Below, in pieces: positions 1 through 64,000 of a stretch of DNA of 64,000 nucleotides (its first letter is position 1; each line of letters opens with the position of its first letter). The notes below the pieces were generated by a model that saw only the letters and a list, made by a program, of their open reading frames with translations, had not been told where the DNA came from and ran no database searches. The translations under genes were made by a program, and so were the position numbers. Origin of the DNA: Streptomyces sp. HUAS 15-9 (GTDB lineage Bacteria > Actinomycetota > Actinomycetes > Streptomycetales > Streptomycetaceae); NCBI RefSeq assembly GCF_025642155.1, contig NZ_CP106798.1:5766001-5830000 (forward strand). Reading direction: 5' to 3'.

Positions 1-181
1 GGGCGCGCTGGAGCTGCCCGCGGATGAGCTCCTCGGCGGCCTTGTCCGCTTCGCTCACCGGGGTCATGTCCGGCTTGGTCTCGACCTTGAGGTCGAGCGC
101 CTTGAAACGGTCCATGGTGGCGGCGTCGGCCGCGTCCGCGAGGACGTGGGCGAGGCGGAGGTCGTCAAGGTAGTCCGGCAT
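1..181 (-). CDS. hisN: Histidinol-phosphatase, inositol-monophosphatase type (N-terminal part)
   Basis: The minus strand encodes about 60 residues beginning MPDYLDDLRLAHVLADAADA and containing KPDMTPVSEADKAAEELIR, the usual opening of actinobacterial inositol-monophosphatase-fold histidinol-phosphatases. These cytoplasmic metal-dependent enzymes remove phosphate from histidinol phosphate in histidine synthesis. The catalytic metal motifs lie beyond the left edge and cannot be checked. The start is the ATG whose complement is at 179-181, next to the repeat-rich spacer. A generic inositol-1-phosphatase is the alternative. Confidence 0.75.
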   Translation of the reverse strand, partial: MPDYLDDLRLAHVLADAADAATMDRFKALDLKVETKPDMTPVSEADKAAEELIRGQLQRA

Positions 182-204
182 GGGACGAACGGTATCCGCC
201 GTGG

Positions 205-612
205 TCGCCGCACGGCTACACGGGGCCGTTCGGCGAAGGCGCCTGAGCCGTGTCGGGGGTCGTTCGGCGAAGATGCCTCAGTCGTGTCCGGGCTGTTCCG
301 TAAGGACGTCCCGGCCGTGTCCAGGGTCGTTCCGCGAAGATGCCCCGGTCGTGTCGGGGGTCGTTCGGCGGAGATGCCTCAGTCGTGTCCGGGCTGTTCC
401 GTAAGGACGTCCCGGCCGTGTCCAGGGTCGTTCGGCAAAGGTGCCTCAACCGTGTCCGGGGCCGTTCGGCAACACGCCCCGACCGTGTCCGGAGTCGTTC
501 CGCGAAGGCGCCCCACCCGTGTCCGGGACCGTGCCGCAAAGGTGCCCCAGCCGCGGCCGGGAACAGTCCGCGAGACGCCCCAGCCGCGTCCGGTGACGTT
601 CCGTGAGAAACA
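205..612. repeat. Minisatellite of degenerate 33-35 bp units
   Basis: About twelve tandem units share the pattern cgtgtccgggg, then tcgttccgcgaa, then gatgccccgg, with unit ends near 249, 283, 316, 350, 384 and 417 and onward. Positions 250 to about 333 recur almost unchanged at 351 to about 434, a three-unit duplication offset by 101 bp. Frames stay open through the array only because units are close to 33 bp; the translations are Arg/Pro/Ser-rich low complexity and are not counted as genes. The array fills most of the hisN-tetR spacer. Confidence 0.85.
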
Positions 613-681
613 CTCCAACCGCGGCCAGCAGCGCCCCGCGTGCGGTGGCCGAAGGGCGCCCCTCGGTACCCTCGCGAACCC

Positions 682-710
682 TTGACAGTGCATTCGTGCG
701 CGTCAAATCT
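682..710 (+). promoter_or_regulatory. Putative promoter with inverted repeat ahead of the TetR gene
   Basis: TTGACA at 682-687 is followed 17 bp later by AAATCT at 705-710, a possible sigma-70-like promoter. The -35 box forms one arm of TTGAC-N15-GTCAA (682-706), which suits autoregulation by the TetR-type product encoded at 744. The arms are only 5 bp, so the operator is tentative. Confidence 0.4.
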
Positions 711-743
711 GGGCGCAGAGCCGCTCGCCCCAGGGAGGCGATG

Positions 744-1355
744 ATGCCTGCAGCGCGGGAATCCCTACTGGACGCCGCGTACACGGCGCTTGCGCGTCGG
801 CCGTGGTCCGCCGTGCGGATGGTGGATGTGGCGGCTGCGGCCGGGGTGTCCCGGCAGACGCTGTACAACGAGTTCGGGAGCAAGGAGGGGCTGGCCAGGG
901 CGCTGGTGCGCAGGGAGGCCGACGGATATCTCGCGGGGGTGGAGCGCGCCCTCGCCAGTTACTCCGAACCCTGGGACCGGCTGACCGCCACCGCCGAGTG
1001 GACCGCCTCGGCCGCCCGCGAGAACGACCTCGTGCGCGCCATGCTCACCGGTTGCTGGAGCGAGCGTCTGCCCGCGCCGACCCTCTCCGCCGTGCCCTCC
1101 GCCTCGGCCGTACCGGCACAGCGCCGGGCGGACGGCCCGCTGCCGTCGCCGGGGGACTTCGTGCAGATCGTGCGGGACCGGGCGGTGGCTGTGCTCGCCG
1201 GGCCCGGCGGTGGCGGTGCGCGGGGCGACGGCGGCGAGCTCACCCGGTCCTGCGAACTCGTCGTACGCCTCGCCCTGTCCTTCGTGGCCGCGCCGCCGGG
1301 GGAGGGCGGGATCGCCGAACTGGTGCGGGGCGCCCTCCACCGGCAGTCGGCGTGA
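744..1355 (+). CDS. TetR/AcrR-family transcriptional regulator
   Basis: This 203-residue protein carries a typical N-terminal TetR helix-turn-helix (VDVAAAAGVSRQTLYNEFGS, roughly residues 30-50) followed by a helical ligand domain with an Ala/Pro/Gly-rich insert near residues 120-160. The start at 744 sits 5 nt after GGAGG (734-738); an adjacent in-frame ATG at 741 is possible. It faces a small multidrug-resistance exporter on the opposite strand, so it may control that gene, itself or both. The ligand is unknown. Confidence 0.85.
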   Translation: MPAARESLLDAAYTALARRPWSAVRMVDVAAAAGVSRQTLYNEFGSKEGLARALVRREADGYLAGVERALASYSEPWDRLTATAEWTASAARENDLVRAMLTGCWSERLPAPTLSAVPSASAVPAQRRADGPLPSPGDFVQIVRDRAVAVLAGPGGGGARGDGGELTRSCELVVRLALSFVAAPPGEGGIAELVRGALHRQSA

Positions 1356-1431
1356 CCCTTCCCCGGTCGTCCCCCGAACCCGCCCCGGAGGCAAGGGGGT
1401 TCGGGAGCGTGCCGTACGAGCGGTGCGCCGT

Positions 1432-1755
1432 CTAGCGGGCCGAGCCCGACAGCTGCAGGCCGATCACGCCGATGATGACGAGGCTGATCGAGACGATCTT
1501 CAGTGTCGAGACCAGGTCGCCGAGGAAGGCCATGCCGTAGATCGCGGTGCCCGCCGCGCCGATGCCGGTCCACACCGCGTAGGCGGGGCCCACGTCCAGC
1601 TTCCTCAGGGAAAGGGTCAGCAGACCGAAGCTTCCCAGGGCGAAGACGCAGAACGCGATCGTGGGCCACAGCCGGGTGAAGCCGTGGGAGAGCTTGAGGG
1701 ACACGGCGAAACCGGTCTCCAGCATTCCGGCCACGATGACCAGCAGCCACGCCAT
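1432..1755 (-). CDS. Small multidrug-resistance transporter, SugE/Gdx-like
   Basis: This 107-residue protein has four hydrophobic helices and the SMR signature: membrane-embedded Glu in GMLETGFAVSLKLSHGFTRL and the AYAVWTGIGAAGTAIYG segment. The SMR family works as antiparallel dimers exchanging cations for protons; the HGFTRLWP motif resembles SugE/Gdx proteins, which export guanidinium-type compounds, more than EmrE. The ATG at 1755 follows a GGAGGA ribosome site. It is convergent with the TetR gene at 744 and may be its target. Substrate assignment is by family only. Confidence 0.85.
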   Translation of the reverse strand: MAWLLVIVAGMLETGFAVSLKLSHGFTRLWPTIAFCVFALGSFGLLTLSLRKLDVGPAYAVWTGIGAAGTAIYGMAFLGDLVSTLKIVSISLVIIGVIGLQLSGSAR

Positions 1756-1791
1756 GTGCTGTCCTCCCGTAGGTCCGGCTCGGTGCGATTG

Positions 1792-1830
1792 TGCACGTAC
1801 CGGACTATGCACTTACCGGACTCGCGTCAA
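1792..1830 (-). promoter_or_regulatory. Promoter of the SMR gene with a duplicated 15 bp operator-like repeat
   Basis: On the minus strand TTGACG (1825-1830) and TAGTCC (1802-1807) are separated by 17 bp. Two direct repeats, TGCACgTACCGGACT at 1792-1806 and TGCACtTACCGGACT at 1808-1822 read on the plus strand, differ at one base and are spaced 16 bp apart, covering the -10 box and spacer. This arrangement is typical of a repressor or activator site on one face of the helix. Confidence 0.55.
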
Positions 1831-1847
1831 GGCAAACAACGCGGTGG

Positions 1848-2858
1848 TCAGTCGCCTTCCTTGCTCTCCCGCGTCGCCAGCAGCCGGCGCAGCGAATACA
1901 GCCGTGCCGGGTCCGCGTGACCCTCGGCCACCCACTCGTCCAGCGCGCAGTCCGGCTCGTCGTGACTGCACGCGCGCGGGCAGCCCTCGGTGCCGGGCTC
2001 CAGGTCCGGGAAGGCGTGGATGACCCGGGACGGGTCGATGTGCGCGAGGCCGAAGGACCGTACGCCCGGGGTGTCGACGACCCAGCCGTTCGCGCCGGTG
2101 AGCGGCAGCGCGAGCGCCGAGGTCGTGGTGTGGCGGCCGCGGCCCGTCACCGCGTTCACCCGGCCCGTCGTACGGCGGCGGTCCTGCGGGACGAGAGCGT
2201 TGACCAGGGTCGTCTTGCCCACGCCCGAGTGACCCACGAACGCCGTGATCTTGCCGTCGAGGTGCTCGCGGACGCGGTCGGCCGCGTCGCCGTTCTCCAA
2301 CTCCTCGCGGCTGGTGACGACGTAGGGGATGTCCAGGTCTCCGTAGAGCTCCAGCAGCTTGTCTGGCGGGGCCAGGTCCGACTTGGTCATCACCAGCAGG
2401 GGTTCGAGGCCGCCGTCGTAGGCCGCGACCAGACAGCGGTCGATCAGGCGGGGGCGCGGCTCCGGGTCGGCCAGGGCCGTGACGATGGCCAGCTGGTCGG
2501 CGTTGGCGACGACCACGCGCTCGTACGGGTCGTCGTCGTCGGCGGTCCGGCGCAGCAGCGAGGTGCGCTCCTCGATGCGGACGATACGGGCGAGGGTGTC
2601 CTTCTTCCCGGACAGATCGCCGACGAGGGCCACCCGGTCGCCGACCACCGCCGCCTTGCGGCCAAGTTCACGGGCCTTCATCGCCACGATCGGCATGTCG
2701 TCGACGAGGCAGGTCAGACGGCCCCGGTCCACGGTGAGGACCATGCCCTCGGCGGCGTCCTCGTGTTTCGGGCGGATGTTCGTGCGAGGCCGGTTGCCCT
2801 TGCGGTTCGGGCGGCTGCGGATGTCGTCCTCGTCGGTGTGCTTGCCGTAGCGGCGCAT
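1848..2858 (-). CDS. rsgA: Ribosome small-subunit-dependent GTPase A
   Basis: RsgA is a circularly permuted GTPase that releases maturation factors from the 30S subunit. The 336-residue protein has a basic N-terminus, an OB-fold region, then G-motifs in permuted order: TKSD (G4-like), GHSGVGKTTLVNAL (P-loop) and DTPGVRSFG (G3). The C-terminus has the zinc-binding GCPRACSHDEPDC pattern. It lies 13 bp downstream of aroA on the same strand, so the two are probably cotranscribed. Confidence 0.93.
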   Translation of the reverse strand: MRRYGKHTDEDDIRSRPNRKGNRPRTNIRPKHEDAAEGMVLTVDRGRLTCLVDDMPIVAMKARELGRKAAVVGDRVALVGDLSGKKDTLARIVRIEERTSLLRRTADDDDPYERVVVANADQLAIVTALADPEPRPRLIDRCLVAAYDGGLEPLLVMTKSDLAPPDKLLELYGDLDIPYVVTSREELENGDAADRVREHLDGKITAFVGHSGVGKTTLVNALVPQDRRRTTGRVNAVTGRGRHTTTSALALPLTGANGWVVDTPGVRSFGLAHIDPSRVIHAFPDLEPGTEGCPRACSHDEPDCALDEWVAEGHADPARLYSLRRLLATRESKEGD

Positions 2859-2871
2859 GGCGGTCGGTCCC

Positions 2872-4197
2872 CTACGCCCTGTCGCTCCCGAGCATCCCGG
2901 CCCACATGTCGGGGAAGTCCGGCAGCGTCTTCGCCGTGGTCGCCACGTTCTCGATCTGCACGCCCTCGACCGCCAGGCCGATGATCGCGCCGGCGGTCGC
3001 CATGCGGTGGTCCTCGTAGGTGTGGAAGACGCCGCCGTGCAGTCGGCGCGGGCGGATGTGCAGGCCGTCGGCCGTCTCGGTGACGTCGCCGCCGAGCTCG
3101 TTGATCTCCTTGGTGAGCGCGGCCAGCCGGTCCGTCTCGTGCAGGCGCAGATGGGCCACGCCCCGCAGGGTGGAGGGGGAGTCCGCGAGGGCGGCGACCG
3201 CCGCGATGCCCGGGGTCAGCTCGCCCACGTCGCTCAGGTCGACATCGATGCCGTGGATGGCACCCGAACCGGTGAACTCCAGCCCGTACTCGGTCAGTTC
3301 GCAGGAACCGCCCATTTCGGTGAAGATCTCGCGCAGCCGGTCACCCGGCTGGGTCGTCCGGGACGGCCAGTCCGGGACGAGCACCTTGCCGCCGGTGACC
3401 AGGGCCGCCGCCAGGAACGGCTGAGCGTTGGACAGGTCCGGCTCGATGGTCAGGTCGCGGCCGAGCAGGGCGCCCGGGGTGACCCGCCACACGTTCGGCT
3501 CGCCGCCCGACTCCGGGGTGTCCACCTGGGCGCCGACCGCGCGCAGCATGTCCACCGTCATCCGGATGTGCGGCATGGAGGGCAGCGAGGCGCCGATGTG
3601 GCGGACCTCGACGCCCTGGTTGAAGCGCGGTCCCGACAGCAGCAGCGCGGACACGAACTGCGACGAGGACGAGGCGTCGATCGACACCGGGCCGCCGTCC
3701 AGCGCGCCCCCGCCGTGCACGGTCAGCGGCAGCGCGCCCCGGCCGTCGTCGTCGATCCGGGCGCCGAGCGCGCGCAGCGCGTCGATCACGCCGTTCAGGG
3801 GACGCTCGTACGACCGCGGGTCGCCGTCGAAGCGGACGGGGCCGTCGGCCAGCGCGGCGACCGGCGGAAGGAAGCGCATGACCGTGCCGGCGTTGCCGAC
3901 GTCGACGGTGGCCGGGCCGTGCAGGCCCGTGGGGAGGACGCGCCAGGCCTCTCCGGAGCCGTCGGGGCCCACGCCTTCCTCGATGCCGACGCCCATGGCA
4001 CGCAGGGCACCGGCCATCAGCAGCGTGTCGCGGGACCGCAGGGGGCGGCGCAGCCAGCCGGGCTCGGAGGCGAGGGCGGCGAGCACCAGGGCGCGGTTGG
4101 TGACGGACTTGGACCCGGGCACGTGGACCGTCGCGTCGACGGCTCCGCTCGCGTGCGGGGCGGGCCAGAGGGCGGTGTGCGCGGGGTTCGGGGCCAT
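2872..4197 (-). CDS. aroA: 3-phosphoshikimate 1-carboxyvinyltransferase (EPSP synthase)
   Basis: This cytoplasmic enzyme joins phosphoenolpyruvate to shikimate 3-phosphate in aromatic amino-acid synthesis. The 441-residue length is normal. Diagnostic segments are [17 protein letters not shown] near residue 27 (substrate-binding Lys and Ser), [12 protein letters not shown], the [19 protein letters not shown] region, and [12 protein letters not shown] plus [11 protein letters not shown] near the C-terminus. The start follows a purine-rich AAGGAGG-type site in the sequence complementary to 4209-4220. It is the first gene of an aroA-rsgA unit. Confidence 0.95.
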
Positions 4198-4360
4198 AGG
4201 GCCACTTTATAAGGAGGCCGTGGTTCGGGTGCGGCGCCGTTGCGGCTGGTGGCGCCCGCGCGGCGGGGCCGTGAATCGTCCAGGTCCCGTGCCCCTGGGC
4301 TGTTCGGGGCGCCTTCTCGTCCCCTCGGCAGCCGGATGTCGTCCCTCCCGCGGTCGGCTG

Positions 4361-5083
4361 TCATCCCTCCAGCAGCCGGCTGCCCCCGATGAACAGCGAG
4401 CACAGTGACACCGCGTGGAACAGGAACAGCCACAGGCCCGCGGGGACGTGCGTCAGGCGGGACAGTTGGTCCGCGTCCGAGTCGCCCGCTCCACCGCGTG
4501 CACGCTTGACCTGGAGTTCGAAGGCCGGGCGCACCCCGCCGAACAGCAGGAACCACACCACCGCATAAGCGAACGCCGCCTGCACCTGGGGACCGGCGAG
4601 CCAGGACACCAGCAGGAAGGCCGCGCCCGTGACGATCACCGTCAGCGCCCCGTAGGCGTTCCGGATCATGAGCAGCATGGCGACGAGCAGGGCGGTCGCC
4701 GCCCACAGCAGCAGCGTGATGTGCCCGGCGGCCAGCAGCGCGGCGCCACCCAGGCCCAGCAGCGGGGGAGCGGTGTAGCCGGCCGCCGCGGTGAGGATCA
4801 TGCCCGGGCCGGTCGGCTTGCCCCGGCTCACGGTCAGGCCACTGGTGTCGGAGTGCAGGCGTATGCCCGTCAATCGGCGGCCGGTGACCAGCGCCACCAG
4901 GCCGTGGCCGCCCTCGTGGGCGATGGTGATCGCGTTGCGCGCGACGCGCCACACGGAGGGCGGGACGACCGCGGCGAGCGCGGCGACCAGGGTGGCGATC
5001 ACCACCCACAGATCGGGGTCGGGCTGGGTGCCGACGAGACGGTCCCAGAGGTCGGGCAGCGCGGTGGCGGCGGTGCTGTCCAT
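4361..5083 (-). CDS. M50B-like membrane metalloprotease
   Basis: The 240-residue protein contains HEGGHGLVALVTGR (a HExxH zinc site) just after a first membrane helix, followed by about five more hydrophobic segments. This resembles the peptidase M50B-like family found across actinobacteria. It would act in the cytoplasmic membrane as an intramembrane peptidase, but no substrate can be inferred. The second conserved metal-ligand motif of well-studied site-2 proteases is not obvious, so activity is not assured. It stands alone between aroA and the hemerythrin gene. Confidence 0.75.
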   Translation of the reverse strand: MDSTAATALPDLWDRLVGTQPDPDLWVVIATLVAALAAVVPPSVWRVARNAITIAHEGGHGLVALVTGRRLTGIRLHSDTSGLTVSRGKPTGPGMILTAAAGYTAPPLLGLGGAALLAAGHITLLLWAATALLVAMLLMIRNAYGALTVIVTGAAFLLVSWLAGPQVQAAFAYAVVWFLLFGGVRPAFELQVKRARGGAGDSDADQLSRLTHVPAGLWLFLFHAVSLCSLFIGGSRLLEG

Positions 5084-5205
5084 GTGTGCTGTTGCTCCCT
5101 CTGGTCGTTCGGAGGCTGGCAGTGTGGCACGTATGCGCGGACGGTATCTGAGACGCCGACGTGGCAGAGACCGTTCCTGACGGTAAACGTGCAGGTCACA
5201 GCGTT

Positions 5206-5231
5206 AGAGCCCCGGAGTGATCCGGGGCTCT
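5206..5231 (-). terminator. Rho-independent-like hairpin downstream of the hemerythrin gene
   Basis: AGAGCCCCGGA (5206-5216) pairs perfectly with TCCGGGGCTCT (5221-5231) across a GTGA loop, giving an 11 bp stem. It lies downstream of the minus-strand gene ending at 5348 and upstream of the M50 gene start, so it should end the hemerythrin transcript. Confidence 0.7.
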
Positions 5232-5347
5232 TCCATCGAACGACTGCCCGCGCAGAACACGCCGATCGCGCCGAACGCGCCGCGTGTGTCGAGCGCGTGC
5301 CGACTCGCCGGGGTCGCGCCCGCCCGGCCGTAGCCCGCCCGTGGCGG

Positions 5348-6139
5348 TCAGCGGTGCGTGAGCAGCAGGCGCCACGCGTCGGGGCCGCGCTGGAGGTACT
5401 CCACCGCGAACGCGCCCGGGTGACGGTCCTCGATCTGGCCCAGCAGGGGCAGCGGGTCGTGCGGCGCGACCAGGATCATCGCCCGCCCGGAGGGCACCGC
5501 GGCGATCGCACCGAACACCGTGGCGTGCCGCAGCGAGTGCGGGACGTCGCGTACGTCAAGCTCGGGCACGTCCGTCTCGTCCGAACCGCCGCAGCCGCAG
5601 GTGCCACCGCAGCCACCGCCGGACGTCTCTCCGTGCTCGTGACCGTGGCCGTGCTCGTGGCCGAGGATGTCGTGCATGCCCTCCAGGAGTCCGGCGAGGG
5701 AGATGTCCGGGGAACCGGCCACCAGCGGCAGGATCAGGGTGTTCTCCTTCTCCAGGTGCTCCTCGAACAGCACCTGCAGCGCCCGGCCGTCGGTCGCCGC
5801 CTGCACGGCCGAACCGGCGGTGCGCAGCGCCTCGACGAGCGCGTGAATCCTGCGGTGCTCGGCGAGCATGCCGTCGATCAGGAGGCGCGCGGCGGGCAGG
5901 TCGTGGGCCACGGGGTAGAGGGTCTCCTCCTCGGCGGCCGCGTGCGGCACCAGGTCGCGCTCGCAGAAGGCGACCAGTTCCGCACGGATGCGGTCCGCCG
6001 CCTCCGGGTCGCGCTCCGCGGCCGCGATCAGCATCGCGACCCGTCCGGCCAGGTCACCCGCCAGTTGCGTGTGGTGCGCCTCGACGGCTTCGACGGCCGC
6101 CGCGTCCTGGGGGTCCGATGCGATGGTCAGGGTGCTCAT
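5348..6139 (-). CDS. Hemerythrin-domain protein with C-terminal DUF2249
   Basis: The 263-residue protein has an N-terminal HHE hemerythrin-like bundle (about residues 20-165: EAHHTQLAGDL, PHAAAEEETLYP, EHRRIHALVEAL, FEEHLEKENTLILP) that should hold a di-iron site binding O2 or NO. A short linker is crowded with metal ligands (HEHGHGHEHG, then GGGCGGTCGCGG). The last 80 residues are a DUF2249 domain. The start is set at the ATG complementary to 6137-6139 because it matches the hemerythrin N-terminus; upstream codons overlap the divergent regulator. The neighbours suggest a role in nitric-oxide handling. Confidence 0.85.
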   Translation of the reverse strand: MSTLTIASDPQDAAAVEAVEAHHTQLAGDLAGRVAMLIAAAERDPEAADRIRAELVAFCERDLVPHAAAEEETLYPVAHDLPAARLLIDGMLAEHRRIHALVEALRTAGSAVQAATDGRALQVLFEEHLEKENTLILPLVAGSPDISLAGLLEGMHDILGHEHGHGHEHGETSGGGCGGTCGCGGSDETDVPELDVRDVPHSLRHATVFGAIAAVPSGRAMILVAPHDPLPLLGQIEDRHPGAFAVEYLQRGPDAWRLLLTHR

Positions 6140-6191
6140 GAGGGTCGTCCTTCCAACGGCCGGCAGCCCGTCCCCGTTCGGTCCGGGCCCA

Positions 6192-6214
6192 TACTGCAAT
6201 ATAGTACGGACATG
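6192..6214. promoter_or_regulatory. Divergent promoter/operator with a leaderless start for the HTH regulator
   Basis: TACTGCAATATAGTA (6192-6206) has TACT/AGTA arms, and its right half contains the -10 hexamer TATAGT (6200-6205). The ATG of the rightward regulator is at 6212, only 6 nt past that -10, so the mRNA is probably leaderless. On the other strand the same AT-rich element can supply the -10 of the hemerythrin gene. Binding here would control both directions. Confidence 0.55.
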
Positions 6215-6952
6215 ACCGTGGAAAATAACGGACCGCTTCCCGGCAGCGGAACGAACCGCGTACCGCTGTCCCGGCAGCGCCGCGGTGTTCTGCAGTACCT
6301 GCGCGGCCAGGCCGCTCCCGTCACCGCGAGCGCGCTCGCCAAGGTGTGCGCGCTGCACGTCAACACCGTCCGCGAGCACCTGGACGCCCTGGTGGACGCC
6401 GGCCTCGCCACCCGTGAGTCGTCCAGCCCCTCCGGACGCGGCCGCCCCGCCTTCCGCTACCGGGCCCGCCCGCCGCAGGAGTCGCCCGCACGCGAATACG
6501 CCGGGCTCGCCGCCGTCCTCGCCGCGCAGATCGCCCGCTCCAGCGCCGACCCGCACCAGGAGGCCGTCACGGCAGGCGAGCAGTGGGGGCTCCTCCTCAC
6601 CGCCAGGCAGACGCCGACGGCGGATCCCGAGGAGGCGCGGACCCGGGTGCTGGACCTCCTGGAGGAGATCGGCTTCGCCCCGGAGGCGGACGCGGACTCA
6701 CGCCGAGTACGGCTGCGGCGCTGTCCGTTCGTGGAGACGGCGCGTGAACACCCCGGTGTCATCTGCGGTGTTCACGAGGGACTGGTCCGGTCCGCGCTCG
6801 CCGCGCTGGGCGTGGCGCCGCAGGACGTCGAGCTGCTGCCGTTCGCCGAACCGGACGCGTGCCGACTGCACTTGGGCCTGACCGAGCAGGCCGACGGTGA
6901 GGACGGTGCCGGGCACCCGGCCTCGGCCCGCACACCCGGGGCCGAGCGGTGA
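6212..6952 (+). CDS. HTH regulator with a SufR-like C-terminal cysteine cluster
   Basis: The 246-residue protein has a winged-helix N-terminus (VTASALAKVCALHVNTVREH, LDALVDAGLATR, GRGRPAFRY, residues 35-85). The C-terminal part carries C171, C185 and C217 (motif CPFVETAREHPGVICGVHEG). SufR-type repressors have a comparable cysteine set that binds an Fe-S cluster, so this is probably an Fe-S sensor of NO or redox state. It lies between the divergent hemerythrin gene and the nitrite-reductase gene and overlaps the next gene by ATGA. The cluster and ligand are inferred. Confidence 0.75.
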   Translation: MTVENNGPLPGSGTNRVPLSRQRRGVLQYLRGQAAPVTASALAKVCALHVNTVREHLDALVDAGLATRESSSPSGRGRPAFRYRARPPQESPAREYAGLAAVLAAQIARSSADPHQEAVTAGEQWGLLLTARQTPTADPEEARTRVLDLLEEIGFAPEADADSRRVRLRRCPFVETAREHPGVICGVHEGLVRSALAALGVAPQDVELLPFAEPDACRLHLGLTEQADGEDGAGHPASARTPGAER

Positions 6953-8127
6953 CCCCGGGGCCCGGCTCCGCCACCGGCAGCAGCGCCGCCCGGCGTACGG
7001 GCGCCCGCCGCGCACCCCTGCTGCTCGCCGCCGGTCTCTGCCTCCTCGCCGGTCTCGACGCCGCCCTCGGCCTGCTCGGCCTCCCGGCCCCGGTCACCGC
7101 CGACCGACTCCCGCAGGTGCACGGCGTGCTGATGGTGCTCGGCTTCGCCGGCACGCTGGTCTCGCTGGAACGCGCCGTCGCCCTGGGCCGTCCATGGGCC
7201 TATCTGGCCCCCGGCGGGCTCGGTGCCGGGGGCCTGTTGCTGCTCACTCCGGTCGACCTGGTCGTACCCCGGCTGCTGCTCGTCGTCGGATGCGCGACCC
7301 TGGTCGCCCTTTACGTGCGCTTCTGGCGCAGGCAGCCGAGCGCCGCCCTGCTCGCCCAGGCCGCGGGCGCCGTGCCGGCACTGGGCGCGGCGCTGCTGTG
7401 GCTGGGCGGGATCGACGTACCGGGCATGCTGCCCTGGCTGGTGGCCTTCCTCGTGCTGACCATCGCGGGGGAGCGGCTGGAACTCGCCCGGGTGGCCGTG
7501 CTGGCGCCCTCGGCGGAACAGACGTTCCTGGGCAGCGTCGGCGCGGTCGTCGCGGGCGTGGTCGCCACCCTGCTGTGGCCCGCGATCGGCACCGTACTGC
7601 TCGGCGCCGCACTGCTCTCCCTGGTCGCCTGGCTCTTCGTGCACGACGTCGCCCGCCGGCTGCTGCGCTCCACCGGCCTGCCCCGCTTCACCGCGGCGTG
7701 CCTGCTCGCCGGGTACGCCTGGCTGGGCCTGGCCGGCGCCCTGTGGCTGTTCACCGGGCCGGTCACCGAGGGCACGCGGTACGACGCGGTGGTGCACTGC
7801 GTGTTCCTGGGCTTCGTGATGTCGATGATCATGGCGCACGCCCCGGTGATCCTGCCCGCCGTCCTGCGCCGTCCCCTGCCCTACCACCCGGCACTCGCGG
7901 TGGCGGCCTGGCTGCTGCATCTGTCGCTGGCGCTGCGCGTGCTGATCGGTGACCTGCGGGACGTGCGGGGCGCCTGGCAGCTCGGCGGGGTGCTCAACAT
8001 CGTCGCCGTGCTGCTGTTCGTCGTATCGGCGGCCACCGCCTCCGTCATCGCCACGCGGCGCGCGTCGGCGACGGCCTCCGCGTCCGCCTCCGCGCCCACG
8101 CCCTCCGATCCGAGGACCCCCCGGTGA
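6949..8127 (+). CDS. Polytopic membrane protein of the nitrite-reductase operon
   Basis: The 392-residue protein has roughly ten to twelve hydrophobic helices. Conserved-looking polar positions inside helices include QVHGVLMVLGF, AVVHCVFLGFVMSMIMAHAPVI and AAWLLHLSLALRV. The His residues within helices recall NnrS-type heme-copper membrane proteins, a family linked to NO metabolism, but I cannot confirm membership. The C-terminus is an Ala/Ser-rich tail. It overlaps both neighbours by ATGA, so it is translationally coupled to the regulator and to the NirK fusion. Confidence 0.65.
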   Translation: MTPGPGSATGSSAARRTGARRAPLLLAAGLCLLAGLDAALGLLGLPAPVTADRLPQVHGVLMVLGFAGTLVSLERAVALGRPWAYLAPGGLGAGGLLLLTPVDLVVPRLLLVVGCATLVALYVRFWRRQPSAALLAQAAGAVPALGAALLWLGGIDVPGMLPWLVAFLVLTIAGERLELARVAVLAPSAEQTFLGSVGAVVAGVVATLLWPAIGTVLLGAALLSLVAWLFVHDVARRLLRSTGLPRFTAACLLAGYAWLGLAGALWLFTGPVTEGTRYDAVVHCVFLGFVMSMIMAHAPVILPAVLRRPLPYHPALAVAAWLLHLSLALRVLIGDLRDVRGAWQLGGVLNIVAVLLFVVSAATASVIATRRASATASASASAPTPSDPRTPR

Positions 8128-10829
8128 CCACGAACCTGTCTCCCTCCACGGCGAGCGGATCCGCCCCCAAACCCCCGGGCCGCTCCCCGCGCACCCGCTG
8201 GCACCTCGGCGTGAACGCGGTCGTGGTCGTCTGGCTCGCCCTCTTCGCCGCGGTCGGGTCCGCCCACCACTTCCTGCCGCACGCCTTCTGGCTGCTCGTC
8301 CATGTGCTGCTGCTCGGGGCGGTCACCAACGCGATCGTCATCTGGTCGGGCCACTTCGCCGCCTCCGTCCTGCGGCTGCCCGAGGCGAACCGGGGCGTCC
8401 CCGCCGCACTGCGCCTGGTCTGCCTGAACGCCGGTGCGGCCGGCGTGATCGGCGGCATGCTCTTCGACCGGTGGTACGTCGTCCTGGCCGGTGCGTGCCT
8501 GGTCGCGACGGCGGTCACGGCGCACGCCGTATGGCTGGTACGACTGATGCGGCGGGCGCTGCCCGGCCGGTTCTCCATGACCGTGCGCTACTACGTGGCC
8601 GCCTCCGCCCTGCTGCCCGTGGGTGCCACGCTCGGCGTCATCATGGCCCGCGGCGATCTCGCCGGTGATCTGCCTGAACGGCTGCGCATCGCCCACGAGA
8701 CGATCAACCTGCTCGGCTGGGTCGGCCTCACCGTCGCCGGAACGCTCATCACCCTGTGGCCGACGATGCTGCGCACGCGGGTGGCGGACGGCGCGGAACG
8801 AGCGGGCCGCGCCGCCCTTCCCGTCCTGCTCGCCGGACTCGGTGCCACCGTCGCCGGTGCCCTGCTCGGCCCGCCGCCGCTGGCCGCCCCTGGCGTGCTC
8901 GTCTACGCCGCCGGGCTGGTCGTCGCGGGCCGGCCCTGGCTGCGTGAGGCGCGGGCGAAGGCACCGGTCTCCTTCGCCGCGTGGTCGGTGGCCGCGGGAT
9001 GCGGATGGCTGGCCGGCTCGCTGACCGTCCTGTTCGGCATCCTCGTCTCCACGACCTCCTGGATCACGGTGGGGGAGCGCACCTCGCTGCTGACCGCGCC
9101 GCTCGCCGCCGGCTGGATCGCCCAGGTCCTGCTCGGCGCCCTGAGCTTCCTCGTCCCCGTGGTCCTGGGCGGCGGCCCCGCCGCCGTGCGCGCCGCCACC
9201 ACGAGCCTCGAACGGGCGTGGCCGGCCCGGCTGGCCGTCACCAACGCCGCGCTGCTGCTGTGCGTGCTGCCGGTGCCGTCGATGGTGCGGGTGGCGGGCT
9301 CGGTGCTGCTGCTGGTGATGCTGCTGTTCTTCCTGGCGCTGCTCGTGCTGACGGTCGTACAGGGGATGCGCAACCGCCGCAGGGCGGCGCAGGGAGATCC
9401 TGTTCCGGCTCCGGCCGAGGTCCCGGCGCGACCGCACCGGGTGCTCGGTGGCGTCGCCCTCGGGCTCGCGGTCGTGATGCTGGCCGTCGCGGGCGGCGGG
9501 GCGGCGGACGTGCGGTCGCTGCCGATCCCGGAGCGGTCCGCCGCCAAGAGCGCCGACGGGGGCGCGGTGACGCCGACCGGCCGTACCACCACGGTCGCGG
9601 TGACGATCCACAACATGCGCTTCTCGCCCTCCTCCGTCGACGTGCCCGCCGGAAACCGCCTGGTCATCAACCTGAACAACACCGGTACCGACACCCACGA
9701 CCTGGTGCTGGAGACCGGCGCCCGCACCGACCGGCTCAGCCCGGGACAGAAGGGCACGCTGGACGCGGGAGTCGTCGGCCGCGACCTTCAGGGCTGGTGC
9801 TCCATGGTCGGCCACCGGCAGATGGGGATGGTCTTCGCCGTGAACGTCACCGGGGCCGGTGCGGACTCCGCCGCGGACAGCGGCGCCACCACCCACGACC
9901 ACAGCGGCCACGACACGTCCGCGACCACGAACGACACCGCCGCGGACGCGTTCGACCCGATGGCCGAACCGGCCGCCGGCTTCACCGCCCGCGACGCCCA
10001 GCTGCCGCCCGCCACCGGCGGAGCCGGCCACCAGGTGCACAAGAAGACGTTCACCGTGAAGGAGGTGACGAGAGAAGTCGCCCCCGGCGTACGGCAGAAG
10101 CTGTGGACCTTCGACGGAACGGCCCCCGGGCCCGTGCTGCGCGGACGCGTCGGCGACACCTTCGAGATCACCCTCGTCAACGACGGATCGATCGGCCACT
10201 CGGTCGACTTCCACGCCGGAGCGCTCGCGCCGAACCGGCCGATGCGCACCATCAAGCCCGGCGAGTCCCTGACGTACCGGTTCACGGCCACCCGCAGCGG
10301 CATCTGGATGTACCACTGCTCGACCATGCCGATGTCCCTGCACATCGCCAACGGAATGTTCGGCGCGGTGATCATCGACCCGCCCGGCCTGCCCACGGTG
10401 GACCGGGAATACGTGCTGGTCCAGTCGGAGTTCTACCTCGGCAAGCAGGGCGGCACGGCCGACGCCGCCAAGGTGAACACCAAGGACTACGACATGGTCG
10501 CCTTCAACGGCTATGCCAACCAGTACGATCACGACCCACTGACCGCCGAGCCCGGCGAGCGCGTCCGGATCTGGGTGCTGGCGGCCGGGCCGAACGAGTC
10601 CAGCGCGTTCCATGTCGTGGGCGGCCAGTTCGACACGGTGTTCCGTGAGGGTGCGTACGACTTGAGACGGGGAGGGTCGCAGACCGGGGGCTCGCAGGTC
10701 CTCGATCTTGCCCCCGCCTCGGGTGGATTCGTCGAGCTGTCCTTCCCGGAGGCCGGTGACTATCCGTTCGTCACGCACGTCATGAGCGACGCGGAACGGG
10801 GTGCGCACGGCGTCTTCCGGGTGCGGTGA
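8124..10829 (+). CDS. Membrane-cupredoxin-NirK fusion: putative copper nitrite reductase
   Basis: The 901-residue protein has three parts. Residues 25-410 are about twelve membrane helices, with SAHHFLPHAFWLLVHVLLLG near the start. Residues 490-575 are a cupredoxin with type-1 copper ligands (THDLVLE, then GWCSMVGHRQMGMVF). Residues 635-901 match two-domain copper nitrite reductases: VDFHAGALAP (Asp/His of the type-2 site), MYHCSTMPMSLHIANGM (type-1 site), SSAFHVVGGQF and FVTHVMSD. NirK enzymes reduce nitrite to NO outside the membrane; here an electron-donor domain and membrane anchor are built in. A Gly/Ala/His/Asp-rich linker separates the copper domains. Confidence 0.85.
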   Translation: MTTNLSPSTASGSAPKPPGRSPRTRWHLGVNAVVVVWLALFAAVGSAHHFLPHAFWLLVHVLLLGAVTNAIVIWSGHFAASVLRLPEANRGVPAALRLVCLNAGAAGVIGGMLFDRWYVVLAGACLVATAVTAHAVWLVRLMRRALPGRFSMTVRYYVAASALLPVGATLGVIMARGDLAGDLPERLRIAHETINLLGWVGLTVAGTLITLWPTMLRTRVADGAERAGRAALPVLLAGLGATVAGALLGPPPLAAPGVLVYAAGLVVAGRPWLREARAKAPVSFAAWSVAAGCGWLAGSLTVLFGILVSTTSWITVGERTSLLTAPLAAGWIAQVLLGALSFLVPVVLGGGPAAVRAATTSLERAWPARLAVTNAALLLCVLPVPSMVRVAGSVLLLVMLLFFLALLVLTVVQGMRNRRRAAQGDPVPAPAEVPARPHRVLGGVALGLAVVMLAVAGGGAADVRSLPIPERSAAKSADGGAVTPTGRTTTVAVTIHNMRFSPSSVDVPAGNRLVINLNNTGTDTHDLVLETGARTDRLSPGQKGTLDAGVVGRDLQGWCSMVGHRQMGMVFAVNVTGAGADSAADSGATTHDHSGHDTSATTNDTAADAFDPMAEPAAGFTARDAQLPPATGGAGHQVHKKTFTVKEVTREVAPGVRQKLWTFDGTAPGPVLRGRVGDTFEITLVNDGSIGHSVDFHAGALAPNRPMRTIKPGESLTYRFTATRSGIWMYHCSTMPMSLHIANGMFGAVIIDPPGLPTVDREYVLVQSEFYLGKQGGTADAAKVNTKDYDMVAFNGYANQYDHDPLTAEPGERVRIWVLAAGPNESSAFHVVGGQFDTVFREGAYDLRRGGSQTGGSQVLDLAPASGGFVELSFPEAGDYPFVTHVMSDAERGAHGVFRVR

Positions 10830-10897
10830 GCGGTGACAACGGCACCGAGGCGAGCGGCGACAATGGCACCGAACGGTCTGTCGGAGGGGTGTGTGAC

Positions 10898-11713
10898 ATG
10901 TGCGGACGGTATGCGTCCAGTCGTCGGCCCGAGGATCTCGCGGGAATCTTCGAGGTCGAGAAGTGGGAGCCCGAGGAGACCCTGGAGCCGGACTACAACG
11001 TGGCTCCGACCAAGGAGGTCTACGCCGTCCTCGACCGCCCCGTGAAGGACGCCGAAGAGCCACGGCCGGTGCGCCAGCTGCGCAGGCTGAAGTGGGGACT
11101 GGTGCCGTCCTGGGCCAAGACCCCCGAGGGCGGCGCCCGGATGATCAACGCGCGTGCGGAGACCGTGCACGAGAAGCCCGCGTACCGCCGCGCCTTCACG
11201 GCCCGGCGCTGCATCATCCCCGCCGACGGCTACTACGAGTGGGTCACCGGCAAGCAGGAGCGGGACCTGGAGGTCGAGGGCAAGAAGAAGCGCCCGCGCA
11301 AGCAGCCGTACTTCGTGCTGCCCGCCGACGGCTCGGTCTTCGCGATGGCCGGGCTGTACGAGTTCTGGCGCGACCGGACCCTGCCCGACGACCACCCGCA
11401 GGCCTGGTGGGTCACCTGTTCCGTGATCACCACGGAGGCGGAGACGACCCCCCTGGCCGTCGCCCCGGCCGAGGGACCGTTCTCGCTCGCCGAGATCCAC
11501 CCCCGGATGCCGCTGATGCTCACGGCGGACCGCTGGGACGCCTGGCTGGACCCCTCCCGCACGGACCCGGAGGACCTGCGCTCCCTGCTGGAGCCGCCCC
11601 CGGCCGGCCTGATGCGCGCGTACCCGGTCTCCACCGCCGTGAGCAACGTCCGCAACAACGGCCCGGAGCTGCTGAAGGAGCTGGAGGGGCCGGAAGCGGG
11701 CACACTCTTCTAG
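10898..11713 (+). CDS. SRAP-domain (YedK/HMCES-like) abasic-site protein
   Basis: SRAP proteins crosslink covalently to abasic sites in single-stranded DNA through Cys2. The chosen start gives MCGRYAS, placing the essential Cys immediately after Met; it lies downstream of a GGAGGGG site. Other family motifs are NVAPT, WGLVPSWAK, MINARAET, RRCIIPADGYYEW and IHPRMPLML. Length is 271 residues, normal for the family. The gene follows the NirK fusion by about 70 bp and almost touches the hydrolase gene downstream. Confidence 0.93.
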   Translation: MCGRYASSRRPEDLAGIFEVEKWEPEETLEPDYNVAPTKEVYAVLDRPVKDAEEPRPVRQLRRLKWGLVPSWAKTPEGGARMINARAETVHEKPAYRRAFTARRCIIPADGYYEWVTGKQERDLEVEGKKKRPRKQPYFVLPADGSVFAMAGLYEFWRDRTLPDDHPQAWWVTCSVITTEAETTPLAVAPAEGPFSLAEIHPRMPLMLTADRWDAWLDPSRTDPEDLRSLLEPPPAGLMRAYPVSTAVSNVRNNGPELLKELEGPEAGTLF

Positions 11714-11714
11714 C

Positions 11715-12341
11715 GTGATCGAGATTGTCGAGACCGACGCCGGGACCGCCCGCATCACCTGGCACCGGGCGAAGAAGGCGCGGCTGGTGCTGGCCGCGAG
11801 TCATGGGGCGGGCGGCGGCATCGAGGCGCGTGACCTGCAGGCCCTCGCCCGGGTGCTGCCGCAGCACGGCGTGACCGTGGCCCTCGTCGAGCAGCCCTGG
11901 CGGGTCGCGGGCAAGAAGCTCGCCCCCGCGCCGAAGACCCTGGACACCGGCTGGCGCGGCATCTGGCCCGCGCTGGCCGGGATGGAGCTGCCGGTGGTCT
12001 CCGGCGGCCGCAGCGCGGGCGCCCGGGTCGCCTGCCGCACCGCCGCGGAGCTGGGCGCGCACGCCGTGCTCGCGCTGAGCTTCCCGCTGCACCCGCCGGG
12101 CAAGCCCGAGAAGTCCCGCGCCGACGAGCTGCTCGGCGCCGGGGTGCCCACGCTCGTCGTACAGGGCGGAAACGATCCCTTCGGCAAGCCGGACGAGTTC
12201 CCCGAGGGGGCGTACGAGCTGGTAGAGGTGCCGTACGGCGATCACGGCTTCGCGGTCCCCAGGCGCGCGGAGATCACTCAGGAGCGGGCCCTGGAGATCA
12301 TCACCGACGGTGTCGTCCGGTGGGTCGCCTCACTTGGGTGA
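11715..12341 (+). CDS. Alpha/beta-hydrolase of the KANL3/TEX30 type
   Basis: The 208-residue protein has an alpha/beta-hydrolase core: ASHGAGGG oxyanion region, nucleophile Ser in [13 protein letters not shown], acid in [10 protein letters not shown] and catalytic His in PYGDHGFAV. The pattern resembles KANL3/Tex30-like dienelactone-hydrolase relatives; the substrate is unknown. It starts with GTG one base after the stop of the SRAP gene, so the two are coupled. Confidence 0.8.
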
Positions 12342-12350
12342 CGCACGGGT

Positions 12351-12378
12351 GGGAATGCCGGGGCCGGGACAACTGTTG
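12351..12378 (+). promoter_or_regulatory. SigR-dependent promoter of sigR (sigRp1 equivalent)
   Basis: GGGAAT at 12351-12356, 18 bp, then GTTG at 12375-12378 matches the known sigma-R consensus GGAAT-N18-GTT. It lies about 300 bp upstream of the sigR start, as expected for the autoregulated thiol-stress promoter that also gives the longer sigma-R' product. Confidence 0.8.
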
Positions 12379-12655
12379 TGGCGGACAGAAGTGCTGGACC
12401 GCCGGCACCGACGCCGTAGGAGAGGAAGTCCGCCGCATGGGTTCGCCCATATGCCCTCCCGTCGCCCACCACCACCCCGTGGACGGGCTTCGCCCGGCAG
12501 AGTTTGATCCGAGCCGTCGCAGCAGCACTGACCTGGACTGGACGGTGCTGCACGCGGCCAAGGCCGCTCCTATTCGAGCGGCGGCAGGCACGGGTGGTGT
12601 TCTATCCTCCGAAACGAGTGGGACCGGTTTCGGTCCCGCCCGGGATCTTGAGGAG

Positions 12656-13339
12656 GTGGGTCCGGTCACTGGGACCGACGCAGGGACCGACAACGGCCAG
12701 GCGGAGCCGCCCGAGGGCCAGGGCATGGGCGCGGAGTCGTCCGCGGAGCGCAGCGCGCGCTTCGAACGGGACGCGCTCGAATTCCTCGACCAGATGTATT
12801 CGGCCGCGCTGCGCATGACGCGCAATCCCGCCGACGCCGAGGACCTGGTGCAGGAGACGTACGCCAAGGCGTACGCGTCCTTCCACCAGTTCCGCGAGGG
12901 CACCAACCTCAAGGCGTGGCTGTACCGGATCCTCACCAACACCTTCATCAACTCGTACCGCAAGAAGCAGCGCGAGCCCCAGCGCAGCGCGGCCGAGGAG
13001 ATCGAGGACTGGCAGCTCGCCCGTGCCGAGTCGCACATGTCGACCGGTCTGCGCTCCGCGGAGTCGCAGGCGCTCGACCACCTGCCCGACTCGGACGTCA
13101 AGGAAGCACTGCAGGCGATCCCCGAGGAATTCCGTATCGCCGTCTATCTCGCGGACGTAGAGGGCTTTGCGTACAAGGAGATCGCGGACATCATGGGGAC
13201 ACCCATCGGTACGGTGATGTCCCGGCTGCACCGGGGCCGCCGTCAACTGCGCGGCATGCTGGAGGACTACGCACGCGAGCGCGGACTGGTCCCGGCGGGC
13301 GCCGGAGAGTCGAACGAAGCGAAAGGTTCGGGCTCATGA
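12656..13339 (+). CDS. sigR: ECF sigma factor SigR, thiol-oxidative stress response
   Basis: From the GTG at 12656 the product is 227 residues, the length I remember for S. coelicolor SigR. Region 2 ([53 protein letters not shown]) and region 4 ([38 protein letters not shown]) are intact. SigR directs thioredoxin, mycothiol and protein-quality genes after disulphide stress. The frame stays open upstream; an ATG at 12437 could start a longer, unstable sigma-R' form made from the upstream promoter. It overlaps rsrA by ATGA. Confidence 0.95.
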
Positions 13340-13647
13340 GCTGCGGAGATCCGCACGAGACGGACTGCAGTGAGGTACTCGATCACCTCTACGAGTTCCT
13401 CGACAGCGAGATGCCGGACATCGATCGCGACAAGTTCCAGCAGCACATCAAGGAATGCTCCCCGTGCCTGGAGAAGTACGGCCTCGAGCAGGCCGTGAAG
13501 AAGCTGGTCAAGCGGTGCTGCGGGCATGACGACGTGCCCAGCGACCTGCGCGCCAAGGTCATGGGGCGGATCGACCTGATCCGTTCCGGCCAGGCCGTGC
13601 CGGAGCACGACGTGACCGCCTCACCGGCCACGCCCCAGGAGTCCTGA
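13336..13647 (+). CDS. rsrA: Anti-sigma factor RsrA, zinc-binding redox switch
   Basis: RsrA holds SigR inactive until a disulphide expels its zinc. The 103-residue protein keeps the key residues: Cys3 and Cys11 ([11 protein letters not shown]) and the zinc-associated anti-sigma motif H-x3-C-x2-C in [10 protein letters not shown], plus the CC pair in VKRCCGHD. The start overlaps the sigR stop (ATGA), which couples their synthesis. Confidence 0.95.
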
Positions 13648-13785
13648 GCACCGCGCCCGCACACCGTGTCCTGATCTTGGGGACATCACCCGAATGTGCT
13701 AATCCGCGGGTCATCGGCCCGCGGACCCCCTGGCCCCCGCCCTAGGCTCCGAAGCCTGGGCACGCACGGTCGGGGGAGGGGTGTC

Positions 13786-15093
13786 ATGGAGCTGGTTCCG
13801 GCACGGGCACGCGTGTACGTGACCTGTGTCGCCCTTCTCGCTCTGTTCTGTCTGCTGTCGCTGCCCGGAACCCGCTCACCCTGGTGGGCGATCGCGCTGC
13901 TAGCCGCGCTGTACGCGGCCTGCGAGCACGTGGCGCGGCGCCGGTTCGCGGGCACCTTCTACCCCGTCCTGCTCGCCGGGGCCTTTCTGCTGCCCCCGCC
14001 CGCCGCCGCGCTCGTACCGCTGCCGGCCGCCCTGCTCTCCCACGGCGGACAGCCGTCCACACCGCTGAGGCGGGTCTGGCGGGGCGCCCAGCCGGCGCTG
14101 GCGGTGTGGGGCGCGTCCAGGGTGCACTGGGCGCTGGGCGGGCGGGACGCGGTGGTGGCATCCCACTTCCCCTATGTGCTCGTGCCCGCCGGGGCGGCCG
14201 TGCTGGTCTTCTGCCTGGTGCTGGCCGCGCTCGACGGCGGGATCCTCGCCCTCGTCGAGCGGGTGCCGGCCCGGCGGGCCTGGCGGGGGCTGCTGTCGCG
14301 CTCGCTCGCGCCGATCGCGGCGCACGGGCTGGCCGGACTGATGATGGCCGTGCTGTGGCGCAGCCCGTACGGCCCCGTCGCCGCGCTGCTCGTGCTGCTG
14401 CCGATGTGCGTGTCCTGGTGGGTCTTCGCGCAGTACCACCGGGAGCGGGCCGCCCACCAGGCCACCATCCGCGCGCTGGTGCAGGCCGTCGACATCAAGG
14501 ACGGGTACACCCGCGGCCACAGCGAGCGGGTCGGACATGCCTCCGTGCTGATCGCCCGTGAACTGGGCATGGACGACGAGCGCGTCGAGGTGCTGCGCTT
14601 CGCCGGGATTTTGCACGACGTGGGGAAGCTGGGCGTCCCGACCCGGCTGCTCCGCAAGGACGGGCCGCTCACCCCCGAGGAGCGCCGGGTCATCGAACTG
14701 CATCCCGAGTACGGGCACGAGGTGGTGCGGGGCATCTCCTTCCTCGGCGAGGCACGCGCGGCGATCCTGCACCACCACGAGCGGCTGGACGGGAGCGGCT
14801 ATCCGTACGGGCTGGCCGGCGGGCAGATCCCGGAGTGCGCGCGGGTGGTCGCCGTCGCCGACGCCTTCGACGCCATGACGTCCACGCGGTCCTACAGCAG
14901 AGCCCGGCCGGTCGCCACGGCACTGGAGGAGCTGGAGCGGTGCGCGGGGGCCCAGTTCGACCCCAGGATGGTCGCCGCGCTGGCGCGGGCGCTGGCCCGG
15001 CACGGCTGGCATCCCGCCGTCACCGCCGACGAGACGCGGCACGCGGCGCCCCCGCCCGAACCCGTCCCGAGCCGGCCCGGGGCCGGGCGATGA
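13786..15093 (+). CDS. Membrane-anchored HD-GYP domain protein
   Basis: The 435-residue protein has about six N-terminal membrane helices (residues 5-220), then an HD-GYP domain. The domain is complete: GHSERVGHAS, AGILHDVGKLGVP with the HD pair, HPEYGHEVV, ILHHHERLDGSGYPYG with GYP, and VADAFDAMTS. Canonical HD-GYP proteins hydrolyse cyclic-di-GMP, so this may be a membrane phosphodiesterase. ATG 13786 follows GGGAGGGG. It overlaps the next HD protein by ATGA. Confidence 0.85.
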   Translation: MELVPARARVYVTCVALLALFCLLSLPGTRSPWWAIALLAALYAACEHVARRRFAGTFYPVLLAGAFLLPPPAAALVPLPAALLSHGGQPSTPLRRVWRGAQPALAVWGASRVHWALGGRDAVVASHFPYVLVPAGAAVLVFCLVLAALDGGILALVERVPARRAWRGLLSRSLAPIAAHGLAGLMMAVLWRSPYGPVAALLVLLPMCVSWWVFAQYHRERAAHQATIRALVQAVDIKDGYTRGHSERVGHASVLIARELGMDDERVEVLRFAGILHDVGKLGVPTRLLRKDGPLTPEERRVIELHPEYGHEVVRGISFLGEARAAILHHHERLDGSGYPYGLAGGQIPECARVVAVADAFDAMTSTRSYSRARPVATALEELERCAGAQFDPRMVAALARALARHGWHPAVTADETRHAAPPPEPVPSRPGAGR

Positions 15094-16403
15094 CGCCGCT
15101 CCGCCTGATATCCGGCGCCGCCGTCGTCCTCGCCCTCGGCTCCCTGGCCGTCACCCTGTGGACCGGCATCGGCGACCGGACGGTCGCCCTCTCCTTCTGT
15201 CTTCTCATAGCCGTCGGCGAGCTCTCCCTCCCCCAGGCTCTCGGCTCCGGCCGGGCGGAGGGGACCGCGGTGACCGGTGCGCGCGTGCGGGAGGCCGCGC
15301 CCGTCGGTGCCGCCGGAGCGCTGTCCTACGCCCTGCTCGGCGAGGTCGCCGGTCGTCCCGCCCAGCACGGTGCCGCGCAGGTCGTCACCGTCGTCCTGGC
15401 AGCCTCCCTGCTCGGCAGCGTGCCGCACATCTGGCAAGGTCGCAGTCCCACCCCCGACCATCTGGCCCGCCGCGTCCTGACCGTTGGCTTCGCCGCCGTC
15501 TGCTTCCAACCCCTTTACAACCAGGGCGTGTTCGGCTCCTGGGGCGGACCGGCCTACGCCCTGCTGGTGCTCGCCCTCCTTGTGCTCACCGCCCTGTGCG
15601 ACGCGGTCCTGGCGGCCGCGCAGGCGCACGCCCGCACCCGGTGGCCGTTCGGCCCGCTGCTGAGGGACGAGCTGCGGGGGCTGCTCGGGATCGGGTCCGC
15701 CGTGTGCGCCACGGGCGCGGTGATGGCGCTGGGGGTCGCCGTCGCGGGACTGTGGGCGCTGCCGGTGTTCTGTCTGCCGCTGCTGCTCACCCAGCTCTCC
15801 CTGCGCAGGTACGCGGCCGTTCGGGCCACCTACCGGCAGACCATCGCCTCACTCGCGCGGGCCACCGAGGTCGCCGGGTACACCCCGGCCGGGCACGCCC
15901 GTCGGGTTGCCGCGCTGAGCGGGGCCGTGGGCCGGGACCTGGGGCTGTCCGGGACCGAACTGACCGTGCTGGAGTACGCGGCCCTGATGCATGACATCGG
16001 TCAGCTCAGCCTGGTCGACCCGGTGCCGGCCGGTGCCACCGCCGGGCTGCCCCAGGAGGAGCAGCGGCGCATAGCGCTCCTCGGCGGGGCCGTCGTACGG
16101 CAGACCGGGGTGGACGCGGCGGTCGCCGTGGTCGTGGAGCGGCAGGCCGACCCGTACTGGGAGCAGCCGGTGGCCGCGCGGATCGTACGGGCCGTGAACG
16201 CATACGAGGAGATGGCCAGGGAAGCAGGACCCGGTGGGCCGCTCAAGGCACTGGAGGAGCTGCGGCTGGGCACCGCCGGGGACTACGCGCCCGAGGTCGT
16301 GGAGTCGCTCGCCCGGGTGCTCTGGAATCAAGGGTGTGGCGCGACGGGGGTTCCCCCGGGCGTTGAGCTCCGGGGGAGCCTCGGGCAGGGTGGTGGCGGG
16401 TGA
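15090..16403 (+). CDS. Membrane protein with degenerate HD-GYP-like domain
   Basis: This 437-residue protein mirrors its upstream neighbour: several membrane helices, then an HD-like domain (PAGHARRVAALSG, ALMHDIGQLSLVDPVP). The GYP half is lost; where HHE..DGxGYP should stand there is VVVERQADPYWEQPVAARI. It is therefore probably a pseudoenzyme, perhaps a regulatory partner of the active protein it is coupled to by ATGA overlap. The two look like diverged tandem duplicates. Confidence 0.75.
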   Translation: MTPLRLISGAAVVLALGSLAVTLWTGIGDRTVALSFCLLIAVGELSLPQALGSGRAEGTAVTGARVREAAPVGAAGALSYALLGEVAGRPAQHGAAQVVTVVLAASLLGSVPHIWQGRSPTPDHLARRVLTVGFAAVCFQPLYNQGVFGSWGGPAYALLVLALLVLTALCDAVLAAAQAHARTRWPFGPLLRDELRGLLGIGSAVCATGAVMALGVAVAGLWALPVFCLPLLLTQLSLRRYAAVRATYRQTIASLARATEVAGYTPAGHARRVAALSGAVGRDLGLSGTELTVLEYAALMHDIGQLSLVDPVPAGATAGLPQEEQRRIALLGGAVVRQTGVDAAVAVVVERQADPYWEQPVAARIVRAVNAYEEMAREAGPGGPLKALEELRLGTAGDYAPEVVESLARVLWNQGCGATGVPPGVELRGSLGQGGGG

Positions 16404-16551
16404 CGGGCGCAACTGTCTGACCCTGCCTCTTGCTGGGTAACCCATGGGTAATGAGCGCCCTTCCTGCCGTACGTGGTTGGATGCGAGGGAGAGGGTGTCC
16501 GGGGGCACAAGCCAGCCCACTGTGCGGAACTGGAACTGGCAGGCGGGAATC

Positions 16552-17532
16552 GTGAGGATCTTCGGCAAGGGACGGCACCGGCCCTCCGCCTCCTGGCGGC
16601 AGGCCACAGATCGCGCGTTCACGCTGATCGGCGACGGCCGGTACGAGGACGCGGGCGAGCTGCTGACGCGCGCCGCCGACCTGGAGCCCTGGCTGTCGGA
16701 GTCCTGGTTCAACCTCGCCCTGCTGCACAAGTTCCGGCACGACTGGGAGCAGGCGCGGGCTGCCGGGCTCAGGGCCGTGGCGCTGCTCGACCGGGAGACC
16801 GGGGCACCTGACTGGTGGAACGTCGGTATCGCCGCGACCGCCCTGCAGGACTGGCCGCTGGCCCGGCGGGCCTGGCAGGCCTACGGGCTGCGGGTGCCGG
16901 GCGGAGCCGCCGTCTCCGGGGAGCCGCTCGGCATGGAGCTGGGCAGCGCGGCCGTACGGCTGTCGCCCGAGGGCGAGGCCGAGGTCGTGTGGGGACGCAG
17001 GCTCGATCCGGCGCGGGTCGAGGTGCTGTCCATTCCGCTTCCCTCGTCCGGGCGACGCTGGGGCGAGGTCGTACTGCACGACGGGGTGCCCCACGGGGAG
17101 CGGACCACGGCCACCGGGCATGCGTTCCCGGTCTTCGACGAGATCGAGCTGTGGGCCCCGTCACCCGTCCCCACCTGGGTGGTCCTGCTGGAGGCCGCGA
17201 CCGAGGCCGACCGGGACGCGCTGGAGCAGCTGGCCGCCGACGCGGGCTTCGCCGCGGAGGACTGGTCGTCGTCCGTGCGGCTGCTGTGCCGGATGTGCTC
17301 GGAGTCGCGCATGCCGTCCGACGAGGGCGACGGCACCCATCTCGACCCGCACGACCACAGCGAACCCGGCCACCCGGGGCCGCTCGGCCATCGCACCGAC
17401 GGGCAGCTGTGGGTGCCCGAGCGCGAGTGCGGGGTGGCTGCGCCGGCTTCGCTGGTGAGGGGGTTGCTGGACGGGTGGGTCGCGGACAGTCCGGACTCCA
17501 GGGATTGGCGGGATCTGGAAGAGGTCTGCTAG
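16552..17532 (+). CDS. TPR-containing protein of unknown function
   Basis: The chosen GTG start gives a 326-residue protein beginning [20 protein letters not shown]. Residues 15-110 form tetratricopeptide-like helices ([60 protein letters not shown]). The C-terminal half has a Cys/His-rich patch ([28 protein letters not shown]) that could bind a metal. An ATG at 16444 would add 36 residues with no recognisable similarity. It lies between the HD genes and def and may be a protein-interaction scaffold. Confidence 0.75.
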
Positions 17533-17659
17533 GGGGCGTTGCCGGCCGCGGGTTCGTCGTGGCTGGTCGCGCAGTTCCCCGCGCCCCTTCGGGGGGCGCG
17601 TGGCCCGTACCCTGTATCAGCAAGTTCACCCCCTGTTTTTGAGGAAGGCATCGTCGGTC

Positions 17660-18310
17660 ATGGCGCAGCAGGACACCGATCAGCAGCACGCGGGCGTGCT
17701 CCCCGTGGACGACGAGGGCTTCGTCATCGACACCGAGGACGCGGAGGAGCGCGAGAACGCCTGGCGTGAGCGTGGCACCTCGCGGCCGATCACGGTCGTC
17801 GGGAACCCGGTGCTGCACAAGGAGTGCAAGGACGTCACCGAGTTCGGCGAGGAGCTCGAGCAGCTGGTCGCGGACATGTTCACCAGCCAGCGCACCGCCG
17901 AGGGCGTGGGCCTGGCCGCCAACCAGATCGGCGTCGATCTGAAGGTCTTCGTCTACGACTGCCAGGACGACGAGGGTGTCCGGCACGTCGGTGTGGTGTG
18001 CAACCCGAAGCTGGTCGACCTGCCCGCCGACAAGCGCCGCCTGGACGACAGCAACGAGGGCTGCCTGTCCGTGCCGACCGCCTACGCGCCGCTCGCCCGC
18101 CCGGACTACGCCGAGGTGACCGGGCAGGACGAGAAGGGCAACCCGGTCAAGGTCCGTGGCACCGGCTACTTCGCACGGTGTTTGCAGCACGAGACCGACC
18201 ACCTGTACGGCTACCTGTACATCGACCGCCTGTCGAAGCGCGAGCGCAAGGACGCGCTGCGGCAGATGGCCGAGAACGAGCCGCGCTACCCCGTGGTCAC
18301 CAACGACTGA
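17660..18310 (+). CDS. def: Peptide deformylase
   Basis: This metalloenzyme removes the formyl group from nascent proteins. All three motifs are present: [17 protein letters not shown] and QHETDHLYG (HExxH). The 216-residue form has an N-terminal acidic extension before the catalytic domain (about residues 45-200), usual in streptomycete paralogs. ATG 17660 is chosen over an in-frame GTG at 17600, which would add 20 residues unlike the family. A strong hairpin follows the stop. Confidence 0.93.
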
Positions 18311-18330
18311 GGCCCGCGCACACCTCTGTG

Positions 18331-18361
18331 ACGCCTGATCAGGAACGTCCTGATCAGGCGT
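18331..18361 (+). terminator. Perfect 14 bp hairpin after def
   Basis: ACGCCTGATCAGGA (18331-18344) pairs exactly with TCCTGATCAGGCGT (18348-18361) around a 3-nt loop, 20 bp past the def stop and followed by TCGTTCGTTTG. Confidence 0.85.
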
Positions 18362-18608
18362 CGTTCGTTTGTGCCAGGCTTCGCACCGTCCGCGCATCGC
18401 ATATTCGATCCTTTGTGCGCTTCTAGCAATCCACAATCAGTCACACAAGGGGGGAATCTCGGCACCGTGGGGTAGTGAGTGAAGCAAATCCGTTCCCAGA
18501 TTGGTCAGTTGTAGGGCTGAATGGGAAGTGCGGGGATACGCAACGGCGCACGCCCGGCACGGTGAGAGGGGTGGGTGTGTGCTTCTGGCGGCTGAGAGGG
18601 GTTTGTTC

Positions 18609-19694
18609 GTGCATGCTTTCCCACACAGCACCACATGGATGCCGACGGCGGTCCTGGTCCCGCCGGCGCTGGCTCTGCCGTTGATCGAGTCGGCGTTTCC
18701 CCGGCAACGCCATCCGTATTGGCCGCGACTACAGGAGAAGACCCGCTTCTGGCTCCTGGAAAAGCGGCTCATGCCGGCGGACAAGGTGAAGGAATATGCC
18801 GACGGCCTGTGCTACACCGACCTCATGGCGGGCTACTACATGGGTGCCCCCGACGACGTCATGCAGGCCATCGCCGACTACAGCGCGTGGTTCTTCGTCT
18901 GGGACGACCGCCACGACCGCGACATCGTCCACGGCCGCACCGAGGACTGGCGGCGGCTCAGGTTCCGCCTCCACGCGGCCGTCGACTCACCCGGGCACCA
19001 CGAGTCCCATCCCGACCCTGTGGTGGCGGGACTGGCGGACAGCGTGCGGCGGTTGTACTCGTTCCTGCCCCGGACCTGGAACACCCGGTTCGCCCGGCAC
19101 TTCCACGCGGTGATCGAGGCGTACGACCGGGAGTTCCGCAACCGCGTCAGGGGATACGTTCCCGGGGTGGAGGAGTACCTCGCCCTGCGGCGCCTGACCT
19201 TCGCACACTGGATATGGACGGACCTGCTGGAGCCCAGCGCCGGATGCGAACTCCCGGACGCCGTGCGGAAACACCCGGCATACCGCCGTCCGGCACTGCT
19301 GAGCCAGGAATTCGCCGCCTGGTACAACGACCTCTGCTCACTCCCGAAGGAAATCGCGGGAAACGAGGTGCACAATCTCGGAATCAGTCTCATCACCCAT
19401 GAGGGGCTGACTCTGGAAGAGGCAGTCGTGAAACTCAGGCGGCGCGTGGAGAATTGCGCGGAGCAGTTCCTCGAAGCGGAAATGGTCGCCCTGCGGTTCG
19501 CCGACCGGCTCGACGACGGCACCGTACCGGGAAAGGAACTCGGTGTCGCCGTACGGTCCTGCCTCAGCAATATGCGGAACTGGTTCAGTTCCGTCTACTG
19601 GTTTCACCACGAGTCCGGCCGGTACATGGTCGACAGCTGGGACGACCGGTCCACGCCCCCGTACGTCAACAACGAAGCGGCAGGTGAGAAATGA
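18609..19694 (+). CDS. cyc1: epi-Isozizaene synthase (sesquiterpene cyclase)
   Basis: The 361-residue class I terpene cyclase converts farnesyl diphosphate to epi-isozizaene, precursor of albaflavenone. It has the Asp-rich motif DDRHD at D99 and the NSE triad in NDLCSLPKE at N240, the same positions I recall for the S. coelicolor enzyme, and an almost identical C-terminus ([20 protein letters not shown]). The GTG at 18609 reproduces the known MHAFPH start and length. Its stop overlaps the P450 start by ATGA. An upstream spacer of about 250 bp carries no other gene. Confidence 0.95.
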
Positions 19695-21061
19695 CCGTCG
19701 AGTCGGTGAAACCCGCGGCACCCGAGGTGCCCGAGTCGATTGAGCCGCCCCTCGCGGGGGGAGGTGTCCCGGTCCTCGGCCACGGCTGGCAGCTGGTCCG
19801 CGACCCGCTGGCCTTCATGGCCGGGCTGCGCGAGCACGGCGACGTCGTACGGCTGAGGCTCGGCCCGAAGACGGTGTACGCCGTCACCGCCCCCGCGCTC
19901 ACCGGCGCGATGGCGCTGAGCCCCGACTACAAGATCGACGGGCCGCTGTGGGAGTCCCTCGAAGGCCTGCTCGGCAAGGAGGGCGTGGCCACCGCGAACG
20001 GCCCCCGGCACCGGCGCCAACGACGCACCATCCAGCCCGCGTTCAGGCTCGACGCCATACCCGCGTACGGGTCGATCATGGAGGAGGAGGCGCACGGGCT
20101 GACCGAGCGCTGGCGGCCCGGCGAGACCGTCGACTGCACCTCGGAGTCCTTCCGGGTCGCCGTGCGGATCGCGGCCCGCTGTCTGCTGCGCGGCGAGTGC
20201 ATGGACGAGCGCGCCGAGCGGCTGTGCGTCGCGCTCGCGACCGTCTTCCGCGGTATGTACCGCCGGATGGTCGTCCCGCTCGGACCGCTCTACCGGCTGC
20301 CGCTGCCGCCCAACCGGAAATTCAACCGGGCCCTGGCCGATTTACATCTGCTCGTCGACGAGATCGTCGCCGAGCGCCGGGCATCCGGTCAAAAGCCGGA
20401 CGATTTGCTGACGGCATTGCTGGCGGCGAAGGACGAGAATGAGGAGCCCATCGGGGAACAGGAGATCCACGACCAGGTCGTCGCGATACTCACCCCCGGA
20501 AGCGAAACGGTCGCCTCCACGATCATGTGGCTGCTCCAGGTGCTCGCCGAACATCCGGAACACGCCGAGAAGGTACGTACCGAGGTCGAATCCGTGACCG
20601 GCGGCCGACCCGTCGGATTCGAGGACGTACGGAAGCTCACGCACACCAACAATGTCGTTGTCGAGGCGATGCGTTTGCGTCCCGCCGTATGGATACTGAC
20701 GCGGCGCGCGGTGACCGACACCGCGCTCGGCGGCTATCGCATTCCGGCCGGGGCGGACATCGTCTACAGCCCGTACGCCATCCAGCGCGACGACCGGTCC
20801 TACGCGCACAACCTCGACTTCGACCCCGACCGCTGGTTGCCGGAACGCGCCAAGGACGTACCGAAATACGCCATGAGCCCGTTCAGCGTGGGCAATCGCA
20901 AGTGCCCCAGCGACCACTTCTCCATGGCCCAGCTCACCCTGATCACGGCGGCATTGTCGGCGAAGTACCGCTTCGAACAGGTCGGCGGGTCGAACGACGC
21001 GACCCGCGTGGGCATCACGCTCCGTCCGCACCGGCTGCTGCTGAAGCCCGTGCCATGGTGA
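19691..21061 (+). CDS. Cytochrome P450 CYP170A, albaflavenone synthase
   Basis: CYP170A1 oxidises epi-isozizaene to albaflavenols and albaflavenone. The 456-residue protein has the heme loop [13 protein letters not shown] (Cys405), the K-helix glutamate and arginine (VVEAMRLRP) and an I-helix with [16 protein letters not shown]. coelicolor CYP170A1 is reported to have a second, farnesene-synthase activity in a different site; a DDLLT run at D237 is in a suitable place for a metal motif here. Pairing with cyc1 by overlap makes the assignment firm. Confidence 0.93.
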
Positions 21062-21083
21062 GACACCCGTTTCCGGTGCGCGC

Positions 21084-22049
21084 TCAGGCGGCCCGCGGGC
21101 CCCGGAACGCGCGCCGGTAGGCGTTGGGAGTGGTCCCCAGGGCCCGTACGAACTGGTGGCGCAGCGCGGCCGCGGTGCCGAACCCGGTGCGCGCGGCGAC
21201 GGCGTCCACCGTCTCGTCCGTGCCCTCCAGCAACTCCTGTGCCAGCAGCACGCGTTGACGCAGGATCCAGCGGTAGGGCGTGGTGCCCGTCTCCTGCTGG
21301 AAGCGGCGCGCGAAGGTGCGCGGTGCCATGAGTGCGCGGGCGGCCAACTGCTCGACGGTCACCTCCTCGTCGAGGTGCCGCTCCATCCACACCAGTACCT
21401 CGCCGACCGTGTCGCACGAGTCCCGGGGCAGCGGACGTTCGATGAACTGCGCCTGTCCGCCGTCCCGGTGCGGCGGCACCACCATCCGCCGGGCGATCTT
21501 GTTGGCGACCTCGGGCCCCTGTTCCTTGCGCACGATGTGCAGACAGGCGTCGATCCCGGCCGCGGTGCCGGCGGAGGTGATCACCGGGTCCTCGTCGACG
21601 TACAGGACGTCCGGTTCGACGCGGGTGCGCGGGAAGCGCCGGGCGAGCGCGTCCGCGTGCCGCCAGTGCGCGGCGCAGCGCCGCCCGTCGAGCAGTCCGG
21701 CGGCGCCCAGCACGAAGACGCCGGAGCAGACGCTGAGCACCCGGGCGCCCCGGTCCACGGCTCGACACAGGGCGGCGAGCAACTCGGGCGGATAGTCCCG
21801 CCCGACGTTCGTGTCCGAGGCCGGTACGGCGATCAGATCGGCCTCCTCCAGCCGGTCGAGGCCGTACGGCGTGGAGACGGTGAGCCCGTCGACATGGGTG
21901 CCCAGCGCCGGACCCTCGGCCGAGACCACGGCGAAGTCGTACGCCGGCAGCCCCTCGTCGCTGCGGTCGAGGCCGAACACCTCGCAGACGACTCCGAGTT
22001 CAAAGGGATGCACACCGTCGAGCAGGACGGTGGCCACGTTCCTCAGCAT
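21084..22049 (-). CDS. nrdS: AraC-family regulator with DJ-1/PfpI domain, NrdS-like
   Basis: The 321-residue protein has an N-terminal DJ-1/PfpI-like domain (VLSVCSGVFVLGAAGLLDG, residues about 10-180) and a C-terminal AraC double helix-turn-helix (VTVEQLAARALMAPRTFARRF, VDAVAARTGFGTAAALRHQF). In S. coelicolor the third gene of the nrdABS operon encodes an AraC-like protein, and this gene has that position and strand, 247 bp after nrdB. ATG 22049 follows a GGAGG site. What NrdS senses or controls is not known to me. Confidence 0.8.
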   Translation of the reverse strand: MLRNVATVLLDGVHPFELGVVCEVFGLDRSDEGLPAYDFAVVSAEGPALGTHVDGLTVSTPYGLDRLEEADLIAVPASDTNVGRDYPPELLAALCRAVDRGARVLSVCSGVFVLGAAGLLDGRRCAAHWRHADALARRFPRTRVEPDVLYVDEDPVITSAGTAAGIDACLHIVRKEQGPEVANKIARRMVVPPHRDGGQAQFIERPLPRDSCDTVGEVLVWMERHLDEEVTVEQLAARALMAPRTFARRFQQETGTTPYRWILRQRVLLAQELLEGTDETVDAVAARTGFGTAAALRHQFVRALGTTPNAYRRAFRGPRAA

Positions 22050-22141
22050 GCCTCCAGTGTGCCTCGGAAGTGGCAGCAATTCGAGGGTGTGCGGCAGTCC
22101 TGCCACTGTTTGTCAGGGGTGTTCGGCGCGACAGTGGTGAC

Positions 22142-22384
22142 ATGACTACAGCGCAGACAGAAGCCCTGATCGGAATGGCCGTCACCCTCGGGATCCTGGT
22201 CCTCCTGGTCCTCCCCTCACTGATCGGCATCGTGCACGACCGGCGCATCGACCGACAGCTCAGCAAGGCCCAGGAGGCCGGGAAGGCGGGACGGGATCAG
22301 AAGTCCTCGTCCAGGTCGACGGTGCCCTCCACCGCCACCTGGTACGCCGAGGGACGCCGCTCGAAGAAGTTGGTCAGCTCCTGA
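22142..22384 (+). CDS. Small single-span membrane protein
   Basis: An 80-residue frame begins MTTAQTEALIGMAVTLGILV, forms one membrane helix (about residues 9-29), then a charged tail HDRRIDRQLSKAQEAGKAGR. It runs antisense into the last 88 bp of nrdB, where the tail becomes Ser/Lys-rich, so the C-terminus is less convincing. The charged segment after the helix reads like real coding sequence. No function is recognised. Confidence 0.5.
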   Translation: MTTAQTEALIGMAVTLGILVLLVLPSLIGIVHDRRIDRQLSKAQEAGKAGRDQKSSSRSTVPSTATWYAEGRRSKKLVSS

Positions 22385-23310
22385 ACCCCCTGCAGCTCCA
22401 TGAAGGAGAAGGGGTTCTCGGAGCCGTACACCGGAGCGAAGCCGAGCCGGCTCAGCCGCTGGTCGGCGACGCACTCCAGGTACTGCCGCATCGACTCGGT
22501 GTTCATGCCCGGGAGGCCGTCACCGCACAGGTCGCGCGCGAACTGCAGCTCGGCCGCGACGGCCTCCCGCAGCATGTCGGTGACCTGCCGCTGAAGCTCG
22601 TCGTCGAAGAGGTCCGGCTCCTCCTTGCGGACCGTGTCCACCACCTCGAAGGCGAAGGACATGTGCATCGTCTCGTCGCGGAACACCCAGTTGGTGCCGG
22701 TGGCCAGACCGTGCAGCAGACCCCGGCTGCGGAACCAGTAGACGTAGGCGAAGGCACCGTAGAAGAACAGGCCCTCGATGCACGCGGCGAAGCAGATGAG
22801 GTTGAGCACGAAGCGGCGCCGGTCGGCCTTCGTCTCCAGGCGCTCCAGCTTCTCCACCGAGTCCATCCACTTGAAGCAGAACGCGGCCTTCTCACGGATG
22901 GAGGGGATCTTCTCCACGGCCGCGAAGGCCGCGGCGCGGTCCTCCGGGTCGGGGAGACAGGTGTCCAGCAGCGTCAGATAGAACTGGACGTGCACGGCCT
23001 CCTCGAAGAGCTGGCGGCTCAGATAGAGCCGTGCCTCGGGGGAGTTGATGTGCTTGTAGAGGGTCAGCACCAGGTTGTTGGCCACGATCGAGTCGCCCGT
23101 CGCGAAGAACGCGACCAGACGCCCGATCAGATGCTGCTCACCCGACGTCAGCTTCGCGAGGTCGGCTACGTCCGAGTGGAGGTCGACCTCCTCCACGGTC
23201 CAGGTGTTCTTGATGGCGTCCCGGTAGCGCTCGTAGAAGTCGGGGTAGCGCATGGGGCGGAGAGTCAGCTCGAAGCCCGGGTCGAGCAGGTTTTTGGCTT
23301 CGGTGGTCAT
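22297..23310 (-). CDS. nrdB: Class Ia ribonucleotide reductase, small subunit
   Basis: The 337-residue beta subunit houses the di-iron/tyrosyl-radical cofactor. Ligand motifs are visible: EEAVHVQFY (Glu, His107 and candidate radical Tyr111), CIEGLFFYGAFAYVY and FRDETMHMSFAFEV. Its ATG overlaps the nrdA stop as TAATG, so the subunits are translationally coupled. NrdB and NrdA reduce ribonucleotides aerobically without cobalamin. Confidence 0.95.
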   Translation of the reverse strand: MTTEAKNLLDPGFELTLRPMRYPDFYERYRDAIKNTWTVEEVDLHSDVADLAKLTSGEQHLIGRLVAFFATGDSIVANNLVLTLYKHINSPEARLYLSRQLFEEAVHVQFYLTLLDTCLPDPEDRAAAFAAVEKIPSIREKAAFCFKWMDSVEKLERLETKADRRRFVLNLICFAACIEGLFFYGAFAYVYWFRSRGLLHGLATGTNWVFRDETMHMSFAFEVVDTVRKEEPDLFDDELQRQVTDMLREAVAAELQFARDLCGDGLPGMNTESMRQYLECVADQRLSRLGFAPVYGSENPFSFMELQGVQELTNFFERRPSAYQVAVEGTVDLDEDF

Positions 23311-25667
23311 TACTGGCAGGCCTCGCAGGACTCGGGGTTCTCAAGGGAGCAGGCGACGGCGTCGGGGTCGGCGACCTGCTGGACGGGGACGGTGGTCTGC
23401 GCCTGGGCGGCGCGGGCGATGCGGGTCGCCGGGCGCGAGCGCAGGTAGTACGTCGTCTTCAGACCCTGCTTCCAGGCGTACGCGTACATCGAGGAGAGCT
23501 TGCCGATGGTCGGCGTCTCCATGAAGAGGTTCAGGGACTGCGACTGGTCGAGGAACGGGGTCCGGTCCGCGGCCATGTCGATCAGCCCGCGCTGCGGGAT
23601 CTCCCACGCCGTACGGTACAGCGCCCGTACGTCGGCCGGGATCCACGCGAAGTCCTGCACCGAGCCGCCCGAGTCGCGCAGCGCCTCACGGGTGCGGGCG
23701 TCCCAGACGCCGAGCTCCTTGAGGTCCCTCACCAGGTACGAGTTGACCTGGAGGAACTCTCCCGACAGGGTCTCGCGCTTGAACAGGTTGGAGACCTGCG
23801 GCTCGATGCACTCGTACACGCCCGCGATCGAGGCGATCGTGGCGGTCGGCGCGATCGCGAGGAGCAGCGAGTTGCGCATGCCGACGGCGGCGATCCGCTC
23901 GCGCAGGGCGGCCCAGCGCTCCGGCCAGGCGAGTTCCGCGCCGTAGTGGTCGGGGTGCAGGACGCCCCTGGCGCTGCGGGTCTTCTCCCAGGCCGGGAGC
24001 GGGCCGCTCCGCTCGGCGAGGTCGGCGGAGGCCTCGTACGCGGCGAGCATGATCCGCTCGGCGATCCGGGTCGACAGGGCGCGCGCCTCGGGCGAGTCGA
24101 ACGGCAGCCGCAGCTTGAAGAAGACGTCCTGCAGCCCCATCGCGCCGAGGCCGACGGGACGCCACTTGGCGTTGGACCGGCCGGCCTGCTCGGTCGGGTA
24201 GAAGTTGATGTCGACGACACGGTCGAGGAAGGTGACGGCCGTGCGGACCGTCTCGTCCAGCCGCTCCCAGTCGATGTCCCCGTCGACGACGAACGCGCCG
24301 AGGTTGACCGACCCCAGGTTGCAGACCGCCGTCTCCCCGTCGTCCGTGACCTCCAGGATCTCCGTGCAGAGGTTGGAGGAGTGGACGACATGGCCCGGCT
24401 CGGCCGTCTGGTTGGCGGTGCGGTTGGCGGCGTCCTTGAAGGTCATCCAGCCGTTGCCGGTCTGCGCCAGGGTGCGCATCATGCGGCCGTAGAGGTCACG
24501 GGCGGGAATGGTCTTCTTCGCGAGCCCGTCCGCCTCCGCCTTGCGGTACACGGCGTCGAACTCCGCGCCCCACAGGTCCACCAGCTCCGGCACGTCCGAC
24601 GGGGAGAACAGCGACCACTGCCCGTCGGCGTCGACCCGGCGCATGAACTCGTCCGGGATCCAGTGCGCGAGGTTGAGGTTGTGCGTACGCCGGGCGTCCT
24701 CACCGGTGTTGTCGCGCAGCTCCAGGAACTCCTCGATGTCAAAGTGCCAGGTCTCCAGGTAGACCGCGGCCGCGCCCTTGCGCCGGCCGCCCTGGTTCAC
24801 GGCGGCGACGGAGGCGTCGAGGGTCTTCAGGAACGGGACGATGCCGTTGGAGTGCCCGTTGGTGCCGCGGATCAGCGAACCACGGCTGCGGATGCGGGAG
24901 TACGACAGCCCGATGCCACCGGCGTGCTTCGAGAGCCGGGCCACCTGGTGGTAGCGGTCGTAGAGGGAGTCCAGCTCGTCCAGCGGGGAGTCGAGGAGGT
25001 AGCAGGACGACATCTGGGGGTGCCGCGTGCCGGAGTTGAAGAGCGTGGGGGAGGAGGGCAGATAGTCGAGGCGGCTCATGAGCCCGTAGAGCGCGGCGAC
25101 TTCGTCGACGGAGCGGGAGGACTCGTCCTCGGCGAGACCCGCGGCGACCCGCAGCATGAAGTGCTGGGGCGTCTCGACGACCTTGCGGGTGATGGGGTGG
25201 CGCAGCAGATAGCGGCTGTGCAGGGTGCGCAGGCCGAAGTAGCCGAAGCGGTCGTCGGCCGACGGGTCGACCAGGGCGTCGAGCCGCTCGGCGTGCAGCC
25301 GTACGAACGCGGCGGTGCGGTCGGCGATCAGCCCCTCGCGGTGCCCCACGGCGACGGACCCGGTGAAGGACGTCACGCCCTGCGAGGCGGCCTCGGCGCG
25401 GATGGAGAGGGTCAGCAGCCGGGCGGCCAGCCGGGAGTAGGCCGGGTCCTCGGAGATGAGGCCGGCCGCCGCCTCCGTGGCCAGCTCGCGCAGCTCCGTC
25501 TCGTCCGCCCGGGTGGACCGTCCGCGCAGCGCGGCGGCGGCGACGCGGCCGGGGTCGGTGTCGGGCAGGTCGGCGGTCAGCTCGGTCAGGGTCCGCAGCA
25601 GCGCGGCACCGGGACCGACGGTCTCCAGGCGGGTCGCTGAATCCGGTTCGGCTGGCGCGATGGTCAC
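23310..25667 (-). CDS. nrdA: Class Ia ribonucleotide reductase, large subunit
   Basis: The 785-residue alpha subunit contains RNR landmarks: SSNLCTEILEVTDDGETAVC, NLGSVNLGAFV, the PTATIASIAGVYECIEP loop, and a C-terminal shuttle pair ESCEACQ. The GTG at 25667 follows GGGAGAG; the open frame upstream runs into the riboswitch and is non-coding. Expression should be shut off by coenzyme B12 through the leader riboswitch, leaving the B12-dependent class II enzyme encoded elsewhere to act. Confidence 0.95.
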   Translation of the reverse strand: MTIAPAEPDSATRLETVGPGAALLRTLTELTADLPDTDPGRVAAAALRGRSTRADETELRELATEAAAGLISEDPAYSRLAARLLTLSIRAEAASQGVTSFTGSVAVGHREGLIADRTAAFVRLHAERLDALVDPSADDRFGYFGLRTLHSRYLLRHPITRKVVETPQHFMLRVAAGLAEDESSRSVDEVAALYGLMSRLDYLPSSPTLFNSGTRHPQMSSCYLLDSPLDELDSLYDRYHQVARLSKHAGGIGLSYSRIRSRGSLIRGTNGHSNGIVPFLKTLDASVAAVNQGGRRKGAAAVYLETWHFDIEEFLELRDNTGEDARRTHNLNLAHWIPDEFMRRVDADGQWSLFSPSDVPELVDLWGAEFDAVYRKAEADGLAKKTIPARDLYGRMMRTLAQTGNGWMTFKDAANRTANQTAEPGHVVHSSNLCTEILEVTDDGETAVCNLGSVNLGAFVVDGDIDWERLDETVRTAVTFLDRVVDINFYPTEQAGRSNAKWRPVGLGAMGLQDVFFKLRLPFDSPEARALSTRIAERIMLAAYEASADLAERSGPLPAWEKTRSARGVLHPDHYGAELAWPERWAALRERIAAVGMRNSLLLAIAPTATIASIAGVYECIEPQVSNLFKRETLSGEFLQVNSYLVRDLKELGVWDARTREALRDSGGSVQDFAWIPADVRALYRTAWEIPQRGLIDMAADRTPFLDQSQSLNLFMETPTIGKLSSMYAYAWKQGLKTTYYLRSRPATRIARAAQAQTTVPVQQVADPDAVACSLENPESCEACQ

Positions 25668-25801
25668 GTGGGGCTCTCCCTGGCTCGGCACGGGGGCCTT
25701 GCGCAGGGCAGGGGGCAGCACACGAGCGCACGCGGCGTCGCGTCCACCGGCCCATTCCACGAGGCCCGGACGTCGGGGCACCCGGGCCGGACGGCCGGGT
25801 G

Positions 25802-25922
25802 CGCTGTCGGCAGGTCCTCGGACTGACACGAGCGCGCTTCGACCCCCGGGGGGCGGATACGCGCAAGTACACCGTTGCGGGACAGTTCCGGATTCGCACC
25901 GGATTCCCCTGCGGCGACAGCG
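25802..25922 (-). ncRNA. Cobalamin riboswitch of the nrdABS operon
   Basis: Read on the minus strand, an 8 bp closing helix CGCTGTCG/CGACAGCG (25915-25922 with 25802-25809) encloses the conserved core GGTGCGAATCCGGAACTGTC followed by CCGCAACGGTG, and near its 3' end the B12 box AGTCCGAGGACCTGCC. A GC-rich hairpin (25779-25801) follows directly and could be the expression platform. S. coelicolor nrdABS is known to be repressed by B12 through such an element. Confidence 0.93.
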
Positions 25923-25985
25923 AGCATGAGCATACATCTAGTGCCTGGCTGCCGTGCCACCCCCAGATGTTGTGTCGTGGCGGTA

Positions 25986-26492
25986 TCAGAGCGTCAACTC
26001 GTAGGTGAGGAGTGTGATGTCGTCGAGGTGGGGGAGGGGATTCCAGTCCCGCTCTGGTGTGCGGACGAAGCCCATGCGTTCGTAGATGCGATGGGCGGCC
26101 CGCATGGAGCGCTGGGTGGACAGCACGACCCGTACGCAGCCCGGTGTGGCCCGCGCGCGATCGACACAGGCGCGCACCAGGGCCTCCCCGACGCCGCGAC
26201 TGCGTGCCGCGTGGCCGACCGCGAGCATCCGTATCTCGGCCTCTCCGGCGCGGGCGATGTCGGCCATGGGCCCGCCCGCCGGTACGAAGGTGACGCCGCC
26301 GAGCAGTTCGCCGTCCGCCACGGCGGCCAGTACCTCCGCGGCGGCCGCGCGCTTGGCCACGTCTCTGAGCTCGCCGAGGTACCCGTCGCTCTCCCCGAAG
26401 TCGAGGAGGCCGTCCTGGAGATAGGCCTGGGCGGTGATCTCGCCCAGGGTGCCGTACTCGTCCGGGGCCGTCCGCCTGATCTCGATGTCCAT
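25986..26492 (-). CDS. GNAT-family N-acetyltransferase
   Basis: The 168-residue protein has a GNAT fold with the acetyl-CoA loop in EIRMLAVGHAARSRGVGEAL and the late segment AHRIYERMGFVRTPERDW. The ATG complementary to 26490-26492 was chosen as the first start consistent with family N-termini. Substrate is unknown. It lies between the nrd riboswitch and the transporter pair. Confidence 0.85.
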   Translation of the reverse strand: MDIEIRRTAPDEYGTLGEITAQAYLQDGLLDFGESDGYLGELRDVAKRAAAAEVLAAVADGELLGGVTFVPAGGPMADIARAGEAEIRMLAVGHAARSRGVGEALVRACVDRARATPGCVRVVLSTQRSMRAAHRIYERMGFVRTPERDWNPLPHLDDITLLTYELTL

Positions 26493-26520
26493 GGGACCGA
26501 GTGTGCAGGACGGGTACGAC

Positions 26521-26553
26521 AACGGGCCGCCGGATTTTCTCCGACGGCCCGTT
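26521..26553 (-). terminator. Hairpin downstream of the symporter gene
   Basis: AACGGGCCG and CGGA pair with TCCG and CGGCCCGTT around TTTTC with one mismatch. It lies in the spacer between the symporter stop (26613) and the GNAT start (26492), as expected for the end of the leftward symporter transcript. Confidence 0.65.
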
Positions 26554-26612
26554 CTTGCCTGCCCTCAGCGGCCGGTGTCGTCAGCGGCTCGCGTCCGCGG
26601 TGACCGGCGTCC

Positions 26613-28241
26613 TCAGTGGCCCGCGTCCGCGGTCGCCGGCGGCAGCTCCACCTGGACGCCCGGGTCGCCGGAGTCCGCCGTGTAGTCCGCCGGGCTGGTC
26701 TCGTCGACGCCCTCGGGGGCCTTCAGCGCCTTCAGGACGAAGGTCAGCACCACCGTGACGGCCACGTTGAGCACGAACGCGGTGAGGCCGATGTAGCCGA
26801 TCTCCCCGATGCCCGGGATCTCCTCGGCCGAGCCGCCGAAGTGCTTCTGCGTCGGTGAGGCGACGCCGTACGCGGCGACGGTGCCGTACACCATGCCGAC
26901 CGCCCAGCCCGCGAGCAGCGCCCAGCGGTGGAACCAGCGGCTGAACAGGCCGCCGACCATGGCCGGGAAGGTCTGCAGGATCCAGATGCCGCCGAGCAGC
27001 TGGAAGTTGATGGCGACCGTCTTGTCCATCGTCAGGACGAAGACCAGCGCGCCCACCTTCACCAGGAGGGAGACCAGCTTGGAGACCTTGGTCTCCTGCG
27101 CGGGCGTGGCGTCCGGCTTGATGAAGTCCTTGTAGATGTTGCGGGTGAACAGGTTCGCGGCCGCGATGGACATGATGGCCGCGGGGACGAGGGCACCGAT
27201 GCCGATCGCCGCGAAGGCCACGCCCGCGAACCAGTCCGGGAACATGTTCTCGAACAGCTGCGGGATGGCCAGCTGGCCGTTCTGCACCTTGACGTCCGCC
27301 GCGATCGCCATGAAGCCCAGCAGGGCCAGCAGGCCGAGCATGAGGGAGTACAGCGGCAGGATCGTGGTGTTGCGGCGGATCACGTCACGGCTCTTCGAGG
27401 AGAGCGTCGCGGTGATCGAGTGCGGGTACATGAAGAGCGCGAGCGCGGAGCCCAGTGCCAGCGTGGCGTACGTCCACTGGCCGGCCTCCGGCGGGGCGAG
27501 AGCGCCGCGCGGCTTGCCGGTCGCCGGGTTGACCTGGCTGAACGCGTCGCCCGCCTTGGTGAAGATGTCGTCGAAACCGCCCAGCTTGATGGGGATGTAG
27601 ATGATCGCCACCGCGATGACGATGTAGATCAGCGCGTCCTTCACGAACGCGATCAGGGCGGGCGCCCGCAGGCCCGAGGAGTAGGTGTACGCGGCCAGCA
27701 CGCCGAAGGCGATCAGCAGCGGCAGGTCCTTGACGAACCAGTGGGTGCTCTCGCCGCCGCCGACGCCCATCACGTCGAGGACGGCCTGGATGCCGACCAG
27801 TTGGAGCGCGATGTAGGGCATCGTCGCCAGGATTCCGGTGACCGCGACCGCCAGCGACAGGCCCTTGGAGCCGAAGCGGCCGCGCACGAAGTCCGAGGTC
27901 GTCACATAGCCGTGTCGGTGGGACACCGACCACAGGCGCGGAAGGAACATGAAGATCAGCGGGTAGACGAGGATCGTGTACGGCACGGCGAAGAAGCCGG
28001 CCGCGCCCGCCGCGTAGATCGCCGCCGGTACGGCGACGAAGGTGTACGCCGTGTACAGGTCGCCGCCGAGCAGGAACCAGGTGATCCAGGTGCCGAACGA
28101 CCGTCCGCCCAGGCCCCATTCGTCGAGGCTGTGCTCGTTGTCGGCCCTGCGCCAGCGGGCGGCCAGGAAGCCCATGACCGTGACGGCCAGGAAGAAGAAG
28201 ACGAACACGCCGAGCGCGACGCCGTTCACACCGTCCTTCAC
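26613..28241 (-). CDS. Sodium:solute symporter, monocarboxylate-permease-like
   Basis: The 542-residue protein has about thirteen membrane helices and SSSF features (FLLGGDLYTAYTFVAVPAA, GILATMPYIALQLVGIQAV, IGIGALVPAAIMSIAAANLF). It resembles MctP-type permeases for lactate, pyruvate or alanine; the actual substrate is not determined. Its start overlaps the stop of a DUF3311 membrane protein, the usual companion of this transporter type. It sits downstream of dasR on the same strand, separated by about 260 bp. Confidence 0.85.
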   Translation of the reverse strand: MKDGVNGVALGVFVFFFLAVTVMGFLAARWRRADNEHSLDEWGLGGRSFGTWITWFLLGGDLYTAYTFVAVPAAIYAAGAAGFFAVPYTILVYPLIFMFLPRLWSVSHRHGYVTTSDFVRGRFGSKGLSLAVAVTGILATMPYIALQLVGIQAVLDVMGVGGGESTHWFVKDLPLLIAFGVLAAYTYSSGLRAPALIAFVKDALIYIVIAVAIIYIPIKLGGFDDIFTKAGDAFSQVNPATGKPRGALAPPEAGQWTYATLALGSALALFMYPHSITATLSSKSRDVIRRNTTILPLYSLMLGLLALLGFMAIAADVKVQNGQLAIPQLFENMFPDWFAGVAFAAIGIGALVPAAIMSIAAANLFTRNIYKDFIKPDATPAQETKVSKLVSLLVKVGALVFVLTMDKTVAINFQLLGGIWILQTFPAMVGGLFSRWFHRWALLAGWAVGMVYGTVAAYGVASPTQKHFGGSAEEIPGIGEIGYIGLTAFVLNVAVTVVLTFVLKALKAPEGVDETSPADYTADSGDPGVQVELPPATADAGH

Positions 28242-28510
28242 TTCGACGCACCCCCGCTTCGCCGGGCCGCCGCGCGGGCGCGCTGGTCACGCTGCCACAG
28301 CTTGTACGCGGTCATCGTCAGCGCGGTGGAGATGACCACCCACAGCATCTGGTACCAGTAGAAGAACGGGATCCCGCTGAACTCGGGGTCCGTCCTGGCG
28401 TAGGAGCCGACCCACAGCATCGCCACGAAGGGCGCGATCAGACAGAGGGCGATGACGACGCGCAAGGGCGTCACCACCGCCGCTCCGGTCACATCCGAGG
28501 TATCCGACAT
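28238..28510 (-). CDS. DUF3311 small membrane protein, symporter partner
   Basis: The 90-residue protein has two membrane helices (VVIALCLIAPFVAMLWVGSY and FYWYQMLWVVISTALTMTAY) and a basic tail, matching the DUF3311 family that accompanies SSSF symporters. The ATGA overlap with the symporter gene supports joint translation and perhaps a two-component transporter. Confidence 0.85.
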   Translation of the reverse strand: MSDTSDVTGAAVVTPLRVVIALCLIAPFVAMLWVGSYARTDPEFSGIPFFYWYQMLWVVISTALTMTAYKLWQRDQRARAAARRSGGASK

Positions 28511-28723
28511 CGTGCGACTCCGTCCCCTCGCAGATCACCACTGATCACTACTGATCACACGTGTAATGCGCAGGCAATCTAGGCGACGTCGTCACACAAG
28601 TGGAAGACCTCATCCTCATATCGGCATGTCGATTCTGTGCAGAAGTCGCCGCAGCGGCAGCGGAACCCCCGCACATGACGGTCGTACGGGGACGCGTCGG
28701 TCAACTCCCTTACGCAACAGCCG

Positions 28724-29857
<1,134 letters not shown>

Positions 29858-29892
29858 GGTCCAGGTCCCGGCCCCATGGGCGGTACGAAGCG

Positions 29893-30079
29893 CGGGCCTG
29901 CTCGGCGGATCAGGTCGGAGTAAAGCAACCGAACCTGATCAGCGCCGGTGAGCGGGGTCTGGTGCGTGCAGCTGCAAGGCGGAGGAGGGAGTCGACGCGG
30001 AGCGTCGGCGACCGACGACAACGCCGCAGATGTGCGTGCCAGACCCCGCGTCTCCGGCATGATCCGCCGAGCAGGCCCG
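29893..30079. repeat. 187 bp element with perfect 20 bp inverted ends in the dasA leader
   Basis: Positions 29893-29912 are the exact inverted complement of 30060-30079. Inside are further hairpins: GATCAGGTCGG/CCGAACCTGATC (29908-29919 with 29929-29940), GCGGGGTCTGG/CCAGACCCCGC (29952-29962 with 30039-30049) and GACGC/GCGTC. It lies between the dre-bearing promoter and the dasA start at 30130, so it would be transcribed as a structured leader. It could be a small inverted-repeat mobile element (MITE-like) or a regulatory RNA; no target-site duplication is evident. Confidence 0.7.
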
Positions 30080-30129
30080 GCTCGCCGCGGGGAGGCAGGG
30101 GGGTTTGTGGCATCCCTGAGGAGGGTGGC

Positions 30130-31413
30130 GTGAAGCGCAAGCTGATAGCCGCGATCGGTATCGCGGGCATGGTCGTCTCCATCGCGGCGTGTGGCAGTGA
30201 CAAGAAGGACGACGGCAAGGCACAGGGGTCGGACGCCAAGGAGCTGACCGTCTGGCTCACCGTGGACGCCCAGAACAACTGGCCCAACCTGGTCAAGGCG
30301 GCCGACGCCGCGGTGCAGAAGAAGCACCCGGGCATCAAGATCAAGCACGAGTACTACGGCTGGCCGGACAAGAACACCAAGCTGGACGCCGTCCTCGCCA
30401 CCGACAAGGCCCCCGACGTGGTCGAGATGGGCAACACCGAGATGCTCGGCTACATGGTCAAGGGCGCCTTCGCACCCGTCGACGCCGCGCAGTTCGGCAA
30501 CTCCTCCGCCTGGCTGGACGGCCTCAAGGCCTCCGTGACGTACGACGGCAAGACCTATGGTGTGCCGTACTACGCCGGCGGCCGGGTCGGCACCTGGCGC
30601 AAGGACATCGCGGCCGCGTCCGGCATCAAGGCGCCCCCGAAGACCTACGCGGAGCTGACCGCCGACCTGGACAAGATCCAGAAGAAGCAGGGCGCCAAGT
30701 TCAACGCCTGGTACCAGCCCACCCGTGACTGGTACGCGGCCATGTCCTTCGTCTACGACGCGGGCGGCTCCATCGCCGTCGAGTCCGGCGGCCAGTGGAA
30801 GGCGAACCTCTCCTCGCCCGAGTCCCTCAAGGGCCTGAAGGAGTTCAAGACCGTCCTCGACAAGTACATGCACGGCGACAAGACCAAGGACGAGTCCGAC
30901 CGCTACATCGTCTACGGACAGGGCAAGTCGGACCTGATCTTCGGTGCGGCGTGGGAGGGCGCGACCGCGGCCGACCCGAAGAACGACAAGAGCGGCAAGC
31001 TCAAGGACAACCTCGAGAACTTCGTGATGCCCGGCCCGTCCGGCAAGAACCTGCCGGTCTTCCTGGGCGGCTCCGACCTCGCCATCCCGGTGAAGTCCAA
31101 GGCCCAGGGCGTCGCCGCCGAGTGGATCAACGCCTTCACCGGTCCCGAAGGCCAGAAGGGCCTGATGGCCAAGGGCAACCTGCCCAACAACAAGACCGAC
31201 CTCGCCACCCTGAAGAACGACCCGGCGACCGTCGTCCCGGCCACCGCGGCCGAGTCCAACTGGTTCGTCCCGATGGCCCCCGGCTGGGGCCAGGTCGAGA
31301 AGGCCCAGGTCCTGCAGACCATGCTGCAGAACATCGGCACCGGCAAGAAGTCGGTCGCGGCGGCGGCCAAGGAGGCCGACGCCGCGATTGACAAGGTCAT
31401 CAACACCAATTGA
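30130..31413 (+). CDS. dasA: Chitobiose ABC transporter, solute-binding lipoprotein
   Basis: The 427-residue protein begins with a lipoprotein signal (MKRKLIAAIGIAGMVVSIAA followed by lipobox Cys21) and is then a family 1 extracellular binding protein (ELTVWLTVDAQNNWPNL, APDVVEMGNTEM, GRVGTWRKDIA). DasA captures N,N'-diacetylchitobiose for the DasBC permease. The GTG start is preceded by GAGGAGGG. A hairpin follows the gene, so it may be expressed above dasBC. Confidence 0.95.
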   Translation: MKRKLIAAIGIAGMVVSIAACGSDKKDDGKAQGSDAKELTVWLTVDAQNNWPNLVKAADAAVQKKHPGIKIKHEYYGWPDKNTKLDAVLATDKAPDVVEMGNTEMLGYMVKGAFAPVDAAQFGNSSAWLDGLKASVTYDGKTYGVPYYAGGRVGTWRKDIAAASGIKAPPKTYAELTADLDKIQKKQGAKFNAWYQPTRDWYAAMSFVYDAGGSIAVESGGQWKANLSSPESLKGLKEFKTVLDKYMHGDKTKDESDRYIVYGQGKSDLIFGAAWEGATAADPKNDKSGKLKDNLENFVMPGPSGKNLPVFLGGSDLAIPVKSKAQGVAAEWINAFTGPEGQKGLMAKGNLPNNKTDLATLKNDPATVVPATAAESNWFVPMAPGWGQVEKAQVLQTMLQNIGTGKKSVAAAAKEADAAIDKVINTN

Positions 31414-31457
31414 ACCCTCCACCGTCTATTGGAGCGGTGAATTCCTGGCTCACGTCG

Positions 31458-31482
31458 CCCGGCCGCTCATCGAGCGGCCGGG
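31458..31482 (+). terminator. Hairpin between dasA and dasB
   Basis: CCCGGCCGCTC pairs perfectly with GAGCGGCCGGG around ATC, 45 bp after the dasA stop. It may partially terminate transcription or protect the dasA mRNA 3' end. The rest of the 230 bp spacer holds imperfect GC-rich repeats near 31500-31535. Confidence 0.7.
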
Positions 31483-31645
31483 TCCTACACGATCAGCACC
31501 AGCCGGGTTGGAACCAGCCCGGTTCATGTAGAGCCTGCAACGTTGCTGCGCCAGCTTGGTTCTCGCTGGCACAGCGTAACCGTACCACTTCGTACAGCTA
31601 CGGAGTGCGGCTTCCTGTACGACGAGGCACGCTGAGGAGCGCTTG

Positions 31646-32632
31646 ATGAGTGCCGCAGACACGACCACCCCCGCCAAGGTGCCGCCGCCGCGGCAGGCGC
31701 CGCCACCCGACGTCCCGCAACGGCCACGCGGAAAGCGGACGTCGAGCGGGGCGGCCACCCCCTGGCTGCTGCTCGCGCCGTGTCTGCTGATCCTCGCCCT
31801 GGTGATGGGCTATCCGCTGGTCCGGCTGGTCACCCTGTCCTTCCAGGAGTTCGGGCAGTCCCAGCTGTGGGGCTTCAAGCCGGCCGAGTCGGTCGGGTTC
31901 GCCAACTTCTCCAAGGTGCTGGGCGACGGCGAGTTCTGGCAGGTCGTCGTGCGCACGGTGGTGTTCGCGGTCGGCTCGGTCGTCTTCACCATGGTCCTCG
32001 GCATGCTGGTCGCCCTGCTGCTCCAGCGGGTCTCCGGCTGGGTGAAGACCCTCGTCAACATCGCGCTGGTTGCCAGCTGGGGCATGCCCGTCATCGTCGC
32101 CACCACGGTCTTCAAGTGGCTCTTCGACGCCGATTACGGCATCCTCAACGCCCTGCTGAGCAAGCTGCCGGGCGTCGACCTGATCGGCCACAACTGGTTC
32201 GCGAGCGGGCCCGAGGGGCTGGCCGTGATCATGCTCCTGGTGGTCTGGGGAGCGGTCCCCTTCGTGGTCATCACGCTCAGCGCCGGTCTCACCCAGGTCC
32301 CCAAGGAGCTGGAGGAGGCGGCCCGGCTGGACGGCGCGGGCTCCTGGGGCGTCTTCCGGTACGTCACCCTGCCCATCCTCAAGCCGATCGTCGTGATGCT
32401 CACGACCCTGTCGGTCATCTGGGACATGGGTGTCTTCCCGCAGGTCTTCGTGATGCGCAACAACCATCCGGAGGCCGAGTTCCAGCTCCTCACCACCTAC
32501 TCCTACGACCGCGCCTTCGTGGTCAACGACTACGCGCAGGGTTCGGCGATCGCCCTGATCACCGTGGTGCTGCTGCTGGCGGTGGTCGCCGTCTACATGC
32601 GTCAGATGCTGAAGATCGGAGAGGTCGAATGA
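31646..32632 (+). CDS. dasB: Chitobiose ABC transporter, permease DasB
   Basis: The 328-residue permease has a Pro-rich cytoplasmic N-terminus, six membrane helices and the MalF-type EAA loop (ELEEAARLDGAGSWGVFRYV) that contacts the ATPase. No ATPase gene is nearby; in S. coelicolor the shared MsiK ATPase serves DasABC. ATG 31646 follows GAGGAG, and the stop overlaps the dasC start by ATGA. Confidence 0.95.
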   Translation: MSAADTTTPAKVPPPRQAPPPDVPQRPRGKRTSSGAATPWLLLAPCLLILALVMGYPLVRLVTLSFQEFGQSQLWGFKPAESVGFANFSKVLGDGEFWQVVVRTVVFAVGSVVFTMVLGMLVALLLQRVSGWVKTLVNIALVASWGMPVIVATTVFKWLFDADYGILNALLSKLPGVDLIGHNWFASGPEGLAVIMLLVVWGAVPFVVITLSAGLTQVPKELEEAARLDGAGSWGVFRYVTLPILKPIVVMLTTLSVIWDMGVFPQVFVMRNNHPEAEFQLLTTYSYDRAFVVNDYAQGSAIALITVVLLLAVVAVYMRQMLKIGEVE

Positions 32633-33471
32633 GTGCCCTCGCTCCCCAGGCGCGCCGGCGGCCGAAGCTCGGCTGGAACCTCCTCGGTCTGCTCGTCTTC
32701 GCCGCCGCGGGCTTCCCCGTCTACTGGATGGTCAACACGGCGTTCAAGCCCGCGAAGGACGCCATCGACCCGGACCCGAGCCTGCTGCCCACGGGCCTCA
32801 CGCTCGGCAACTTCCGCCGGGCACTGGACATCGCCGACTTCTGGGGCCCGGTCGGCCGCAGCCTGATCGTGTCCCTGACCGTGGTGGCGATCGGCATCGT
32901 CGTCGGCATGCTGGCCGCGCTCGCCATCTCCCGGTTCGCCTTCCGCGGCCGCAAGATCGTGATCGTCGGCATCCTGGCGGTGCAGATGGTGCCGCTGGTC
33001 GCCATGATCATCCCGGTCTTCCTGCTGCTGAACGACCTGAACCAGTACGACAAGCTCTCCGGCCTGATCATCACCTATCTGACCTTCATCCTGCCCTTCA
33101 CGGTGTGGACGCTGCGCGGATTCATCGTCAACATCCCCAGGGAACTGGAGGAGGCCGCGATGGTGGACGGCTGCTCCCGCACCGGCGCCTTCATCCGCGT
33201 CGTCTTCCCCCTTCTCGCCCCCGGCATGGTCGCCACCTCGGTCTACGGCTTCATCCAGGCCTGGAACGAGTATCTGTACGCCCTGATGCTGCTCAGCCAG
33301 GAGCACCAGACCGCGACCGTGTGGCTCGGCAACTTCACCACCAAGCACGGCACCGAATACGCCCCGATGATGGCCGGCGCCACCATGATGGCCGTGCCGA
33401 TCGTCGCCCTCTTCCTCCTCGTCCAGCGCAAGATGGCCGCGGGCCTGACCGCGGGCGCAGTGAAGGGATAA
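32629..33471 (+). CDS. dasC: Chitobiose ABC transporter, permease DasC
   Basis: The 280-residue MalG-type permease has six membrane helices and the EAA loop ELEEAAMVDGCSRTGAFIRV. It pairs with DasB to form the channel. It starts inside the dasB stop codon and ends 9 bp before dasD. Confidence 0.95.
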   Translation: MSALAPQARRRPKLGWNLLGLLVFAAAGFPVYWMVNTAFKPAKDAIDPDPSLLPTGLTLGNFRRALDIADFWGPVGRSLIVSLTVVAIGIVVGMLAALAISRFAFRGRKIVIVGILAVQMVPLVAMIIPVFLLLNDLNQYDKLSGLIITYLTFILPFTVWTLRGFIVNIPRELEEAAMVDGCSRTGAFIRVVFPLLAPGMVATSVYGFIQAWNEYLYALMLLSQEHQTATVWLGNFTTKHGTEYAPMMAGATMMAVPIVALFLLVQRKMAAGLTAGAVKG

Positions 33472-33480
33472 CGCCACTCG

Positions 33481-34983
33481 ATGACGACATTCGCCAGCGG
33501 TACCACCGCGTCCAACTCCAAGGACGGCCTGACGCGCGACGCCCTCACCGTCCTCCAGCCCGGCTTCCCCGGCACCACGGCCCCCGACTGGCTGCTGCGC
33601 CGCCTCGGCGAAGGCCTGGCGTCCGTGGGCCTGTTCGGCCGCAACATCGCCTCGCCGGAACAACTGTCCGCCCTGACCGACCGGTTGCGGGCGGAACGGG
33701 ACGACGTCCTGGTCGCGATCGACGAGGAGGGCGGGGACGTGACCCGCCTCGAGGTGCGGACCGGTTCCTCCTTCCCCGGCAACCACGCCCTGGGCGCGGT
33801 CGACGACGTAGAGCTGACCCGGGAGGTGGCCCTCGAACTCGGCCGCCGCCTCGCGGCCTGCGGCGTCAACCTCAACTGGGCCCCGTCCGCGGACGTCAAC
33901 TCCAACCCCGCCAACCCGGTCATCGGTGTCCGCTCCTTCGGCGCCGACACCGACCTGGTCGCCCGGCACACGGCGGCCTATGTCACCGGCCTGCAGTCCG
34001 CCGGAGTCGCCGCCTGCACCAAGCACTTCCCCGGCCACGGCGACACGGCCGTCGACTCCCACCACGCCCTGCCCCGCATCGACGCGGACGCCACACTGCT
34101 CGCCTCCCGCGAACTGGCCCCCTTCCGCACCGCGATCGAGGCCGGCACCCGGGCCGTGATGAGCGCCCACATCCTGGTCCCGGCCCTGGACCCGGACCAC
34201 CCGGCGACCCTGTCCCACCGGGTGCTCACCGAACTGCTGCGCGGCGAGCTCGGCTACGACGGCCTGATCGTCACCGACGGCATGGAGATGCAGGCCATCG
34301 CCGCCACCTACGGCATCGAGCGCGGCAGCGTCCTCGCCATCGCCGCGGGCGCCGACGCCATCTGCGTGGGCGGCGGCCTCGCCGACGACGAGACGGTACG
34401 GCGTCTGCGGGACGCCCTCGTCACGGCGGTCCGCTCCGGCGAACTCCCCGAGGAGCGCCTGGCGGACGCGGCGCAGCGGGTCCGCGCCCTCGCGCGCTGG
34501 GCGGCGGCCCCCACCGACGAGCCCGCCGCCACCGCACGGCCCGACATCGGCCTCGTCGCCGCCCGACGCGCGCTCACCGTCACCCGCGCCGACTCGTACG
34601 TGCCTGCGGCCTCGGCCCCGTACGTCGCCGCCTTCACCCCCGTCGCGAACATCGCCGTCGGTGACGAGACCCCCTGGGGCGTCGCCGCGGAGCTGGGCCG
34701 ACTGCTGCCCGGCACGGAGACGGGGAGCTTCGCGGGGGAGGACGCGGCGTCGGCGGCGCTCGTCGCGGCGGGCGACCGCCGGATCGTGGCCGTCGTCCGC
34801 GACGAGCACCGGCACCCCTGGATGGCTGCGGCCCTCGGCACCCTCCTGGCGGCCCGCCCGGACACCATCGTGGTCGAGATGGGCGTTCCCCAGTCCCCGG
34901 CACGCGGCGCCCTGCACATCGCCACGCACGGCGCGGCCCGGGTCTGCGGCCGCGCGGCGGCGGAGGTCATCGCGGGCCCGTAG
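33481..34983 (+). CDS. dasD: Beta-N-acetylglucosaminidase, GH3 family
   Basis: The 500-residue protein has the GH3 barrel with KHFPGHGDTAVDSHHALP (the NagZ-like loop supplying the catalytic His) and the nucleophile Asp in LIVTDGMEMQAI, then a C-terminal alpha/beta domain. It should cleave chitobiose imported by DasABC to GlcNAc. No signal peptide is seen, so it acts in the cytoplasm. It is the last gene of the das operon and is convergent with nagB. Confidence 0.93.
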   Translation: MTTFASGTTASNSKDGLTRDALTVLQPGFPGTTAPDWLLRRLGEGLASVGLFGRNIASPEQLSALTDRLRAERDDVLVAIDEEGGDVTRLEVRTGSSFPGNHALGAVDDVELTREVALELGRRLAACGVNLNWAPSADVNSNPANPVIGVRSFGADTDLVARHTAAYVTGLQSAGVAACTKHFPGHGDTAVDSHHALPRIDADATLLASRELAPFRTAIEAGTRAVMSAHILVPALDPDHPATLSHRVLTELLRGELGYDGLIVTDGMEMQAIAATYGIERGSVLAIAAGADAICVGGGLADDETVRRLRDALVTAVRSGELPEERLADAAQRVRALARWAAAPTDEPAATARPDIGLVAARRALTVTRADSYVPAASAPYVAAFTPVANIAVGDETPWGVAAELGRLLPGTETGSFAGEDAASAALVAAGDRRIVAVVRDEHRHPWMAAALGTLLAARPDTIVVEMGVPQSPARGALHIATHGAARVCGRAAAEVIAGP

Positions 34984-35010
34984 TCCGGGCGGAGCACCCT
35001 GCCCACATGA

Positions 35011-35053
35011 CCGGAAAGCGCCGGGCCCCGCAGGGGAGTCCGGCGCCTTCCGG
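35011..35053. terminator. Bidirectional hairpin between dasD and nagB
   Basis: CCGGAAAGCGCCGG (35011-35024) pairs with CCGGCGCCTTCCGG (35040-35053) with one mismatch. It lies in the short spacer between two convergent stop codons. Confidence 0.75.
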
Positions 35054-35066
35054 CATGCCGAGAAGG

Positions 35067-35852
35067 TCAGATCCCCTGCCAGTCCGGCTTGTTGGCGTAC
35101 GTGTGCCGGAAGTAGTCCGCCAGCTTCAGCTTGGACGCGGCCGCCTCGTCGACGACCACGGTCGCGTGCGGGTGCAGTTGAAGGGCTGAAGCCGGGCAGA
35201 CCGCGGCCACCGGCCCCTCCACGGTCGCGGCGACCGCGTCCGCCTTGCCCTCGCCGGTGGCGAGCAGCACCAGGTGCCGCGCCTCCAGGATCGTGCCTAT
35301 GCCCTGGGTGATGACGTGATGCGGCACCTGCTCGATGTCCCCGTCGAAGAAGCGCGCGTTGTCGATCCGGGTCTGCTCGGTCAGCGTCTTGATCCGCGTG
35401 CGCGAGGCGAGGGAGGAGCACGGCTCGTTGAACCCGATGTGCCCGTCGGTGCCTATCCCGAGCAGCTGCAGGTCCACCCCGCCGGCCTCGGCGAGCGCCC
35501 TGTCGTACGCCGCGCACGCCGCCCGCACGTCCTCCGCAGTGCCGTCCGGCCCCATGAACGCGGCCATCTTGATCCCGAGCGGCTCCAGCACCTCCCGCCG
35601 CAGCACCGAGCGGTAGGACTCCGGGTGCTCCGCGGGCAGCCCCACATACTCGTCGAGCTGTGCGATCCGGGCCCGTGAGATGTCCACCGCGCCGGAGCGC
35701 ACCGTGGCCGTCAGCGCCTGGTAGATGGGCAGCGGGGTCGAGCCGGTGGCCACACCGAGCAGCGCTTCGGGCTTGCGCCGCAGCAACTGTGTCATGGCCT
35801 CGGCGATCAGTTCGCCACCCGCCTCGGCGTCCGGAACGATGACAACTTCCAC
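35067..35852 (-). CDS. nagB: Glucosamine-6-phosphate deaminase
   Basis: NagB converts glucosamine-6-phosphate to fructose-6-phosphate and ammonia. The 261-residue protein has GVATGSTPLPIYQAL, AQLDEYVGLP (catalytic Asp and Glu) and LLGIGTDGHIGFNEP. The GTG at 35852 gives the family length; the longer open frame upstream crosses the DasR box and is not coding. A strong dre lies about 40 bp upstream, so nagB belongs to the DasR regulon. Confidence 0.95.
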   Translation of the reverse strand: MEVVIVPDAEAGGELIAEAMTQLLRRKPEALLGVATGSTPLPIYQALTATVRSGAVDISRARIAQLDEYVGLPAEHPESYRSVLRREVLEPLGIKMAAFMGPDGTAEDVRAACAAYDRALAEAGGVDLQLLGIGTDGHIGFNEPCSSLASRTRIKTLTEQTRIDNARFFDGDIEQVPHHVITQGIGTILEARHLVLLATGEGKADAVAATVEGPVAAVCPASALQLHPHATVVVDEAAASKLKLADYFRHTYANKPDWQGI

Positions 35853-35889
35853 GCTGGGCCTGCCGTTCTGGAGAGGGCTGGAAGGTCTA

Positions 35890-35905
35890 TGTGGTTTAGA
35901 CCAAT
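35890..35905. promoter_or_regulatory. DasR-responsive element upstream of nagB
   Basis: TGGTTTAGACCA (35892-35903) differs from the dre core by one base and is a nearly perfect palindrome. It sits in the spacer between nagB and the broken SIS-domain gene and could have controlled both. Confidence 0.85.
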
Positions 35906-36035
35906 CTAACACCCACCCCGCACGGACGGCGCCCCTTCCCAAGGGGTGGAATAGGACCTGTTGACGTTCCGACACCGAGCCGGCACCGAGCCTGCAGCGA
36001 ACCAGAGCGCCCCGCGTGCCCCGGGAGGACTCACC

Positions 36036-36547
36036 ATGACTGTCGCGACTCCGGACCCCCTCGTCGACCGCCCGGGCCGGGTCGTGGCCCGCGAGATGGC
36101 CGAACAGCCCGCCGTGCTCCGCAGGATCCTGGACGAGGGAGCCCCGGCCGTCCGGCAGGTGGCCCAGGAGATCGCCGCCGCCGGCCCCGCTTCGTCCTGC
36201 TGACCGCCCGCGGCACCTCCGACAACGCCGCCCTGTACGCCAAGTACCGCCTCGAGATCCGCCTGGGCTTGCCCTGTGGCCTCACCTCCATGTCGACCAC
36301 CACGGCCTACGGCGCCCGCCCCGACCTCACCGATGTCCTCGTCGTGACCGTCAGCCAGTCCGTTGGCTCCCCGGACCTGGTCGCCTCCACCCGGGCCGCG
36401 CGTGAGGCCGGCGCGATCACCCTCGCCGTGACCAACGACCCGGACTCCCCGCCGGCCGGCGTCTCCGAGTGCCACATCGACATCCTGGCCGGACCGGAGA
36501 AGGCACTACCGGCCACCAAGACGTACACGGCCTCCCTCCTCGCTCTC
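36036..36547 (+). pseudogene. SIS-domain sugar isomerase, frameshifted and 3'-truncated
   Basis: ATG 36036, with GGGAGG upstream, opens MTVATPDPLVDRPGRVVARE and AEQPAVLRRILDEGAPAV, typical of SIS-domain aminosugar isomerases. The frame is lost at about 36185-36190, where one C seems missing from a ccccgc run. The next frame continues FVLLTARGTSDNAALYAKY, TAYGARPDLTDVLVVTVSQS and GPEKALPATKTYTASLLAL. In the SQSGGS-like motif a Gly is Val. Homology stops near 36545, where an unrelated gene abuts. It was probably part of the nagB/DasR aminosugar regulon. Confidence 0.85.
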
Positions 36548-36548
36548 T

Positions 36549-36769
36549 GTCTCAGAGGCGCTCGGCGTCCCCCGGCACGCCCGCTCCGCCCTGATCGCGA
36601 ACGCGGTGCCGCCCGCCTCCTCGATCGCGGCGACCGGCTTCTCGGCCGCCTTCTCCTCGTGCCCGTAGTGCACCGCGACCCGGGCTCCGTCCCGTCCCAG
36701 CCGCTCTGCGACGCCGCGTCCGATTCCCCTGCTCGCCCCCGTGACGAGTGCCGTCCTGCCGCTGAACAC
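36549..36769 (-). pseudogene. Short-chain dehydrogenase, N-terminal fragment
   Basis: The GTG complementary to 36767-36769 opens MFSGRTALVTGASRGIGRGV with the TGxxxGIG nucleotide-binding motif, then AVAERLGRDGARVAVHYG-like sequence and AGGTAFAIRAE. After that the frame breaks; GVPGDAERL, the usual continuation, appears in another frame and is followed by a stop. Less than a third of a dehydrogenase remains. It ends exactly where the oppositely oriented SIS fragment ends, indicating a deletion or recombination junction. Confidence 0.8.
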
Positions 36770-36800
36770 GCCCCCATGCCGGCGCCCCCTCCATATTTTC

Positions 36801-36866
36801 TAGCGGTCGCTACAGAAAAAAACCGTACAACATCCCGCCGACATTTCTCTAGGGTCCGCTATAAAA
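36801..36866. promoter_or_regulatory. Paired TetR-type operators between the SDR fragment and a TetR gene
   Basis: TAGCGGTCGCTA (36801-36812, perfect palindromic arms) and TAGGGTCCGCTA (36850-36861) are spaced 49 bp apart. The second abuts the AT-rich -10 candidate TATAAA (36860-36865), which would start transcription a few bases before ATG 36875. The arrangement suits repression of both divergent genes by the adjacent TetR protein. Confidence 0.65.
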
Positions 36867-36874
36867 TACCCCCC

Positions 36875-37507
36875 ATGGTGCGAAGCGAGGAGACGAAACC
36901 GCAGGCCGGGGCGGCGACCAGGGTGCGCGGCCGCCCCCGCTCCTTCGACCGCGAGACGGCGCTGGAGAAGGCCGTCATGGCCTTCTGGGAGCGCGGCTAC
37001 GAGGCGACCTCCGTCTCCGACCTCACCCGGATCATGGGTATCGGCGCCCCGAGCCTGTATGCGGCCTTCGGGGACAAGCGCTCCCTGTTCGAGGAGGTGG
37101 TGCGGGTCTACGCCGGGTCGTACGGCTCGTTCACGCGCCGCGCCCTGGACGAGGAGGTGACGGCCCGCGCCGCGGTGGAGCGGCTGCTGCGCGAGGCGGC
37201 GGTGGAGTTCACCGATCCCGGCCATCCGTACGGCTGCCTGGTGACTCATGCCGCGACCAACTGCACGACTCCCGAGGTCGAGGAGGCCCTGCGGCGCCGG
37301 CGCAACGCCGACGTGGCCGCCCTCGAGAGCCGTATAAAAGCGGACGTCGCGACCGGTGAGCTGCCGGAAGGGACCGACGCCGGCGCGCTCGCCCGCCATG
37401 CGGCCGCCGTCTTCCAGGGCATGTCCCAGCAGGCGCGCGACGGCGCGAGTCGTGAGGAACTCGAGGCGGTCGCGGAAATTGCCATGGCCATCTGGCCCCG
37501 CAGCTGA
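36875..37507 (+). CDS. TetR/AcrR-family regulator
   Basis: The 210-residue protein has a TetR helix-turn-helix (RGRPRSFDRETALEKAV, VSDLTRIMGIGAPSLYAAFG) and a C-terminal domain with HPYGCLVTHAATNC, a pattern seen in regulators of short-chain dehydrogenase genes. Its likely target is the divergent dehydrogenase at 36769, of which only a fragment remains, so the regulator may be an orphan. The transcript is probably leaderless or nearly so. Confidence 0.88.
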   Translation: MVRSEETKPQAGAATRVRGRPRSFDRETALEKAVMAFWERGYEATSVSDLTRIMGIGAPSLYAAFGDKRSLFEEVVRVYAGSYGSFTRRALDEEVTARAAVERLLREAAVEFTDPGHPYGCLVTHAATNCTTPEVEEALRRRRNADVAALESRIKADVATGELPEGTDAGALARHAAAVFQGMSQQARDGASREELEAVAEIAMAIWPRS

Positions 37508-37844
37508 CCCGGGCGGGCTAGGCTGCAATTCGTCAACTGTGAACAGCCTCCAATGCGTGGACACACAACGTGGTCTAGTCCACAATGCGTAGGGAGGCCT
37601 GCGTGCGGTATGACCGCGACGCAGCCGCACACTTCCGTCTTCCCCGCACAGGAGGGCGGACCGAGGACCCGGAGCTCTCTGCCCTGACTGCCCCGGTTCC
37701 TCATCCTTCGGCCGACCGGGACCGCACACCCCACGGCCGATACTGCTCCGGGCTGCGGTGCCGGGAGGGTTGAGGGTCCCTCCCAGGCGCCGCGGCCCGC
37801 GGGTGTTTTCGGCCGATCACAAATGCCCGGGTACGCTCGCACAC
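37508..37844. other. Intergenic region without a gene; contains a dre-like site
   Basis: No convincing coding frame is present. At 37569-37584 the core TGGTCTAGTCCA is identical to the dre core near dasR at 29675. It is about 270 bp before the sensor-kinase start. TACGCT (37832-37837) is a possible -10 for that kinase. Confidence 0.6.
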
Positions 37845-39320
37845 GTGCCCTCCATGAACGAACTCGTACGCCAGCACACAGCCCTCGACGACTCCGATCT
37901 CGAGTGGCTCCACCTGCTGGTCTCGGAGTGGCAGCTGCTCTCCGACCTGTCCTTCGCCGACCTGGTCCTGTGGGTTCCCACTCTCGACGGCACGCGGTAC
38001 GTCTCGGTCGCCCAGATGCGGCCCAACACAGGCCCCACCTCCTACCAGGACGACATGGTCGGCCACCTCGTGCCGCGCGGCCGCCGGCCCATGCTGGACG
38101 CGGCGCTCGACGAGGGCCGGATCGTGCGCGAGGGCGACCCGGAGTGGCGCGAGGAGGTCCCCGTACGGGTCGAGTCCATCCCCGTACGGCGGGAGGGGCG
38201 GGTCCTCGGTGTCATCGCCCGCAACACCAATCTGCTCACCGTCCGGACCCCGAGCCGCCTGGAGCTGACCTACCTCCAGAGCGCGTCCGACCTTGCGCAG
38301 ATGATCGCGGCCGGTTCCTTCCCCTTCCCCAACCAGCAGGTCGACATGGATGCCTCGCCGCGCGTCGGCGACGGCCTGATCCGGGTCGACGCGGACGGCA
38401 TCGTCCAGTACGCCTCACCGAACGCCCTGTCCGCCTTCCACCGCATGGGCCTCGCCTCCGACCTCGTCGGCCAGCACCTGGGCACGACCACCGCGGAACT
38501 CGCCCCGACCCGGGGACCGGTGGACGAGGCGCTGGCCAAGCTCGCCAGCGGCTGGGCGCCCCGGGAGTTCGAGATCGAGGCGAACGACGGAGTGATCCAG
38601 TTCCGGGCGATCCCGCTCAAACCCAAGGGCACCCGCATCGGTTCGCTGGTTCTGCTCCGGGATGTCACCGAACTGCGCCGCCGCGAACGCGAGTTGATCA
38701 CCAAGGACGCGACCATCCGGGAGATCCACCATCGGGTGAAGAACAACCTCCAGACGGTCGCGGCCCTGCTTCGCCTCCAGGCCCGGCGTATCGAGTCCGA
38801 CCGGGGCAGGGAGGCGCTGGAGGAGGCGGTACGGCGGGTCGGCTCGATCGCTATCGTGCACGAGACGCTGTCCCAGAACCTGGACGAACGCGTGGAGTTC
38901 GACGAGATCGCCGACCGGGTGCTCGCGATGGTCGCCGAGATCTCGCCCGGCAAGGTCACCGGCCGGCGCAGCGGCATCTTCGGTGTGCTCGACGCCGAGG
39001 TCGCGACCCCGCTGTCCATGGTGCTGACCGAAATCCTGCAGAACGCCCTCGAACACGGCTTCCGGGAGGGCGAAACCGGCACGGTCGAGGTCTCGGCGGT
39101 CCGCGGCGGCACCAGCAAGGAGGCCCGACTCCTCGTCACCGTCCAGGACGACGGCGTCGGCCTGCCCGAGGACTTCGACCCGCAGACCGCGGGCAACCTG
39201 GGGCTGCAGATCGTACGGACCCTGGTCGAGGGCGAGTTGGGCGGCACGTTCGACATGGTCCCGGCGCCTGGGCGGGGGACACGGGTGATCCTGGACATTC
39301 CGGTACGAACGCATAAGTAA
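37845..39320 (+). CDS. PdtaS-type sensor histidine kinase (GAF-PAS-HisKA_2)
   Basis: The 491-residue soluble protein has an N-terminal GAF-like domain (residues 10-160), a PAS domain (DGLIRVDADGIVQYASPNAL, about 200-300), then a HisKA_2 phosphoacceptor region (ATIREIHHRVKNNLQTVAAL, phospho-His in HHRVKNN) and an HWE/PdtaS-like ATPase domain (EILQNALEHGF, VQDDGVGLPEDF, GNLGLQIVRTLV). In mycobacteria PdtaS pairs with the antiterminator PdtaR. GTG 37845 fits a leaderless start; ATG 37854 is the alternative. Confidence 0.88.
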   Translation: MPSMNELVRQHTALDDSDLEWLHLLVSEWQLLSDLSFADLVLWVPTLDGTRYVSVAQMRPNTGPTSYQDDMVGHLVPRGRRPMLDAALDEGRIVREGDPEWREEVPVRVESIPVRREGRVLGVIARNTNLLTVRTPSRLELTYLQSASDLAQMIAAGSFPFPNQQVDMDASPRVGDGLIRVDADGIVQYASPNALSAFHRMGLASDLVGQHLGTTTAELAPTRGPVDEALAKLASGWAPREFEIEANDGVIQFRAIPLKPKGTRIGSLVLLRDVTELRRRERELITKDATIREIHHRVKNNLQTVAALLRLQARRIESDRGREALEEAVRRVGSIAIVHETLSQNLDERVEFDEIADRVLAMVAEISPGKVTGRRSGIFGVLDAEVATPLSMVLTEILQNALEHGFREGETGTVEVSAVRGGTSKEARLLVTVQDDGVGLPEDFDPQTAGNLGLQIVRTLVEGELGGTFDMVPAPGRGTRVILDIPVRTHK

Positions 39321-39441
39321 GGCGCGAGTGAGGTGTGGGCAAGACGCAAATAAGGCGTAAACAGGGGGTATTGGGCCGGATGTCGACCGGATGGAACATT
39401 GCCCCGCACGTCGCCCCGTACAGCTCCCCGCACAGCAAAGA

Positions 39442-39469
39442 GCCCCGGACCTTTGTTCAGGTCCGGGGC
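39442..39469 (+). terminator. Hairpin after the sensor kinase gene
   Basis: GCCCCGGACCT pairs perfectly with AGGTCCGGGGC around TTGTTC. It lies between the kinase stop and the convergent wblE stop and may serve both strands. Confidence 0.75.
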
Positions 39470-39597
39470 CAGTGCTCGTTGCTGCTCTTCTACTACTAAG
39501 CGCATCGGGGGTACTGCGCGCTGCGGCTCGGGGGCGGGAGATGCGTACTCGCTGTACGCGCCGCCAAGCTCAGGCTGTCAGAGCGGGGTGGGTTGTG

Positions 39598-39855
39598 TCA
39601 GGCGGAGGCCTGACGGGCCCGGTTGCGGGCGGCGCGGCGCTTCATGGCGCGGCGCTCGTCCTCGCTGAGACCACCCCAGACGCCGGAGTCCTGGCCGGAC
39701 TCAAGCGCCCACTGCAGGCACTGCTCGATAACGGGGCAGCGACGGCAGACGGCCTTGGCTTCCTCGATCTGCAGCAGCGCAGGACCGGTGTTGCCGATGG
39801 GGAAGAAGAGCTCGGGGTCTTCCTCGCGGCAAACGGCGTTGTGACGCCAGTCCAT
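39598..39855 (-). CDS. wblE: WhiB-family protein WblE
   Basis: Wbl proteins hold a redox- and NO-sensitive [4Fe-4S] cluster and control transcription with the principal sigma factor. The 85-residue product has the four cysteines C9, C37, C40 and C46 (AVCRRCPVIEQC), the GVWGGLSEDERR turn and a basic C-terminus. Length and position next to the kinase match wblE as I recall it in S. coelicolor. An AAGGAGAGG site precedes the ATG. Confidence 0.93.
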   Translation of the reverse strand: MDWRHNAVCREEDPELFFPIGNTGPALLQIEEAKAVCRRCPVIEQCLQWALESGQDSGVWGGLSEDERRAMKRRAARNRARQASA

Positions 39856-40174
39856 GGCTGCTACCTCTCCTTGGTATTACGTGCTGGTTGCTTGTGAATG
39901 TGAACGCTTTCACGAATCCCTCAACAAGGGAAGGGCCGACTGCCAGGTACACCGGCGTGGTCCTGTGGTTTGAAGAGGGGTTCTGGTGATCAGTGGAGGC
40001 CGGTGTTGCGGGCCGTCCCGATCGCCACGTAGAGACTCGCAAACCTCAGCGGCGGATACAACCCCTTCCGAAAAGTTTTTTTTGATTCCTCGGTGTCGAC
40101 TGGGTCACAGCCGTACTTCCATGGGGTGGATCCTGGCCTAAACGTTCGAGTGAAAGGACTTTTGCCGGTTCCAC
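39856..40174. other. wblE upstream region without another gene
   Basis: The 319 bp hold the leader and promoter region of wblE. A palindrome GTGAACGCTTTCAC (39900-39913) lies about 45 bp upstream of the start. A T-rich run stands near 40076-40083. No definite promoter boxes could be assigned. Confidence 0.5.
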
Positions 40175-41143
40175 TCACACAATCACACGCAGTGCGCGGC
40201 GTACGCCTGTGAACGTCACGCTCGTACGCAGCCCGAGGTGGTCTCCGTCCATCTGGAGGGGCAGTGGCACCTTCGAATGCAAGGTGAACTGGTCCAGATC
40301 GTGCAGGGAGGTGGCATGCCTTCCATGGGGGCCGCGCTCGGGGGACGAAGTGAGCAACTGCGTGCCATACCGGGCAACCGCGGCCGTGGACAGACGGCTG
40401 AGACCGAGTACGTCGATGCCTTTATCGAACGAGGCCTTAGGTGACGTGTACATAGGGCGATTGCCGAGATAGGTCCAAGGGGACGTGTTCGAGACTATCG
40501 CCACGACGAGACCGGTCACCGGGTCGGCGCCGGGCCGCTCGAGCGTGATCGTGCCGTGCCGCCGGTGCTGCTCGCCGAGAAACTGCCGGGCGACCTGACG
40601 GACGTAGAGCGCGTGGGTGGACTTCCTGCCGCGCTCGCGCTGCTGCTCGACTCGGCCGACGACGCCCGCGTCGAAACCGAGGCCGGCGTTGAAGGTGAAC
40701 CAGCGGGCGGGAACGGCCTCGTCCTCCGTGCCGGGAGTGCCCGAGGTGAGTCCGAGGCCGACGACACGCTCGCGTTCCTCGCGCAGCGCGTCCAGCAGGG
40801 CGCCGGTCGCCTCCACGGGATCGTTGGGCAGACCCAGGGCGCGGGCGAAGACATTGGTGGAGCCGCCGGGGACCACGGCGAGGCCGGGAAGGCGCTCGGG
40901 ATCGGGGCCGTCGTGGAGGAGACCGTTGACGACCTCGTTGACGGTGCCGTCGCCGCCGAGGGCCACCACCAGGTCTATGTCGTCGCTCTCGGCGGCCTGG
41001 CGGCCGAGGTCGCGTGCGTGACCGCGGTACTCGGTGGTGACCGCCTCCAGCTTCATCTCGCTCGCCAGAGCGTGGATCAGCACGTCACGCCTACGTGCGC
41101 TTGTGGTGGTTGCCGCCGGATTGACCACGAGAAGTGCACGCAT
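40175..41143 (-). CDS. Diacylglycerol kinase catalytic-domain (YegS/DagK-like) lipid kinase
   Basis: The 322-residue protein opens MRALLVVNPAATTTSARRRD and has the nucleotide loop VALGGDGTVNEVVNGLL and the PGGSTNVFARALGLP segment of the DAGK_cat family. These cytoplasmic kinases phosphorylate diacylglycerol or related lipids; the substrate cannot be told. The C-terminal half is the usual beta-rich domain. It is monocistronic and divergent from the membrane protein at 41260. Confidence 0.9.
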   Translation of the reverse strand: MRALLVVNPAATTTSARRRDVLIHALASEMKLEAVTTEYRGHARDLGRQAAESDDIDLVVALGGDGTVNEVVNGLLHDGPDPERLPGLAVVPGGSTNVFARALGLPNDPVEATGALLDALREERERVVGLGLTSGTPGTEDEAVPARWFTFNAGLGFDAGVVGRVEQQRERGRKSTHALYVRQVARQFLGEQHRRHGTITLERPGADPVTGLVVAIVSNTSPWTYLGNRPMYTSPKASFDKGIDVLGLSRLSTAAVARYGTQLLTSSPERGPHGRHATSLHDLDQFTLHSKVPLPLQMDGDHLGLRTSVTFTGVRRALRVIV

Positions 41144-41259
41144 GGGTTGCAGCGTACCTACTGGGTGGTACTGGGCCCAGACCGAGGTAGGGATCAGGTA
41201 AGAGAGAGGGCCGTGAGCCTGGACACCTGGGGTTGTGGGGCGAGGGCTACCCTTCAGGG

Positions 41260-41715
41260 GTGAGCAGCGAGCAGAACCCCACCACGGACACCACGGAAGC
41301 CGACGGACGGCGCCCGCGACGCCTGACGTACGCGGCGGCGCTGGCCGCGCTGGAGGGCGCCGCGCTGCTGATCGGGGGCGTGTGGATGCTCGTGCTCGGT
41401 GTCACCGGCGATCCCGACGACCGGCAGCAGGCGGTGACCGGAGGCGTCACGCTGCTCGTCCTCGCCCTGCTTCCGCTGCTCGCCGCGCGTGGCCTGCTGC
41501 TGCGGCGCGGCTGGAGCCGCGGCCCCGCCGTGATCACCCAGGTCATGGCCCTGCCCGTGGCCTACAACCTCCTCCAGGCCGACAGCATGGCCATCCCGGC
41601 GGGCATCGCCCTGGCCGCGGCCGCGGTGGCGTCCCTGGTCCTGCTGGTCAACCCGGCGACGACCCAGGCCCTGGGAATCCGGGGGCCGGGGCGCTCGGAG
41701 GAACCGAAGGGGTAG
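41260..41715 (+). CDS. Integral membrane protein, four helices
   Basis: The 151-residue protein has a hydrophilic N-terminus (SSEQNPTTDTTEADGRRPRR) and four membrane helices (YAAALAALEGAALLIGGVWM, GGVTLLVLALLPLLAA, AVITQVMALPVAYNLL, GIALAAAAVASLVLLV). The start GTG 41260 lies 6 nt past a -10-like TACCCT (41248-41253), suggesting a leaderless mRNA. It resembles conserved streptomycete membrane proteins of unknown function. Confidence 0.8.
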   Translation: MSSEQNPTTDTTEADGRRPRRLTYAAALAALEGAALLIGGVWMLVLGVTGDPDDRQQAVTGGVTLLVLALLPLLAARGLLLRRGWSRGPAVITQVMALPVAYNLLQADSMAIPAGIALAAAAVASLVLLVNPATTQALGIRGPGRSEEPKG

Positions 41716-41849
41716 CCCTGGGCGGGCGGCCAACGGGCACGAGTCGGGCTGTACGCCGGGTTCTGTTCTGGTTCTGTTGTTCGGCAGCCCTCGGCGGGCA
41801 CCCAACGGGCGGTTGCTGTCTGCGGCCGGTGCCGTGAGTGAGCGTGTTC

Positions 41850-42330
41850 AGCTACGGGGCGAGAGCTCCCGGTGGGCGAGGCTCCGCGAGAGTGCCCGGG
41901 CCCGGGCGCGGGCTCTTCCGGAGGACAGGGCGAGGGCTTGGCGAGCGGGACGAAAGTGCTAGGCGACCGGGGCGAGTGCTCCCGGTGGCACAGTGCGAGC
42001 ACATGTGATCGCGCGAGCGCTGCCTGTGGCAGCGCGCCGGCTGTCGGTGATCACGGTGAGTGTTCCGGGGTGGGCGCTCCCGACGGTCCGTGCGAGAGCG
42101 CTCGGGCCCGGGCGAGGGGGGTTCCGGGGGACGCGGTGAGCGTGCCTCGTGACGGCACGGGTGCTCGGGGTCGGCCGGTGCGAGCGTGCCTGGTGACCGG
42201 GGCGGGCGCTCTTGGCGGTCGGCCTGCGCGTGCTTTGCCGCCCGGCGAGGTTTCCGGTGAGGCTCCCCGTGATCGGGGCGAAGCCATGGAGCCCCTCCGC
42301 TGGGCATCGGGCCGGTGGGCGTGCGTGTCA
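41850..42330. repeat. Degenerate GC-rich tandem array between a membrane gene and sigH
   Basis: The 720 bp between 41716 and 42439 contain no credible gene. From about 41850 they are built of diverged units of the type gtgaccggggcgagtgctcccggtgg (for example near 41860, 41965, 42050, 42115, 42165 and 42195). Translations in all frames are low-complexity Gly/Arg/Ala/Pro. The architecture parallels the 205-612 array, but the unit sequence differs. Confidence 0.6.
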
Positions 42331-42439
42331 CCGGAGGGGTGAGTCGGCCTTGGGTGTGGCTCGCGTCCCCTCGTGTTCGCCGGGTTGCTTGCCTGCCCGG
42401 TGTCTCCGGTGGCAGCCCCTGCGTCCCGTCCGTCGGGTG

Positions 42440-43570
42440 TTACTCCTCCACCAGCAGCTTCTCCCGGAGCTGGGCCAGGGTTCGGGCCAGGAGGCGGGAG
42501 ACGTGCATCTGGGAGATGCCCACCTCCTGGGCGATCTGGGACTGGGTCATGTTGCCGAAGAAGCGGAGCAGCAGGATTCGCTTCTCGCGGGGCGGGAGGT
42601 CCTCCAGGAGCGGCTTGAGGGACTCGCGGTACTCCACGCCCTCCAGCGCCTCGTCCTCCGCGCCGAGGGTGTCGGCGACGGCCGGGGACTCGTCGTCGGT
42701 GTCGGGGACGTCCAGCGAGAGGGTGGAGTACGCGTTGGCCGACTCCAGGCCCTCCAGGACCTCCTCCTCCGAGATGGCGAGCTTCTCGGCGAGTTCGTGG
42801 ACCGTGGGGGAGCGGCCGTGCTGCTGGGAGAGCTCGGCCGTGGCCGTGGTCAGCGCCAGGCGCAGCTCCTGCAGGCGGCGCGGAACACGGACCGCCCAGC
42901 CCTTGTCCCGGAAGTGCCGCTTGATCTCGCCGACGACCGTCGGGGTGGCGTACGTCGAGAACTCCACGCCGCGTTCCGGGTCGAAGCGGTCCACCGACTT
43001 GATCAGACCGATCGTGGCGACCTGGGTGAGGTCGTCCAGCGGCTCACCGCGGTTGCGGAACCGGCGCGCGAGGTGCTCGACGAGCGGCAGGTGCATGCGG
43101 ACCAGCTGGTTGCGCAGCTCCGCGTACTCGGGGCTGCCCTCCTTCAGCTTGCGCAGTTCGACGAACATCGCGCGCGCTCCGCTGCGGTCCTGCGGGTCGT
43201 GATGCGCACCCTGCAGACCCGGTACGCCCTGCGCGCCCAGCTCGTCGTCCCGTTCGTGCTCGCTCATCGTCCCGCCCGTCGCCCTTCCCCGAGCCCTCGC
43301 CTCCTCCCCCACTCTCGGCTTCGCTCGAGCGGGGGCACCCCCATGGATGGGGGACACGCCCCCGTTCCGCCCTGCCGGAGACGCGCTCTGCACGGCACCT
43401 TCGAAGCCGGCCTCCGCGGAGTCGTCCTCCGGATGCGGCCTGGCCTGCTCGGGGATGCCGTCGATGCCGTCAGCCATGCGTCGGGAACCGTCCGCAGAGC
43501 CTGCGCCCTCGACCGGCAGCTCCCGTGTGCCACGCTCTTCGTCCCGCACCGGCCCGTCCCCGTTCCTCAC
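42440..43570 (-). CDS. sigH: RNA polymerase sigma factor SigH (SigB/F/G family)
   Basis: From the GTG at 43570, which overlaps the anti-sigma stop as GTGA, the product is 376 residues. Residues from about 115 onward are a stress-type sigma factor: region 2 (LPLVEHLARRFRNRGEPLDD, GVEFSTYATPTVVGEIKRHF), region 3, and region 4 (LPPREKRILLLRFFGNMTQS, QIAQEVGISQMHVSRLLA). The N-terminal 100 residues are low-complexity. ATGs at 43477 and 43267 could give shorter forms, as reported for S. coelicolor SigH. SigH acts in osmotic stress and development. Confidence 0.9.
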   Translation of the reverse strand: MRNGDGPVRDEERGTRELPVEGAGSADGSRRMADGIDGIPEQARPHPEDDSAEAGFEGAVQSASPAGRNGGVSPIHGGAPARAKPRVGEEARARGRATGGTMSEHERDDELGAQGVPGLQGAHHDPQDRSGARAMFVELRKLKEGSPEYAELRNQLVRMHLPLVEHLARRFRNRGEPLDDLTQVATIGLIKSVDRFDPERGVEFSTYATPTVVGEIKRHFRDKGWAVRVPRRLQELRLALTTATAELSQQHGRSPTVHELAEKLAISEEEVLEGLESANAYSTLSLDVPDTDDESPAVADTLGAEDEALEGVEYRESLKPLLEDLPPREKRILLLRFFGNMTQSQIAQEVGISQMHVSRLLARTLAQLREKLLVEE

Positions 43571-43992
43571 GCCGGCCCGGGTCCCGCGCCGCGCTGTTTG
43601 TAGAGGCTGATCGACACGGTCTTGTCCTCGTCGACGGCCGAGGAGACCTTGCCCGCCAGGGCCGACAGCACGGTCCAGGCGAAGGTGTCCCGCGAGGGCG
43701 CGTGGCCGTCCGTCGTCGGGGCCGACACCGTGACCTCCAGTGAGTCGTCGACGAGCCGGAAGACACAGCTGAGCACCGAGCCGGGCACGGCCTGCTGGAG
43801 CAGGATCGCGCAGGCCTCGTCCACGGCGATGCGCAGGTCCTCGATCTCGTCCAGGGTGAAGTCCAAACGAGCCGCGAGACCGGCCGTGGCCGTCCGAAGC
43901 ACCGAAAGGTAGGCACCCGCAGCCGGCAGCCGGACTTCCACGAAGTCCTGGGTCGCGGGCTCGCCTGCGATCTGGGACACCCTCACCTCCAT
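43567..43992 (-). CDS. rshA: Anti-sigma factor of SigH, HATPase type
   Basis: The 141-residue GHKL-ATPase-fold protein (LDEIEDLRIAVDEACAILLQ, with the N-box glutamate/aspartate area, and a C-terminal DKTVSISLYKQ strand) resembles RsbW/SpoIIAB anti-sigma kinases. It overlaps sigH by 4 bp. In S. coelicolor the gene before sigH encodes its antagonist (named rshA, ushX or prsH). The N-box is divergent, as often in this subfamily, so kinase activity is unsure. Confidence 0.88.
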   Translation of the reverse strand: MEVRVSQIAGEPATQDFVEVRLPAAGAYLSVLRTATAGLAARLDFTLDEIEDLRIAVDEACAILLQQAVPGSVLSCVFRLVDDSLEVTVSAPTTDGHAPSRDTFAWTVLSALAGKVSSAVDEDKTVSISLYKQRGAGPGPA

Positions 43993-44231
43993 GGTGGTAC
44001 AAGCTTTTCGGGGCCGAGGGTCGCCCCTCGGGGTAAACGCCTAACGTGGTTCAGCGGTGACGCTATCGCGCTCCGAACTTTTCTGTCCCCGGGACCCCAA
44101 CCCCCTGGCGTCACTCACAGTAAAGCTGTGGATACGCTCCGTGTCTAGAGGGTCCGCGGGCCCAAATGGGAAGAGCGCGCGCCGGGTTGACGTACCCAGA
44201 CGTCAGACCGTCGAACCGTCCGGATCCAGGG

Positions 44232-44492
44232 TCACACGAGTACGTGGTCGACGAAGCACCACCGCCAGTTCTCACCGGGCTCGAAGGTCCGCATCACGGG
44301 GTGACCGGACCGCTCGTGGTGCTCCGTGGCGTGTCTCCCCGGCGAGGAGTCGCAGCAGCCGACGTGGCCACAGCTCAGGCACAACCGCAGCTGCACCGGG
44401 TGCGTACCGCGCGCGAGACACTCCGGACAGGTCTCGTTCTGCGGATCCGGTTCGGGATGCGGCAGCGCGTCGGCATGCGTGCACTGTTTCAT
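44232..44492 (-). CDS. UBP-type zinc finger protein
   Basis: The 86-residue protein is a single ZnF-UBP domain: MKQCTHADALPHPEPD, CPECLARGTHPVQLRLCLSC, then GHVGCCDSSPGRHATEHHE and SGHPVMRTFEPGENWRWCF. In eukaryotes this domain binds the free ubiquitin C-terminus; bacterial stand-alone copies have no settled role. It diverges from the antiporter gene with a 60 bp gap, a pairing that suggests a functional tie. Confidence 0.88.
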   Translation of the reverse strand: MKQCTHADALPHPEPDPQNETCPECLARGTHPVQLRLCLSCGHVGCCDSSPGRHATEHHERSGHPVMRTFEPGENWRWCFVDHVLV

Positions 44493-44552
44493 GATTGCCA
44501 GATTACGACGGGCGTGCGGGTGGCCGCGCGGAAAAAGAGGGCGGGCGAGGAC

Positions 44553-46148
44553 ATGGACGTGATGCCGCTGCTGTTGCTGGTGGCGGGCAGTGCGGCGGTC
44601 GCCGCGGCGGCGCGGCGCACCCCGGTGCCGGCGCCGCTGCTGCTGGTCGCGGTCGGCCTGGCTGTCTCGTACGTCCCAGGGGTGCCCGACTACACCCTCG
44701 ACCCCGAGGTCGTACTCCCGCTCCTGCTGCCGCCGCTGCTGTACACCTCGGCCACCGACAGCTCGTACCTGGACCTGCGCGCGCAGTTGCGCCCGGTGGC
44801 GCTGCTGTCGGTCGGGTACGTGCTCTTCGCGACCTTCGTCGTCGGCTGGGCTGTTTATCAGATCGTCCCGGGGATGCCACTGACCGCGGCGCTGGTGCTC
44901 GGCGCGGTGGTCGCGCCGCCGGACGCGGTGGCGGCGACGGCGGTCGCGCGCCGGGTGGGGCTGCCCTCGCGCATCACGACGATCCTCCAGGGCGAGTCCC
45001 TGCTGAACGACGCCACCGCGATCACCGCCTACAAGGTGGCCCTGGCCGCCGCCGTCGGGGAGGCCGCCAGCTGGACCGGCGGGATCCGTGAGTTCCTGGT
45101 CGCGGCCGTGGGCGGCGTCGGGGTCGGTCTGGTGCTGATGGCCCCCCTCCACTGGCTGCGCACTCACCTGAAGGAGCCGCTGATCCAGAACACGCTCTCC
45201 CTGCTGATCCCGTTCGTCGCGTACGGCGTCGCCGAGCAGGTGCACGCCTCGGGCGTCCTCGCGGTCGTGGTCGTCGCCCTCTATCTGGGGCACCGCGCGT
45301 GGGAGGTCGACTTCGCCACCCGCCTCCAGGAGGAGGCGGTGTGGAAGATGGTCGCCTTCATCCTGGAGTCGGCGGTCTTCGCGCTCATCGGACTGCAGCT
45401 GCCGGTCGTCCTCAAGGGCCTCGGCGAGTACGAGGGCCCGCAGGCCACCTGGTACGCGGTGGCCGTCTTCCTGGTGGTCGTCGTGGCCCGGTTCGTCTGG
45501 GTCTATCCGGCCACCTTCCTGCCGCGGATGCTGTCGGCGCGGATCAGGGAGCGCGAGGCGGACCCCACCTGGAGGGGTGCGATGGTCACCTCGTGGGCCG
45601 GAATGCGCGGGGTGGTGTCCCTGGCCGTCGCCTTCTCCATCCCGGCCACGACGCATGGCGGCCACCCCTTCCCGCAGCGCAACCTGATCCTGTTCCTGAC
45701 CTTCACGACGGTCATCGGGACGCTGGTGGTGCAGGGCCTGACGCTGCCCCCGCTGATCCGCCTGCTGAAGTTCCCCGGACGCGACGCCCAGGCCGAGACG
45801 CTCGCCGAGGCCAACGCCCAGGCGCAGGCCTCCCGTGCCGCCGAGCAGCGCCTCGACGAGCTCCTCTCCGACGAGCGCAACGCCCTGCCGCCGCCGCTCG
45901 CCGACCGCCTCCGTAACGTTCTGGAGCGCCGCCGCAACGCCGTCTGGGAGCGGCTCGGCCAGGTCAACCCCGTCACCGGCGAGACCGTCGACGACACCTA
46001 CCGCAGGCTGTCCCGGGAGATGATCGGCGCCGAGCGCGAGGTGTTCGTCAAGCTGCGCGACCACCGCTACATCGACGACGAGATGCTCCGCACCCTGCTG
46101 CGCAGGCTGGACCTGGAGGAGGCGGCGGCCTACCGGGAAGCGGCGTAG
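44553..46148 (+). CDS. Na+/H+ antiporter, CPA1 (NhaP/YjcE-like) family
   Basis: The 531-residue protein has about twelve membrane helices with the CPA1 signatures GAVVAPPDAVAATAVARRVG and LQGESLLNDATAITAYKVAL (the ND pair), and SWAGMRGVVSLAVAFSIP. The C-terminal 110 residues are a charged cytoplasmic helical domain. ATG 44553 follows a GAGGAC site and places the first helix immediately after the start. It likely exchanges Na+ for H+ in pH or salt homeostasis. Confidence 0.92.
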   Translation: MDVMPLLLLVAGSAAVAAAARRTPVPAPLLLVAVGLAVSYVPGVPDYTLDPEVVLPLLLPPLLYTSATDSSYLDLRAQLRPVALLSVGYVLFATFVVGWAVYQIVPGMPLTAALVLGAVVAPPDAVAATAVARRVGLPSRITTILQGESLLNDATAITAYKVALAAAVGEAASWTGGIREFLVAAVGGVGVGLVLMAPLHWLRTHLKEPLIQNTLSLLIPFVAYGVAEQVHASGVLAVVVVALYLGHRAWEVDFATRLQEEAVWKMVAFILESAVFALIGLQLPVVLKGLGEYEGPQATWYAVAVFLVVVVARFVWVYPATFLPRMLSARIREREADPTWRGAMVTSWAGMRGVVSLAVAFSIPATTHGGHPFPQRNLILFLTFTTVIGTLVVQGLTLPPLIRLLKFPGRDAQAETLAEANAQAQASRAAEQRLDELLSDERNALPPPLADRLRNVLERRRNAVWERLGQVNPVTGETVDDTYRRLSREMIGAEREVFVKLRDHRYIDDEMLRTLLRRLDLEEAAAYREAA

Positions 46149-46161
46149 AGCCGGCCGGTTC

Positions 46162-47076
46162 CTATCGTTCGGGGAAGGGCCGGCCGGTGACGACCGCCGC
46201 GACGGTCGTTCCGCGCGGGAAGGCGTCGGCGTCGGCCAGGGTGGCAAGTCCGTACAGCAACTTGGCGACATAGAGACGTTCGACGGGCAGGCCGTGCCGG
46301 TCCTCGAAGTCCTCGGCGAAGGCGTCGAGCGCGGGGGTGGTGCGGGCGTAACCGCCGAAGTGGAAGCGGTCGTCGACGGACCAGCTGCCGAGGCGGGCAT
46401 CGAAGGCCCGCTCCTGCAGGGCCCGTATGCCGGCGGTCAGAAAGCCGCCCTTGAGGACGGCGACGCCGAGAGCGCGCTGCTCCGGGGCGAGCCCGGCGGC
46501 GAGGCCGGCCAGCGTGCCGCCGGTGCCGCAGGCGAGGGCGACGACGTCGGCCAGGCCGCGCAGCTCCTCGCCGAGGACCCGGCAGCCGCGCACGGCCGCG
46601 GCGTTGCTGCCGCCCTCCGGGACGACGTACGCGTCCTCGGCGCCGGCCGCACGCAGGACGGCGTCCAGCGTCTCCGGCTCCGCTTTGCGTCGATACGTCG
46701 TCCTGTCGACGAAGTGCAGCCGCATGCCGTCGGCCACGCAGCGCGCGAGGGAGGGATTGAGGGGACGGTCGGCCAGCTCCTGGCCGCGGACCACACCGAC
46801 CGTGGACAGACCGAGCAGCCGGCCCGCGGCTGCCGTGGCCCGCAGGTGGTTGGAGTACGCCCCGCCGAAGGTGACCAGCGCGCGCCCTGCCGCCACCTCG
46901 ATGTTCGGCACGAGCTTGCGCCACTTGTTGCCGATCAGCTCGGGGTGGATCAGGTCGTCGCGCTTCAGGAGAAGACGGACGCCGTGACGCTCGAAGCGGT
47001 CGTCCCCGATCTCCTGGAGCGGTGAGGGGAGCCGGGGATCCAGGGTGGCGGGTTCGGGGGTGTCGGCGCTGGTCAC
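46162..47076 (-). CDS. PLP-dependent D-cysteine desulfhydrase / ACC deaminase-like enzyme
   Basis: The 304-residue fold-type II PLP enzyme has the Lys in ELIGNKWRKLVPNIE, substrate loop TFGGAYSNHLRATAAAG and the phosphate-binding loop ACGTGGTLAGLA. This matches the ACC deaminase/D-cysteine desulfhydrase family, which breaks down D-cysteine, D-serine-like substrates or 1-aminocyclopropane carboxylate; the precise activity cannot be told. GTG 47076 gives the standard N-terminus (RLPSPLQEIGDDRFERHGV). Confidence 0.85.
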   Translation of the reverse strand: MTSADTPEPATLDPRLPSPLQEIGDDRFERHGVRLLLKRDDLIHPELIGNKWRKLVPNIEVAAGRALVTFGGAYSNHLRATAAAGRLLGLSTVGVVRGQELADRPLNPSLARCVADGMRLHFVDRTTYRRKAEPETLDAVLRAAGAEDAYVVPEGGSNAAAVRGCRVLGEELRGLADVVALACGTGGTLAGLAAGLAPEQRALGVAVLKGGFLTAGIRALQERAFDARLGSWSVDDRFHFGGYARTTPALDAFAEDFEDRHGLPVERLYVAKLLYGLATLADADAFPRGTTVAAVVTGRPFPER

Positions 47077-47134
47077 CCGGCCATTGTCGCCCGCACGGCC
47101 CGGCGGTGGGCGGGCCGCGCGGCGGTTGCCCGGC

Positions 47135-47872
47135 TCAGTCGCTCTCCGAGCTCTGGACCAGTCGTTCCGCGACACCTGGTTCTGCGACACCGGAATCGGT
47201 TGCGCCGGAATTGGCCGCGCCGGAATCAGTCGCACTGGAATCGGTCGCCGCCCGGTGCCTGGCCCGGCGCCCGTCCGGTCCGTCGTCCAGCCGGGCCCCG
47301 ATCCGGGTCCGCAGCGAGGCCATGGTGAACCCACGGGGATCGATCTTCCCGGGCTGCCACTCGAGGTGGCCGATGACCGAGCGCTCCGTCCACCCGTGAT
47401 GGCGGCAGACCGCCGCGGCCGCCCGCTCGATCGCCTCCAGCTGGGCCTCTGGCCAGGGGTCGTCCCCGTCGCCGAGGTTCTCGCACTCGAAGCCGTAGAA
47501 GTGCCGGTTGCCGTCGGTGTTCGCCTCGTTGTCCGGCGGCAGCCTGCGTTCCGCGATCACCGCGCGCAGCACGTCGTCGTCACCGGATCCCGCGTGGTTG
47601 GCGCGGCCGTGGCCGACGAGGTGGACCGTGCCGTCCTTGGTGATCACGCCGTGGCACAGCGGGCCCGGCAGGTCGGGGCGGCCGTTCCGGCAGAGGTTCA
47701 CCGTCGCGTCGCGGCCCGAGGTCACCGTGTGATGGATCATCACGCCGTGGACCGGACCCCAGGGGCCCTTGTGGTTGCGGTTGTGGTGACGCCAGTCGCC
47801 GACCTCGACGACCTTGAGGCCCTCCGCTCTCAAGGCGTCCAGAAAGCCGCTCGCGGACATGGGTGAGGCCAT
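47135..47872 (-). CDS. N-acetylmuramoyl-L-alanine amidase (amidase_2/PGRP fold)
   Basis: The 245-residue protein has the amidase_2 zinc-site motifs VHGVMIHHTVTSG, PLCHGVITKDGTVHLVGHGR and SVIGHLEWQPGKIDP. No signal peptide is visible, so it may be exported in another way or belong to a phage-like lysin. The C-terminus (residues 210-245) is a low-complexity Ala/Thr/Asp/Ser/Gly tail encoded by imperfect 15-18 bp repeats. ATG 47872 is preceded by AAGGAGG. Confidence 0.88.
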   Translation of the reverse strand: MASPMSASGFLDALRAEGLKVVEVGDWRHHNRNHKGPWGPVHGVMIHHTVTSGRDATVNLCRNGRPDLPGPLCHGVITKDGTVHLVGHGRANHAGSGDDDVLRAVIAERRLPPDNEANTDGNRHFYGFECENLGDGDDPWPEAQLEAIERAAAAVCRHHGWTERSVIGHLEWQPGKIDPRGFTMASLRTRIGARLDDGPDGRRARHRAATDSSATDSGAANSGATDSGVAEPGVAERLVQSSESD

Positions 47873-48206
47873 GCGTGCCTCCTTCGCGCTGTACTCCGGG
47901 GCCACGGGTCGCGACCGCCTCGTACCGCTGCTTCTACTGCAGACCGGAGGCCATGGACCAGATTGTTCGTATGTTGTACAAGTTCTTACGGACATGAGCT
48001 GCCAAGTACCGCCACATGACGCCAAGTGCCGTGTGGAGTCGCCTTGATGACGGCACTGGACAGGAACCCTCTCCCTGCCCAGTCATACGATGATCCATTC
48101 CCGCTCTTTCAGGTAATTGAGCGAATACGCTCCGTGAGGAAGGCTGGTGGTGAGACCGCGGCCCGGCGCAGTTCGGCGCTCGGCATGACCGGGAGGGCGT
48201 TTCCTT
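47873..48206. other. Divergent promoter region of amidase and encapsulin genes
   Basis: No gene is seen in this 334 bp. TTGTACAA lies at 47974-47981, in the spacer upstream of the amidase. A palindrome GAGCGAATACGCTC (48119-48132) lies about 75 bp upstream of the encapsulin start. Local AT content is raised around 47955-47990. Confidence 0.5.
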
Positions 48207-49613
48207 ATGTCGGTAGGCGAAGAGGTCCGCACGGATCAGGGCAAGCCGCAGCAGTCCCTGGACACCGCTGCCGCGCGGAACCTGGCCACCACCACCAAGT
48301 CCGCTCCTCAGATGCAGGAGATCAGCTCCCGCTGGCTGCTGCGGACGCTGCCATGGGTGAACGTGCACGGCGGCACGTACCGGGTGAACCGGCGACTGAC
48401 GTACGCGGTCGGCGACGGCCGCATCACCTTCGTGAAGACGGGCGGCCGTGTCGAGGTCATCCCGGCCGAGCTCGGCGAGCTGCCGGCCCTGCGGTCGTAC
48501 GAGGACGGGGAGGTGCTGTCCGAGCTGGCCCAGCGCTGCCGGCAGCGGGACTTCGCACCGGGCGAGGTCATCGCCTCCTTCGGCAGCCGGACCGACGAGG
48601 TGTACTTGCTGGCCCACGGCAGGGTGGAGAAGGTCGGCACCGGCCCGTACGGCGACGACGCGGTCCTCGGTGTCCTCGCCGACGGGTCGTACTTCGGCGA
48701 GCAGGCGCTGCTCGACCCCGACGCCATCTGGGAGTACACGGCCCGCGCGGACACCGCCTGCACCGTGCTGATCCTGTCCCGTGAGCACTTCGAGCAGGTC
48801 GCCGAGCGCGCCGACTCGCTGCGCGAGCACCTCCGGCAGATGCGCTCGATCCCCGAGCAGCGCACCAACAAGTACGGGGAGAAGGCGGTCGACCTCGCGG
48901 CCGGCCACAGCGGCGAGCCGGACATCCCGCACACCTTCGTCGACTACGAGGCCCGGCCGCGCGAGTACGAACTCAGCATCGCCCAGACCGTGCTGCGCAT
49001 CCACACACGCGTGGCCGACCTCTACAACCAGCCGATGAACCAGACGGAACAGCAGCTCCGGCTGACAGTCGAGGCATTGAAGGAGCGTCAGGAGCACGAG
49101 CTCGTCAACAACCGTGAGTTCGGGCTGCTGAACAGCTGCGAGTACGACCAGCGGCTCCAGCCGCACGACGGCGTACCCAGCCCGGACGACATGGACGAGC
49201 TGCTCAGCCGTCGGCGCGGCACCAAGCTCTTCCTGGCCCACCCGCGCGCGATCTCCGCGTTCGGCCGTGAACTCAACAAGCGGGGACTCGTCCCTGAGAC
49301 CGTCGAGATCGGCGGCAACCGCATCCCCACCTGGCGCGGGGTGCCGATCTACCCGTGCAACAAGATCCCGGTCACCCCGGAGCGCACGACGTCGATCATC
49401 GCCATGCGTACGGGCGAGGACGAGCAGGGCGTCATCGGACTGCGGCAGGCCGGGATCCCGGACGAGATCGAGCCGAGCCTGTCCGTCCGCTTCATGGGCA
49501 TCAATGAACAGGCCATCATCAATTACCTGGTCACGGCCTACTACTCGGCTGCGGTCCTGGTCCCGGACGCGCTGGGCGTGCTGGAGAACGTCGAGATCGG
49601 TCGGTGGAGGTGA
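48207..49613 (+). CDS. Family 2B encapsulin shell protein with cyclic-nucleotide-binding domain (EshA-like)
   Basis: The 468-residue protein has a flexible N-terminus with [20 protein letters not shown] and [10 protein letters not shown], a cyclic-nucleotide-binding insertion ([36 protein letters not shown], about residues 95-215), and a C-terminal HK97-like capsid portion (residues 230-468). This order marks the EshA proteins now classed as family 2B encapsulins, which form icosahedral shells around terpene cyclases, polyprenyl transferases or cysteine desulfurases. The gene downstream seems to be a gutted polyprenyl synthase. Confidence 0.9.
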
Positions 49614-49725
49614 CGTCTCCGCACTTCGCGGCCGTGTCCCCGCCCCTCGGGGCGGGTAGGTCATCCGGGTACGCGCCCAGTCGGAGCGGAAGCGCCACCG
49701 TCCGCCGGCGCCGCGAGGGGGGCCC

Positions 49726-50064
49726 ATGGCCGAGTTCATGACGGAGACGAAACAGCGCCCCGCCGGAGCACCGCAGGCCAGTGAGCCACCGGAGCCACGC
49801 CGACGGCGAGGGGCCGCCGGGGTGGCCGGGCCGGTTCCGCTCGACGGGCACGAGGCAGCGGTGATCCTGGACCGGGCCCGGACGTCGGTCGACCCCCAGC
49901 TGTGCACCGCCGTCGAGCGAGCGGGCGGCCATGACTGGGCGCAGGCCCAGGCCGCCGACCGCATGGGCCGGGCGATGCAGGAGCTGGCCCGCGCGGTTCC
50001 CGATCCGGAGTCGGCGGGCGGTCTGCTCGCGCTGGCCGAGTTCGTGACCCGGCGCAGCAGTTGA
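49726..50064 (+). pseudogene. Internally deleted polyprenyl diphosphate synthase (candidate encapsulin cargo remnant)
   Basis: The 112-residue open frame joins three parts. Residues 1-38 are disordered and Pro/Ala/Arg-rich (KQRPAGAPQASEPPEPRRRR). Residues 39-66 (LDGHEAAVILDRARTSVDPQ) read like the first helix of shell-linked polyprenyl synthases. Residues 67-112 (HDWAQAQAADRMGRAMQELA, ALAEFVTRRSS) read like the last helices of the same family. The catalytic core with both DDxxD motifs is missing, and the frame is kept across the join at about 49915-49925. The ATG follows a GAGGGGGG site. It may be a decayed gene or a mini-protein that keeps a shell-targeting tail. Confidence 0.65.
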
Positions 50065-50285
50065 GGCAGACGCCTGTCGGCACCCGATGGACCCCGGTGC
50101 CTCCGGGACCGTGCGGCTCCTGACTCCGCATGGTCACCGGGGGCACCGGCCCGGCGGGTCCCGCGCATCCCCACGGCGCGCGGGGCCCGTCGTATCCCCG
50201 GAACCCGCTGTGTCCCTGGAACCCGGCAGGCTCGGCATCCGTTGGATCGACTGGATCGACCGTCGGGCGGTGTGAGGGAGGCGGG

Positions 50286-50891
50286 GTGGACATGGGTGTG
50301 GCTGTCCGGGCGGCGGGTGAGGGCGACCGGGAGTTTGTGGTCCGGTTGCTGGACGCGGCCTTTCAGGACGATCCGGTCAGCGGCTGGATCTTCCCGGGTG
50401 CGGAGTACCGCCGTGCGACACATCCGCGCCTGATGGCCGAGTTCACCGACGTCGTGCTCGACGAGGGCCGCATCGATGTCACCGAGGACGGCTCGGCGTG
50501 TGCGCTGTGGCTGTCCGTGCCGGAGGACGACCACCCCGACGACGAGGCCGTGGCCCGGCTCTTGGAGGCGGTCGACCCGGACAACGTACGCCTTGATCTG
50601 ATCGCCCGGATGACCGCCGGAGTTCACCCCCGCGGCCGCGCCCATGAATACCTCTGGATGATCGCCGTGACACCGGAGCGTCAGGGCCGGGGCACAGGCA
50701 CCGTACTCCTCGGGTCCGCGCTCGATCGCTGTGACCGCGAGGACCGCCCGGCCTATCTGGAGGCCAGCAACGCCCGCAGCCGCAGGCTGTACGAGCGCCT
50801 CGGGTTCGTCACCGGTGAACCCCTCGTCCTGCCCGACGGCCCGTCGATGTGGCCGATGTGGCGCGAGCCGCGCGGGTCAGCAGCTCAGTAG
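50286..50891 (+). CDS. GNAT-family N-acetyltransferase
   Basis: The 201-residue protein has the GNAT acetyl-CoA loop in WMIAVTPERQGRGTGTVLLG and the YLEASNARSRRLYERLGF segment. It resembles streptomycete GNATs with an acidic middle (PEDDHPDDEAVARLLEAV). GTG 50286 and ATG 50292 are both placed after GGGAGG; GTG is chosen by spacing. Substrate unknown. Confidence 0.85.
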   Translation: MDMGVAVRAAGEGDREFVVRLLDAAFQDDPVSGWIFPGAEYRRATHPRLMAEFTDVVLDEGRIDVTEDGSACALWLSVPEDDHPDDEAVARLLEAVDPDNVRLDLIARMTAGVHPRGRAHEYLWMIAVTPERQGRGTGTVLLGSALDRCDREDRPAYLEASNARSRRLYERLGFVTGEPLVLPDGPSMWPMWREPRGSAAQ

Positions 50892-50920
50892 CTCAGCAGC
50901 TCAGTGGCTGAGCCGCCGGG

Positions 50921-51511
50921 TTATTGCCTGGGGACGATCGTTTCCACCAACCGCCCGACCAGACCGTCGGGGACATCCACCCCGGGCAGTACGCCGTCCA
51001 GCACGCCCGGCAGCGTGAGGTGTTCCAGGATCAGGCCGAGCATCGCGAGATAGAGCACGGTGACGGTCTCGTCGCCGCCCGGCAGGCCGGCCTGCCGGTG
51101 GAACTCCATGCCGTACTCCAGATCGCCGCGCACCGACCTGGTGAAGGAGTCGCGGAGCTCCGGTCGCCGGGTGGCCTCCAGGCGCATTTCCAGCAGGGCC
51201 AGATAGCCCGTGCGGTCCCGGGTCACGCGCCGCATGAGGTCGTGCATCAGGGCCGTCACCAGCGCGCGGTCCTTGGGCGCCCGCATCAGTGCGGTGAGCA
51301 TCTCGGGGTCGGGTGCGAGCCGGGTGTGCAGCCGGGAGTCGATCTGGCGGAGCAGCTCGTCGCGCCCGGTGAAGTAGTTCGAGGCGGTGCCCACCGGCAC
51401 CCCGGCCCCGGCATCCACCGCGCGGAACGTCAGCCCGCGTGCCCCTTCGCGCGCGAGCACCTCGATCCCGGCGTCCACCAGGGCGGCCCGGCGCTCCGGA
51501 TTGCCCGCCAT
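50921..51511 (-). CDS. TetR/AcrR-family regulator
   Basis: The 196-residue protein has a TetR helix-turn-helix (FRAVDAGAGVPVGTASNYFT) and a C-terminal TetR_C domain. It diverges from a dihydrofolate-reductase-like gene with an operator-like inverted repeat in between, so it probably represses that gene. ATG 51511 gives a standard N-terminus (MAGNPERRAALVDAGIEVLA). Confidence 0.88.
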   Translation of the reverse strand: MAGNPERRAALVDAGIEVLAREGARGLTFRAVDAGAGVPVGTASNYFTGRDELLRQIDSRLHTRLAPDPEMLTALMRAPKDRALVTALMHDLMRRVTRDRTGYLALLEMRLEATRRPELRDSFTRSVRGDLEYGMEFHRQAGLPGGDETVTVLYLAMLGLILEHLTLPGVLDGVLPGVDVPDGLVGRLVETIVPRQ

Positions 51512-51569
51512 AGGGAATCCCCTCTCCCACTTGTCCCGGTCTCCGTCCCGTACCGGAAACGCCCTTGCA

Positions 51570-51603
51570 ACCACTACAGCCGAAGTACTACAACTGGAGT
51601 GGT
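51570..51603. promoter_or_regulatory. Operator-like inverted repeat between TetR and DHFR-like genes
   Basis: ACCACT (51570-51575) and AGTGGT (51598-51603) form an inverted repeat, with TACAGCC and CTACAACTGG between them. It sits about 30 bp before the TTG start of the DHFR-like gene and 60 bp before the TetR start. Confidence 0.5.
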
Positions 51604-51635
51604 CAACACGACCCAGCCTACGAAAAGAGACCCGC

Positions 51636-52220
51636 TTGCGAAAGCTCACCTACTTCGTCGCCTGCTCCATCGACGGCTTCATCGGGGACCCGGACGGCGA
51701 CGCCTCGTCCATGTTCGCCTTCCTCGACAAGGAGTTCCTGGAGTTCCTGACCTCGGCGTACCCTGAGACGATCGCGGCCCAGGGCCGGGAGCAACTCGGC
51801 CTCAAGGACGCCGGGAGCAGGCACTTCGACACCGTGATCCAGGGCCACGGAAGCTACCGGCTCGCCCTCGACATCGGCGTCACCAGCCCCTACGGGCATC
51901 TGCGCGAGTACGTCGCCTCCCGCACTCTCGGCACCTCGCCCGACCCCAATGTGACCGTGATCGACGACGATCTGCTCGCCGCCGTACGCGAGTTGAAGGC
52001 CGAGGACGGCGGACTCGGCATCTGGCTCTGCGGTGGTTCCCGGATCGCGGGTGAACTGCTCGACGAGATCGACGAGATCGTCATCAAGACCTACCCGCAG
52101 GTGTACGGCTCCGGTATGCCGATGTTCGGCAGCGGCTTCGCCGTCAGCGACTTCAGCCTGGAGTCCGTGCGCACGTTCGAGAACGGGGTGCTCGTGCGGA
52201 CCTACAGCAGAAAGCGCTGA
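51636..52220 (+). CDS. Dihydrofolate reductase-like (RibD C-terminal domain) protein
   Basis: The 194-residue protein begins RKLTYFVACSIDGFIGDPDG and has the NADPH-binding GIWLCGGSRIAGELLDEIDE segment of the RibD_C/DHFR-like family. Such proteins are NADPH-dependent reductases of uncertain substrate. TTG 51636 is the only start placed next to a purine-rich site (GAAAAGAG). Regulation by the divergent TetR protein is likely. Confidence 0.85.
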   Translation: MRKLTYFVACSIDGFIGDPDGDASSMFAFLDKEFLEFLTSAYPETIAAQGREQLGLKDAGSRHFDTVIQGHGSYRLALDIGVTSPYGHLREYVASRTLGTSPDPNVTVIDDDLLAAVRELKAEDGGLGIWLCGGSRIAGELLDEIDEIVIKTYPQVYGSGMPMFGSGFAVSDFSLESVRTFENGVLVRTYSRKR

Positions 52221-52292
52221 GCGCCGTGGCACAGGCCGAGTGCCTTCGCGCAAGGGGGAGCGCCGTACCCCGGTCCGCCCTACTCTGAGGAC

Positions 52293-52520
52293 ATGGACAG
52301 CGAAGAACACGTCTGTCCCGTCTGCGGACAGCCCGTCGAAACGGTCGTCCGGCGGCACAAGACGCTGGGCGCCTGGGTCCCGGTGTGGGGTCCCGGCCCC
52401 TGCCACAACCCCGACTGCGAGGCCTGCGTCGACCCCGCCGCCGAGCCCCGGCAACCGGAGCCCGGTCAATCCGCCGTGAATCAATCCGCCGCGAAAAAAT
52501 CTGCCGCGAAAAAATCCTGA
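52293..52520 (+). CDS. Small cysteine-rich (zinc-ribbon-like) protein
   Basis: The 75-residue protein has VCPVCGQPVET and later PCHNPDCEACVD, giving five to six Cys and one His that could bind zinc. The C-terminal 30 residues are Pro/Gln-rich and end in a repeat AAKKSAAKKS. The body reads like a conserved streptomycete hypothetical protein. Function is not recognised. Confidence 0.7.
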   Translation: MDSEEHVCPVCGQPVETVVRRHKTLGAWVPVWGPGPCHNPDCEACVDPAAEPRQPEPGQSAVNQSAAKKSAAKKS

Positions 52521-52525
52521 GCCCG

Positions 52526-52552
52526 TGTCGAGAATCCCGGCCCGGCTCCGAC
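52526..52552 (+). promoter_or_regulatory. ECF42-type promoter ahead of the YCII/DGPF gene
   Basis: TGTCGA (52526-52531), 17 bp, then CGAC (52549-52552) fits the motif I recall for ECF42 sigma factors (TGTCGA at -35, CGA/TC at -10). It lies 54 bp upstream of the DGPF gene and the ECF gene that follows, indicating autoregulation. Confidence 0.65.
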
Positions 52553-52605
52553 GTCCCCCGTGAGAGCCGCCCGCAGCGGGTGGTGAGAGCCGAAGGAGCG
52601 GACCG

Positions 52606-53022
52606 ATGAAGTACCTGGTGATGGTGCAGGGCACGCAGGCGGACTACGAGGGCATGCGCGGCAAGCCGTCCGAGCACGCCCCGGCCTGGACCGAGGAGGA
52701 ACTCCAGGCCATGTACGCCTACATGGGCGCGATCAACGACGACCTCGCGGAGACCGGCGAAATGATCGACGGCCAGGGCCTGGCCGAGCCCGCGAGGACC
52801 CGGCTGGTCCGCCGGGCCGCCGACGGCAGCACGGAGATCACCGACGGACCGTACAGCGAGACCAAGGAGCTGATGGCCGGCTACTGGGTCCTGGAGTGCG
52901 AGAGCCTGGAGCGGGTCACGGAGATCGCCGAGCGCGTCAGCCGCTGCCCCGGCCCCAAGCGCCAGACCGACTACCCGGTGGTGATCCGGCCCATCATGGA
53001 CGGCGCCGGGGACATCTGCTGA
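52606..53022 (+). CDS. YCII-related (DGPF-motif) protein
   Basis: The 138-residue protein starts MKYLVMVQGTQADYEGMRG and contains ITDGPYSETKELMAGYWVLE, the DGPF/DGPY motif of YCII-like proteins. These dimeric alpha/beta-barrel proteins are the constant partners and main targets of ECF42 sigma factors. The ECF gene begins 43 bp downstream. Confidence 0.9.
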   Translation: MKYLVMVQGTQADYEGMRGKPSEHAPAWTEEELQAMYAYMGAINDDLAETGEMIDGQGLAEPARTRLVRRAADGSTEITDGPYSETKELMAGYWVLECESLERVTEIAERVSRCPGPKRQTDYPVVIRPIMDGAGDIC

Positions 53023-53065
53023 CCCGTATCGACGGCACGAGCACGACAGACGGCACGAACACGGC

Positions 53066-54274
<1,209 letters not shown>

Positions 54275-54283
54275 CGTGGCCGC

Positions 54284-54616
54284 ATGCCGAAACTGCCCTA
54301 CATCCTCCACATCACCGAGCGCGCCCTGTGGGACGCGGCCCGCGAGCGCGGCACCTACGAGATCTCCACTCGCGGCCGCACCCTCCAGGAGCAGGGCTTC
54401 ATCCACTTCTCCACCCGCGACCAGCTCCCGCGCGTGGTGTCCTTCGTGTACGGCGCCTACGACGGCCCGGACGAACTGGTGGTCCTGGTCGTGGACCCCG
54501 CCCTGGTCGGCGTACCCGTGAAGTACGAGGCCATGGAGCCGGGCGGCGAGGAGTTCCCGCATGTGTACGGGCCCGTCCCGGTCGACGCCGTGGTGGACGT
54601 GGAGCCCTGGGGGTGA
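54284..54616 (+). CDS. DUF952 domain protein
   Basis: The 110-residue protein reads ILHITERALWDAARERGTYE, then GFIHFSTRDQLPRVVSFVYG and EFPHVYGPVPVDAVVDV, the pattern of DUF952 proteins (an ADP-ribosyltransferase-like fold has been proposed). The ATG lies 10 bp after the ECF stop, so the two may be cotranscribed. Confidence 0.88.
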   Translation: MPKLPYILHITERALWDAARERGTYEISTRGRTLQEQGFIHFSTRDQLPRVVSFVYGAYDGPDELVVLVVDPALVGVPVKYEAMEPGGEEFPHVYGPVPVDAVVDVEPWG

Positions 54617-54704
54617 CGGGGAGACGTCGCTGATCGGGGCGACGGCAGGGTGCCCGTCTCCGGATCGCATCCGGTCCGGCACACCCGCCCGGTCACCCGC
54701 CCCG

Positions 54705-55121
54705 TCACTTGTCCGCGCGCTCCATGAACCGCAGCATGTTCCCGGCCGGGTCCCGGAACGCGCAGTCGCGCACCCCGTACGGCTGGTCCATCGGCTCCTG
54801 GAGCACATCCGCACCGGATGCCTCGACCCGGGTGTACAGGGCGTCGCAGTCGGCGGTGGTGAAGATGACCCCGCGCAGCATGCCCTTGGCGAGCAGCTCG
54901 GCCATCGCCTGCCGGTCGGCGGGGGAGGCGTCCGGGTTGGCGCCGGGCGGTTCCAGCACGATCTCCACGTCCGGCTGGAGCGGTGAGCCGACGGTGACCC
55001 ACCGCATGCCCTCGAAGCCCACGTCGTTGCGGACTTCCATGCCGAGCACGTCGACGTAGAAGGCGAGGGCCTTGTCGTGGTCGTCGACGGCGATGAAGCA
55101 CTGTTTGAGTTTCAGGTCCAT
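54705..55121 (-). CDS. VOC-family (glyoxalase-like) protein
   Basis: The 138-residue protein has the vicinal-oxygen-chelate fold pattern QCFIAVDDHDKALAFYVDVL near the N-terminus and VRDCAFRDPAGNMLRFME at the end. The family includes glyoxalases, dioxygenases and antibiotic-binding proteins; no substrate can be told. It lies downstream of the caspase operon on the same strand, after a 55 bp gap. Confidence 0.85.
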   Translation of the reverse strand: MDLKLKQCFIAVDDHDKALAFYVDVLGMEVRNDVGFEGMRWVTVGSPLQPDVEIVLEPPGANPDASPADRQAMAELLAKGMLRGVIFTTADCDALYTRVEASGADVLQEPMDQPYGVRDCAFRDPAGNMLRFMERADK

Positions 55122-55176
55122 GGCCTCACGCTAGGGCGCTTGCCCGGGCCGCGCCCGTTCAACTCATGGACCAGGT

Positions 55177-56496
55177 TCAACTCATGGACCAGACGGAAGG
55201 GTCGTGCTCGGCGGGGGTGGTGAGCCTGCGGGGTGGGGTCGGGATGCCCGAGTAGGCGGCGAGGGCCTGGGAGACGTCGGCGCCGGTGACTTCCAGGGGC
55301 CGGTCCGGGGGCGCGCCCGAGCGTGCGGCGCGGATCCGGGCCAGGGATCCGGCCTCGTCCAGCAGGCCGATGGCCGCTCCGGGGAGCGCTTGGTCAGGGA
55401 CGTGATCGCGGGCCAGTGCGGCGGCGGCCCCCAGCGCATCCTCGGTGAGGACCACGTTGTGGTGGCTCTCCAGACGCCCCCGGACGACGCGCAGGATCTC
55501 CCGTACGTCCTCGGCGGGTGGCTCCTCGACGAAGACCGGTTGGACGAGGCGGTCGAGGCCGGGGTCCGGGTCCTGGCGCTCGTACTCCGCGCGGCCGCAG
55601 TCGCCGAGCACGAACACCTCCGGTGCTTCGAGCAGGGAACGGAAGAGGCCGAGCGGCGTGGTCGTGCCCTCGGACAGGTGCAGGGGGGTCAGAGCGCCGC
55701 TGAGGTGGAGCACGAGGGGAGCGTTGTCCCCGGCCTCGCCCAGCAGCTCCGTGACCAGGGCACCGCCCCGGGCCCGGCGTTGCGGGTCGGCGAGAACGGT
55801 GGCGAGGTCGAGGGCCCGTACGGTACGGCCCCGCAGGGCCGTCGGCACGCGCCCCTCGGCGATCGCGAGGGCGACTCCCCGGGCCACGGCCTCCTTGCCG
55901 ACGCCGGGTTCGCCGATGAGGAGGGGCACGTTGCGTCGGTGGCGGGTGAGGGTCTGGATGACGCGGTCGACCTCGTGCGAGCGGCCGACGACGGGGGCTG
56001 TCCCGGCGCCCAGGTCGCGGGTGACGGATGAGAGGGAGCCGCGGAGCTGTGGCGCTGGGGCTGGTGCAGGGTGTTCGTCCAGCTGCCGCGAGCGATTCAG
56101 GTCCGCACCGTTCCGCTGGAGGACGCCCACCACGGTGCCGTTGCCCTGGGCGAGCAGCGCGCGCAGGACGTGTGCCGGCTCGACGGTCGTGGCTCCGAGA
56201 CGGACGGCCTCACGGGGTGCGAGTTCGAGCACGGACCTGGTCTCCGTGGCGAGGGGCATGAACCCCCCTTGCTCGGTGGCCCCCGCGCCGAGGGCCTTCC
56301 GCATCGAGTCACGTATCCGCGCGGCCGGGGCGCCGGTGAGGCTCTCGATCTCCGCGGCGGTGCCGTCAGGCGTGTCGTCGAGCAGGGCCAGCAGGAGGTG
56401 CCCCGGCGCGACGGAGTGGTGACGTAGCCGACGGGCGTACGCCTCGGCGCGCTGTACGACCTGCCGCGCCCGCTTCCCGAACCGGTCGTCAGTCAT
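55177..56496 (-). CDS. ClpC-like protein reduced to N-domain and one defective AAA module
   Basis: The 439-residue protein has a double Clp N-domain (residues 1-145: HHSVAPGHLLLALLDD, ATTVEPAHVLRALLAQ) and one AAA domain (165-420) ending at SGIPTPPRRL, where ClpC would continue to its second ATPase. Walker A is GEPGVGKE with Glu in place of Thr202. Where ClpC has the Walker B acidic pair there is LVLHLSGALT (261-270). ATP hydrolysis is therefore unlikely, but nucleotide or protein binding may remain. It overlaps the caspase gene by 8 bp. Confidence 0.85.
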   Translation of the reverse strand: MTDDRFGKRARQVVQRAEAYARRLRHHSVAPGHLLLALLDDTPDGTAAEIESLTGAPAARIRDSMRKALGAGATEQGGFMPLATETRSVLELAPREAVRLGATTVEPAHVLRALLAQGNGTVVGVLQRNGADLNRSRQLDEHPAPAPAPQLRGSLSSVTRDLGAGTAPVVGRSHEVDRVIQTLTRHRRNVPLLIGEPGVGKEAVARGVALAIAEGRVPTALRGRTVRALDLATVLADPQRRARGGALVTELLGEAGDNAPLVLHLSGALTPLHLSEGTTTPLGLFRSLLEAPEVFVLGDCGRAEYERQDPDPGLDRLVQPVFVEEPPAEDVREILRVVRGRLESHHNVVLTEDALGAAAALARDHVPDQALPGAAIGLLDEAGSLARIRAARSGAPPDRPLEVTGADVSQALAAYSGIPTPPRRLTTPAEHDPSVWSMS

Positions 56497-57808
56497 CTCC
56501 GGCCCCCTCCACCCCCGCCAGATCCTCCCGCGCCCGCCGCGTATGCGGATGCTCCACCCCCAGCACCCGCTCCCGCTCCGCCACCAGCTGCCGCAGCAGT
56601 GCCAGCGCCTCGTCCCGCATGCCCGTCAGGGCGAGATTGCGGGCCAGGATGTGCCGTGTCCGCAGGGTGTGCGGATGTTCCGCCCCCAGGACCCGGCCCC
56701 GGTCCGCGAGCAGAACCCTCAGCATGCCGATGGCATCCTCCCGGTGCCCCGCCTCGCCCAGGTTCACCGCGAGGAACTGCCGGGTGCGGAGCGTGTCCTC
56801 GTGGTCCGGGCCGAGCAGCCGCAGTTGGTCGGCGAGGAGCTGCCGGAGCAGCCCCGCGGCCCGCACCGGGGTGCCCGCGCCGCCCAGGCCGTGGGCGTAG
56901 GACTGGCGGGTGCGCAGGGTGTCGGCGTGCTCCGGGCCGAGGATCCGGGTCTGTTCGTCGAGGATCTTCTGGAGCTGCTCGGCCGCGCCCTGCCAGTCCC
57001 CGGCCTTGCCCTGCTCGACCGCGGCGATCTGCTGCCGGCGCAGTTCGGGTCCGGCGGTCGCGGCGAAGGCGCGGTTGATGGTGAGGGCGATCTCGTGCGC
57101 GGTTCCCGCGGCGCGGTTGAGCGGGATGGGCAGGCCCTCGGCCTCCATGACCGCCCGGAGCCGGCGGTAGAGGTCGTCGATCGTGAGCAGTTCCGGCCCG
57201 CCGACGACCCCCTCGCGCAGCAGCCGCATGAGGCGCCCGGAGAACGCGGTGTGCTCCTCCTCCGGCAGCGCGAGGGCGACCTGGTCGCGCTGCGCCGAGG
57301 TCAGTACGTAGGTGCCCGCCACCGCGAGCTGCCCGAGCCGCTCGGCGTCGCCGCCCCCGGCCAGGGAGTCGCCCAGGGCACGGCCGGAGAAGCAGCAGTC
57401 CAGGACGACCAGTTTGGTCCTGGCCGGACTGTCGAGCACGGCGTCGCGCAGCTTCTCGTACTCCAGGGAGTTGAACTCGGGCGCGGCCCACTCGCTGTCG
57501 GGCAGGGCCAGATGGAGAGCGTGGCGCCGGCCGCCGACCAGGCCGTGTCCGGCGTAGTGGACGAGGAGCAGGTCCTCCGCCTCGGCCACGGCCGCCCGCA
57601 ACCGTCCGCCCACGGTGCGCAGGTCGCCGTCGTCGAGCAGCACCGTGCAGTGGCTGTCCGGGACCAGCCCGTAGTACGGGTCGGTGAGGAGTGCGGCCAG
57701 GTCGGTGATGGTGCGGTGGACGGACGGGAGGTCGGGCAGGCCCGGGTCGGAGTACCGGCTCGCGCCGATCAGTACGACCCGGGAGCGGTGGGGCTCGGGA
57801 AGGCGCAC
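56489..57808 (-). CDS. Caspase-like (peptidase C14) protein with TPR repeats
   Basis: The 439-residue protein has a caspase/metacaspase domain (residues 8-245) with catalytic His88 in HYAGHG and Cys139 in VVLDCCFSGRALGD. The C-terminal 160 residues are kinesin-light-chain-type tetratricopeptide repeats (EHADTLRTRQSYAHGLGGAG, EHPHTLRTRHILARNLALTG). Such fusions are effectors in bacterial conflict systems, where proteolysis can stop the cell. It starts with GTG one base after the EACC1-like gene. Confidence 0.92.
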   Translation of the reverse strand: MRLPEPHRSRVVLIGASRYSDPGLPDLPSVHRTITDLAALLTDPYYGLVPDSHCTVLLDDGDLRTVGGRLRAAVAEAEDLLLVHYAGHGLVGGRRHALHLALPDSEWAAPEFNSLEYEKLRDAVLDSPARTKLVVLDCCFSGRALGDSLAGGGDAERLGQLAVAGTYVLTSAQRDQVALALPEEEHTAFSGRLMRLLREGVVGGPELLTIDDLYRRLRAVMEAEGLPIPLNRAAGTAHEIALTINRAFAATAGPELRRQQIAAVEQGKAGDWQGAAEQLQKILDEQTRILGPEHADTLRTRQSYAHGLGGAGTPVRAAGLLRQLLADQLRLLGPDHEDTLRTRQFLAVNLGEAGHREDAIGMLRVLLADRGRVLGAEHPHTLRTRHILARNLALTGMRDEALALLRQLVAERERVLGVEHPHTRRAREDLAGVEGAGDD

Positions 57809-57809
57809 G

Positions 57810-58184
57810 TCACTCCCGTACGTCCTGGTCCGGCCCCTCCTCCAGGATCCGCCGCAGCAGCCCTTCCAGGTCCTCGCCGCGCACCCGCTTGGCGTCGATC
57901 TCGACGCCGGAGCCGTCCGCGCGCCGTACCTCCAGGCGTACGTCGCTGCGGCGCGGCTGGGTGATCCAGGCGCGCAGGCAGGAGGCGAGCACGGTGAGCG
58001 GGCCGCCCGCGCCGAGGAGCACGGTCACCGTGTCGAGCGCGGTGCCCAGCTGCCCGGGCTCGGGTCCGGCGCCGTCGAGGCGGACCTTCCCGGCGAGCGC
58101 CGGCTCGCCCCTGAGCCAGTCCGTGAGGGACTCGGCGTCCGCGATCGGGTCCCGGCTCAGGACGGATATGCGTGCAGTCGCCAC
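57810..58184 (-). CDS. EACC1-like effector-associated component
   Basis: The 124-residue protein contains a hydrophobic helix (LTVLASCLRAWITQPRR) followed by strands SDVRLEVRRADGSGVEIDAK and a helix GEDLEGLLRRILEEG. This matches Effector-Associated Constant Component 1, described with caspase and other effectors in actinobacterial conflict systems. GTG 58184 is preceded by GGGGGAG, whereas ATG 58202 has no ribosome site. It is the first gene of the three-gene operon. Confidence 0.8.
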   Translation of the reverse strand: MATARISVLSRDPIADAESLTDWLRGEPALAGKVRLDGAGPEPGQLGTALDTVTVLLGAGGPLTVLASCLRAWITQPRRSDVRLEVRRADGSGVEIDAKRVRGEDLEGLLRRILEEGPDQDVRE

Positions 58185-58269
58185 GGCTCCCCCGGCTCTC
58201 ATCAAAGACCTTGACGGGCAACGCTGTTGAGAGACTTCAGTGTAGGGCCCGTGGGGCGGGAGGGGCCGG

Positions 58270-58668
58270 TCAGCGGGGGCGACGACGCGGACGTGTGAAG
58301 GTGCGGGCGACACAGGACGGGATCACCGCGCTCTCCTCGTGCGACCGGGCCCGGTAGGCGCTCGGGGTCTCACCGACCAGCTCCGTGAAGCGGGAGCTGA
58401 AGGAGCCGAGCGAGGTACAGCCGACGGCGAGGCAGACCTCCGTGACGCTGAGGTCGCCGCGGCGCAGCAGGGTCTTGGCCCGCTCGATACGACGGGTCAT
58501 CAGATAGCCGTACGGCGTCTCGCCGTACGCCTCGCGAAAGCTGCGCTGGAAGTGCCCCGGGGACATCAGCGCGGTACGCGCGAGCTCGGCGATGTCGAGC
58601 GGCTCGGCGTACTCGCGGTCCATACGGTCCCGGGCCCGCCGCAGCCGCACCAGATCCTCGATGCTCAC
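58270..58668 (-). CDS. AraC-family transcriptional regulator (DNA-binding domain only)
   Basis: The 132-residue protein is almost only an AraC double helix-turn-helix (PLDIAELARTALMSPGHFQR, LSVTEVCLAVGCTSLGSFSS, RFTELVGETPSAYR). Stand-alone AraC proteins of this size often act with a separate sensor. It lies 85 bp upstream of the caspase operon on the same strand, so control of that operon is possible but unproven. Confidence 0.9.
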   Translation of the reverse strand: MSIEDLVRLRRARDRMDREYAEPLDIAELARTALMSPGHFQRSFREAYGETPYGYLMTRRIERAKTLLRRGDLSVTEVCLAVGCTSLGSFSSRFTELVGETPSAYRARSHEESAVIPSCVARTFTRPRRRPR

Positions 58669-59039
58669 CCCTTCAGCTTCGCACAGGAGCCTCCGGCGGG
58701 GTCCCCCTGCTTTCGTGACGGACCCGACATCCGCCGGCGGACGGCGAAGGGGCCCGGCCGGGTCTTCGGCAGGGCCCCCTCACAACAGCTCCGGAAAACA
58801 GAGAGCCTGATACGGGATCAGGCCTTCTTCGTCTCCTAGTAATGGGCCAGGTTGGTGACCTGCGGGGATGTTTCCTGTGGGGCGCTGACCTGGCCTTTTG
58901 GTGATTGGTGGCGATGAGGTGCGACGGTCTTGAGTGGGTGTCTTGCGGACTGTGTGCGGACCGCGACCGTGCTCGACCTCGCCCGAGGTCGTGCGGTGGC
59001 CTGCCTCCCAGTGGGCGGTAGGCAGGCCACCGGGTCCGC
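58669..59039. other. Intergenic region, no gene recognised
   Basis: The 371 bp contain the upstream region of the AraC gene and the end of the small gene at 59040. No frame shows family features. A hairpin ending the small gene's transcript is at 58995-59031. Confidence 0.5.
58995..59031 (-). terminator. Hairpin after the small immunity-like gene
   Basis: GGTGGCCTGCC (58995-59005) pairs perfectly with GGCAGGCCACC (59021-59031). It lies 9 bp past the stop of the minus-strand gene at 59040. Confidence 0.75.
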
Positions 59040-59243
59040 TTACGGGATGGACTCAAGGAAGGGACGGCCGTGCTCGCGCATTGCCTGGCTGGCGTGCTCG
59101 TATTCGGTTTCGTCCTCGAGGAGGAGAGCCATGCGTGTCTCGGTGTTGTAGATGGTGCCGAGTCCGAGGTCGGATGTGATCACGACCCAGCCGTCCTCGG
59201 TGCCGTTCCACAAGTAGTCCAGGCTCTCGTGTTCGTCTGTCAT
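59040..59243 (-). CDS. Small acidic protein, possible immunity protein
   Basis: The 67-residue acidic protein starts MTDEHESLDYLWNGTEDGWV and ends AMREHGRPFLESIP. No family is recognised. Its ATG overlaps by 4 bp the stop of an upstream fragment, the layout of toxin-immunity pairs, and the RHS scraps nearby support that reading. It has its own downstream hairpin. A plain hypothetical protein is the alternative. Confidence 0.6.
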   Translation of the reverse strand: MTDEHESLDYLWNGTEDGWVVITSDLGLGTIYNTETRMALLLEDETEYEHASQAMREHGRPFLESIP

Positions 59244-59367
59244 GGCGCTATCCCGTGCTTCGTGAACGTGACGACCATGCCGCCGTTGCCGATCGGAATG
59301 ATCTGAGACGAGCGCATAGGAGAGCCCGCCTTTTCGAATGTGTCCAGGAGCTGTTCCGGAGACCAAC
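59240..59367 (-). pseudogene. C-terminal tail of a broken gene, possible orphan toxin tip
   Basis: One minus-strand frame reads GWSPEQLLDTFEKAGSPMRS, then QIIPIGNGGMVVTFTKHGIAP and stops inside the ATG of the small acidic gene (ATGA). It resembles the end of a larger protein whose upstream part is absent; just upstream a different frame carries a phosphatase scrap. The coupling suggests a toxin tail with its immunity gene, but the family is not recognised. Confidence 0.45.
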
Positions 59368-59475
59368 CGAGCCCTCGGGCAGCTCCAGCTCGGTCGCCTC
59401 GAAGGGCAGGCCGCCGACGCCGAGGGGCGAGCCAGCGGTCATCTCCACCAGGGCCGCGCTGCCATCGGCCCGTGT
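59368..59475 (-). pseudogene. SpoIIE/PP2C phosphatase fragment
   Basis: About 35 codons read RADGSAALVEMTAGSPLGVG and GLPFEATELELPEGS, the characteristic stretch before the YTDGL motif of SpoIIE-type phosphatases. The similarity stops at 59368. It has no start and is wedged between RHS-related scraps, so it is debris. Confidence 0.7.
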
Positions 59476-59482
59476 GCGTTAG

Positions 59483-59620
59483 TTAGTCAATGAGCCGGCC
59501 TTGTGCGTCGTACGTGTATGACCGCACTGTGCCGTCTGCGCCTGCCGCCCGCGATAGGTAGCCCTGGCTCGTGTAGGCATAGGTGATGCGGCTGTCGTCT
59601 GGGAGCGTGACGTATACGGC
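59483..59620 (-). pseudogene. Inverted RHS-repeat fragment
   Basis: The minus strand reads VTLPDDSRITYAYTSQGYLS and RAAGADGTVRSYTYDAQGRL followed by Ile-Asp and stop, two YD repeats of an RHS protein. It is cut at its 5' side by TAA at about 59621-59623, exactly where the rightward RHS frame begins. The two RHS pieces are therefore joined head to head. Confidence 0.8.
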
Positions 59621-62600
59621 TTAGGTTCCACAATCAACGGTGCTGGCCTGGCGTCTGTACCGGTCAATCAAACCTTTGGCGCCTCTTGTGGCTCGAATTC
59701 CGCAAGTGTGGCGAACTGCCAGAACCGGATTAACGGCGTTAATACGGCTACGGGGGCTTACAGTACCTCTGCGGTGGACGCTGAACTGGCGGGGGATGTT
59801 CCATCCGGGCTGGGCAGAAGCTACTCATCGAACAACAGCGGTACAGGCCCGCTTGGTTCCGGGTGGTCAGCGTCGTGGGATACATCTCTGTCCATCAGTG
59901 ATGCCGGTAATGTCACATTTCATGCGGAGGACGGCTCTAGTTACGCCTTTACCAAGACCGCATCGGGCGACTTCGAGGCACCCCCATCTGTGCATTCGAC
60001 CCTTCGCTCGACTGCTAGTGGCTACTCACTGGCCACCACAGACGGGCGCACCCTGGCCTACGACCTCGCGGGACGACCCCTTGCCGTCAAGGATAAGCAG
60101 GTGCGACAACTCACTTATGCCCATGACGACAGCGGGCGGCTGACTTCACTGACGAATGCGACAGGCCGACGAGCTGATTTCGCGTATGACGACAATGGGA
60201 AGCTTTCTCAGATTTCATTGTCTGACGGCCGACTCATCAAGTACGAATACAGTGGCGGGCGACTTGCCCGGGTGACTGGAGTCGACGGTAGAACCGTTTC
60301 CTACGGATACGATGCCAACGGCCTTCTCGACACCGTAACCGGGCCGGGCGGAGCCCTGGCAGTGCACAATACATACGACAGCAAAGGACGAGTGGGTAGC
60401 CAGGCGGACGCGCTGAGCAACACAACTCGCTATGCCTACAAAAACGGCGAGACCGATGTCACAGCACCCGACGGAGGGGTTCGGACAGACGTCTACAGTG
60501 GAAATGTACTCCTCACCCAGTACGACCCTTTCGGCAACAAGACGAACTACGCCTATAGCTTCAAGCTAGACCCGGTATCTGTCACCGACGTGCTGGGAAA
60601 TGCCGAAACCACCGGTATCGATCGGCTGGGGCGGGTAGTGAGCTTCATGACGCCCGACACCGCATTTCACTGGAGCTATCGGGGCACCGGGGATTTAGGA
60701 ACTTACTACAACGGAAACAGCAAGCCAAGCTCCTACACCTATGATGCGGGCCACCACCTCGCCACATCGGTGGATCCACTCGGCAAATCCACGGCATACA
60801 CGTACACGTCCCTTGGACAGCTGGAGACCGTCACCGATCCGCGCGGCAAGGTGACCAGGTTCGGCTACGACGACGCGGGCAACCAGACCTCGAAGACCCT
60901 TCCGGACGGCTCCCAGCAGACGTGGGGCTTCGACGCTGCAGGCCGTGACACAAGCGTGACCGACCCTCGCGGGAACGCTACCGGGGCGGATTCGGCGAAG
61001 TTCACGACGAAGTACGGCTACGACGACGCCGGCCGTCTGACGTCGACAACCGACACCAGGGGCAACACCACCCGCAACACCTACGACGATGCGGGAAACC
61101 TGGCGACAGTCACCGACGCTGCGGGCAAGACCACGAACTTCACCTATGACGCCGCGAACCGGCTCACAGACGTGAAGGATCCAACGGGCCACACGGTGCA
61201 CATGACGTACGACGCCATGGGCCACGTGGCCTCGCGCACCGACGCGACGGGCGCGAAGACGACCTACACCTACGACAAGGCGGGCCGCCTACTCACGATG
61301 ACGAGCCCTCGGGGCAACGTATCCGGTGCTGATGCCTCGAAGTACACGTGGAAGTACGGCTACGACAAGGTCGGCAACCAGACCACGGTCACCGACCCGC
61401 TCGGCAATACCACCAAGACCGACTACAACGCCGAGCATCGGCCGATCACGGTCACGGACCCGCTCGGGCATGCGCGCAAGACGGAGTACGACGGCGAGGG
61501 CAACGTCACCAAGACCACCGACGCGCTCGGCAAAACCACCGTCAACTCCTACGACGACAACAACCAACTGCACACCACCACAGACCGCGGCGGCAAGACG
61601 GTCAGCTACACCTACGACGACGCCGGTAACCTCGCCTCCGAGACGACGCCCCTGGGCAGCAAGACCACCTACGGCTACGACGACAACGGCCGCCTGACCA
61701 CCACGGTGGAGCCGCGCGGCAACGTCTCGGGCGCAGATCCCGCCCAGTACACCTGGACCACCGCCTACGACGCGGCTGGCCACGTCCTCAGCCAGAGTGA
61801 CCCCTACGGGAACAAGACGGTCACCAACGCCTACGACGGGGACGGCCGGCTGTCCGCCAGGACGGACGCGCTGGGCAACAAGACCGCCTACGAGTACGAC
61901 GAGCTGGGCCGCCTGAGCACGGTCACCGCCCCGGACGGTGGCACCACGCACCTCGGCTACGACGTGCTCGGCAACCTGACTTCCCGTAAGGATGCCAACG
62001 GCCACACCACCAACTACGGCTACGACGACACGGGTCGCCTGAACAAGATCACGGACCCGCTCGGCCGGGCCACCTCCTATGGCTACGACGTCGACGGCAA
62101 CCGCATCAGCACCACTAACGCCCGCGGCCAGAAGGTCACCAGCACCTACGACGCCCGCAACCTGCTGACCCAGACCACCTTCTCCGACGGCACACCGACC
62201 GTCACCAACACCTACGACACGGCCGGACAACCCAAGAGCATCAAGGATGGCACCGGCACCCGCACCGTCACCTACGACGATGAGGGACGGCCGCTGACCA
62301 TCACCTCACCCGGCGCCACGAACCCGTTCAAGTACGTCTACAACGACAACGGCACCCTCAAGAGCCGCACCTACCCCGACGGCCGTGCCATCAGCTACAG
62401 CTACGACAGTGACGGCCACATCCTCGGGCAGACCGCCGGTGGCAAGACCACCAACTACACCTGGGACGCGGGCGGCAACCTGCTGACCACCAAGCTGCCC
62501 ACCACCACTGCCGTCACCGAGGCCCGCACCTACGACCGCGCGGGGCGGCTCGCCTCGGTCTCCCAGGGCACCGGTGCCCGCTTCGTCGACCGTGACGCCA

Positions 62601-64000
62601 ACGGCCGCGTCACCAAGGACTACTTCAAGGACGCCACCACCACCGGCCTGGCCGACCGCTACGACTATGACGCGGTCGGCCGGATGACCCGCGCCTGCAC
62701 CGACGCCTCTGCCACCGTCTCCTGTCTGACCACCACCGGCGGCAGCACCTACCACTACGACCAGGTCGGCAACCTCACCAACAGCTCGACCCCGACCAGT
62801 ACCCGTACCAGCACCTACGACGACGCCGATCAGCTCTCCCGCAGCGTCGACGGGACTACCACCACCGACTACACCTACGACGCCGACGGCGACCTCACCA
62901 AAGACGCCTCCGGCAGCTACAGCTACGACCCACTCGGCCGCCTGAAGTCCGCCACCCTCGGCAGCGACGCCTACACTTTCGTCAACGACGCCGACGGCAA
63001 CCGCACCATCACCAACAAGAACGGCGCCCTGTCCCGCACCTCCCGCTGGGACGTCGTCAACCCCCTGGCGCAGATCGCCACCGACACCGGCAGCACCGGC
63101 GCGCTGATCGCCGACTACCAGTACAACCCCGACGGCATCGCCGAATCCCAAAACCGGTCCAACGGCACCTTCTACATGCGCCATGACCGGCAGAACTCCA
63201 TCACCGCGGTCTACGACGCAGCCGGCAAAGAGAACTACACCTATACCTACAGCGCCTGGGGTGTCTCCACCGCCAAGGCCAGCACCACCGACGGCCAGAC
63301 CAGCATCTTCGGCTACACAGGCCAGTACAAAGACCCCTACCTGACCGGTCGGCTCAACCTGCGCGAGCGCGGTTACGCCCCTGCCAACGGGCGCTTCACC
63401 ACCCCCGACCCCGAACCCGCTGCCAACGACAGCCCGAACCAGTCCCCGTACGCCTACGCCAACAACGACCCCATCAACCAGTCCGACCCCTCCGGCCGCT
63501 GCCCGCTGTGCGTCAGCGCCGGCATCGGAGCCGTCGTCGGCGCCGCCATCGAAGGGGGCATTTACGGCTGGCAGCACCGCAACGGCGGCTTCACCTGGGG
63601 CGGCTTCGGCCGGGCCGCCGGAGAAGGAGCTATCACCGGCGGCATCGCCGGAGCCCTCATGCCCGGCGCCGGCAACGCAGCCGTCGAAGCGCTCGGCCTC
63701 ACCGGCGGCCGCGCACTGGCCACCTCGACCGTCGTCAACGCCGCAGTCGGAGCGGGCTTCTCCTGGGCTGTCAACGAAGCCCACTGCCAGCCCACCACTC
63801 CCTGGGACCTGCTCATTGGCGCCGCCGGAGGCGGAAGCAGCAGCCTCCTCGGCCCCGCCTTCAGCTGGCTGAAGGGCAAGCTGTCTGGTACGCCCGCGAC
63901 CGTGCCCCCACGATTCGGTCCAGGGGCAGCACACGCCGGTGATCCCGCCGTCGCTGCCGATCCAGGCCCGCACCTCGCACTCGGGCTGCAGAATGTCTAC
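59621..64000 (+). CDS. RHS-repeat (WapA-like) polymorphic toxin, 5'-truncated, continuing past the window
   Basis: An uninterrupted frame of about 1,460 codons (phase of codon 59627-59629) reaches the right edge. It opens mid-protein (INGVNTATGAYSTSAVDAEL, SYSSNNSGTGPLGSGWSASW), which in relatives follows a secretion N-terminus missing here; the only open sequence upstream is antisense to the inverted fragment, and no start codon is convincing. Dozens of YD repeats follow (TYDDAGNLATVTDAAGKTT and the like), then the RHS core end (YTGQYKDPYLTGRLNLRERG, YAPANGRFTTPDPEP) and a Gly-rich hydrophobic pre-toxin segment from about 63510. The toxin tip lies outside. GC content and codon choice rise near 60800. 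Confidence 0.85.

Follow-up and report, generated by a model that had tools for sequence, protein, structure and literature searches.

In the genome of Streptomyces sp. HUAS 15-9, a family 2B encapsulin shell gene is followed by an open reading frame (ORF) of only 112 codons. The locus raises the question of whether a cargo enzyme has been lost, leaving the shell an orphan, or whether the short product still enters the shell as a plug, decoy or scaffold. Polyprenyl transferases, carrying disordered heads of 50-100 residues, are described as a main family 2B cargo in the accessible text of PMC8346489. Positions below are those of the window, the whole stretch of DNA that was analysed (64,000 nucleotides), unless a genome coordinate is given.

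The shell gene and the short ORF

The following features were located in the window.

48207..49613, + strand: family 2B encapsulin shell gene, eshB-like, 468 amino acids, intact (profile, Pfam and structure-relative matches)
49715..49722, + strand: purine-rich, ribosome-site-like stretch 5' of the short ORF (read from the sequence; a similar stretch in 6/6 relatives compared)
49726..50064, + strand: short ORF, 112-amino-acid remnant of a cargo gene for a polyprenyl transferase, its two ends fused in frame
49726..49908, + strand: retained cargo start, with a Pro/Arg-rich head (residues 1-37) and the first helix (approximately residues 38-61), from split matches and alignment
49909..49917, + strand: junction, GCCGTCGAG, codons A-V-E, a possible deletion repeat
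49909..50061, + strand: retained cargo end, 51 codons (NF041169 positions 280-333/334)

The shell ORF matched the profile NF041163 (encap_f2b) over positions 1-450 of 450 with 769.8 bits, against a cut-off of 400. Membership of family 2B is defined by an HK97-like SrpI-type domain with an inserted cyclic-nucleotide-binding-like domain, and both were present (PF19307, E 2.4e-136, and PF00027, E 5.3e-18), in agreement with the shell gene with these two parts described in an earlier sequence-only reading of this DNA. The closest solved structures by sequence were 9bhu, 9bix and 9bje. The mean pairwise dN/dS of the shell was 0.140 between HUAS 15-9 and eight relatives and 0.163 in the 28 pairs among those eight. 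In a tree of 80 shells, the HUAS 15-9 shell grouped with those of three loci which all have an intact cargo gene (L066, L064 and L138), and the S. brasiliensis shell (L062), 93 % identical to that of HUAS 15-9, lay outside this group with L129, with a support value of 93 for all six.

A sigma-factor-like ORF is located approximately 4 kb upstream of the shell. The shell is a putative EshB, placed by neighbourhood from this ORF and from SCO5250, a polyprenyl synthase. In S. coelicolor, eshB is SCO5249 and eshA is SCO7699 (PMC3878966, accessible text), and SigH is SCO5243 (PMC9739823, accessible text). The shell is of the same type as EshB, whereas the cargo gene beside it is gutted in HUAS 15-9.

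The short ORF begins 112 bp after the shell gene (stop at 49613, start at 49726), and the ORF coordinates bear out the gap and the two positions as originally read. Residues 58-111 matched the last 54 positions (280-333/334) of NF041169 (f2_encap_cargo4, E 4.3e-13), at a score (49.2 bits) below the curated cut-off of 450, so that the short protein does not itself count as a member of this cargo family. The two Asp-rich DDxxD/G motifs are the catalytic motifs of polyprenyl transferases; the 112 residues contained neither a DDxxD motif nor a DD pair anywhere, and no PF00348 match was obtained in a Pfam search at E 0.001. Residues 1-64 matched the start and residues 62-112 the end of cargo proteins, and the Pro/Arg-rich head aligned with the heads of the relatives' cargos. 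The predicted structure had no confident fold (pTM 0.29, mean pLDDT 64.7), with pLDDT below 50 at residues 6-35, a proxy for disorder only, and a helix at residues 41-54.

The missing core and the cargo gene in other Streptomyces

The 80 nearest shell loci were taken from the GTDB genome collection (first sample). An N-terminal and a C-terminal piece of the short ORF were found with tblastn, approximately 0.8-0.9 kb apart, in 77 of the 80 loci, the exceptions being L062 (deletion), L087 (contig end) and L096. The N-terminal piece started approximately 113 bp 3' of the shell in most loci, and some of the N-terminal matches were weak (E up to 4.5). A 16-row alignment contained a single clean gap in the HUAS 15-9 sequence, corresponding to 267-274 residues in the 12 relatives measured (14 tried), within the range of about 250-300 that had been anticipated. 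In one intact cargo protein (L092) both DDxxD/G motifs (positions 132 and 264) are located between its junction sites (58 and 330). The split match, together with one gap holding both Asp-rich motifs, supports the proposal, made at the outset, that the short ORF is a polyprenyl transferase cargo gene from which the catalytic core has been deleted in frame. Shell family, gene order, spacing and cargo start and end are those of family 2B systems with a polyprenyl transferase cargo (PMC8346489, accessible text; NF041163 with NF041169), whereas the catalytic core is missing in HUAS 15-9.

That the short ORF might belong to an independent small protein family with only a resemblance to the cargo is consistent with the lack of a Pfam match at E 0.001. 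This idea was rejected as extremely improbable, as both ends of the ORF match a single gene 3' of the shell, with approximately 64-92 % identity for the C-terminal piece and 34-58 % for the N-terminal piece (up to 78 % for short N-terminal pieces) in the tblastn comparison. Nor did an end-to-end match to such a family appear, since only two of 45 proteins of similar length span the whole query. One of these, P0001 (97 amino acids), was the one near-identical protein found in a search of 5.8 billion protein sequences; it is encoded on a 2818-base contig and has the same junction as HUAS 15-9, with a further 15 residues lost in frame. The other, P0002 (171 amino acids), is from S. paradoxus.

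A full polyprenyl synthase had been expected at this place in other streptomycetes, and this proved to be the rule. In the first sample the cargo frame was full and open in 75 of 79 assessable loci (71 by script, and L083, L101, L118 and L124, which had been flagged only for an extra weak match; L087 was left out because of the contig end). The remaining four had a large deletion (L062), a frameshift (L091 and L137) or a short C-terminal remnant only (L096). The second sample consisted of 80 of the 391 other genomes of the genus, every fourth in two ranges and hence non-random, and a shell was found at E 1e-190 or better in 75 of these. Of 67 eshB-like shell matches (at least 71 % identity), 66 were examined, G337 being left out because of a contig end, and L222 was set aside as a probable paralogue because there was a closer shell in the same genome. 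The cargo was intact in 60 of the 65 loci (59 by script and L206 after inspection), it was frameshifted in L178 and L191, and no cargo was found within approximately 2.3 kb downstream of the shell in L188, L207 and L213 (3/65). The shells of the latter three matched over residues 2-468, 1-468 and 10-468, respectively, and were stop-free. The two samples overlap in species, L080 and L159 being on contigs of identical length (1338440), and their counts are not to be added.

The frameshifts in L091, L137, L178 and L191 stand beside open shell frames and may be sequencing errors; the one in L178 may be real, because that genome consists of one contig.

Three further deletions of the cargo gene were found. 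In S. brasiliensis (L062) the cargo is kept well past the HUAS 15-9 junction and its C-terminal end is then joined out of frame; among the final 30 residues of this remnant, three occur in none of 70 intact relatives. In S. paradoxus P0002 still more of the cargo start is kept and the join, with other ends, is in frame. In the metagenome-assembled genome L096 the cargo is almost wholly lost, with approximately 10 C-terminal codons left. An ancestral short form common to HUAS 15-9 and S. brasiliensis was considered and rejected, since each retains residues which are lost in the other. Neither the S. brasiliensis nor the S. paradoxus form can have arisen from that of HUAS 15-9, and the cargo has been lost separately in several lineages. 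This repeated loss of a polyprenyl transferase cargo beside intact shells is a new point, if a modest one; the open-access literature listings yielded no description of a cargo gene decaying next to a shell that is kept.

An assembly or sequencing error in the HUAS 15-9 genome, to which its GC-rich sequence might lend itself, was regarded as very unlikely, given a genome of 3 contigs with 100 % completeness and the existence of other deletions in the same cargo gene. The shared junction in P0001 also speaks against an error, but only if its contig is independent, since both sequences may stem from one organism.

The junction, the kept frame and the fate of the remnant

The junction codons encode Ala-Val-Glu (GCC GTC GAG), and this or a similar triplet occurs in phase at both edges of the lost stretch in relatives. 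In S. cellostaticus (L068), and only there, the two sites share an unbroken match of 10 bp, 819 bp apart. In six other relatives the longest unbroken run at the junction sites was 3-6 bp, and 3/10 relatives could not be placed; in L138, the nearest relative compared, the match was 5 bp. Because the runs were this short in the six other relatives, a repeat-mediated deletion can be offered as a guess only.

The sequence-only reading had taken the preserved frame and ribosome site as arguments against random decay. The start region, i.e. the purine-rich stretch and ATG, was similar in 6/6 relatives, including the out-of-frame S. brasiliensis, and is thus inherited. The chance of an in-frame deletion is 1/3 if phase plays no part. 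Exact direct repeats at least 600 bp apart were counted in the 75 intact cargo genes, which are related so that the counts are not independent, and the in-phase numbers were 9251/18381 for repeats of exactly 5 bp, 3024/5772 for 6 bp, 1150/1984 for 7 bp, 541/835 for 8 bp, 187/300 for 9 bp and 163/196 for 10 bp or more, the in-phase share being 50 % at 5 bp and 82 % at 10 bp. Since widely spaced repeats are often in phase, an in-frame deletion is an ordinary outcome that needs no selection. With an inherited start, repeats in phase in 50-82 % of cases and an out-of-frame join in S. brasiliensis, the argument against random decay is not supported. More generally, because direct repeats in these GC-rich genes are in phase more often than 1/3 of the time, an open frame that survives a deletion in them says little about function.

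Residue conservation was compared for the retained C-terminal block (C-block, 50 residues; 70 of the 75 relatives, five of other length being dropped) and the N-terminal helix (11 of the 75 cargo proteins, lacking the helix pattern, being dropped). The mean pairwise dN/dS of the C-block was 0.172 for HUAS 15-9 against eight relatives and 0.177 among the relatives, and that of the N-helix was 0.655 and 0.414, respectively; these are pairwise counts only and most of the divergence predates the deletion, so that no signal in them is attributable to the remnant. In mean dN/dS over both parts HUAS 15-9 ranked 23rd of the 61 sequences, its own included, that passed both filters. Residue 69 is His in the short ORF and Arg in 70/70 intact relatives, and residue 60 is Cys and in 62/64 relatives Arg. 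One of the 50 C-block residues occurs in none of the 70 relatives; 17 of the relatives likewise carry one or more residues that no other relative has. These data would fit a recent deletion and also residual constraint, neither constraint nor clear relaxation being evident.

Recurrence of the short form in several strains had been proposed as a check, and the short form did not recur. Among the matches listed for 391 other genomes it was absent, the next best match scoring 88.7 bits as compared with 231.2 bits for the ORF's own, and in a second search of 394 other genomes (E 1e-26; the set overlaps the first) only the HUAS 15-9 genome carried it. A protein search with P0002 likewise gave no whole-length homologue besides P0002 itself (1/51 rows).

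These results bear on the possibility that the fused protein still functions as a cargo without catalysis, its head docking in the shell and the peptide serving as a plug, decoy or assembly scaffold. In favour of this, the ORF has kept the head, the first helix, the start site and the stop, all in one frame; loading of family 2B polyprenyl transferases has been suggested to go through their disordered N-terminal regions (PMC8346489, accessible text); and S. paradoxus has a second in-frame core deletion. For targeting, however, the accessible text of the same paper reports no motif conserved among these cargos, and the singular occurrence of the short form, the differing ends and lack of homologues of the S. 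paradoxus form, the out-of-frame join in the near relative S. brasiliensis, the absence of a confident fold and the ordinariness of an in-frame outcome all make a working fusion highly improbable. It is likewise highly unlikely that the fusion has been kept as a dead cargo which occupies or scaffolds the shell, with the deletions in HUAS 15-9 and S. paradoxus as parallel routes to it. Of the two alternatives posed for this locus, a lost cargo beside an orphan shell is thus the better supported, and the plug, decoy or scaffold has gained no positive support, the short form being found in no other genome among the matches listed.

The most likely explanation is an ordinary, recent loss of the cargo enzyme while the shell was kept, as has happened more than once in this genus, and a probability of approximately 85 % was given to the short ORF being a recent cargo pseudogene that has lost its core beside a retained shell. 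A deletion of approximately 800-820 bp, possibly between short in-phase Ala-Val-Glu repeats, would have removed the catalytic core, and the start site, the targeting-like head and the last helices would have ended up fused in frame. We infer the repeat mechanism, the recency of the event and the inactivity of the short protein. Since the shell is intact and conserved, the strain would make at most an eshB-type shell minus its usual enzyme.

The shell without its usual enzyme

HUAS 15-9 may thus be regarded as a naturally occurring knockout in which a Streptomyces compartment has lost its cargo gene but not its shell gene. Together with the separate losses it forms a natural series in which any function of an eshB-type shell without its polyprenyl transferase could be studied. 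Repeated cargo loss with the shell kept could be due to a shell role that is independent of the polyprenyl transferase, or to another cargo supplied in trans. This is a real possibility, if somewhat short of an even chance, and it is compatible with the pseudogene reading. The shell is conserved in HUAS 15-9, all 80 shells of the first sample, including L062 and L096, had no internal stops, the shells of L188, L207 and L213 are stop-free without a cargo, and the paralogue EshA is reported to affect ppGpp synthesis and antibiotic production (PMC6627660, accessible text). On the other hand, the cargo is intact, and thus usually kept, in 75/79 and 60/65 loci, and retained shells may only be lagging in decay.

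The genome also contains a second shell without an obvious cargo and a cargo2 gene without an adjoining shell, both on the same contig.

G000:C1:1053738-1055087 (L142 7649-9103): second family 2B shell, 67 % identical to the shell at 48207-49613 and approximately 4.8 Mb away
G000:C1:898505-899488 (L156 6395-7513): cargo2 gene, 2-MIB-synthase-like terpene cyclase, over its cut-off

No obvious cargo neighbour of the second shell (1.05 Mb) was seen among ORFs of at least 200 amino acids, and no matches to NF041169, NF041167, PF00348 or PF19086 were found within 100 kb of it. A full cargo4 copy elsewhere in the genome was not found either, 0 of 11 NF041169 matches being over the cut-off (best 403.5 bits, cut-off 450 bits). 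There was no full shell match beside the cargo2 gene (898 kb), and the gene 3' of it reads as a putative methyltransferase. As a cargo in trans the cargo2 protein is doubtful, as its profile match begins only at position 40, its head looks short, and the head, as read from the sequence, is without the GPTGLGT motif quoted in the accessible text of PMC8346489. Shell genes without evident cargo have already been reported in some two-component family 2B operons (PMC12407261, accessible text); in contrast to these, HUAS 15-9 has one shell per locus. A terpene synthase match (PF19086, 147.8 bits) was also observed at 18876-19463 in the 64-kb window.
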